Assembly: GCA_030827745.1 (NCBI GenBank) | Contig: JAURDW010000015.1 | Location: 1 to 34,489 of the forward strand | Direction of reading: 5' to 3' | Length of the DNA stretch: 34,489 bases | Origin: Candidatus Poseidonia sp. | GTDB lineage: Archaea > Thermoplasmatota > Poseidoniia > Poseidoniales > Poseidoniaceae | In this document: positions 1 through 34,489 of the stretch, one piece after another | How positions within the stretch are numbered: the stretch's first letter is position 1 | Layout of the letters: every line of letters begins with the position of its first letter | Notes under the pieces: generated by a model | The model's database searches: none | What the model saw: only the letters and a program-made list of their open reading frames with translations | Told to the model about the DNA's origin: nothing | Translations under genes and position numbers: made by a program

Positions 1-599
1 TCCTTCAGGGCAACCCCAGCGAGTTGTTGAACACCTCACTCTTTGCCGAACAGGAATCCGTGGACATCTCCGGAACAGCGCTGGAGGACGTGGACGGCTC
101 AGGCGTCGAGGACGTGAGGGTTCAGTTGCTCGAAGCGGATTCTCGAATTTTACTCCAAGAAACCACCACCGATGGGTTCGGCCACTACACCATGGCCAAC
201 GTAAAGCAAGACATCCACCTGATTGTGTTTACCAAAGCGGGCTACGAAACCGTCGAGCGAACCTTCCTCCCCGACAGCGTTGGGTTGGACCCCGTTACCA
301 TGAAACCCGGCGAGGGAACCCGCACCGAGAACGACGAACAGCGGGTTGATGGATGGACGCTTGACAACGCTGTAGCGCTGTCGAGCGCGATTGGCCTCAT
401 CACCATCGTCGCCGCCTTTTTCGGGATCCAATCAGCGGTTGAGATTCGCCGAGGAAAGCACTATCGCCGGAGCCAATACCTTGCAGGGATGGCGTTGTTC
501 AGTCGCGGCCTCATCATCGTTGGGCCCGCCCTCATTTTGTTTGGAATGGTGGTAAATGTCTTTGCCCGGGATGACTTTGAGGACCGACGAGAGGACTGA
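1..599 (+). CDS. Membrane-anchored protein with carboxypeptidase-regulatory-like beta domain (5' truncated)
   Basis: The reading frame is open to the left edge of the window, so the true start lies outside it; the first in-window start is a TTG at 24. The visible part begins with a beta-sandwich of the carboxypeptidase regulatory / prealbumin-like type: a VDISGTAL strand, then VRVQLLEAD, a T-x-D-G-x-G-x-Y turn and a KAGYETVERTF strand. Two hydrophobic helices follow, around ALSSAIGLITIVAAFFG and GLIIVGPALILFGMVV, separated by a basic loop, and the protein ends in a short acidic tail. Such domains usually face outward on membrane or surface proteins. Only two bases separate its stop from the kinase gene downstream, so the two are probably co-transcribed. 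The specific function is unknown. Confidence 0.7.
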   Translation, partial: LQGNPSELLNTSLFAEQESVDISGTALEDVDGSGVEDVRVQLLEADSRILLQETTTDGFGHYTMANVKQDIHLIVFTKAGYETVERTFLPDSVGLDPVTMKPGEGTRTENDEQRVDGWTLDNAVALSSAIGLITIVAAFFGIQSAVEIRRGKHYRRSQYLAGMALFSRGLIIVGPALILFGMVVNVFARDDFEDRRED

Positions 600-601
600 G
601 C

Positions 602-1969
602 ATGTACCTGATTTCGGTCGAGGGAGGAGACGGTTCCGGCAAGGGCGAAGCGGCGAGAATCCTCGGGGAGTTGTTGGCCGAGTTCCCGTTCCCGGAGGTC
701 GTGATGACCCACGAGCCGCGTCGCCACAGTGAGTTGGGGAAATTGGCGCTCTCCTCGGTGAAACTCGGGAACAAAACGCCGCTCGAGGAAGCCGGCCTTT
801 TCGCCGCTGACCGATTGGACCATTCTCACACATTTATTCAACCGCACCTCCAACGCGGTGCGGTGGTGGTTTCGGACCGAAACATCCACTCCTCGCTCAT
901 CTACCAGGGCGTTGTCGGAGAATTGGGCGTGGAGCAGGTGGCAAGCATGAACGCCGCAGCGATGATCCCTGACCTTGTGTTTTGGATCGATTGTGACCCC
1001 GAGAAAGCGATGAAGCGAATTCGGTCTGGCACCTTGCGTATGACGAGTCAAAAACAGGAGTATTTCGAGACTGAAGAGATTCAAACGGCCATCCGGCAAG
1101 GCTTTCACGAACTGTTTGACCCGGTTCGCACAGTCCCGCCTCCCTTCCATCAATGCACCGTCGTGGGACCGATCATGAACGAAGGTGGACTCGACGACCT
1201 ACGGGCTAAATTGAGAAAGGAACTCCGCCGGTTCTTCAACCGTAAACCATCCCCTTTGAACACCGACCTCGACCTGGTGGACCGGACCTTACTCAACGGC
1301 TTGGTTCATGATGTGAAAAAACAACGCCGACTCCCCGGAGCCCCTCAAGAACGAACCGCAATCCATGTTGGTTGGCTTGGTGGAAAGTCCCCCGCCCAAT
1401 GGATGCAAGACGCTGAAGACAATTGGCCATCCCAATCCGCTCAAGAGAACGACGTGCCTTCCACGCCGATGGCGCATTCGTGCTGGTCCATCCTTGGAAC
1501 CCTTTCGCTGATGGTTGGTTCAAGCGAAGTGCCTCGACTCCACGCTTCGCTCGGTCCGGTTCGGATGGTCACTCAACGGCACACGCAACGTTTGATCAAG
1601 TGGCTCCTCACTGAAAATTGGATCCACAAGCAACAAAACCACACCCCGTTCACGGACGCTCAGTTGTTCAAGCTTCGAGACGAACGGCTTGGCTTCGCCC
1701 GATTGACGTTGGCCATGTGGCCGTTGCGATCTCTTTTGGCCAGTTGGCGGAGAGCGAACCCCACCGCCCCTTGGGAACAATCCCTGAACGATGTCTTTGC
1801 TGTGGATGATGGGAAGGAAATGGGAGCTGGTTTAGCCAAAGCCGTCGACGATATCAACCAACGCTTGGCCATCTTGACCAGCGGTCACGAAGGGTGCCCC
1901 TTACCCACCTCACCCGCAGAATTGGCGGTGTGGTGGTCGATGCCGCCCCCGGCTCATTCTTCGTCCTGA
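602..1969 (+). CDS. tmk: Thymidylate kinase-like protein with long C-terminal extension
   Basis: The N-terminal ~205 residues look like dTMP kinase, which phosphorylates dTMP to dTDP for DNA synthesis. There is a P-loop GGDGSGKG at residues 8-15, a THEPRR segment matching the TxEP motif (36-41), an AADRLDH helix (68-74), and SDRNIHSSLIYQG (91-103) corresponding to the DR(Y/W)xxSxxAYQG motif. A LID-like stretch follows around residue 150. dTMP kinases are normally about 200-215 residues, but this protein has 455. The extra ~245 residues contain no domain I recognise; they are rich in Trp, Arg and His and end in a Pro/Ser tail. The start is the ATG two bases after the upstream stop. The 3' end overlaps the convergent DUF2085 gene by 16 bases. 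The kinase fold is clear; the exact nucleotide specificity is inferred. Confidence 0.8.
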   Translation: MYLISVEGGDGSGKGEAARILGELLAEFPFPEVVMTHEPRRHSELGKLALSSVKLGNKTPLEEAGLFAADRLDHSHTFIQPHLQRGAVVVSDRNIHSSLIYQGVVGELGVEQVASMNAAAMIPDLVFWIDCDPEKAMKRIRSGTLRMTSQKQEYFETEEIQTAIRQGFHELFDPVRTVPPPFHQCTVVGPIMNEGGLDDLRAKLRKELRRFFNRKPSPLNTDLDLVDRTLLNGLVHDVKKQRRLPGAPQERTAIHVGWLGGKSPAQWMQDAEDNWPSQSAQENDVPSTPMAHSCWSILGTLSLMVGSSEVPRLHASLGPVRMVTQRHTQRLIKWLLTENWIHKQQNHTPFTDAQLFKLRDERLGFARLTLAMWPLRSLLASWRRANPTAPWEQSLNDVFAVDDGKEMGAGLAKAVDDINQRLAILTSGHEGCPLPTSPAELAVWWSMPPPAHSSS

Positions 1970-2727
1970 GCGGTGGCTTCACGACGAGCGAGAACAAACG
2001 TGGCGTTCCCGGGCAAGAGAACCTCACCCGCCCCAAGGAAGGCTTGAGCACGTGCTGAAAACATGCCGCAAACCAACACACCAAGTCCGAAGCCGAAGGG
2101 GACGCCTGTCAACACACGCTTGATGTTGGTCGATTCGTATGAGGTCAACAATTGAAGAAAACCATCAAAGATTAACGGCATGCAGAGAAGCAAGCCGCAA
2201 GCCAACCAAAGCAAGGTCCTGCGGTTCTTCTGGTACGTCGTTTTCAACCAAGCGTCCGGAAATAAAGACAGGCAGGTGTCGCGAACTGTCCAGCGGTTCC
2301 AGCCACGACGGGAAAACAAGGCACCACCAACGAATAAACCCATAAAAATCCCGATATCCCGCGTACAGACGGGAAGTTGGTTGTTGTTTACTTCCCAAGA
2401 ACGTTCGTGTTTTTGATGGCAGTTCAAGTCACCGAACCCGTAAATGAACGCAGCGAAAGGGTTGACCTCGCCCCAGGCAAACTGGCCGTGCCCGTGCACC
2501 TCGCCATCATGAGCGTGATCTGGGACGGCTTGGTTACCGCTTGAGCCCCACCCGTCGGACGACAGATAGTCAATAGCGTTGGCACGCGCCCCTATGTCGC
2601 TGACCGTGCCAGGTTCAAGGGTAAGTGGAGCAAGGAAAAAGGAGAGCAAAAAAAAGCCACTTACCCACATCACCCAACGACCCACCTTGGCTTCCGCGTT
2701 CCGGTGGTCCAACCCGTTGGGCTCCAT
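1954..2727 (-). CDS. DUF2085 family membrane protein with His-rich loop
   Basis: The central part carries the DUF2085 hallmark: a C-H-Q-x-x-E-R-S box (C103, H104, Q105 counted from the ATG at 2727), a short spacer, and Q-L-P-V-C-T-R-D-x-G-I-F (C121) running into a transmembrane helix. An N-terminal helix (about residues 17-36) and two later helices (LLWLACGLLLCMPLIFDGF and GFGLGVLVCGMF) make it a polytopic inner-membrane protein of about 257 residues. DUF2085 has no established activity; the conserved Cys and His residues suggest metal or redox chemistry. Unusually, the loop before the CHQ box contains four closely spaced His residues (H71, H73, H78, H80). An ATG at 2823 would add 32 unremarkable residues; I prefer 2727. 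It converges on, and overlaps, the kinase gene. Confidence 0.75.
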   Translation of the reverse strand: MEPNGLDHRNAEAKVGRWVMWVSGFFLLSFFLAPLTLEPGTVSDIGARANAIDYLSSDGWGSSGNQAVPDHAHDGEVHGHGQFAWGEVNPFAAFIYGFGDLNCHQKHERSWEVNNNQLPVCTRDIGIFMGLFVGGALFSRRGWNRWTVRDTCLSLFPDAWLKTTYQKNRRTLLWLACGLLLCMPLIFDGFLQLLTSYESTNIKRVLTGVPFGFGLGVLVCGMFSARAQAFLGAGEVLLPGNATFVLARREATAQDEE

Positions 2728-2849
2728 GAGGTGAGGTCCTTGGAAAGGGACTTGATTCTTTGCCCGAACGGCCAAGACTTCAATGCCCCACAAGGTCTGC
2801 GAACTTTGTGGCCGAAAGTCCATCCCCTCGGATCGGCCTGCTCACCGGC

Positions 2850-3443
2850 ATGCAAGCAGGTGGATTTATTGGCCTCTTTCTCGGATTTTCCTTGGCTGTT
2901 GTGTCCGCTTTGACCCAACCCGACGAGTTGAAGCAACTGGTTGAGTTCATGTGCATCACGCCCCTCCTCTGCGCCGCCGTTCTCGGTCCCTTCTTGGGTT
3001 GGCGACGAGCCCCCCCGCCTCCGCCATCTGACCCGTTGGAAGCGGTTCGTGCGGTGCTTGAACCGTTCAACGAGGGTCAAGGCAAATGGAGGGTGTTAAG
3101 CCATGTTCGCAGCGACGGGAGGACCGTCCGCATTGACCTCCACAATTCGACCCAAGCTCTGGCCATCCTCGCTTCAAGCCTACCGTTCGCTGAAGAAGTA
3201 CCTGTGAAGTACATCGTGGGTCGCGGTGAGCGGGGGAGTCGAGAACCCTTGCTTCGTCCAACGGTTCTAGCGCACATCGAACAACGCGTGGACCTGCACC
3301 GACGACGGCGAACCGCATCGACCGTGGAAGTCCTTCCACCTTCCATTATCGAACACATGGAAGCCACTCATCGGATGCACCGTCGTCTGTTTTACCTGCT
3401 CCCCATCATCCTTTTCTTCGCTTGGTTGGAACTTCGCTCTTGA
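2850..3443 (+). CDS. Small membrane protein of unknown function
   Basis: I do not recognise a family. From the ATG at 2850 the protein has about 197 residues. Two hydrophobic helices lie at the N-terminus (IGLFLGFSLAVVSAL and ITPLLCAAVLGPFLGW), then a short poly-proline hinge, a soluble domain of about 120 residues with alternating beta/alpha character, and a final hydrophobic helix (LFYLLPIILFFAWLEL) at the extreme C-terminus. The soluble part is therefore probably held on one face of the membrane between anchors. In-frame GTG (2808) and TTG (2760) codons exist upstream, but no Shine-Dalgarno supports any of them. It is divergent from the DUF2085 gene and lies 38 bases before the HEAT-repeat gene, so it probably heads the operon that continues to the M61 peptidase. 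Confidence 0.6.
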   Translation: MQAGGFIGLFLGFSLAVVSALTQPDELKQLVEFMCITPLLCAAVLGPFLGWRRAPPPPPSDPLEAVRAVLEPFNEGQGKWRVLSHVRSDGRTVRIDLHNSTQALAILASSLPFAEEVPVKYIVGRGERGSREPLLRPTVLAHIEQRVDLHRRRRTASTVEVLPPSIIEHMEATHRMHRRLFYLLPIILFFAWLELRS

Positions 3444-3481
3444 ACGCAACAGGCTATGAGGGACGGCGGGTTCCAAACACC

Positions 3482-4474
3482 ATGGCGACCGATATCGGCA
3501 AAGCGATGGCTCGATTGCGACATCGCGACATCCGTACCCGCCGCAGAGCCGTCCGCACCTTGTTCGAAAACGATGACCCAGCTACGCTTGAAGCGTTTGA
3601 AACGCTCCTGGATGACGAAGATGCATGGTTTGTTTCCAAGGCCCTTGATGCTTATCGCCGCTGGGCTCCGCTGGTGGGCCCAAGCGCCGTTCGGACGTTG
3701 ATGGACCATCAAAACGCAGAAGTCCGGCGATGTGGAGCGAATCTCCTTGCTGCTCTGGGGCCGCAAGGCGTCGACTTGGCGCTGCAAGGGTTGGCTGACA
3801 TTGACCGAGTTGTGCAAAAGAAATCAAGCCAAGCTCTCCTCGCCCATGGCGGCACCGAAGGCATGACGGCCCTTCTCCATCACGGCGCTCCCTCGGTACG
3901 AGCGATGGCCATGCGCCATCCGTCCGTGCATGAAGAAAGCGTGATTGAAGGATTAAGCGACCCGTCTCTCACCGTTCAAACCACCGCCCTGGAAGTTGTC
4001 TTCAGCCGAGATTTGAAAACCTCTCTGGCCACCTTATTGCCGTTTTTTGAGGCGAATGTGCAACCCGTTTCTCTTTTGATTTGGGCTGCTCAGCATGCGC
4101 CCGAAGAACTCAAGCAACTCACCGTACGGTTGCAAACCGGACACGTCAAAGCCCTAACCGACCACTTGCGGAGCAAAGTGGATACCAGCGAAGACCCCCT
4201 CTTGCAGGCCCTCATCAGCGCTGGTATGCTCACGCCGGTGGCCCGATGGGTCATGAAACGAGGGGGAGACGAGGACACCTTGAGGTGGTCGCTCATCAAC
4301 AACGAGGACCTTGACCTCATCGAGCGCTGCAAACTCCTCGAACGCTTGGTGGGCCGTGCTGCAGAGGAGGGCGTTCGTGCAGAGGTCCAAGCCTTGTTAG
4401 CGAGGGACCCCGAAACCTTGCTCAAAGTGGCGTGCGAGAACCTATCAACCGCCGCAGATGAACTGGCTTCATGA
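3482..4474 (+). CDS. HEAT-repeat protein
   Basis: This 330-residue protein is almost entirely helical and built from degenerate HEAT repeats of about 30-35 residues. Examples are the segment starting RLRHRDIRTRRRAVRTLFEN, the next unit around DDEDAWFVSKALDAYRRW, then HQNAEVRRCGANLLAAL and DPSLTVQTTALEVVFS, each with the acidic-turn, basic-helix, hydrophobic-helix pattern of the family. HEAT solenoids are scaffolds for protein-protein contacts; there is no catalytic motif. The start chosen is the ATG at 3482, because the frame's earlier start overlaps the end of the preceding gene and adds residues without repeat character. Its stop overlaps the next gene as ATGA, so it is translationally coupled to the M61 peptidase. 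The specific partner is unknown. Confidence 0.75.
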   Translation: MATDIGKAMARLRHRDIRTRRRAVRTLFENDDPATLEAFETLLDDEDAWFVSKALDAYRRWAPLVGPSAVRTLMDHQNAEVRRCGANLLAALGPQGVDLALQGLADIDRVVQKKSSQALLAHGGTEGMTALLHHGAPSVRAMAMRHPSVHEESVIEGLSDPSLTVQTTALEVVFSRDLKTSLATLLPFFEANVQPVSLLIWAAQHAPEELKQLTVRLQTGHVKALTDHLRSKVDTSEDPLLQALISAGMLTPVARWVMKRGGDEDTLRWSLINNEDLDLIERCKLLERLVGRAAEEGVRAEVQALLARDPETLLKVACENLSTAADELAS

Positions 4475-6276
4475 GCCAAAACCCCTCAGGCCTCTGCTTT
4501 CTCGCTGATGCAACCAACGGTGCTGAACACCGTTTGATGGCCGGCCTCGTCATCGATGGACCCTTCACCTCAACCTCCCTTGTGTTGCGCTTCCCGAGGT
4601 GGGTCCCCGGCTCGTACTTCCTCCGAGAACCGATTCAACACATGTTTGACTTCGAGGCAAGCGACGACAACGGGTCGTTAACTTGGAAACGGGTCGGCGT
4701 TGATGGTATCGCCATCCGGCTCAAAAATACCACCTCGCAGGTGCATCTTCGCTACGGCTTGCTCGCCAACGAACTCACCGTGCGTTCCAATCATCTCGAT
4801 GCAACCCACCTTCATTTGATGCCCCCTTTCACGTGGTTTTGGCCTGAGAAAGGTATCGACCTCGGACGCCTCGAGCAAACACACACGGTGCAGTTGACCG
4901 CTCCCTCGACGTGGACGCCAGCAACCCAACTTCATGAAGAAAACAGCGTTGAAGAAAACGAAACGGTGCTTTGGACTTACCGTGCAGAAGGCAGGGATTA
5001 CCTGTTGGACAGCATCGTCGAGGTGAATGAAAACCCGTGCATCACGTACACGGTGGACGGGCGCCAACACCGAATCAAATGGTGGGACAGCGGCGGCCAT
5101 GTTCCTGACAAGGTTCGCCTTGATGCCTTTGTTGAGGACACCAAACGGATCATCAAAGAACATCACGCCCTTTTCGGCGTCCCTTCTTGGCCAGCCTACA
5201 CCACCGTCCTCCATCTTACCGATACCGGAAGGGGCGGATTGGAGCACATGAATTCCCAAACATCAATGATGCCTCGCCAGTGTTTGTTTCCAAAACATGC
5301 CGATGAGTATCGCGATTTGGTGAGTTTGTTTTCCCACGAATATTTGCACCAGTGGAACGTCAAGCGCCTGCGGCCAAAGGCGTTTTTGAACTACGACCTC
5401 CAATCGGAGACGCACACAGACCTTCTGTGGTGGTTTGAGGGGGGGACGTCTTGGTTGGGCGACATGATGTGCGTCCGTTCTGGAGCATGGACGGAAGAGG
5501 ACTGGCGAATCGACTTCGAGCGAAAGATGAAGCGGCACACGGTTCGAAACGGTATGCATCGGGAATCGTTGGCGGAATCGAGCCATGATGCTTGGATCCA
5601 CCTCTATAGAGGGGGGCCCTACACTCGGGAAAGTCAAATCTCTTACTACCTTGAAGGGGAGTTGGCGATGCTGTGTTTGGACGTCGAATTGCGGCGCCGG
5701 AATCAAAACACCTTTGGAGCGTGCGATTTGATGGCGAAGTTGGTTCGGAAGTATGCTCTTGATTCCGAGGAAGCCGAAGAGGTCGGCGTTGAATACCGTG
5801 ACATTCGCTCCACGTTGAAAACCTGCCCCGGCGGCCAAAGTATGGGGCCGTTTCTTGACAACTTGGTCAAAAAACGAGCGCTGCCAAACATCGCCAAAGC
5901 TCTGTCCTCTTTCCGCCTCAAGTTGGCCCCTCACCCAAGCGATGAGGCTGGCACCGGTTGGCTTGGTGTGAATCTTCGCGAAGCCAACGGCCGCGTCCTC
6001 ATTGCAAGCCATCAAGCGGGCTCACCCCTCCGAATGTTTACGCAGGTAGGGGACGAAGTTGTGGCCGTTGACGGTGTGCGCATCCGTTCAAGCAACCATC
6101 TTGCAAAACTCGTTGCGGGCCGGGCCGGGCAAGCCATCAACCTCGACATCGCCCACGAGGGGATTCTTACCTCAACCAACGTCACGGTCGGCGAATCTCT
6201 CCAGCACGGCGTGACGCTCAAAGGCAGAGGAAATGAACGCTGGAAGACGTGGATTACGAGTCGTCAGGACCCGTAA
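4471..6276 (+). CDS. M61 family metallopeptidase with C-terminal PDZ domain
   Basis: The 601-residue protein matches the glycyl-aminopeptidase (M61) family. It has an N-terminal beta-rich domain (about 1-190), a catalytic domain with the substrate-loop motif GGLEH (255-259), the zinc site HEYLH (289-293) embedded in the typical SHEYxHxWNVKRLRP context, and the third ligand Glu at 323 in WWFEGGTSW. A PDZ domain (about 497-590) begins GWLGVNLRE and includes a G-D-E-V-V-A-V-D-G-V core. M61 enzymes release N-terminal small residues from peptides. No signal peptide is visible, so it is probably cytoplasmic and used in peptide turnover. It is coupled to the HEAT-repeat gene by an ATGA overlap, and its 3' end overlaps the convergent SerK-like gene by 23 bases. 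All expected active-site residues are present. Confidence 0.92.
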   Translation: MSQNPSGLCFLADATNGAEHRLMAGLVIDGPFTSTSLVLRFPRWVPGSYFLREPIQHMFDFEASDDNGSLTWKRVGVDGIAIRLKNTTSQVHLRYGLLANELTVRSNHLDATHLHLMPPFTWFWPEKGIDLGRLEQTHTVQLTAPSTWTPATQLHEENSVEENETVLWTYRAEGRDYLLDSIVEVNENPCITYTVDGRQHRIKWWDSGGHVPDKVRLDAFVEDTKRIIKEHHALFGVPSWPAYTTVLHLTDTGRGGLEHMNSQTSMMPRQCLFPKHADEYRDLVSLFSHEYLHQWNVKRLRPKAFLNYDLQSETHTDLLWWFEGGTSWLGDMMCVRSGAWTEEDWRIDFERKMKRHTVRNGMHRESLAESSHDAWIHLYRGGPYTRESQISYYLEGELAMLCLDVELRRRNQNTFGACDLMAKLVRKYALDSEEAEEVGVEYRDIRSTLKTCPGGQSMGPFLDNLVKKRALPNIAKALSSFRLKLAPHPSDEAGTGWLGVNLREANGRVLIASHQAGSPLRMFTQVGDEVVAVDGVRIRSSNHLAKLVAGRAGQAINLDIAHEGILTSTNVTVGESLQHGVTLKGRGNERWKTWITSRQDP

Positions 6277-6697
6277 GTGCGGGGTATTTCCTCAACGTTT
6301 CCAAAGCGACGAAGATGGGAGGCGTTTCATCGGCGATGCGGTGCCGGCTGGTCTTGGGTGGAAACACCTCTGCGGAAAGGCTCATCTCGATTACGTCGTC
6401 TTTTGTGATGCTCTCACGCCCGCAACCCGGCCAAACATCAACCTCAATACGTTCGTCGGTGAGGTAATCCAAACAGATGGCAGGCACGCGTTTCAAACCC
6501 AAAAGCACACCAACGGAATGGCGGTGATGGCCGTCAAGGATCGCCCCTGTTGCCCGGTCCACGATGAGCGGTTTGGTGTAGCCTCCCCACCGCTCGGTCA
6601 TTTCCAACAACTTGTCTCGGTTTCGAACTTTGATTTCCTCGTGAGCTTTCAGCCACGTTAAGGGGACCAGCGTAACATCCGCTTCGGTCCACTCCAT
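6254..6697 (-). CDS. serK: SerK-like ParB-fold kinase (probable free-serine kinase)
   Basis: The 147-residue protein has the ParB/sulfiredoxin-like fold used by the archaeal free-serine kinase SerK. It shows L-V-P-L-x-x-L-K-x-H-E-E near the N-terminus (11-21), K-P-L-I-V-D-R-x-T-G-x-I-L-D-G-H-H-R (about 42-59), and the C-terminal P-P-K-T-S-R-H box (about 113-119), which is characteristic of SerK rather than of chromosome-partitioning ParB. SerK makes O-phosphoserine from serine with a nucleotide phosphate donor, feeding cysteine synthesis. There is no parA neighbour, which argues against a partition role. The ATG at 6697 gives the full domain. The gene is divergent from the CCA-adding enzyme and overlaps the end of the M61 gene. 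The assignment of substrate is by family only. Confidence 0.75.
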   Translation of the reverse strand: MEWTEADVTLVPLTWLKAHEEIKVRNRDKLLEMTERWGGYTKPLIVDRATGAILDGHHRHSVGVLLGLKRVPAICLDYLTDERIEVDVWPGCGRESITKDDVIEMSLSAEVFPPKTSRHRIADETPPIFVALETLRKYPALTGPDDS

Positions 6698-6770
6698 GCC
6701 TCAGCGAAGCGCCATTCTCCCATAATGCTTTTTCACGCTCCTCCGTGGAGATGCTGGAGGGCGACGGGCG

Positions 6771-8129
6771 ATGGGGGACGGGACTTGGATTGCTGGCATG
6801 GAAGCCGACCTTCCCGGCATCGATGTCCCAGCCCACCTTACCCAGTGGCTCGCAACCCTTCCCGAAGACCTTCGTGAAATCGTCAATCAACTCTGCTCGG
6901 AAGGCTACGGGGTTTGGTTGGTGGGCGGGGCGGTTCGGGACGCTGTGCAAGGGCGAACGGACCGGGCACCTGATATTGACATCGCCACATCCTGCACACC
7001 CGATGAGATGCTTTCGCTTTTCGGTGACCGTGCCGTACCAACAGGCGTTGAGTTCGGAACCGTGACTGTCAAAGGACGAACCCAGCATTACGAAGTGACG
7101 ACCCTCCGTTCTGAATCGCTTTACAGGGACGGAAGACATCCCGAACATGTCCGTTGGGGTCGGTCGCTTCGAGAGGATCTCAGCCGACGCGATTTCACGG
7201 TCAACAGCATGGCGATTGACGTCGCAAGGAAGCAACTTTACGACCCTTTCGATGGTCAAAACGACCTTGCCCAACGGTGCATTCGTGCGGTCGGAGAAGC
7301 GATGCTGCGATGCGAAGAGGACGCTTTGCGAATTCTTCGCGCTTACCGATTCCTCTCCAGAGATTCGGTCGCTCTTTGGACCCTGTCGGCGAGCCTGCGT
7401 ACGGCCGTCCGCCATCACCGTGAGCGGCTTGGTTTGGTCGCCGTGGAACGGCACTGGAGCGAGTTCAAAAAAATATTGAGCAATCCGTTTTGCGGCGCCA
7501 TCGTCTCCATGATGCAGGACGATGGCGTCTTTTCTGTCGTTTTCGCGACATCGGAGCAGATCAGCCGACCTCTCCTGCGCGCCCTCGACGATGAACATCT
7601 CAGCGGCCTTTCCGCCATGCAACGGCTTGCCGTGCTCTTCATCGAGCAACCAACGGCGACCCTGCTGAATGAAATGCGAAACCTTCGGTCCTCCCGAGAT
7701 GAACAGCGGAAAGCTGCTACCTTTCACGAACACCTCCAACATCTTCCTTCCACCCATCCCGGTGCATTGCGCGTGTTTTCTTACGTGTTGAGCCAAACGG
7801 CTCCTTTGCACCTTGCTGCTCGGAAGGGGCTTTCGATCCATGGCGTTGACCTTGAGGAAAACGCAGAAGCGTCCATTCACGACGTGTTGTCTGCCTGGGA
7901 GAACTTACCGATTCGGAAAAGCCCCGATGCTTGCCTGGTCGACGGTCATTGGCTGATGCAACGTACCGGCATTGACCAAGGAATGCGGCTCGGCCACTTG
8001 AAAAACTGGGTTCATCGCCTGCAAATTGAGCAGGACCTTCATCGCCTTGAAGACATGGAACGTCTGCTCAATCTCCTGCCGTTCCAACACGGCGATGCCA
8101 CCGATTGGCCCCGGCTGGAATTTCCTTGA
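6771..8129 (+). CDS. cca: CCA-adding enzyme / tRNA nucleotidyltransferase, bacterial-type class II
   Basis: The 452-residue protein shows the class II nucleotidyltransferase signature in order: VGGAVRD (51-57), the metal-binding DID (68-70), the flexible-loop region after residue 90, RRDFTVNSMA (139-148) and EEDALRILRAYRF (182-194), followed by helical neck, body and tail domains. This enzyme class builds or repairs the 3' CCA end of tRNA. Class II enzymes are typical of bacteria and eukaryotes, while archaea generally carry the unrelated class I enzyme, so the gene looks bacterial in origin. The start is the ATG at 6771; a second ATG lies at 6798. Poly(A) polymerase I is a close relative and cannot be excluded by eye. 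The C-terminal region is diverged. Confidence 0.85.
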   Translation: MGDGTWIAGMEADLPGIDVPAHLTQWLATLPEDLREIVNQLCSEGYGVWLVGGAVRDAVQGRTDRAPDIDIATSCTPDEMLSLFGDRAVPTGVEFGTVTVKGRTQHYEVTTLRSESLYRDGRHPEHVRWGRSLREDLSRRDFTVNSMAIDVARKQLYDPFDGQNDLAQRCIRAVGEAMLRCEEDALRILRAYRFLSRDSVALWTLSASLRTAVRHHRERLGLVAVERHWSEFKKILSNPFCGAIVSMMQDDGVFSVVFATSEQISRPLLRALDDEHLSGLSAMQRLAVLFIEQPTATLLNEMRNLRSSRDEQRKAATFHEHLQHLPSTHPGALRVFSYVLSQTAPLHLAARKGLSIHGVDLEENAEASIHDVLSAWENLPIRKSPDACLVDGHWLMQRTGIDQGMRLGHLKNWVHRLQIEQDLHRLEDMERLLNLLPFQHGDATDWPRLEFP

Positions 8130-8173
8130 CGCGCAGGCATCATCTTGATGATGAAGGAAATCTTGGGCGTTTC

Positions 8174-9244
8174 ATGGCAGATATCCTCTTGCCTCAGCAA
8201 GAAGTGTTTGAACGGCGGGTAGCGGAGGTCTCGCGCCGGATAACAACCATCAGCGAGAGCAACACGATGGCAAAGTTGCTTCACAGCAATTTCAACACCT
8301 GGTTGAACGCTTCATCGATGTCGCCCGTCAAGCTCACGCAAGACCTTGATGAAGACAAAAACGGCATGATTTCGGGCGACGAGTTCGCCATCCTGCTCGG
8401 AAAAATGACCGGTGAACGCCCGCCGCAATGGGTGGTCGAGCTGGTTTTTTCATTCGTTGACGCCGATACGGCAACGGGGATTCCCATTTCGGATTGGATG
8501 GCGTTTCTTGCAGCAAGCGGGCTGGAGATTCCTGAATCTCTCTTTGAAACCCCCGTGATCATCACGGGTTCGTTGCTGATAGACAAGCCGCAAACCCACA
8601 CCGGCGAGGATGTCACGATCACGGCTTCCTTCAACGAACCCATCGACGCCTACGAACTGCATGTGAGGTCGTCACTTGGAGAAAGTGAACACTTTGTTAC
8701 TCAGCAATCTGAGATGGATTCACCGACCTTTGATGAGTTTGTTTTGGACGCCGACAACCCCGGCGACTACACTGTTGAATTGCTCCATTTGGGCGTCCGT
8801 TTGGACACCGCCATGTTCACGATCACCGAACCGCCAGTCGTTGAAACGCCCGAACCTGTCGAGGAGCCGCCGGTTGAAGATGCATCCGCCGAGGATGGAC
8901 CCTCTGAACGGCCGACACCCCTTCCAGCAACTGGCTCTTTTTCGGACCTCACCGATGCGCTGGCAAGGATGCGGCTGCGCAGTGAAACGCAAGCCTTCCT
9001 CGCCAATTCCGGGGCACACGAGGTTCGCTTTACGGTGCTGTCAACTTCACGAACGCTCCTCGGCGAGGGGGCTTACAAAAACGGCTCAACGCTGACCTGC
9101 CAAACCGATGAAGGCACGACGTTTGAGTTGATGGTCGGCCATGCTGAGGAAAGGTCCTTCGCAAAGGGAGAGGTGTGCCATGCGGTTGTTCAACCGCACA
9201 GTTGGTCTGTCGCCCTTCGTCGTTTGGTGTGCCTCGAGCAATGA
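8174..9244 (+). CDS. EF-hand protein with Ig-like and C-terminal domains
   Basis: From the ATG at 8174 the protein has 356 residues. A helical N-terminal part leads into a canonical calcium-binding EF-hand loop, DEDKNGMISGDE (59-70), with ligands at positions 1, 3, 5, 9 and 12. A second, degenerate loop follows (D96, D98), so this is probably an EF-hand pair with one active site. Residues ~125-220 look like a beta-sandwich (ITGSLLIDKP then DVTITASFNEP then PGDYTVELLH). A Pro/Glu-rich linker (~222-245) and a C-terminal ~100-residue domain complete the protein. No signal peptide or membrane segment is seen. An upstream TTG at 8105 would overlap the cca gene and is unlikely. The stop abuts the stop of the convergent acyl-CoA dehydrogenase gene. 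Function is unknown; calcium sensing is inferred. Confidence 0.65.
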   Translation: MADILLPQQEVFERRVAEVSRRITTISESNTMAKLLHSNFNTWLNASSMSPVKLTQDLDEDKNGMISGDEFAILLGKMTGERPPQWVVELVFSFVDADTATGIPISDWMAFLAASGLEIPESLFETPVIITGSLLIDKPQTHTGEDVTITASFNEPIDAYELHVRSSLGESEHFVTQQSEMDSPTFDEFVLDADNPGDYTVELLHLGVRLDTAMFTITEPPVVETPEPVEEPPVEDASAEDGPSERPTPLPATGSFSDLTDALARMRLRSETQAFLANSGAHEVRFTVLSTSRTLLGEGAYKNGSTLTCQTDEGTTFELMVGHAEERSFAKGEVCHAVVQPHSWSVALRRLVCLEQ

Positions 9245-10414
9245 TCACTTCAGTGCGCGGGCGATGACGATGCGCTGAACCTCTTGGGTGCCTTCGTAAA
9301 TTTGAGTAATTTTGGCATCGCGGAAGAAGCGCTCAACGGGGAATTCTTTCGTGTAACCGTAGCCGCCGAGGACTTGAATGGCCCGTTCCGACACCCACAT
9401 GGCCGTGTCTCCAGCAAAGAGTTTGGCCATGCTCGCCTCTTTGGAGTGGCGAGGTCCGTCGGCGTGGTAGTGCTGTTCTTTGGTCCAAGCGGCCTTGTAC
9501 ACCAAAAGGCGGGCGGCTTCGATTTGCGTGGCCATGTCCGCCAGGTAGGCCATAATCATCTGATGGTGGGCGATCGGCTTGCCGAAAGCCTCACGCTCGT
9601 GAGCGTATTGCAACGCAGATTCGTAAGCACCCTGGGCGATGCCGAGGGCTTGAGCTGCAATGCCAATTCGGCTGTTGTCAAGCGCATTCATGGCGATGGG
9701 GAACCCGTTGCCGACCCCTTTAATGACGTTCTCCACCGGAACCTTGCAATCGTTCAGGACCAGCGTGCACGTGTCGGATGACCGAATCCCGAGTTTGTCT
9801 TCTTTTTTCCCGACTGAAAAGCCTGCGAAATCGGCATCGACGATGAACGCTGTCGTGCCGCCGTGCTTTTTCGAGCCGTAATCGGGATGGTCGACATCCT
9901 TAGCAAAGAGCACCAGAATCTTTGCTTGTGCACCGTTGGTGACCCACATCTTTTCGCCGTTGAGGACGTAATGCGTGCCGTCTTCGGAAAGTTTGGCTTT
10001 GCAGACCATCGCTGCAGCGTCGGTTCCAGCTCCGGACTCGGAGAGCGAGTAAGCACCGACTTCCCCCGCTGCGAGGCGGGGCAGGTACGTGCTCTTTTGA
10101 TGCTCGTCACCATGGAGGGCGATGGTCATCGAGCACAACCCCACGTGGACACAAAACATGACGGCAAACGAGGGGTCAACGCGAGCCAATTCCTCAATGA
10201 TGATGGCTTCCGAAACATCGTCGATGGGAGAACCACCGTAGGCTTCGGGGATGGTGATGCCGTGGAGGCCGTATTCGAGGAAGGCCTGCCATTCTTCTGA
10301 GGGGGGGATTTGATTTTGGTCACGATGCTCAACCGTGGGAGCAAGCACCGTTTCAGCAAAGTCTCTGACCAGTTCTCGAATCATCTGCTGCTCGTCGGTT
10401 TCACCAAAAATCAT
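9245..10414 (-). CDS. Acyl-CoA dehydrogenase
   Basis: The 389-residue protein is a complete acyl-CoA dehydrogenase, an FAD enzyme that forms the trans-2 double bond in acyl-CoA, passing electrons to ETF. It has the helical N-terminal domain, the signature AYSLSESGAGTDAA in the middle domain, an NGEKMWVTNG flavin-loop segment, and the C-terminal QVLGGYGYTKEFPVER stretch. The catalytic base is the Glu (374) in QIYEGTQEVQR, the position used by short- and medium-chain enzymes, which also suits butyryl-CoA or short/branched substrates. It starts with ATG at 10414 and is divergent from the GcvH-like gene. It stands alone here, with no ETF, thiolase or hydratase next to it. Fatty or amino acid degradation is the expected role; chain-length specificity cannot be read from the sequence. 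Confidence 0.93.
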   Translation of the reverse strand: MIFGETDEQQMIRELVRDFAETVLAPTVEHRDQNQIPPSEEWQAFLEYGLHGITIPEAYGGSPIDDVSEAIIIEELARVDPSFAVMFCVHVGLCSMTIALHGDEHQKSTYLPRLAAGEVGAYSLSESGAGTDAAAMVCKAKLSEDGTHYVLNGEKMWVTNGAQAKILVLFAKDVDHPDYGSKKHGGTTAFIVDADFAGFSVGKKEDKLGIRSSDTCTLVLNDCKVPVENVIKGVGNGFPIAMNALDNSRIGIAAQALGIAQGAYESALQYAHEREAFGKPIAHHQMIMAYLADMATQIEAARLLVYKAAWTKEQHYHADGPRHSKEASMAKLFAGDTAMWVSERAIQVLGGYGYTKEFPVERFFRDAKITQIYEGTQEVQRIVIARALK

Positions 10415-10445
10415 ACGCTCACCAACCTTCCCACATCGGGGTGTT

Positions 10446-10454
10446 TCTTAATCC
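10446..10454 (-). promoter_or_regulatory. Candidate TATA element for acyl-CoA dehydrogenase gene
   Basis: On the minus strand this reads GGATTAAGA, an AT-rich core about 30 bases upstream of the ATG at 10414. This spacing would give a very short 5' leader, as is common in archaea. It is judged by eye only. Confidence 0.3.
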
Positions 10455-10492
10455 GTTGGTTGGCCCGAAAAAACACTTTCTTCCTCAGTCTT

Positions 10493-10499
10493 CATATAC
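10493..10499 (+). promoter_or_regulatory. Candidate TATA element for GcvH-like gene
   Basis: CATATAC lies about 35-40 bases before the ATG at 10533 in the divergent intergenic region. With the usual archaeal spacing, transcription would start near 10523, leaving a short leader containing GAGAGGG as a weak ribosome binding site. Confidence 0.35.
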
Positions 10500-10532
10500 C
10501 ACCTGTGGAAGCCGCGATTGAGAGGGAAACCT

Positions 10533-10958
10533 ATGGACGATGACATCGTTGAATTCGTAATTGCTCAAGACCGGAAATACTCCATGGACCACCTGTGGTT
10601 CCAACAAAAGGAACAGAAACTCATGATCGGCGTGAGCGAGTTCATGCGCGTTGAAATCGGCGATGTTCTCCGAGTCATCCTTCCCCAAGCAGAAACGGAA
10701 GTCGATGAAGGGGGAAGCCTCTTTTCGCTTTGGAGTGCCGACGAGAAGGTCTCGTTGACGTCCCCCTTTTCCGGGGTCATCTCCGATGTGAACGGCGAGG
10801 TTGAAATCAACCCGGACCTGGTGAACGAATCGGCGTACAACGACGGATGGATCATTCTTTTCGAACCGCACGACCTCCAAATCAACCCCGAAGACAAGCA
10901 ACTGCTCGAGAACCTCATGGAACACGACGAATACGTCGAATACCTCGCTGAACTTTGA
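10533..10958 (+). CDS. Glycine cleavage H protein-like (lipoyl-fold) protein lacking the canonical lysine
   Basis: The 141-residue protein has the whole GcvH fold order: a Y-S-x-D-H-L-W-F N-terminal strand (16-23), I-G-V-S-E-F-M (32-38) matching the IGITxYA segment, G-D-V-L-R-V-I-L-P (43-51), the lipoyl hairpin region (62-84) and N-P-D-L-V-N-E-S-A-Y-N-D-G-W (93-106). GcvH normally carries lipoate on a Lys in an E-S-V-K-A hairpin. Aligned without gaps from the conserved P-x-S-G, that position is Asp70 here, with the nearest Lys at 72. It may therefore be unlipoylated or modified at a shifted site. The ATG at 10533 is preferred over an upstream TTG at 10518. No gcvT or gcvP is nearby. The fold is confident; a role in glycine cleavage is doubtful. 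Confidence 0.75.
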   Translation: MDDDIVEFVIAQDRKYSMDHLWFQQKEQKLMIGVSEFMRVEIGDVLRVILPQAETEVDEGGSLFSLWSADEKVSLTSPFSGVISDVNGEVEINPDLVNESAYNDGWIILFEPHDLQINPEDKQLLENLMEHDEYVEYLAEL

Positions 10959-11020
10959 GTTGACCTCGCTTTTTGGTTGGCCGCCTCAAGGATGATTAAC
11001 TCACGCCCCGACCAAATATC

Positions 11021-11599
11021 ATGGCCGACGCCATGAACGAACTCCGCCAAAGCTTGCAGGCTGCACCTGTCATCTGGAAGGGCGATTACCCCTATTTCAT
11101 CCACCCCATCACCGACGGCGTGCCTCGTATGAATCCCGATGTGCTTTCGGCCATTACCGAACTCGTGGTCGACCGGGTGGATTGGAGCAAGGTGGACCTT
11201 CTTCTTGGAATCGAAGCCATGGGCTTGCCCCTCACGGCTCCGCTCAGCATGGCCACCGGCATCCCGTTGGTGATCGCTCGCAAACGGGCCTACGGCCTTC
11301 AGGGGGAAATCGAAATTGACCAGTCAACCGGCTACTCAAAGGGCGAGATGTACCTCAACAACATCCAGGAGGGTGAGCGGATTGCCATACTCGACGACGT
11401 CCTTTCTACTGGCGGTACGCTTGAAGCCGTGATTGAGGGCGTGCGTCGGGCCAACGCCGAAGTGACAAACGTTGTCGCTGTGGTGGAAAAAGGCGACGGA
11501 TTGGTGCGACTGCAAGCCAAATACCCGGACATCAAAATCCAATCTCTGGTTCGCCTCAAAATGGACGGGGACCAAGTCGTCCTCCTCGGCGAGGATTGA
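11021..11599 (+). CDS. hpt: Hypoxanthine/guanine phosphoribosyltransferase (archaeal type)
   Basis: The 192-residue protein matches the archaeal purine-salvage phosphoribosyltransferase, which joins hypoxanthine or guanine to PRPP. The N-terminus has the diagnostic A-P-V-I-x-K-G-D-Y-x-Y-F-I-H-P-I-T-D-G-V-P (15-35). The core includes G-I-E-A-M-G-L-P (63-70) and the PRPP-binding loop IAILDDVLSTGGT (121-133). Length is normal for the family. It starts at the ATG at 11021 following a 62-base gap from the GcvH-like gene. Because orotate and adenine phosphoribosyltransferases share the fold, the base specificity rests on the N-terminal motif. It lies 52 bases before the rhodopsin-linked gene pair, so co-transcription with that pair is possible but not shown. 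Confidence 0.85.
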   Translation: MADAMNELRQSLQAAPVIWKGDYPYFIHPITDGVPRMNPDVLSAITELVVDRVDWSKVDLLLGIEAMGLPLTAPLSMATGIPLVIARKRAYGLQGEIEIDQSTGYSKGEMYLNNIQEGERIAILDDVLSTGGTLEAVIEGVRRANAEVTNVVAVVEKGDGLVRLQAKYPDIKIQSLVRLKMDGDQVVLLGED

Positions 11600-11651
11600 G
11601 CCGGCGCAAGCCTGTTCTCTCATTCCTAACAACTCTTTATGTAGGGAAAAA

Positions 11652-12677
11652 ATGGCGTTTCGTATCATGGCTGAAAACTTGGTGCTGAAGACAACACAAC
11701 AGGTTTGCGCCGCCGACGTTGATACCATTCGCGAAGTGTATTTAGAAGCGATTTGTGTGCTTGCGGGTGCATCAACTTCGTTCATTCTCAAAGAAAACGA
11801 GCAACAATCAACGGTGGTTCGTTCCACCCTCCCAAGCCTCATGAACGTCAACATCCCAAACCATCAAATTCGCCTCGAAGACAGCGCTTTTTGTCTTGAC
11901 CATGACGAGATGAACGCCTGGAAAATGCTCCCACCCGTCGCCGATGGTCGAATGCAATCCATCATCGCACGACGGTTCAATGTCGCAGGCGAAGGGTACG
12001 TTGCCTGCGCAGGCTCCTCGATGAATGATGCCTTTTCCAAAGAGACCATTGACCAGTTCAACTGGACCGCTCCGCTGGGCGCCCATACGGTACAATCCAT
12101 CCGGACGAGAGCCAAATACGAACGGGAAAAGTTGCAACTCAACAAGAAAATCGAAGAGGCCGAAGACTTGCTTATTGTCGCAGAAGCGGCCTCCGACCAG
12201 CTTGAAGGAGCGAACGCACAACTTTCCAATGCGCTTCTTGAAGTTTCAAGCGCCAAGGCCCAATCCAAAGCCCTGCTTCTCACGGTCGGCATCGGTATTG
12301 TCCTTTTTGCCATCTCTGAATTCCAAATTGAACCGTGGCTCGAGGCCTCGGGTGTTTCAGCATCAACGCTTGTCTACCAAAAAATCTTGATTCTCGGAGG
12401 GCTGGTTCCCATCCAAGTCCTGGTGGAACGCTTTATTTCATCCAAAGTAAACTCAAACGCCTCAACCATCCGTGTGTCCATGTACGAGGAAGTCCTGGGC
12501 GTCCTGTTGGAAGACGGGGCCCTCTCGGAGAAGGAACTGAAGTGGCTTGAACTTTATCGCCGCCAACAAGGGGTCCTCAAAGAAGAAGCCCAAGCGGTTG
12601 AGGCACGAATGCGCACACAAATGCTCACTAATAGTAGGAAAAAATTACAAAGCCGCCCTGCCAGCACATCTGCATAG
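11652..12677 (+). CDS. Coiled-coil two-helix membrane protein upstream of rhodopsin (possible signalling partner)
   Basis: From the ATG at 11652 the protein has 341 residues. Residues 1-150 form a mixed alpha/beta domain whose size, position and pattern resemble a GAF-like sensor domain, though no motif proves this. Residues ~150-205 are a strongly heptad-like, charged coiled coil. Two transmembrane helices follow (about 207-224 and 241-260). A cytosolic C-terminal part (275-325) includes VLGVLLEDGALSEKE, which recalls the start of TerB-like helical modules. An in-frame start at 11472 would read through the end of the preceding gene in another frame and is rejected. Its stop is 13 bases from the rhodopsin ATG, so both are very likely on one transcript. 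Light signalling or a structural partnership with the rhodopsin is inference from position and architecture. Confidence 0.65.
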   Translation: MAFRIMAENLVLKTTQQVCAADVDTIREVYLEAICVLAGASTSFILKENEQQSTVVRSTLPSLMNVNIPNHQIRLEDSAFCLDHDEMNAWKMLPPVADGRMQSIIARRFNVAGEGYVACAGSSMNDAFSKETIDQFNWTAPLGAHTVQSIRTRAKYEREKLQLNKKIEEAEDLLIVAEAASDQLEGANAQLSNALLEVSSAKAQSKALLLTVGIGIVLFAISEFQIEPWLEASGVSASTLVYQKILILGGLVPIQVLVERFISSKVNSNASTIRVSMYEEVLGVLLEDGALSEKELKWLELYRRQQGVLKEEAQAVEARMRTQMLTNSRKKLQSRPASTSA

Positions 12678-12684
12678 AGGAGAT
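12678..12684 (+). promoter_or_regulatory. Ribosome binding site for rhodopsin
   Basis: AGGAGAT sits seven bases before the ATG at 12691, in the 13-base gap after the preceding stop. It fixes the rhodopsin start and rules out the in-frame start at 12547, which lies inside the upstream gene. Confidence 0.7.
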
Positions 12685-12690
12685 GAAACC

Positions 12691-13704
12691 ATGACAACGA
12701 ACCAGAAGCCATTCCTGCTTGCTTTTTTGTCGCTCGCCGCTTTGACACTTTTGCCCACGGCCGCAGCCGCTGGCGCGTCGACCTTTGAGAACGGGGATGC
12801 AATGTCGACCCTCGAACGAGTCACGTACATATCGTTCGTTGCCATCAGTTTGGTCTTCATCGCAGCTGCGTTCTTTTTGTTCATGGAGCGCAACGACGTC
12901 GCACGACGTCACCGTCCTGCCATTGGACTGGGCGTCATGATCGTCGGTATTGCCGGGTTTCAATACGCCCTCATGCAAGATGTTTACTTGACCGACGGTT
13001 CTATTCCAACCGATTTTCGTTACTCTGACTGGTTGACCACGGTGCCCTTGATGGCCGTTACTTTCGCGCTTCTCGCAGGGAAGGACGCCTTCACCAGCCA
13101 CCGTCTGTTTAGCCTACCGGGCATGTCGGTCCCCGGCATCATCATCGTCGGTTCCTTGTTCATGATGGTGGGCGGATACATCGGGCAGGTTGAAGTTGAC
13201 CAGGCGCTCGCTGAAGGCGTCAAACCCTCCAACATCCATTGGTTCTTCTTTGGTCAAGGCATGGTTGGCTACCTCACGGTGTTCTTGATTGTCGGGACAC
13301 CGTTCACCGGAGCGTACGGCATCGACGATAGCAAAATCACCGACCCTGCCATCCAGCTGACGATGACTCGGCTGCGTCGCCTCATTCTCATCGGCTGGAC
13401 CATTTACCCTGCAGGCTACATCATCGGGGCCTTGGAAGTTGGAGGACAGGATGGGGCTGCCTCGATGATGCTGGCCTACAACATCGCTGACCTCGTCAAC
13501 AAACTCGCCTTTGTCATCATCGTTCTTGTCGGAGCCCGCAGCACCGAAGAAGCACAGGCCACGCCCCTCGGATTCTACGCAGGCCATGCGCCTTCAGCAA
13601 CGACAAGCCATGATTCGGACGACAAGGGTGCATCGGAAAGTCTGTTGGAACTTGCAGCGCTTTCAAAGGAACTCGCAGAGGCTGAGCTTAGCGGCGAACT
13701 CTGA
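12691..13704 (+). CDS. Proteorhodopsin-like microbial rhodopsin with unusual donor-site residues
   Basis: The 337-residue protein begins with a signal-like hydrophobic N-terminus (8-27, ending in an Ala run) and then seven helices. Helix C reads FRYSDWLTTVPLM, matching the proteorhodopsin FRYxDWLxTVPL motif. Helix F has GWTIYPAGY. Helix G carries the retinal Schiff-base lysine in YNIADLVNK (K271). Counter-ion Asp113 and Thr117 equal D97 and T101 of green proteorhodopsin, and Met121 at the 105 spectral-tuning position predicts green absorption. However, the cytoplasmic donor Glu108 is Thr124 and the conserved His75 is Gln91. A long acidic C-terminal tail (~285-337) is present. It most resembles light-driven proton pumps, but the changed donor site could mean a slow photocycle and sensory use. 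No retinal-synthesis gene is in the window. Confidence 0.93.
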   Translation: MTTNQKPFLLAFLSLAALTLLPTAAAAGASTFENGDAMSTLERVTYISFVAISLVFIAAAFFLFMERNDVARRHRPAIGLGVMIVGIAGFQYALMQDVYLTDGSIPTDFRYSDWLTTVPLMAVTFALLAGKDAFTSHRLFSLPGMSVPGIIIVGSLFMMVGGYIGQVEVDQALAEGVKPSNIHWFFFGQGMVGYLTVFLIVGTPFTGAYGIDDSKITDPAIQLTMTRLRRLILIGWTIYPAGYIIGALEVGGQDGAASMMLAYNIADLVNKLAFVIIVLVGARSTEEAQATPLGFYAGHAPSATTSHDSDDKGASESLLELAALSKELAEAELSGEL

Positions 13705-13774
13705 ACCGACAAAACGCCTTCCGAACGGGTGGCTTCATGAGGGGGCGGCCCCGCCCTTGCGATGAGGGACATTC

Positions 13775-14884
13775 ATGGACTTGGACCGACACGATTTCGA
13801 GCTCGAAGAGTTGATGGAACGAATTCGGTCAAACGACAATCGGCTCATCGCCTTGCAGGTTCCCGAAGGCCTCAAGATGCAAGCATTGGAGATGATGGAC
13901 ACGATTGAAACCGAGACGAGCGCCCAAGTCGTTCTTGCCGCAGACCCGTGTTATGGTGCGTGCGACCTCGTCCACGACAAAATGAAACTCATGGGCGTCG
14001 AATTGGTGGCCCACATGGGCCATTCCCAGATGAACATCGACTCGGGCATGCCAACGCAATTCATCAACGTCACCTACGACGGTGACCCTGAGATCCAACC
14101 GGTCCTCCCTTGGCTTGAACGTCATCGCGCCATGGCGCAACAACGGCTGACCAATCAAGAGGTCGAATCATCGCTGAGCGAGGCCGAAGCCCAAGAGAAA
14201 TTCATGGACGCCGTCGGCAGAATGGCCCCCCTCACCGACACCAAGCTGGGCCTCGTGGGCTCCATCCAGCACCTTCACTTGCTCCCTGATTTCCATGACC
14301 GTTTGGAAAAGGCGGGCTTTGATGTCACCGTGCCCATCGGGGGCGCTCGGCTTTCCTTCCCCGGGCAAGTTCTTGGCTGCAACTACTCCGGAGACGACCC
14401 TTCTATAGGCCATTATTTGTTTCTAGGAAGCGGGGATTTCCACCCCATCGGCCTCGTGCTTCACACGGGAAAACCCTTGGCGATGCTCGACCCCTACACC
14501 GGCGACGCCGAAGAAATGTCCTTGGAGCGCATTGAACGCATCCTCCGCCAACGATTTGGCCTTATCATGAGCGTTCAAGAGGCGACCACATTCGGCATTC
14601 TCATCGGTGAAAAACCCGGGCAGATGCGACGCACGTTGGCGCTGCGCATGAAACGCATGCTCGCTAAGCACGGCAAGAAAGGTTACCTCCTCGCACTGGA
14701 ACATGTCGGACCTGACCTCATTGATTTCTATCCTGTTGACGCCTTCGTCAACACCGCCTGCCCCCGAATCGCCATCGATGACGCCGTCAAGTACCGCAAA
14801 CCGCTGATCACCCCGTTTGAACTCGAGGTGGCGTTGGGCGAGAAGAAGTGGGAAACCGGCTACCAGTTTGACGAAATACCCTGA
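13775..14884 (+). CDS. dph2: Diphthamide synthase Dph2-type, 2-(3-amino-3-carboxypropyl)histidine synthase
   Basis: The 369-residue protein belongs to the Dph1/Dph2 radical enzyme family, which transfers the aminocarboxypropyl group of S-adenosylmethionine to a histidine of elongation factor 2, the first step of diphthamide synthesis. The cluster-binding cysteines are visible as ADPCYGACD (C59, with a second Cys at 63), V-L-G-C-N-Y (C202) and N-T-A-C-P-R-I-A-I-D-D-A (C329). The N-terminal L-I-A-L-Q-V-P-E-G-L segment is typical. A helical stretch at about 118-150 lengthens the protein slightly relative to compact archaeal homologues. The start is the ATG at 13775. It is followed, after 89 bases, by the Orc1/Cdc6 gene. 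The family is certain and fits an archaeal genome. Confidence 0.92.
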   Translation: MDLDRHDFELEELMERIRSNDNRLIALQVPEGLKMQALEMMDTIETETSAQVVLAADPCYGACDLVHDKMKLMGVELVAHMGHSQMNIDSGMPTQFINVTYDGDPEIQPVLPWLERHRAMAQQRLTNQEVESSLSEAEAQEKFMDAVGRMAPLTDTKLGLVGSIQHLHLLPDFHDRLEKAGFDVTVPIGGARLSFPGQVLGCNYSGDDPSIGHYLFLGSGDFHPIGLVLHTGKPLAMLDPYTGDAEEMSLERIERILRQRFGLIMSVQEATTFGILIGEKPGQMRRTLALRMKRMLAKHGKKGYLLALEHVGPDLIDFYPVDAFVNTACPRIAIDDAVKYRKPLITPFELEVALGEKKWETGYQFDEIP

Positions 14885-14940
14885 TTGAGGAAAGGCGACC
14901 TCGCAAAAACCTGCACAACACCTTTGCTGCCTACCACATC

Positions 14941-14949
14941 TTTTAGAAC
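14941..14949 (+). promoter_or_regulatory. Candidate TATA element for orc1/cdc6
   Basis: TTTTAGAAC lies about 25-33 bases before the ATG at 14974, a spacing that would yield an almost leaderless transcript. No repeated origin-recognition-box-like motif is visible in the 89-base gap. Confidence 0.3.
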
Positions 14950-14973
14950 GGTTGACATCAGCATTCTCTTGAT

Positions 14974-16179
14974 ATGGCGGGCTACTTGGACCGGATTGGC
15001 GCTGGGCTCATCATCGCCCATCCGGAGATTCTGGATTTTGACCACGTGCCCGAGGAACTCGTTGGCCGAGAAGATATCCAAGAGGTGTTGGCCTCAAAAT
15101 TCACGACCGTAGGTTCGCCCGAAGGTGCCGCACGAGCGGTCATCACGGGGCCGGTGGGAAGCGGGAAAACCGTGCTCGCCAAAACCTTCTGTCGCGACCT
15201 CCGGCGCCACCTCTCGGGAAAGCGAGAAATCAACGTCGCTCATGTCAACTGCCGCAACGCTTCAACCAGCATGCGAGTTGCTCAACGCATCTTGCACCAG
15301 TTTGACCCTGGCCACCCCGACCGGGGTTTGTCGATGGGTGAATTGCTGATGAGTTTGCGAAAGATGCTGCGACGCACGTCCACGCACCTCATCGTCGTCC
15401 TCGACGAGGTTGACCACATGCTTCGCCGTTCGGGGGACGAATTGCTCTACCAACTTCTTCGCATCGATGAAGACCAGGAAGGGAAAGGGACGGTTTCTCT
15501 CATCCTCATCAGCCAAGAGCAGGTGCTGGATGTGCTCGAGACCGCGGTCTTGTCCAAGTTTGGCCAGTCAAACCACGTCCGCGTCCCGCCCTACAGCGTC
15601 GAGGGTCTCGAAGCCATCGCTCGCCAACGAGCGGAATTGGCCTTGGTACCCGGTACGTGGAACGACGGCATCGTTCGTTTGGTTGCCGAGCGAGCAGGGG
15701 CCAGCGGCGATGCCCGCCGTGCGATTGAATACCTCAGCAGCGCCGCTGAACGAGCTGAATTCCGTCAGGACGGTCATTCGGAGCAGGCCATCACCGTTGA
15801 GGACCTTCACCTCGTCAACGAAGAACTGGCGACCAACACAACGCAGCGATTGGAAATCGTTGACGATCTTCCTCCCCAAGGGATGTTGATTCTTTTGGCG
15901 ATGTGCCGGCGTCTGCGAACGGAAGAGTCGATGACCATGGGCGACGTTGAGGGGCTTTACGCCGTGGTCTGCGAAGAGTACGACCAGCGCCCGAAAAGCC
16001 ACACCACGTTGTGGAAACACATCAAGAACATCGAGCAAGAAGGCATCGTGACCAGCCGCGTGGCCACGGTTCCAGGAGGCCGAGGGCGCACGACCCATCT
16101 GAGCATGCCTCATTTCCTCCCAGCAGACCTCGCTCATCGTCTTGAATTGCTGCTTCCTAAACGGCTGGCCCGCCGTTGA
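14974..16179 (+). CDS. cdc6: Orc1/Cdc6 replication initiator
   Basis: The 401-residue protein is an ORC1/CDC6 AAA+ ATPase, the archaeal origin-binding initiator and helicase loader. It has a P-E-E-L-V-G-R-E box (27-33), Walker A GPVGSGKT (59-66), Walker B VVLDEVD (141-147), and a sensor-I region ending LILISQEQVLDVLE. The sensor-II segment contains G-D-A-R-R-A-I-E-Y-L. A C-terminal winged-helix domain (about 290-400) includes TTLWKHIKNIEQEGIV and a basic G-G-R-G-R wing. All ATPase residues are intact, unlike in the Orc-like protein encoded at 19.8-21.7 kb. The start is the ATG at 14974. Archaeal origins often lie beside this gene, but I see no clear origin boxes directly upstream. Confidence 0.92.
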   Translation: MAGYLDRIGAGLIIAHPEILDFDHVPEELVGREDIQEVLASKFTTVGSPEGAARAVITGPVGSGKTVLAKTFCRDLRRHLSGKREINVAHVNCRNASTSMRVAQRILHQFDPGHPDRGLSMGELLMSLRKMLRRTSTHLIVVLDEVDHMLRRSGDELLYQLLRIDEDQEGKGTVSLILISQEQVLDVLETAVLSKFGQSNHVRVPPYSVEGLEAIARQRAELALVPGTWNDGIVRLVAERAGASGDARRAIEYLSSAAERAEFRQDGHSEQAITVEDLHLVNEELATNTTQRLEIVDDLPPQGMLILLAMCRRLRTEESMTMGDVEGLYAVVCEEYDQRPKSHTTLWKHIKNIEQEGIVTSRVATVPGGRGRTTHLSMPHFLPADLAHRLELLLPKRLARR

Positions 16180-16202
16180 ACTTTGAAGCCGAGACGATGG
16201 GG

Positions 16203-16210
16203 CTAAATAC
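16203..16210 (+). promoter_or_regulatory. Candidate TATA box for rps6e operon
   Basis: CTAAATAC lies 37-44 bases upstream of the S6e ATG. The expected start of transcription is near 16232-16236, and an AGAGGTG ribosome binding site follows at 16235-16241. Confidence 0.4.
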
Positions 16211-16246
16211 GGGTCTCCAGTCGGTCAGTCCCCAAGAGGTGTTCTC

Positions 16247-16735
16247 ATGGCAGGAAACGATGCAGAATTTATCGCAGTGGTCAACGATACCGACCCGAAA
16301 AACGGCGGGAAATCCTACGCCCTCAAAATCACTGGAAACAACCACGCACAGATGCTCGGAAAGCGCATCGGCGACGTCGTTGACGGCTTGTTCGTTGGTG
16401 AAGGTGACAAAACCCTGAGCGGCTACAAACTCGAAATCACGGGCGGTTCGGACAAGACCGGCACCCCGATGCGCCGAGACCTTGAGGGAGGCAACCGGAA
16501 ATCCATTCTGGTCACCCAATCAACGGGTTACAAGGGCCAAGTTGTTGTGCACAAGGAAAAGGGCGGTGGCAAGAAGCGTTTCCGCTACAAGCCCGACGGA
16601 TTGCGCAAGCGACGCAACTTCCGCGGCAACACCGTCACGCAAGACACACGCCAAATCAACCTCCGAGTGGTTGAGGCTGGAAAGAAACCGCTCAACACCA
16701 TCCTCGCAACCGATGCAGAGGAATCGTCGGAGTGA
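16247..16735 (+). CDS. rps6e: Small-subunit ribosomal protein S6e
   Basis: This 162-residue protein is ribosomal protein S6e, which exists only in archaea and eukaryotes. Visible family features are the N-terminal beta-barrel with V-V-N-D-x-x-x-G-K-S-Y (11-24), the G-K-R-I-G-D-V-V-D-G segment (38-47), Y-K-L-E-I-T-G-G-S-D-K-x-G-x-P-M (59-74), and the basic stretch GGKKRFRYKPDGLRKRRNFRG, after which T-V-T-Q-D-T-R-Q-I-N-L is conserved. It heads the conserved archaeal cluster with aIF2 gamma and a PIN-domain protein, which follow immediately. The ATG at 16247 has a good ribosome binding site. The C-terminus is acidic. Confidence 0.95.
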   Translation: MAGNDAEFIAVVNDTDPKNGGKSYALKITGNNHAQMLGKRIGDVVDGLFVGEGDKTLSGYKLEITGGSDKTGTPMRRDLEGGNRKSILVTQSTGYKGQVVVHKEKGGGKKRFRYKPDGLRKRRNFRGNTVTQDTRQINLRVVEAGKKPLNTILATDAEESSE

Positions 16736-16761
16736 ACCCGAGAGGGTCATCGGCGGGCATG

Positions 16762-16768
16762 AAGGAGG
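16762..16768 (+). promoter_or_regulatory. Strong ribosome binding site for aIF2 gamma
   Basis: AAGGAGG sits nine bases before the ATG at 16778, one of the clearest Shine-Dalgarno sequences in the window, and it decides the start of the initiation factor. Confidence 0.7.
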
Positions 16769-16777
16769 ACGGGAAGC

Positions 16778-18016
16778 ATGGCACGAACGCTTCCCGCGCA
16801 ACCCGAAGTGAACATTGGCCTCGTTGGCCATGTGGACCACGGCAAAACCACGCTCACGCAAGCGCTGTCCGGCGTTTGGACCGACACCCATTCCGAAGAA
16901 CGCAAACGCGGGATTTCGATCAAATTGGGTTACGCCGACACGGCGTTTTACCAAGACGACAAAGGTCAATTTTACGCCACAGGAAAGCGACCCGATGGTG
17001 GCGAAGATGTCGAAGGCGAGTTGAAGCGTGTTGTGTCCTTTGTCGATGCACCCGGCCACGAGACCCTCATGGCCATCATGATCACGGGAGCATCCATCAT
17101 GGACGGTGCGATGTTGATGGTAGCGGCCAACGAGACCTGCCCGCAGCCTCAAACACGCGAGCATTTGATGGCCCTCGAGATTGCGGGGATTCAAAACATT
17201 GTCATCGTCCAAAACAAAATCGACCTCGTCTCGAAAGAACGAGCGCTTGAATCCCACAAGGAAATCAAAGCCTTCCTCAAGGGAACCATCGCTGAAAACG
17301 CTCCAGTCATCCCGGTTTCAGCCCACCACGATGTCAACCTTGATGTGTTGATCCAAGCGATTGAAGCCACGATTCCAACACCGGACCGTTCCAAGGACAA
17401 GCGCTCCATCATGCACGTTGCTCGCTCGTTTGACATCAACCGTCCGGGCACCCGCCCCTCCAAACTCAAAGGTGGCGTCATCGGAGGAAGCATCGTTGAA
17501 GGCGAATTCAACGAAGGCGATGCGGTCGTTATCGGGCCGGGACGTAAGGTTGAGAAAGGGAACAAGTCAACTTGGGAACCGATTGAAGCCGTTGTCAGCA
17601 GCATGCAGGGCGGTGGCCTAAATCTTGACACGATGCACGCAGGAGGGCTGTGCGGCATGGCCACCTTCCTCGACCCCTCCATCACCAGTTCCGACAACCT
17701 CTCAGGGCAAGTGGTGGCTCGAAAAGGCGACCTGCCGGAGATTCATTCCTCTGTCTCGATCAGCGTCAACCTGATGAGTCATATGGTGGCCGGCGACGGT
17801 GAATCACCTGAGAAAATCCAGCCGCTCCGCAACAACGAGATGCTGATGCTCAATGTGGCCACGGCCACCTCCGTTGGCGTCACGAAAAATGCGGAGAAAA
17901 CACGGACAGACCTTGAACTCCGCCTTCCTATCTGTGCAGATAAAGGTCAGCGTATTTCGCTCTCTCGCCGCATCGGTTCTCGCTGGCGACTCATCGGCTA
18001 CGGCACCATCGAATGA
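16778..18016 (+). CDS. eif2g: Translation initiation factor aIF2 subunit gamma, zinc knuckle lost
   Basis: The 412-residue GTPase is the gamma subunit of archaeal initiation factor 2, which brings initiator methionyl-tRNA to the ribosome. G1 is GHVDHGKT (17-24), switch 1 is R-G-I-S-I-K-L-G-Y-A (about 44-53), G3 is DAPGHE, and G4 is NKID. Domain II and III beta-barrels follow, with the P-G-T-R-P-S-K-L-K-G-G-V-I-G-G-S segment typical of the family. In most aIF2 gamma proteins a four-cysteine zinc knuckle sits between switch 1 and G3. Here that stretch (about 54-86) keeps its length but has no cysteine at all. The gene lies between rps6e and the PIN-domain gene, as in other archaea. Confidence 0.94.
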   Translation: MARTLPAQPEVNIGLVGHVDHGKTTLTQALSGVWTDTHSEERKRGISIKLGYADTAFYQDDKGQFYATGKRPDGGEDVEGELKRVVSFVDAPGHETLMAIMITGASIMDGAMLMVAANETCPQPQTREHLMALEIAGIQNIVIVQNKIDLVSKERALESHKEIKAFLKGTIAENAPVIPVSAHHDVNLDVLIQAIEATIPTPDRSKDKRSIMHVARSFDINRPGTRPSKLKGGVIGGSIVEGEFNEGDAVVIGPGRKVEKGNKSTWEPIEAVVSSMQGGGLNLDTMHAGGLCGMATFLDPSITSSDNLSGQVVARKGDLPEIHSSVSISVNLMSHMVAGDGESPEKIQPLRNNEMLMLNVATATSVGVTKNAEKTRTDLELRLPICADKGQRISLSRRIGSRWRLIGYGTIE

Positions 18017-18026
18017 GGTTGGTGCG

Positions 18027-18404
18027 ATGCAGCATGTGCTCATCGATGCTTGCGGTTGGGTCGCATGCATGGACGCTCAGTTGAACGTGGAGCGTGAGTT
18101 GGAGGCGCTGCTTGGCCCGTGTGCTTGGGCTGTGCTTCCTTCGGTGATTGAGGAATTGGAACGGCTTCAACATCAAAGGACCCGCTCAAAGCCGCTCTTG
18201 CTGAACCTGCTTGAACAAAAATCCAGCGTGGTCGAACCACCTGTTAAGGGCCATACGGACGACGAATTGCTCGCCCTTTCCATCGAGAGGTCGTGGGCTG
18301 TTTTGACGGTCGACACCGTCCTCAAGCGCCGCCTTTACGAGGCGAACATCACGGTGGTTGAGGTCAGACAAAACAACCATTTGGCTCTCATTGACTCGCT
18401 GTAA
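18027..18404 (+). CDS. PIN-domain nuclease-like protein (Fcf1/Utp24-type)
   Basis: The 126-residue protein is a single PIN domain. It has the N-terminal acid in V-L-I-D-A-C (D7), an E-E-L-E-R-L helix (42-47), the G-H-T-D-D-E-L-L-A-L box (75-84), and the last strand A-V-L-T-V-D-T-V-L-K-R-R (91-102, D96), so the acidic metal-binding set is present. Archaeal homologues next to aIF2 gamma resemble the eukaryotic rRNA-processing nuclease Fcf1/Utp24, and a role in rRNA maturation is the best inference. There is no antitoxin gene beside it, which argues against a VapBC toxin. The ATG at 18027 follows the aIF2 gamma stop by ten bases; an earlier in-frame start would lie inside that gene. Confidence 0.8.
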   Translation: MQHVLIDACGWVACMDAQLNVERELEALLGPCAWAVLPSVIEELERLQHQRTRSKPLLLNLLEQKSSVVEPPVKGHTDDELLALSIERSWAVLTVDTVLKRRLYEANITVVEVRQNNHLALIDSL

Positions 18405-18409
18405 GCGAC

Positions 18410-18706
18410 CTAGGGGAGCGTAAACAGCACGTCGTCTCCGTGACCGTCAAGCCAACCGATTTTGACTCCTGCATCGATCCAAGCGTGCGCATAGTTGATC
18501 GCTCCAAAAGCTCGTACGAGGTCTCCAATGCCGAGAAAGTGTTGAGCATCTGCGGCGTAATCGTCCGCCATGCGAAGCATCACGGTCAACTTTTGACCCT
18601 CAACACTGGCTTCATCAACCGTGCGTGTGGCCTTCGCTCGGGCCCTTTTCGTGATGTCCAAATAATGCTCAACCCGTTGAACGGTAAGGGAAGTCAGTTC
18701 GGACAT
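18410..18706 (-). CDS. DUF357 family protein
   Basis: This 98-residue all-helical protein matches DUF357, a small archaeal family. It shows R-V-E-H-Y-L-D-I-T-K-R-A (11-22), a central M-A-D-D-Y-A-A-D-A-Q-H-F-L helix, and the highly characteristic G-D-L-V-R-A-F-G-A-I-N-Y-A-H-A-W-I-D-A-G run (61-80). No function is established for DUF357; the helical-hairpin fold suggests protein or nucleotide binding. It is the last gene of a minus-strand unit: its ATG shares a base with the stop of the beta-propeller gene (TGATG), so translation is coupled. It converges with the PIN-domain gene, with five bases between the stops. Confidence 0.85.
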   Translation of the reverse strand: MSELTSLTVQRVEHYLDITKRARAKATRTVDEASVEGQKLTVMLRMADDYAADAQHFLGIGDLVRAFGAINYAHAWIDAGVKIGWLDGHGDDVLFTLP

Positions 18707-19758
18707 CAGGCATCGCCCTCCTTGATTCTCCCAAGCAGACGGCGAGCATCTTCACTGCGCCCCAAGGCCTCGTAAAGTTCGATAGCTAACGACACTTTCC
18801 CCAAATCCTCTGCTTCCTGAGCCCGAAGAAACATTTGGCGGCGCTCTTCCCAATTCCGAGCCATCGCCGCTTCAGCCACCGCCTTGTAACGGCCCTCGCG
18901 CTCTGCTTCTGAAAGATGAGGGGCCGTCCATCGGCGAACCAATCCATCTCTCGTAGCGGTTGCCATGGCGTCGGGGGTGCAAAGAACAAGCAAGTCCCCG
19001 AGGTTCATGCGCTCCGTAAGCGGGCGCTCTTCGTCTTCGTCGTTTCGAACCGTTGAAAGCGACACAAGGTGCCCCTCAATCCCGAGCACCCACCAACCGT
19101 CGCCAGAACGAACAGCATCCATCGGTTCGAGAGAATCGCTTTCCAAACGTTCGAGTTGGTCCCAACCAAACGGATGGGGAACGCCTTCCCACAAACCACC
19201 ATCGGCACTTTGCAGGAGCAATCGTCCGTTTTCAAGTGTTGAACACCAACTCCAAGAGCGGTCTTCAATGCGTCGTTTTTTGTCATCTCCCGTCAATCGT
19301 CCGCACCAAAGGCAACCTTCGGGGTCCTGCCAAATCAGATGTTCCCGGTCAAGCCAGCCCACGAGACGGCGCACGGGGCCGCTGTCAACGCGGCGAATGC
19401 CTCGGCCTTGATTGGAAAAAAGATGCAGTTGCCCCTTGCGACCGGCGAGCACCCAGCCCCCACCAGGGCGGGCGGCAAGGTCGCTGAAGCCCCCTGGAGT
19501 GCTCCGACCCTCGCTGACCAAAACTCCCGTTGAGGAATCCATGATGTAGAAGCCGTGCGCCGCGAGCAAACCGATGGACCCCTGCACGGCACGAGCAGCA
19601 TGGACTTTGAACGGGACCTGCACCTTCCAGCGAACACTTCCATCGGATTCCAACAGAATCAAATCCAGTCCCGAACTCACCACCATACCGCCTTCCACGG
19701 CAGCCATGGTGGCCAAACGAGCATCAGCCTGCCACGACCATGCCACGTTCCACGACAT
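18706..19758 (-). CDS. Beta-propeller protein with helical C-terminal tail
   Basis: The 350-residue protein is built of repeated four-strand blades with WD40/PQQ-like character: successive segments such as GGMVVSSGLDLILLESDGSVRW, G-S-I-G-L-L-A-A-H-G-F-Y-I-M-D, GGGWVLAGRKGQLHLFSNQG and NGRLLLQSADGGLWEGV recur at roughly 40-residue spacing. About 280 residues make a six- or seven-bladed propeller. The last ~70 residues (from HLSEAEREGRY) are helical, with a TPR-like ending (AIELYEALGRSEDARRLL). No signal peptide or catalytic motif is seen, so it is likely a cytoplasmic interaction platform. The ATG at 19758 overlaps the stop of the AAA+ gene as TGATG, and its own stop overlaps the DUF357 start in the same way. 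The three products may work as a complex. Confidence 0.65.
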   Translation of the reverse strand: MSWNVAWSWQADARLATMAAVEGGMVVSSGLDLILLESDGSVRWKVQVPFKVHAARAVQGSIGLLAAHGFYIMDSSTGVLVSEGRSTPGGFSDLAARPGGGWVLAGRKGQLHLFSNQGRGIRRVDSGPVRRLVGWLDREHLIWQDPEGCLWCGRLTGDDKKRRIEDRSWSWCSTLENGRLLLQSADGGLWEGVPHPFGWDQLERLESDSLEPMDAVRSGDGWWVLGIEGHLVSLSTVRNDEDEERPLTERMNLGDLLVLCTPDAMATATRDGLVRRWTAPHLSEAEREGRYKAVAEAAMARNWEERRQMFLRAQEAEDLGKVSLAIELYEALGRSEDARRLLGRIKEGDA

Positions 19759-21707
19759 CAAGCCTCACCTCCTTTGAGGGCGCCCCAAGCGAGAAGTTGC
19801 GCCCGAGCCGCCTGAGTAAGCATATACTTCCGTGTTCGCCCGGAAGGTCGGACTTGTAAAATACCGTGCTTGAGAAGGCGGTTACTGATCTGCGAGAGCC
19901 TCGATCGTTTGATGTCCAGATGTTGCAAGATTTCTGCGTCTGAGGGAGAAAACGCTCGCTGATTCGAAACGCCAACGACATAGGTCTCGGCGATGCTGAG
20001 TGAGCCGAGGGCGATTTTGTCAAGCGCGTAGGATTCCTTCGCACCCAAGCGTTCCGCCCGCCGGCTGGAGAAAAAATCCACCAGATGTTGAACGTCGTTA
20101 TCGGGGGCGACCTTGTTTTTTCCAGTGAGCAGCTGCAGCAAGGCGTTGAGCACGGTCCGGTCAACCGAAGAAAGGGGCGACTCCGACAGGTCAACAGGGA
20201 CGTCCAGAGCAGCCCCCGGGGTTGCAGGCAAGGCCTCGCCATTCACTTCGTCATCTCTAACGGTTTCACCTGCGTAGGGAAAAACATCCGTTTCTGGGGC
20301 GGGTAAGCCAACTTCATCGTGAATTAAGGCAGCCGAATCGCCCTCTTCCACCAGCGCCTCTTCGGGTTCAGCCATCGAGGACTCTTCAACCCACCATTCA
20401 GCGGCCTCCGAATAATCCTCAAGCCGAACAGGCCGGTTCCTGGCATCTTCTTTGATGGATTCAGTGGCCGAAAGCGAGACCTTGTTCCGGCCGACAAGGC
20501 TCCCGAAGGTCCCGCTTCTCACCGGTGTGCGGGTGGAGTGGTTGGAGGCGTCGATGATGTCGCTTGCGAAGTCGTCGGGTTTGAGCGGATCGTCGCCGGT
20601 GAGGGAGCGCTCAAGCCGGTCAATGTCCAAATCAAACCCAGGGCGGTCTGGTTCAAGCGGTTGTTCCTCCTCTTCATCGAATGAACCTGCAACCCCCGAG
20701 GCAGCGGCGGTTTCATCGCGCTGATTCCACGGCATGGAGGCGTCGATGATGTGTCCTGAATCCTTCGTCGTCGGCCCCCCCATCCTTTCGTCTACCGTCT
20801 TGGGGTGTTCGTTGAGATGTGCCTGTGAAGGGCCTTCCTTGCGCTCTTGGTTCCAAATGCCCCCTCTTTGTTGAGGCTCGTCACGAGGTTGCAAGCGCGC
20901 CGAGGTGTCAAAATGAGGCGGGGCCACCCCCTCCGCATGCTGGATGCGAATCTTGTCCACTGCATCACGCAGCACCGCCAAAACTTCAGCCGGATAACCG
21001 CTGCATCCTTCGAGGAGAGTTTCGGCATCTTGCAGGGTAAAGTTGCTGTTGACCACGCCAATTTCCCGAAGCCGTTGCTCAACCAACTCAACCACATCGG
21101 TGGGCGTAAACGGTGAAAGCAGGAACCTTTCAAAACCGGTGATCACCGTTGCAGGAAGATGGTTTCGCTCCCGGACATCGCACACCAAAATCACGATGGC
21201 GTTCAACCTTTCAAGGGAGGAATGAGCATCTCGAAGAGCAACGTCAACAACTGAAAAGTCGCTTGCAGGAACGTCGATGACCACCAGAGGGAGTTTATCG
21301 CTGTACGCATACATTTCCGTCACCAATCGGTTCACCAATTCGGTGCGCTCCGGCAACGTTTCGCCCCCGATCAATTGCTGATAGCACATCTCGAGCATGG
21401 CTTGGGCAGGCGCCTGAGCGGGAAGGTGATCTATCGAGATGAACGCTCCTGCATAGGGCTTCAGACAGCGAACCAGCGACGTCCGGCCAGACCCCAATGG
21501 ACCGGTCAGCATGATGCGACGAGCCGTCCCCAATTTCAGATAGGTCCGAAGAAGACCGAACTCCTCGGACCGACCAATGAGTTTCCCTGCATCCCCGGCT
21601 TCGAGCGGACGGGTGGAGAACGGGTTGACATCGAGGAGAGGCAATCCATAGAAGCGTGATTCCTGCACCATAATGGCCAAACGAACTTCAGGTATTTGAT
21701 GTTTCAT
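19758..21707 (-). CDS. Orc/Cdc6-like AAA+ protein with degenerate ATPase site and C-terminal winged helix
   Basis: The 649-residue protein has three parts. Residues ~25-255 form an AAA+ domain with an L-I-G-R-S-E-E box (43-49), a Walker A-like G-P-L-G-S-G-R-T (69-76) in which the essential Lys is Arg75, and a Walker B-like VVIDVPASD (142-150) lacking the Glu after Asp145. A sensor-like stretch and a helical lid follow. Residues ~260-530 are low-complexity, acidic and proline-rich. Residues ~530-649 are a winged-helix DNA-binding domain with I-L-Q-H-L-D-I-K-R-S-R-L-S-Q-I-S-N-R-L and a basic P-S-G-R-T-R-K-Y wing. ATP may bind, but hydrolysis is doubtful. The layout resembles Orc1/Cdc6 with a long insert, or a STAND-like regulator. 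It starts at 21707, or at the second ATG at 21671, facing the CGTTAAT array. Confidence 0.7.
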   Translation of the reverse strand: MKHQIPEVRLAIMVQESRFYGLPLLDVNPFSTRPLEAGDAGKLIGRSEEFGLLRTYLKLGTARRIMLTGPLGSGRTSLVRCLKPYAGAFISIDHLPAQAPAQAMLEMCYQQLIGGETLPERTELVNRLVTEMYAYSDKLPLVVIDVPASDFSVVDVALRDAHSSLERLNAIVILVCDVRERNHLPATVITGFERFLLSPFTPTDVVELVEQRLREIGVVNSNFTLQDAETLLEGCSGYPAEVLAVLRDAVDKIRIQHAEGVAPPHFDTSARLQPRDEPQQRGGIWNQERKEGPSQAHLNEHPKTVDERMGGPTTKDSGHIIDASMPWNQRDETAAASGVAGSFDEEEEQPLEPDRPGFDLDIDRLERSLTGDDPLKPDDFASDIIDASNHSTRTPVRSGTFGSLVGRNKVSLSATESIKEDARNRPVRLEDYSEAAEWWVEESSMAEPEEALVEEGDSAALIHDEVGLPAPETDVFPYAGETVRDDEVNGEALPATPGAALDVPVDLSESPLSSVDRTVLNALLQLLTGKNKVAPDNDVQHLVDFFSSRRAERLGAKESYALDKIALGSLSIAETYVVGVSNQRAFSPSDAEILQHLDIKRSRLSQISNRLLKHGILQVRPSGRTRKYMLTQAARAQLLAWGALKGGEA

Positions 21708-21740
21708 TCACTGACGTGGGCCAAAGGACATGTTACAACC

Positions 21741-21833
21741 CGTTAATCGGAAAGCCAAGACTGAGTTTTCCGTTGAGTTAACGCCCAATTAACGCACCCC
21801 TAACGCGTTAATCAAAGCGTTAAATCCGTTAAT
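21741..21833. repeat. Array of six CGTTAAT-type repeats
   Basis: Within 93 bases the heptamer CGTTAAT or a one-mismatch variant occurs six times: plus orientation at 21741-21747, 21806-21812, 21818-21824 (CGTTAAA) and 21827-21833; minus orientation at 21777-21783 (GTTAACG) and 21788-21794 (ATTAACG). A further partial CTAACG at 21800-21805 forms an imperfect palindrome with the copy at 21806. The array fills the divergent gap between the AAA+/winged-helix gene and HMG-CoA reductase. It could be an operator cluster for either gene or an initiator-binding site. Confidence 0.75.
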
Positions 21834-21902
21834 TCCGCCACTCGGCGCGGGAGGCGATTCATTCAAAGAACGGCTCGGCCACCCACCCAACTGGGGACAA
21901 CC

Positions 21903-23201
21903 GTGCCGGTGGAAAACAGTCGAATCAAGGGCTTGTACAATCAGGGCGTCGCAGAACGACGAACCATCGTGGCTGAGGCGTGCAACCTCTCACCAGAACA
22001 TATCAACGCCTTAGCCGCCCACGGCGAGTTGGGCGAGGAAGCAGCCGATCGCATGATCGAGAACGTCATCGGAACGATGTCGTTGCCCGTGGGCGTCGCT
22101 ACCAATTTTCTCATAGACGGCGCATCGTATCTCATCCCGTTTTGCGTTGAAGAATCAAGCGTCGTGGCGGCTGCATCAAACATGGCGAAGCGTTGCCGTT
22201 CATTGGGTGGGTTCACCACCAACAACGACGACCCGGTGATGATTGGGCAAATCCAGCTGCTGGACGTTGCCAACATCGACGAGGCCGTGACCGCTGTGGA
22301 AGGTGCAAAGGAGGCTTTGATCGCGTTTTGCAACGACATTCCATCCCGAATGATTGCCTTGGGAGGGGGCTGCAAAGACATTCGTTGCCGCAAATTGCCA
22401 ACCGTCATGGGCGAGATGCTCGTCGTCCACGTGCTCGTGGATTGCAGGGACGCCATGGGCGCCAACGCCGTCAACACCATGGTTGAACGCGTCGCCCCCC
22501 GAATCGAGGCGCTTTGCGGCGGCCGGGCCCACCTCCGCATCCTTTCCAACCTTGCCGCCCATCGGCTCTCAAGAGTTTCAGCCACCTTCACGCCCGAAGA
22601 ACTGGCCTCGGACGGCACGCGCGAAGACGGTTTGAGCGTCATTCAAGGCATCCTGGAAGCCCACATCTTTGCCGTTGAAGACCCGTTTCGAGCCACCACC
22701 CACAACAAAGGCATCATGAACGCCATCAGCAGCGTAGCGCTGGCCTGCGGCCAAGACTGGAGGGCCATTGAAGCGGGCTGCCACGCTTGGCCAAGCGTGA
22801 ACCATGGACGTTACACCTCCATGTCCGACTGGAAACAAGACGATTCGGGAAATCTTGTCGGCACCATGGAATTGCCCATGGCCGTGGGCATCGTTGGAGG
22901 CGCCTCCAAGGTCCACCCTGCAGCACAAGCCAACCTCGCCATCTTGGGTGTCGACAGTGCTCAAGAATTGGCAGGGATCATGCTTTGCGCGGGGCTTGCC
23001 CAGAATCTGGGCGCATTGCGAGCCCTCTCAACCAAGGGCATTCAAGCGGGCCACATGAAACTCCATGCAAAGAACATGGCCGTCAGTGCCGGAGCCATCG
23101 GCGATGAAATTGAAACATTGGCGTCGAAAATCCAATCCCACGAGGGCCACCGCAGCCAAAGTCAGGTCGAAGCATGGCTCAAAGAACTGCGAGGAAACTG
23201 A
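21903..23201 (+). CDS. mvaA: HMG-CoA reductase, class II
   Basis: The 432-residue protein reduces (or oxidises) HMG-CoA and mevalonate, the committed step to isoprenoid and archaeal ether lipids. It shows ENVIGTMSLPVGVA (53-66), the catalytic Glu in C-V-E-E-S-S-V-V-A-A-A-S (83/84), D-C-R-D-A-M-G-A-N (180-188), catalytic Lys in T-H-N-K-G (K269), Asp in G-Q-D-W-R-A (D285) and His in A-G-H-M-K-L-H-A (H384). Length and the C-terminal helical region match the class II form known from Pseudomonas mevalonii and from some euryarchaea. The start is the GTG at 21903; the 5' gap holds the CGTTAAT array, which may regulate it. Its stop is three bases from the convergent scpB stop. Cofactor preference cannot be told by eye. 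Confidence 0.95.
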   Translation: MPVENSRIKGLYNQGVAERRTIVAEACNLSPEHINALAAHGELGEEAADRMIENVIGTMSLPVGVATNFLIDGASYLIPFCVEESSVVAAASNMAKRCRSLGGFTTNNDDPVMIGQIQLLDVANIDEAVTAVEGAKEALIAFCNDIPSRMIALGGGCKDIRCRKLPTVMGEMLVVHVLVDCRDAMGANAVNTMVERVAPRIEALCGGRAHLRILSNLAAHRLSRVSATFTPEELASDGTREDGLSVIQGILEAHIFAVEDPFRATTHNKGIMNAISSVALACGQDWRAIEAGCHAWPSVNHGRYTSMSDWKQDDSGNLVGTMELPMAVGIVGGASKVHPAAQANLAILGVDSAQELAGIMLCAGLAQNLGALRALSTKGIQAGHMKLHAKNMAVSAGAIGDEIETLASKIQSHEGHRSQSQVEAWLKELRGN

Positions 23202-23204
23202 AGT

Positions 23205-23816
23205 TCACTCTTCCTCACTTACGGGAAGGGAAGCCTGAATCGTGCCGTCACGTTCCCCCTCCTCACGAAGGACATCGTTGGCCCCGAGGTCGTCGAGGAG
23301 CCCAGATGCTTGGACTTGTTCTCGAAACCACGCCTTCACCTTTTTTCGGTCCGTATGTGGGCATCCAAAGGCTTCAGAAAAGCGTCGAGTTGTTGCCAGA
23401 CGCCGAGTGTTTCCATCTTTTCGCCGGTCCACCATGCCGAGTTGGGCCAATTCGCGAACGTAATCGTAGGCTTTCTGCCCCAACAATTCCACCAACCTCG
23501 ATTGAGGCATGGGCTGGTGATAGGCGATTAGGGCGGCGGCTTTCAACAACTTTGGAGGCATGTCCGTTTTGGTTGCTTTTGGCAGGTGTGTTGCAATCAC
23601 GGGTTTGACCTCCAAGGCCCAGCGGTCGCCCACCTCGGCAAGTTGCAACGCTCCACCTTTTCTGCGACGAAGCGTGGCCTGAAGGCTTCCAAGCGCATCC
23701 AACATCTCATCAGCGTCGTAGCCCAAAGCCTCCGACAATTCCTGCACGCTCATCGACTTCCCCGAACTGAACAAGGTGGCTTCAATCAAGGTTTCAAGCG
23801 GCATTTCAGACATCAT
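23205..23816 (-). CDS. scpB: Segregation and condensation protein B
   Basis: The 203-residue protein is ScpB, the winged-helix (kite) subunit that binds the kleisin ScpA in the SMC condensin complex. Family features are L-E-T-L-I-E-A-T-L-F-S-S-G-K (7-20), a first winged helix ending G-G-A-L-Q-L-A-E-V-G-D-R-W-A-L, and the second with K-L-L-K-A-A-A-L-I-A-Y-H-Q-P (88-101), R-L-V-E-L-L-G-Q-K-A-Y-D-Y-V-R-E-L and G-M-V-D-R-R. It is the last gene of smc-scpA-scpB. Nine bases separate it from scpA, and a run of six G residues just before its ATG (plus-strand 23819-23825 region) serves as ribosome binding site. A second ATG follows directly. The C-terminus is acidic. Confidence 0.9.
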   Translation of the reverse strand: MMSEMPLETLIEATLFSSGKSMSVQELSEALGYDADEMLDALGSLQATLRRRKGGALQLAEVGDRWALEVKPVIATHLPKATKTDMPPKLLKAAALIAYHQPMPQSRLVELLGQKAYDYVRELAQLGMVDRRKDGNTRRLATTRRFSEAFGCPHTDRKKVKAWFREQVQASGLLDDLGANDVLREEGERDGTIQASLPVSEEE

Positions 23817-23825
23817 TTTCCCCCC

Positions 23826-25085
23826 CTATTCAACCAGCCATTCGTGATCATCAAAGCCGGTCGCTGGTGTCCCTTCACCGGCGGTTTTATTCACGGCATC
23901 ATCAGCATCATCGACGATGGAGACAATGCCCTCTTCAACCTTTGAAGCAGAGGGCGATTCTTCACTTGCAGCCAATTTTGCCTGACGTCGGGCCTCTCGC
24001 TCCTCTGCCCGTCGGGCCCGCGAAGCGATGGCCTCCATGCGGTGGTCCAGGCCCGTGGCTTGACCCTCAAGGTCGTTCGACTCGTTCGCCATCAAGCGCT
24101 CAACCTCTTCCAGGATGTCTTCAAAGGAGTCCATTGCGGGCCAGAGGTCGGTGATCATGATGTTCGCAACCGCCTCGCCTTCTTGCGAGATGCTCGCAAT
24201 GCGCCGGTGTGTCAAGAACAGGCCTGCGATGAACGAAGCAACAAAGGCTTCACTTTGCGCGTGTTCCTCCTCAAATCCAAAAACACGAGCCAGCACCGGC
24301 TCAAGTTTAGCCATCACATGAACCAGCGGTACCGTATCGCTCCCGAGCTCTTCACATGTGGCCTTCAGGGCCGACCAACAACGTTCGATGTCACCTTCGA
24401 GGTCTTCGTTGTGCATTCGCCCTCCAACATCCTCAAGATACTCGCTCAATTCACGCTCGTGCTCCAAACGATTGATTTCCCTCTGTTTCAAACTCGCCGC
24501 ATCGTCGGCAGCATCTTTGAACGCTGAGAGCAACTCAGCGAGCGTCACGGGTCGACCCTCGTCGCGACGGACCCGTTTGTCAAACAAACTCGGCAGAACC
24601 TCATCAGCAGCGCCTTCGAGAACGGATTGGGTGAAGAAGAACGCTTCGTCATCGTATTCGCTCTCCCAACCAAACATCCCATCCTCGTCCCAGAACTCCT
24701 CTTCCTGCGCAGGTTGGATGCGGTCAAAGAGCACCGCAGACTGATGATGGAGCACTTCCCATGAGAGGCGGATTAAACGACCGCAAGCGGGTAAATCGAG
24801 GTTTTCACCTTCTCGTACTCGTTGGGAGAACACCGTCAAAAAGGCTGAAAGATCAACGTTCCATGGATTAAAGGCCTCTTCCCGGACCAAAGACAGCACC
24901 AGGGCAACCGAACGGTCAAACGGGTCGTGCAGGCTCTGGTGTTCGGCCTCTTCCGCAGCAGCGATGGCCGCAATGCGTTTTCCAAACAGCGCAGCCTCGG
25001 CTTCGTCTTCACCGTGAGCGAGCAGTTCGTCAATGATTTCCTGTTGCAGAAACCATCGGTCCAAACCTCGCTGTCCTTCCACCAC
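23826..25085 (-). CDS. scpA: Segregation and condensation protein A (kleisin)
   Basis: At 419 residues this is longer than the usual 230-290-residue ScpA. The N-terminal SMC-neck-binding part contains the family hallmark S-L-V-R-E-E-A-F-N-P-W-N-V-D-L-S-A-F (about 65-82) and the following L-x-L-P-A-C-G-R-L-I-R-L-S helix. The middle is extended and acidic, and the C-terminal winged-helix-like part (about 265-350) should contact the SMC head. A basic, Arg/Ala-rich helix and an acidic tail end the protein. ScpA bridges the two SMC heads and recruits ScpB. It starts with GTG at 25085, preceded by a GAGGTGAG-like ribosome binding site, nine bases after the smc stop. The kleisin role is supported by gene order as well as by motif. 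Confidence 0.88.
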   Translation of the reverse strand: MVEGQRGLDRWFLQQEIIDELLAHGEDEAEAALFGKRIAAIAAAEEAEHQSLHDPFDRSVALVLSLVREEAFNPWNVDLSAFLTVFSQRVREGENLDLPACGRLIRLSWEVLHHQSAVLFDRIQPAQEEEFWDEDGMFGWESEYDDEAFFFTQSVLEGAADEVLPSLFDKRVRRDEGRPVTLAELLSAFKDAADDAASLKQREINRLEHERELSEYLEDVGGRMHNEDLEGDIERCWSALKATCEELGSDTVPLVHVMAKLEPVLARVFGFEEEHAQSEAFVASFIAGLFLTHRRIASISQEGEAVANIMITDLWPAMDSFEDILEEVERLMANESNDLEGQATGLDHRMEAIASRARRAEEREARRQAKLAASEESPSASKVEEGIVSIVDDADDAVNKTAGEGTPATGFDDHEWLVE

Positions 25086-25094
25086 CTGCTCACC

Positions 25095-28000
25095 TCATTC
25101 ATCCGTGGCTTCAACGGGTTCTTCCGCCTCCGCCTTCAGTGTCTCGCCATCTTCCAAGAGTTGAGAGGCCACTTCTGCTCGTTCGTTGATGTCCTCCGTG
25201 GTTTCAAGGGTCCGTTCAAGCAGCCCACCCAGTTGTGGCTGAACATCCTCCTCCTGCGTTTGCGTGGCGAGGTGGGGCACGAGGCCTCCAAGGCTTTTGG
25301 GAACTGGAATTTCATCGGGAACCAGCGGCATGTCTTCGGCTGCCGCAACGGCATCCATGATACGGCTCTCGTTCTTTTTGACGTCGGCTTCGGCTTCCTT
25401 GAGCGCTGCCTCGCCCAAGGCCATGGCACGCTCTCGGTCAAAGTCAAGGATGCGCCGGCTGCATCCGTCGCCACCGTGCGTGATGCCGATGTGATGGTCG
25501 GCAAGTTTGAGCGACACCTTACGCAACGTGACCATGATGAATTGGGCACGCTGGCTGCGTTGCTGGCACATTTTAGCGATACGCTCGGCGTTGTACGCAT
25601 CCAAGTTTTGGTCGACCTCATCAAAGTAGTAAAACGGGCTTGGGTCGTAATCTTGAATGGCGAAGATAAGCGCCAACGCTGCCATGGATTGTTCACCACC
25701 CGAGAGTTGCTGTCGGCTGACTTTGGAGGACTTCCCGCGTGGTTGGGCCCACAACTCCAAACCTCCCTTGAAAGGTTCATCGGGGTTCTCAAGGAAAAGT
25801 TCCGCCCGACCTCCATCGGAGAGTTCGTCGTACGATTTCTTGAAGTTCACGTTGACTTTCTTGAGGACCGTCAGGAGGCGTTCCTTCCGTTGACTTTCCA
25901 ACTGTTCGGTGATGTCGAGGAGGTGTTTTCGGCGGGCTTGCAGCATAGCGAATTCGTCCTTCATCAGATCGAGACGTGCCTGACAGGCATCGTACTGCTC
26001 GATCGCCATCATGTTGACGTTGCCAAAGGCTTCCATCGTGCGTTGATGCTTGCGAAGTCGGCGTTCAAGTTCACCAACGTTCTCAAGATTCTCGGGCAGG
26101 TCGGTCAAGGACAAGTTGGCGTCCAAGAGTTCCTGTGCCATAACCTGGATTTCCGCTTCCTTTTCACCCATCACTCGGCCGAGATCGTGGGCAAGACGGC
26201 GGTGGTTTTCGGCCTTAGTCAACCGCTCTTCGTTCCGAACACGAAGCGTGGCTCGCTTGTCCGTCAGTTCTTGGCGCTCTTGCTCAAGTCCTTGGTTCTC
26301 CTCAAGGTACACCGCCTGTTCATCTTTTTTCGCCTTCAGTTCAATGCGGTCGGTGGCTAAGGCAGCCTCCAACTCATCAAGGCGCTCCAACCGGGCCTCT
26401 TTGTTCCTTAGGAGCGTCGCAGACCGCTTTTTGATGTCGTCAACGCGGCGCTGGAGAACCGCTTGATGGTTGGTCCCGCTGGCCAATGTTTCTTGGGCTT
26501 TTTCTTGCTCGCCGGTAGCGGCGACACGCTTCAAGTTCGCAGCATGCATTCGGTCACGAAGGTGCCCGGGGCTTGCCGCTTCAAGGGCAGCCTTTGCCTC
26601 AATTTTCGCATCGAGGGCGTGTTGGAGGGTGCGCTCGGCCGCATCCAATGCCCGCAGCGCGTCTTGAGCGTCCCGCCGAACATCGTCCAGTTTGCTTTCC
26701 AAGCCTTGAGCCACTTCTCGAGCCCGTTTCTGGCCCGAAAGAACCTGCTTCCTTTCTGCCTGCAACTCCCGAACTTCGTTGGCGTATGAATCGTCCACAA
26801 GAGCGTTGATTTTGTTTCGAAGGTCTTGTTGACGCCCTCGTGCCTCCCGGAGCGCCTCGTTCACGGTTTGTTCTGTGAGCGTGTACTGTTCAACCTGGGC
26901 GGTGTATTTTTCCACCTCGGAGGCGCCTTGTATCCGGCCGCCGAAGGCAATCGTCATTTTTCGCCTTGAACCGCCCACCATGGCGCCACCCGCTTCAACG
27001 ACGTCGCCCCGAAGGGTCACCAAACGGATGCCACCCATGTGCCGTTGTGCCGTGGCCATGGTGTCCACGACCAAGGTGTTGCGAAGCGCAAACCGAACCG
27101 CAACCTCAATCCGTGGATCAAAGTCCAGCATTTCATGAGCAAAACCGAGCACGTTGTCTTTGCGAGCCGTGATGACAGCACGGCCTGCAGGGCGGGTGCT
27201 GTTGAGTTTGTTAAGGGGCAGGAAGGTGGCCCGGCCCGCTTTGTTTTCGGCCAGCCATCGAATGGCACGAGCGGCGTCCTCGTCGGTGTCGACAACGACC
27301 GAAGCCATGCCCGCACCGATGGCCGTTGCAAGCGCCACTTCGTGGGTGGAATCTTTGGGAGCACACAACTCTGCTATGGTCCCGATGATGCCCGTGAGTT
27401 CTTGACGGTCCCGTGCCGCAAGGACGGCGCTTGCCCCCCCAGCAAGCCCTTTCGCACCCGATTTCTGCTCCATCTCCGATTTGGCAAGATTCAGAGCACG
27501 CTCGGCTTCACGGAGTTTCACCTCAATTCGCCCGCGGTCTTCAGCGAGTTGGGCCTCGCTTCGCTGGGCATCCAAGAGAGCCTTGGCCAAGGCTTCGCGG
27601 TCGAATTCAGGGGCGTTTTCGTTCAACCGTTCCAAGCTGATCTCCAACTCGCCCAACGAAAGACGAATGTCCTCTTCCTCCGCTTGGGCGGAGGCCAGTT
27701 GTTGACTGAGCAGGTCGGCTTCAACCGCTAACCGGTCAACATCGCTTTGGGCTTGGTTCCGGTGACCTTGTTGGCGTTCAGCGTGGGTTTCGGCATCCGT
27801 CAGGGCTTGGCTCAAATCCTGATTTTTCTGACCCGCTGATTCAAGCGCTCGACGAATCTGATCTTCCTCACTCTTTGCTTCCTTCAACGCCTGAAGCGCG
27901 CCTTCCAAAGCGACGTTGGCCTCGGCGAGATTGGCTTTGAAGGCCTCCAATTCTTCGCTCGCTTCAGCCAATTCCTCTCCACAAGCCACCGATTCTTCAG

Positions 28001-28994
28001 CGTCTTCCTCGGCCTCCCGCGTGGCTTCTGCAATTCGGTCGGCATTGAGTTCAATCGCCACCTGCAAGTTTTGGATGGCTTGACCGAGTTCTGAGGTTTC
28101 TCCACCGGTCAAGCGGTTGATTTCTTGCTGCAATTCTGCAATTTGGTCATCAAGGACCAACAACGCCTTTTCGGTCTCCTTGTGTTCGTCAAGCAGATGT
28201 TGACTTTCATCGAGGTAGGATTGCCGTTGGTCAACATGGAATTGCAGTTCATTCTTCAGCGTGGCGTACCGAGATTGAAGCAGCATGGCATTGGTCATGG
28301 CGATGGCGTCCGCCACCTCTTTGGCCTTTTGAGCGACATGACGCTCTTTCGCCAGCGTTGAAAGGCGCTCAAGTTGTTCTTTTTCCAACAACCCAATTCG
28401 CTCAAGATAACTCTCCACCATCTCTTTTTGCTTGCCTGCTTTTCGAATTTCATCGTCGTACGAGGTCACCCCAGCCACGTTGTCCAAGACCTTGCGGCGT
28501 TCGTTGGCCGTCATTTTTGCGAGGCTGGTGACATCGCCCTGCAAGACGATGTTGTAGCCATCGGGACGGGCGTTTGCAGCGCCCAACAACCGATGAAACA
28601 CCTTCTGCGTGCTGTCCTCCCCGTTCAATTGGTAGGTCGTCACGGGGTTGTTTGAGGCGGTCAGACGGATGCTCCGCGACATGCGTATCTCTTCGCTGTC
28701 CAGAGGGAGGCGACGGCGTCCGCTGGCCATTACGGGGTTGGCAAACACCAGCGTCACTGAACAGTCACGGGCGGGTTTGGAATTTTTCCCGCCGTTGAAG
28801 ATCAAATCGGTTGAATTCTGAGCGCGTATGACTCGGTTTGACTTTGGGCCGAGCACGAATTGAATGGCGTCCCCGCAATTGGATTTTCCCGAACCGTTTG
28901 GCCCAGTGATGGCGGTGAAACCACGGTCCAAGGGAACGGTCACTTCGCCCTTGAAGGATTTGAAATTCAGCATTTCGAGTGATTTCAGATACAT
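25095..28994 (-). CDS. smc: Chromosome segregation protein SMC
   Basis: From the ATG at 28994 the protein has 1299 residues. It begins M-Y-L-K-S-L-E-M-L-N-F-K-S-F-K-G with Walker A GPNGSGKS (31-38) and continues with the N-terminal head, a long coiled coil, and a hinge domain (about 530-680, with G-T-I-A-E-L-C and a G-R-A-T-F-L-P-L segment). The returning coiled coil leads to the ABC signature L-S-G-G-E-Q-S (about 1096) and Walker B P-F-Y-Y-F-D-E-V-D (about 1125). SMC dimers with ScpA and ScpB extrude or tether DNA loops for chromosome organisation. About 110 residues follow the conserved head end; they are helical, then acidic, and unusual for SMC. An earlier in-frame start at 29030 overlaps the palindrome at 29010-29028 and adds residues before the conserved start. 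Confidence 0.95.
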   Translation of the reverse strand: MYLKSLEMLNFKSFKGEVTVPLDRGFTAITGPNGSGKSNCGDAIQFVLGPKSNRVIRAQNSTDLIFNGGKNSKPARDCSVTLVFANPVMASGRRRLPLDSEEIRMSRSIRLTASNNPVTTYQLNGEDSTQKVFHRLLGAANARPDGYNIVLQGDVTSLAKMTANERRKVLDNVAGVTSYDDEIRKAGKQKEMVESYLERIGLLEKEQLERLSTLAKERHVAQKAKEVADAIAMTNAMLLQSRYATLKNELQFHVDQRQSYLDESQHLLDEHKETEKALLVLDDQIAELQQEINRLTGGETSELGQAIQNLQVAIELNADRIAEATREAEEDAEESVACGEELAEASEELEAFKANLAEANVALEGALQALKEAKSEEDQIRRALESAGQKNQDLSQALTDAETHAERQQGHRNQAQSDVDRLAVEADLLSQQLASAQAEEEDIRLSLGELEISLERLNENAPEFDREALAKALLDAQRSEAQLAEDRGRIEVKLREAERALNLAKSEMEQKSGAKGLAGGASAVLAARDRQELTGIIGTIAELCAPKDSTHEVALATAIGAGMASVVVDTDEDAARAIRWLAENKAGRATFLPLNKLNSTRPAGRAVITARKDNVLGFAHEMLDFDPRIEVAVRFALRNTLVVDTMATAQRHMGGIRLVTLRGDVVEAGGAMVGGSRRKMTIAFGGRIQGASEVEKYTAQVEQYTLTEQTVNEALREARGRQQDLRNKINALVDDSYANEVRELQAERKQVLSGQKRAREVAQGLESKLDDVRRDAQDALRALDAAERTLQHALDAKIEAKAALEAASPGHLRDRMHAANLKRVAATGEQEKAQETLASGTNHQAVLQRRVDDIKKRSATLLRNKEARLERLDELEAALATDRIELKAKKDEQAVYLEENQGLEQERQELTDKRATLRVRNEERLTKAENHRRLAHDLGRVMGEKEAEIQVMAQELLDANLSLTDLPENLENVGELERRLRKHQRTMEAFGNVNMMAIEQYDACQARLDLMKDEFAMLQARRKHLLDITEQLESQRKERLLTVLKKVNVNFKKSYDELSDGGRAELFLENPDEPFKGGLELWAQPRGKSSKVSRQQLSGGEQSMAALALIFAIQDYDPSPFYYFDEVDQNLDAYNAERIAKMCQQRSQRAQFIMVTLRKVSLKLADHHIGITHGGDGCSRRILDFDRERAMALGEAALKEAEADVKKNESRIMDAVAAAEDMPLVPDEIPVPKSLGGLVPHLATQTQEEDVQPQLGGLLERTLETTEDINERAEVASQLLEDGETLKAEAEEPVEATDE

Positions 28995-29009
28995 CCTTCT
29001 TCCCCAAAG

Positions 29010-29028
29010 GGTGGAAGATTCTTCCACC
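29010..29028. promoter_or_regulatory. Perfect 19-bp palindrome upstream of smc (candidate operator)
   Basis: The sequence GGTGGAAGA-T-TCTTCCACC has two perfect nine-base arms around one central base. It lies 16-34 bases before the smc ATG and directly downstream of a TATA-like TTTAAA, so it should overlap the transcription start. This is the classic placement of a repressor operator. A short RNA hairpin in the leader is the alternative. Confidence 0.6.
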
Positions 29029-29056
29029 ACATCCTAAACACCCGTCTCTTACAGGA

Positions 29057-29062
29057 TTTAAA
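29057..29062 (-). promoter_or_regulatory. Candidate TATA box for smc-scpA-scpB
   Basis: TTTAAA in an AT-rich context (29053-29070) lies 63-68 bases upstream of the smc ATG. Transcription would begin about 25 bases further, near 29030, at the edge of the palindrome. Confidence 0.4.
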
Positions 29063-29127
29063 CAATACGAATAGCCGAGGCTCAGTCACGCGGTTTTGGG
29101 CACGTTCAATGGACCGCCGAAGCCGGT

Positions 29128-29898
29128 TCAAAACACGCCGTGTTGATTGCAGTGTTTGCACCCCGCACCCTTGCAGTACGGGCAGGTCGCCATCACCAAA
29201 ATGCTGCTTCGCCGGCGGCTCATGGCGAGGTTTTTGTCGCCGCTGAGCAAACGAGAACGGTCGGTGCGCTCCAAATGTTTCTTGTCGTGAACATCCTTGT
29301 CAAAAAAGGAAAGACGGAAACGGCCCGCCTTTTGGCGCCGCCGTTCCAATTTCTCACGCGTCTGAACCACGGCTTCAGCCTCCCAATATTTTGGACCGCG
29401 TATCATCAACGCACCAAAAACAGCAAAGAGAATCTGAATTACCCACGGTTCAATAGGCATCGGGGCTAAATCAGCAAGGCCTTGTGAACTGGCTGAAGTG
29501 GGCAACCAACCCAAACGGTCGAGAACGGCCAAACCAACGAAGACACTGCCCATGACGAAGCCTGCTTTTCGCAAGCGCTTTGCCCAAGCTTTGTTTTGTG
29601 GAAGTTCAAAGCCGTACACAAACAGGAAAAGGCCCTCCATCAACATCAGGATGTCCGCACCCGACCATTGTCCGGGTTCGCCCAAGCAGTACGAAGTCCC
29701 CGTATCCCGAAGTTCCGCCTCCACCGTGCTGGGCGAACACGTCGGCTCAAGCATCAGCAACGAATCCAACTTGTAGCCCTCTGCCCCATCGATGAGGCGA
29801 GGGGCAACGGCTCCGAATTGGACGTTGGCCACCACAAAGAGCAGGAGAGCAGCCCCCACCACGGTCATGATTTTCCGAGCGGACAAACCAAGCACCAT
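29128..29898 (-). CDS. Four-helix membrane protein with C-terminal zinc-cluster tail
   Basis: No family is recognised. The 256-residue protein has an N-terminal hydrophobic helix (about 10-30) followed by an outer loop with two Cys residues, then three more hydrophobic helices (about 80-97, 110-128 and 150-166). A long basic cytosolic tail (170-230) precedes C-x-x-C-x-G-x-G-C-x-x-C at the very end (C239, C242, C247, C250). That last element is like one zinc-binding repeat of DnaJ and suggests binding of a metal or a partner. The ATG at 29898 is used. It is on the same strand as smc but upstream of the smc promoter, and it is divergent from nadB. The 119-base gap to nadB shows no certain promoter to me. 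Confidence 0.6.
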   Translation of the reverse strand: MVLGLSARKIMTVVGAALLLFVVANVQFGAVAPRLIDGAEGYKLDSLLMLEPTCSPSTVEAELRDTGTSYCLGEPGQWSGADILMLMEGLFLFVYGFELPQNKAWAKRLRKAGFVMGSVFVGLAVLDRLGWLPTSASSQGLADLAPMPIEPWVIQILFAVFGALMIRGPKYWEAEAVVQTREKLERRRQKAGRFRLSFFDKDVHDKKHLERTDRSRLLSGDKNLAMSRRRSSILVMATCPYCKGAGCKHCNQHGVF

Positions 29899-30006
29899 TC
29901 GTGGACCTCATGCCTTCCACACCGCCATGCTTCATAGTGATTTTGAGGTGAGGGTGGGTTCCCGAAGGCCAGCACGGTCAAGAAGGGGAGGCACGAGGGC
30001 AGAAAC

Positions 30007-30014
30007 GAGGGGAG
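30007..30014 (+). promoter_or_regulatory. Ribosome binding site for nadB
   Basis: GAGGGGAG lies three bases before the ATG at 30018 and supports that start. Confidence 0.5.
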
Positions 30015-30017
30015 TTC

Positions 30018-31655
30018 ATGGCGCACGTGGTGATCGTCGGCAGCGGCATCGCTGGTCTCTTTGCAGCATCCATGCTTGCGGATGCTGGCCATCAGGTCAC
30101 GGTGGTCACCAAACAGCGCACAAAGGACTCCTCAACCAATTGGGCACAGGGAGGGATTGCCGCCATCCTGGACAAAACGAACAAAGAAGCCATGGAAGCC
30201 CATGTCCAAGACACCTTACGTAGCGGTGACGGCCAGTGCGATGAAGCCGTTGTCCGGAGCATCCTCTCGGAAGCATCGGACCGAATTCAAGACCTGATCG
30301 CCATGGGGGTCCGCTTTGAAAAGGAAAGCGATGGGAGTTTTTCATTGGCCAAAGAAGGTGGGCATTCCAGCAAGCGAATCCTCCATGCGAAAGATGCGAC
30401 CGGCCGAGAAATTGAACGGGCGCTTTCGTCCTATGCTGAAGCACACGAGCGGATTCACCTGCGACCAAACACGTTGGCGATTGATTTGATTCAACGCGAA
30501 CACCGCACCCCCGATTCCGGGGTTGCGGGCGTGTGGTGTTTGGACCAAGTCAGCACGGAGGTGGTCACGCTCGAGGCGGATGCGGTGATTCTTGCAACCG
30601 GAGGGGTCGGCCAGCTATGGAAGCAGACCACCAACCCCAGCGTGGCGACAGGAGATGGTTTGGCGATGGCCTATAGAGCGGGGGCTTGCGTTGATGACTT
30701 GGCCTTTATCCAATTCCATCCCACAGCTCTATGGTCCAACAGAGAACGCCCGTTTTTGATTTCCGAAGCCCTCCGTGGCGAGGGGGCTGTTCTCTTGGAC
30801 AACGGGGGCCTGAGGGCGTGGCAGAGGGAAGTTCAGAATGCTGAACGAGGCGAACGAAATCCCCCGTCGCCCGAGCAATTTTCCTTCACGCTGAAGCATT
30901 CTCCCGAGGGATCCATGGCGACGCGAGACATCGTTGCTCGGGCGATTGACCAACAAATGAAAACCTCGGGCACATCCCATGTTCTCCTCGTGACCTCGCA
31001 TCTGGACGAAGACCAACTTGGGAAAAAATTCCCCACGATTGCCGGAAGGTTGGCCCAGGAAGGGCTCCGCTTGGGCGTCGACGCCATTCCGGTCGTTCCC
31101 GCCGCTCACTACATGGTGGGCGGCATCCGAGTTGATGCCGTGGGCCGGGCGTATGTGCGCCAAACCAAGGCGATCATGCCGCACCTGTTCGCCATCGGCG
31201 AAGTGGCGTGCACGGGGATGCACGGCGCCAACCGCTTGGCTTCGAACAGCCTGCTTGAAGCCGTGGTCTACGCCCATCGCGTGGCTCAGCACCTCATCGA
31301 CCGTCCGCCTGAAGCCTACGAAGGTCAACACCCGCCGTGGCGGGCTGACGGCCTTGACGTTCAGAAAGAACACGCCCCCATCGTCCATGACCGAACAAGT
31401 CTTGTCAGCACCATGTCCCAAGAGGTCGGCATCGTTCGCTCGAATCAGCGCCTGCGCCGTGCGGAACGCCGTTTGGCCTTGCTGAACAAAGAAATTGAAT
31501 TGATTTGGAAAGGGAGCCTGCCTTCAAGAGCCATCGTTGAGTTGAGAAATCTGGCTCTCATTGGCCACCTTGTGGTGACCGACGCCCTCGCACAACGGCA
31601 AAACCGCGGTTTGCATTTCAACGTGGATTTCGTCAAGGATGACACGCCCGAATAA
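30018..31655 (+). CDS. nadB: L-aspartate oxidase
   Basis: The 545-residue flavoprotein oxidises L-aspartate to iminoaspartate, the first step of de novo NAD synthesis. It has the N-terminal FAD dinucleotide motif V-I-V-G-S-G-I-A-G (5-13) and S-S-T-N-W-A-Q-G-G-I-A-A (about 38-49), which is diagnostic of NadB within the succinate dehydrogenase/fumarate reductase family. It also has H-A-K-D-A-T-G-R-E-I, I-Q-F-H-P-T-A-L, the L-I-S-E-A-L-R-G-E-G-A-V-L segment with the catalytic Arg, the P-A-A-H-Y-M-V-G-G-I box, and G-A-N-R-L-A-S-N-S-L-L-E-A near the C-terminal helical domain. Length is normal. nadA and nadC are not in the window. The 3' end overlaps the convergent panE by 23 bases. The assignment is firm. 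Confidence 0.95.
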   Translation: MAHVVIVGSGIAGLFAASMLADAGHQVTVVTKQRTKDSSTNWAQGGIAAILDKTNKEAMEAHVQDTLRSGDGQCDEAVVRSILSEASDRIQDLIAMGVRFEKESDGSFSLAKEGGHSSKRILHAKDATGREIERALSSYAEAHERIHLRPNTLAIDLIQREHRTPDSGVAGVWCLDQVSTEVVTLEADAVILATGGVGQLWKQTTNPSVATGDGLAMAYRAGACVDDLAFIQFHPTALWSNRERPFLISEALRGEGAVLLDNGGLRAWQREVQNAERGERNPPSPEQFSFTLKHSPEGSMATRDIVARAIDQQMKTSGTSHVLLVTSHLDEDQLGKKFPTIAGRLAQEGLRLGVDAIPVVPAAHYMVGGIRVDAVGRAYVRQTKAIMPHLFAIGEVACTGMHGANRLASNSLLEAVVYAHRVAQHLIDRPPEAYEGQHPPWRADGLDVQKEHAPIVHDRTSLVSTMSQEVGIVRSNQRLRRAERRLALLNKEIELIWKGSLPSRAIVELRNLALIGHLVVTDALAQRQNRGLHFNVDFVKDDTPE

Positions 31656-32562
31656 GGGCGGTGAGCACTTGGTTGACGGGCACGGACAAACCGTGCACCT
31701 CTGCAAGGTCGACCAGCGCACCGTTCAAGGCATCGATTTCTGTCGTCCGTCCTGATTTGATGTCCTGCAGCATGCTGCATTGGTTCTGAGCCGTGGTGGT
31801 CAACACCGTTCGTAGCCGATGCTCAAAGGCGACCTCATCGGGAACCGGAACCCGTTCCATTCGGGCCACACGGACCGCTTCTCGGTAAACCATCATGCAT
31901 GTATCGAACCTTTCGGAAACCAACAACTCACCGTTTTCAAGACCGGTGAGCGCTGCAAGGGGGTTAATGGCAAGGTTGAGCAACACTTTGTCCCAAATCA
32001 TCGTCGCCGCATCCTCACAAACCGAAGGGAAAAGACCTGCCTCCTCGAAGGCATCCACGAGAACCTCCAATTGTGCTTGAGACGGACCCAATGCGGTGGT
32101 GGCAAGTTGCACCGACCCTTTTCCGGCCCAAACCACCGACCTTCCTGCAGCCATGTATGCTCCGTGAGTCGTGGTGGCCGCCACGACGCGTTGAGGGCCG
32201 AGCGCCCGGCCGAGGGTTTGGACATGCCCAAGGCCGTTGGCGATCGTCAGCGCCGTCCCGTTGGGCTTGAGAAGAGCGGCGGCGACATCAAGCAGTGAAG
32301 GCAGAGAATGCGATTTAACGGCAAGAATCACCACATCCGATTGTTGTTCAAAGGAGGGAGGCCGTTCGAGTTCTTCGCAGGTGAAGATGAACCGCTCAGC
32401 GGGCGTTTGTTCCTGCGATGCCCCGCGGATGTGGAGGCCCTCAAGCATGGCATGAGCACCCCGTTCACCTCGGACATGGAGATGAATTTCGTGCTCGGTT
32501 CGGGCAAACGCTGCAGCAAACACCCGACCCAAGGCACCGAGACCAAGGATGGATATTCGCAT
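31633..32562 (-). CDS. panE: 2-dehydropantoate 2-reductase (ketopantoate reductase)
   Basis: The 309-residue protein reduces ketopantoate to pantoate with NADPH, for coenzyme A synthesis. It has the N-terminal dinucleotide motif I-L-G-L-G-A-L-G (5-12), V-I-L-A-V-K-S-H (78-85), N-G-L-G-H-V (109-114), the catalytic helix W-D-K-V-L-L-N-L-A-I-N-P-L (190-202) with Lys192 and Asn196/200, and the C-terminal S-M-L-Q-D-I-K-S-G-R-T-T-E-I-D-A-L-N-G box holding the substrate Ser and Glu. All expected residues are present. The start is the ATG at 32562. It lies nine bases after the end of the M50-like gene on the same strand, so they may share a transcript; its 3' end overlaps nadB on the other strand. 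Confidence 0.92.
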   Translation of the reverse strand: MRISILGLGALGRVFAAAFARTEHEIHLHVRGERGAHAMLEGLHIRGASQEQTPAERFIFTCEELERPPSFEQQSDVVILAVKSHSLPSLLDVAAALLKPNGTALTIANGLGHVQTLGRALGPQRVVAATTTHGAYMAAGRSVVWAGKGSVQLATTALGPSQAQLEVLVDAFEEAGLFPSVCEDAATMIWDKVLLNLAINPLAALTGLENGELLVSERFDTCMMVYREAVRVARMERVPVPDEVAFEHRLRTVLTTTAQNQCSMLQDIKSGRTTEIDALNGALVDLAEVHGLSVPVNQVLTALIRACHP

Positions 32563-32571
32563 GGTGTTCCC

Positions 32572-34489
32572 TCAAGCATAACTCGCCAAATGCACGACGA
32601 CCGAACCGGACTCGTAGGTCAACCACATGGTTGAGAGCGGTGTGTTTGGAGGGAGGAAGGAAAGGTTCGTGATGCCTGGAGCCAAGGCTTGTCCGTCCCA
32701 TGTGTGCTGCCAGTCGTCTCCCAAACTTCCTTCTCGAGCCAAACGGAATGGAACGGGTTCGGCCCCGGGGTTGGTGAACTTCAGTTCCCCCATTCCAGCG
32801 TTCAGCAGCGTCCCGTTGGAAGCCACCGCCCAAGGTGATGACCAGAAACGGGTTTCGGTCCCCATCCACTGCACCATGAGTTCGGGGCCTTCAACCACCT
32901 CGAAAACGGCCTTTGGATAGGGCGAGAAAGCATCCGTGCAGACCGATACATTCTCGCCTTCGTTCAAGAGCAACGTGAGGTTTTGTCCCGCTTCAACGAG
33001 AGGAATGGCGCCGGATGCACGCAGAGACATGTCCCAAGTCCATTGCCCGTCCATGGGGCGTGGTGGTGTGCTGATGCTGCCGTTGATGGGGCAGTGCTCT
33101 CCGTCCCCTTGCAAAACACCGCCGTCTTCGAGAAGAGCCCCCCAAGAAGGGCCGTCACTGGCATGGACGGTCCACCCTTCCAAAGGAACGAAGCCCACAA
33201 GAGGCCGACGTTCGGGGAGCAAAGGAACGAACGTGTCGTTGTTCAACCGCAGGCCACTCATTGCTGATTGAAACACCAAAGGGTCGAGGCCGGTGAGGCA
33301 CAAACGCTCGGGGACCTCCGTGAGGTTGTCGCTCAGACTCCCGGTCCCCTCAAGCGTGACGAGAGCGGTTTGAAGGCCTTCGATGTCCTGTCCAAGAATT
33401 TCGATGTCCAGCCATGACGAGTTCATGAGTCTGCCTGAGAGGTCAATGCATCGCATGGCTGTGGCCCCGTTGAGTTCGTCGTACCAACGTTCGCCAGGCA
33501 CGACTTCAAGGGCAGGCCGGACCGTGAAAGGAACCACTTCGTAATCGTCGTTTACGGCGACGATGTAACTTCCTGCAGCCGAGGTGGGAGATGAAGCCCC
33601 TGCCCATGTCAAGTTCATCCAAAAGTAGGCCTTGCGTTGCGGGAGCAATTCAGAACCGCAACCTTCCCCATCGATGTTCAAGCTGTCTTCTCCATCGCAA
33701 TCCCATTCTATCGACCAGTCGTGATGCTCGCTTGCAAAGACCGCTTTTACGGCGTAGGGTTGCTGAAGGGAAGAGGGGTTGGTGAACGTCACTTTGGTGC
33801 TTGAGTGCCACGAACCGTTGGCGAGCAGGACGGCCATTTCAGGCTCAACAACCTCAAACGTCATCTCGGAATCCCAATTCTCATCATGAACGACAGGTTG
33901 TGCGGCTGGAAGAAGGAAAACAAAGAGCAGCAGAAGGACGCCTCCCATTCTGCGGTGATCGCCCTCGCTGAGCCCCGTGGTTTCGTTGAGCAACATGGGG
34001 ATGCGGAGGTCGGTGCCAAAAAAGAACAGCAATGGAAGCAACAGAGCAAAAACGAGGTACCACAACGAAAACGAGTTGAAGACCCCGAAAACATAGGCAC
34101 AAAACAACATCGTGATGACGACGAGGCTTTGTGTGCTCGAACTCCGAGCTTCCAAGAGACCCATCCGAGCGATGAGCAAACGCCCCCCTGGGAAGGTCGG
34201 TATGGGGAGAATGGAAATCCAGGCGAAGAGCATCAACATACCGCCCGCATGCACCCAAGGGTGCGCCCAAATCAAGCGAACCCATGCGTCCTCACCGACG
34301 ATTTCCATCGCCAATAAACTGAGGAAAACCGGGGGGTCGGTCACGAACGGCATTGAACTCGAGGCCAAATATGCAGGCGTGTTCAGTAAACCAGCCAAAA
34401 ACAGACCTGCGCCCGCCAATCCCAACACCACGGGGACCGTGAGTGCAGAGAACCCAAGCGCTGACCGGTCCGGCCAAGGGCGTGCGTCC
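32572..34489 (-). CDS. M50-like (site-2 protease-like) polytopic membrane protein (5' truncated)
   Basis: The frame is open to the right edge, so the N-terminus is missing. The first ~190 visible residues hold several transmembrane helices. Between two of them is S-I-L-P-I-P-T-F-P-G-G-R-L-L, which resembles the second zinc motif N-L-L-P-x-x-x-L-D-G-G-R of M50 intramembrane proteases, but the metal-binding Asp is Pro here. The HExxH motif, if any, would lie outside the window. After the last helix (LLLLFVFLLPAAQP) there are about 430 residues of beta-rich, Cys-containing sequence with many N-x-S/T sites, probably extracytoplasmic repeats of Ig-like domains. It may be an inactive S2P homologue with a surface domain. 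The M50 link is tentative. Confidence 0.5.
   Translation of the reverse strand, partial: DARPWPDRSALGFSALTVPVVLGLAGAGLFLAGLLNTPAYLASSSMPFVTDPPVFLSLLAMEIVGEDAWVRLIWAHPWVHAGGMLMLFAWISILPIPTFPGGRLLIARMGLLEARSSSTQSLVVITMLFCAYVFGVFNSFSLWYLVFALLLPLLFFFGTDLRIPMLLNETTGLSEGDHRRMGGVLLLLFVFLLPAAQPVVHDENWDSEMTFEVVEPEMAVLLANGSWHSSTKVTFTNPSSLQQPYAVKAVFASEHHDWSIEWDCDGEDSLNIDGEGCGSELLPQRKAYFWMNLTWAGASSPTSAAGSYIVAVNDDYEVVPFTVRPALEVVPGERWYDELNGATAMRCIDLSGRLMNSSWLDIEILGQDIEGLQTALVTLEGTGSLSDNLTEVPERLCLTGLDPLVFQSAMSGLRLNNDTFVPLLPERRPLVGFVPLEGWTVHASDGPSWGALLEDGGVLQGDGEHCPINGSISTPPRPMDGQWTWDMSLRASGAIPLVEAGQNLTLLLNEGENVSVCTDAFSPYPKAVFEVVEGPELMVQWMGTETRFWSSPWAVASNGTLLNAGMGELKFTNPGAEPVPFRLAREGSLGDDWQHTWDGQALAPGITNLSFLPPNTPLSTMWLTYESGSVVVHLASYA

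Follow-up and report, generated by a model that had tools for sequence, protein, structure and literature searches.

The window analysed here, a stretch of 34,489 nucleotides constituting contig C26 of a Candidatus Poseidonia sp. genome (G000; 1.74 Mb, 82% complete), contains a two-gene unit that encodes a rhodopsin, P0002 (12691-13704), and, directly upstream on the same strand, a membrane protein, P0001 (11667-12677). We regard it as an even prospect that the two form a light-sensing pair, in which the light signal would be relayed by a new transducer family. A signalling partnership is favoured because the pair is conserved in all three readable cases, the partner and a rhodopsin tail are lost from the same genomes, and the paralogue of one half of P0001 is co-encoded with H-NOX, a haem NO/O2 sensor. 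Marine Group II (MGII, Poseidoniales) archaea are abundant in the surface ocean, and surveys have until now regarded their rhodopsins as proton pumps present in a single copy: in one, pumping was predicted from D97 and K/E108 (PMC6336850), and another argues for the retention of no more than one copy (PMC6461757). The present genome retains a second, pump-altered rhodopsin together with a dedicated partner. If the pair signals, MGII archaea would sense light besides harvesting it, and some surface-ocean archaea may do so through a transducer family unlike known ones and not described before.

The stop codon of P0001 (12675-12677) and the ATG of the rhodopsin gene (12691) are separated by a gap of 13 bases that contains a ribosome-binding site, AGGAG (12678-12682; this and all features below are on the forward strand), as a preliminary description of the locus had stated. 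In G146 and G128 the corresponding stop and start overlap or nearly do so. The same description placed the start of P0001 at 11652, which would yield 341 aa. The start is probably the ATG at 11667 instead (336 aa), because the methionine numbered M6 in the frame from 11652 is common to all three homologues and a TATA-like element, CTTTATGTA (11634-11642), lies ~33 nt 5' of this ATG as a putative promoter, with an identical 9-mer 32 nt 5' of the homologue's start in G146. Both genes are real coding regions under purifying selection (dN/dS ~0.13, with dS near saturation).

P0002 (337 aa) is a type-1 microbial rhodopsin, with a match to PF01036 (E=7.5e-31; 107.8 bits against a cut-off of 24.6), an AF2 model of pTM 0.75, a hydrophobic N-terminal leader (helix 6-19) and a helix G segment YNIADLVNK with the retinal lysine K271 (13501-13503). 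In the alignment, its helix C motif RYSDWLTTVPLMAVT (13018-13062) supplies D113, T117 and T124, and thus reads D-T-T at BR positions 85/89/96; GPR E108 is aligned with a threonine and the donor is lost, in agreement with the altered donor site noted earlier. The position of GPR H75 is occupied by Q91 (12961-12963). Residues W114, W236, Y239, P240, D267 and K271 are kept at retinal-pocket places. Given the loss of both the donor and the counter-ion-associated histidine, a slow photocycle is expected, closer to that of a signalling rhodopsin than to that of a pump.

Five rhodopsins of the P0002 type are present among 319 Poseidoniales genomes (DTT in G000, G144, G146 and G155; DTC in G128): the donor position is T in four and C in one, never E or K, and the H75 position is Q in all five. 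In the tree they form a single clade (100/99) adjacent to that of the archaeal DTK rhodopsins. The nearest clade, archaeal Clade-B proteorhodopsin (DTK, green-tuned; PMC6336850), shares 36-42% identity and M at the tuning site with P0002, which differs from it in the change of the donor from K to T and of H75 to Q, a longer D-E loop, a C-terminal helix and the partner gene. An ordinary DTK rhodopsin is also present in G000, G144, G146 and G155; that of G000 lies on contig C117 (L074, 4223-5104), with no P0001-like gene beside it. In G128 (90% complete) the sole rhodopsin found is of the P0002 type (L005, 2026-3012); lacking a DTK copy, this genome may use it for energy, which counts against a purely sensory role there. 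A scan of viral contigs with the P0002 rhodopsin recovered nothing.

Pfam scans of P0001 gave no match to a named family. Its AF2 model (mean pLDDT 70.7, pTM 0.41) shows, after an alpha/beta N-terminal domain, one long helix, then a helical hairpin and finally a pair of C-terminal helices. The N-terminal domain (11715-12095; residues 22-148, counted here and below from 11652) is modelled with pLDDT ~77-88 across residues 41-130, and its top PDB matches in Foldseek searches are nearly all GAF domains, such as those of PDE2A, phytochrome and DevS (best TMt 0.69). A PDB sequence search with this part gave no credible match. The domain thus has a predicted GAF fold, and the GAF-like assignment of the preliminary description stands at the level of fold, though not as a Pfam sequence match. 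The coiled coil and two transmembrane helices of that description are likewise recovered: the long helix constitutes the coil (12096-12272; residues 149-207), and two hydrophobic segments (~203-226 and ~239-264) correspond to TM helix 1 (12273-12329; residues ~208-226), also supported by homology to the 7TM-2TM-TerB proteins discussed below, and TM helix 2 (12375-12437; residues ~242-262), delineated from hydropathy. A TerB-like C-terminal domain (12471-12614; residues 274-321) is suggested by homology and by weak signals that agree with one another: the Pfam TerB family (PF05099) matches the C-terminal part of a P0001 paralogue (E=0.04) and of a more distant relative (E=0.0014) at 14.6 and 19.3 bits, below the gathering cut-off of 24.4, and the family profile matches the TerB structure 2ou3 at its C-terminal end (E=0.085). 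P0001 itself gave no PF05099 match in the Pfam scan, the TerB-like segment proposed earlier finding weak support in the relatives. Over the three homologues (67% identity for L004, 50% for L005), invariant residues make up 79% of the membrane-proximal coil (179-207) and 86% of TM2, as against 28% of the GAF domain and 13% of the distal coil. This concentration of conservation next to and within the membrane is consistent with a light-sensing pair.

The preliminary description pointed to the conservation of the gene pair across MGII genomes as a check on its proposal. In 319 Poseidoniales genomes and a scan of GTDB genomes, full-length P0001 is present in G000, G146 and G128, always directly 5' of a rhodopsin of the P0002 clade (3/3 readable); none was found away from rhodopsins, and the GTDB scan added no further full-length copy. 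The pair has been retained in two genera, at a protein identity of 50%. Among 171 genomes of the family, an N-terminal domain profile matches only these and G151; in G151 a piece of P0001 is cut by the contig end and is preceded by the PRTase gene that also precedes P0001 in the window. G144 and G155 encode an intact P0002-type rhodopsin without a full-length P0001. Ahead of the G144 rhodopsin, a stretch of 551 nt contains two colinear, frame-shifted pieces of P0001 (24.3 and 25.4 bits, the best of 500 dinucleotide shuffles reaching 22.3), which correspond to G146 protein residues 253-269 and 302-328 and whose spacing would place the old stop ~17 nt before the rhodopsin. By these alignments, G144 carries a decayed P0001 remnant at the original place. 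A search before the rhodopsin of G155 found nothing above noise; an acidic 150-aa ORF of no clear relation (L055, 10201-10653) stands there in P0001's place. Since both genomes keep the rhodopsin without its partner, it must serve some purpose there, either unaided or with a different partner.

In G000, G146 and G128 the rhodopsin terminates in a linker followed by a helix of motif LLxxAAxS (LLELAALS in P0002, 13633-13701), which AF2 models in P0002 as a separate low-confidence helix (315-336). This tail helix is missing from the rhodopsins of G144 and G155 and from all others compared, and so is kept only in the three that adjoin P0001. In the tree, (G128,(G146,(G155,(G000,G144)))), G144 groups with G000 as its sister (98/91), G155 branching earlier (95/50). 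Given this topology, the simplest history is that of one ancestral pair, from which partner and tail were lost together twice. The co-loss, which rests on five sequences, is suggestive of the tail being a docking motif for P0001. The light-signalling pair of the preliminary description is partly supported: the conserved pairing, the co-loss and the H-NOX-linked paralogue described next favour it, and the two genomes that keep the rhodopsin without the partner speak against it.

A stand-alone protein of ~200-240 residues is paralogous to the coil-2TM-TerB half of P0001; its gene directly follows that of H-NOX (181 aa; Pfam HNOB, E ~1e-39) in eight genomes (on contig C55 of G000 and in G066, G129, G144, G146, G148, G154 and G155). 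The two families share 29-36% identity over ~140-180 residues (E down to 7e-23), the homology spanning the coil, both TM helices and the C-terminal domain. Unlike P0001, the H-NOX-linked protein has no GAF domain, and its gene follows H-NOX rather than preceding a rhodopsin; the upstream neighbour of P0001 in G000 and G151 is not H-NOX but the PRTase gene. The pairing of the paralogue with H-NOX indicates that the family employed with a haem gas sensor also includes a GAF-bearing member next to a rhodopsin. H-NOX occurs in 9/319 genomes, including all five with a P0002-type rhodopsin; the hypergeometric values for this co-occurrence (4.7e-9, and 6e-4 within the genus) serve as guides, the genomes being related. 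Next to the rhodopsin locus of G144 and G146, in divergent orientation, lies the H-NOX pair. In G128 the H-NOX gene has no coil-2TM-TerB partner beside it, and P0001 alone was found to match the family strongly. Searches of the open-access literature found neither papers joining H-NOX with MGII or archaeal rhodopsins nor a published name for the H-NOX-linked protein. The G000 pair (L063, 2239-3480, minus strand) is followed by a pirin-like gene, as are those of G144 and G146, and the pairs of G148, G154 and G155 sit by an ABC transporter. In G129 the paralogue is longer (L059, 1063-2322), with a long N-terminal extension bearing repeats of VAPVPSLSDL.GKAT.

Haloarchaeal sensory rhodopsins have no carboxylic donor and are co-encoded with a two-TM, coiled-coil transducer, Htr. 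P0002 and P0001 resemble them as a donor-less rhodopsin co-encoded with a coiled-coil two-TM protein. P0001 differs from Htr in that its sensor domain and coil precede the helices, as observed in the preliminary description, and in that a TerB-like end follows them. An MCP/Htr-type transducer was considered for P0001 and rejected, given the absence of any MCP or HAMP match in Pfam and the presence of only the TerB-like end after the TM helices. Anabaena sensory rhodopsin and ASRT are likewise a rhodopsin and a non-MCP partner in one operon, but ASRT is small and soluble, with a beta-sandwich fold, whereas P0001 belongs to another family and sits in the membrane (PMC3267196, PMC2739507). The closest published case is that of the bacterial flotillin-associated rhodopsins (FArhodopsins) of SAR11, HIMB59 and Pseudothioglobus (PMC10308929), which similarly are second rhodopsins beside a bona fide pump, with a DTT-type motif and a membrane-associated partner gene within ~16 nt on the same strand. 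The FArhodopsin combination of DTT, DTL or DNI with an ordinary second rhodopsin is found in G000, G144, G146 and G155, and not in G128. Their partner is flotillin, whereas that of the archaeal P0002 is a GAF-coil-2TM-TerB protein, and no SPFH (flotillin) domain was matched in P0001 or the flanking genes scanned. Unlike FArhodopsins, P0002 has a leader and keeps the retinal-pocket residues; it scores 94.8 bits with GPR as against 62.8-67.5 bits with the solved FArhodopsins, sequences that were outside the rhodopsin tree. In light of the missing flotillin, the leader and these scores, FArhodopsin membership was set aside.

For the light-sensing pair, we propose that P0002 would bind P0001 in the membrane via the two P0001 helices and the adjacent conserved coil, with the C-terminal helix of the rhodopsin adding a contact on the cytoplasmic side. 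In a presumably slow photocycle, photo-isomerisation could shift the helices and the coil and so alter the TerB-like cytoplasmic end, which might then act on a putative target; that no output of the kinase, MCP or cyclase kind can be recognised for the pair counts against this reading, as does the weakness of the TerB assignment. The GAF domain could constitute a second, cytoplasmic input, at the place where the paralogue pairs with H-NOX.

Some of the same evidence can be accommodated if P0001 relays no signal and acts as an oligomerising membrane scaffold, built on its coiled coil, by which P0002 is clustered or stabilised, an explanation that we hold to be rather unlikely. The layout would then be as in the FArhodopsins (a second rhodopsin with a DTT-type motif and its partner a few bases away), for which a scaffold-type role of flotillin has been proposed (PMC10308929), and the conservation of the coil and TM2 while the GAF domain drifts would fit. 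The role of flotillin is itself unproven, and a scaffold leaves unexplained both the GAF fold and the constant pairing of the paralogue with H-NOX. Quite unlikely, in our estimate, is the converse flow of information, from P0001 to the rhodopsin, in which P0002 pumps protons slowly and the GAF domain tunes or switches it in response to a cytoplasmic ligand. Such a pump would agree with the retention of D113, T117 and the retinal-pocket residues, with the P0002-type rhodopsin standing alone in G128, and with its persistence without P0001 in G144 and G155; yet both the donor and H75 are altered, a change of a bacterial PR from DTE-Q to DTT-T is reported to have abolished function (PMC10308929), and four of the five genomes already have a DTK rhodopsin. 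These two explanations keep weight mainly because G144 and G155 are without P0001 and G128 is without another rhodopsin.

That the genes have no joint role, P0001 being an independent GAF sensor that shares the operon by chance, appears improbable. The GAF domain may suffice as an input on its own, and the H-NOX-linked paralogues of G066, G148 and G154 adjoin no rhodopsin; chance association is difficult to reconcile with a pair kept across two genera at such divergence and with the joint loss of partner and rhodopsin tail.

Beyond the light-sensing pair, the 2TM-TerB end also closes multi-TM proteins of ~330-560 residues across Thermoplasmatota. Profile comparison (hhalign) relates P0001 to these across the two TM helices and the TerB-like region (97.9%, E=4e-13); they are apparently 7TM, the count of seven helices having been read from the sequence rather than computed. 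The weakest matches of P0001 elsewhere (L013-L020, those read through) are such 7TM-2TM-TerB proteins, and were rejected as orthologues. In them a 7TM unit would precede 2TM-TerB in cis, whereas here the 7TM rhodopsin would act in trans, an architectural parallel by analogy. Tentatively, and with somewhat less than even confidence, we suggest that MGII archaea possess a modular sensory system in which coil-2TM-TerB transducers are joined to H-NOX for gas, to a donor-less rhodopsin for light and, by fusion, to 7TM receptors for other cues; P0002-P0001 would then differ from both the Htr and the ASRT type of rhodopsin-transducer pair, combining light and GAF-ligand inputs in one complex. If the pair signals, the coil-2TM-TerB family would also open a way into the study of many 7TM-TerB proteins of Thermoplasmatota that are as yet uncharacterised. 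The multi-TM 2TM-TerB-like family (L013, L018-L020, L109-L120) is large and uncharacterised, and in L111 and L113 EF-hands precede a second TerB-like unit.
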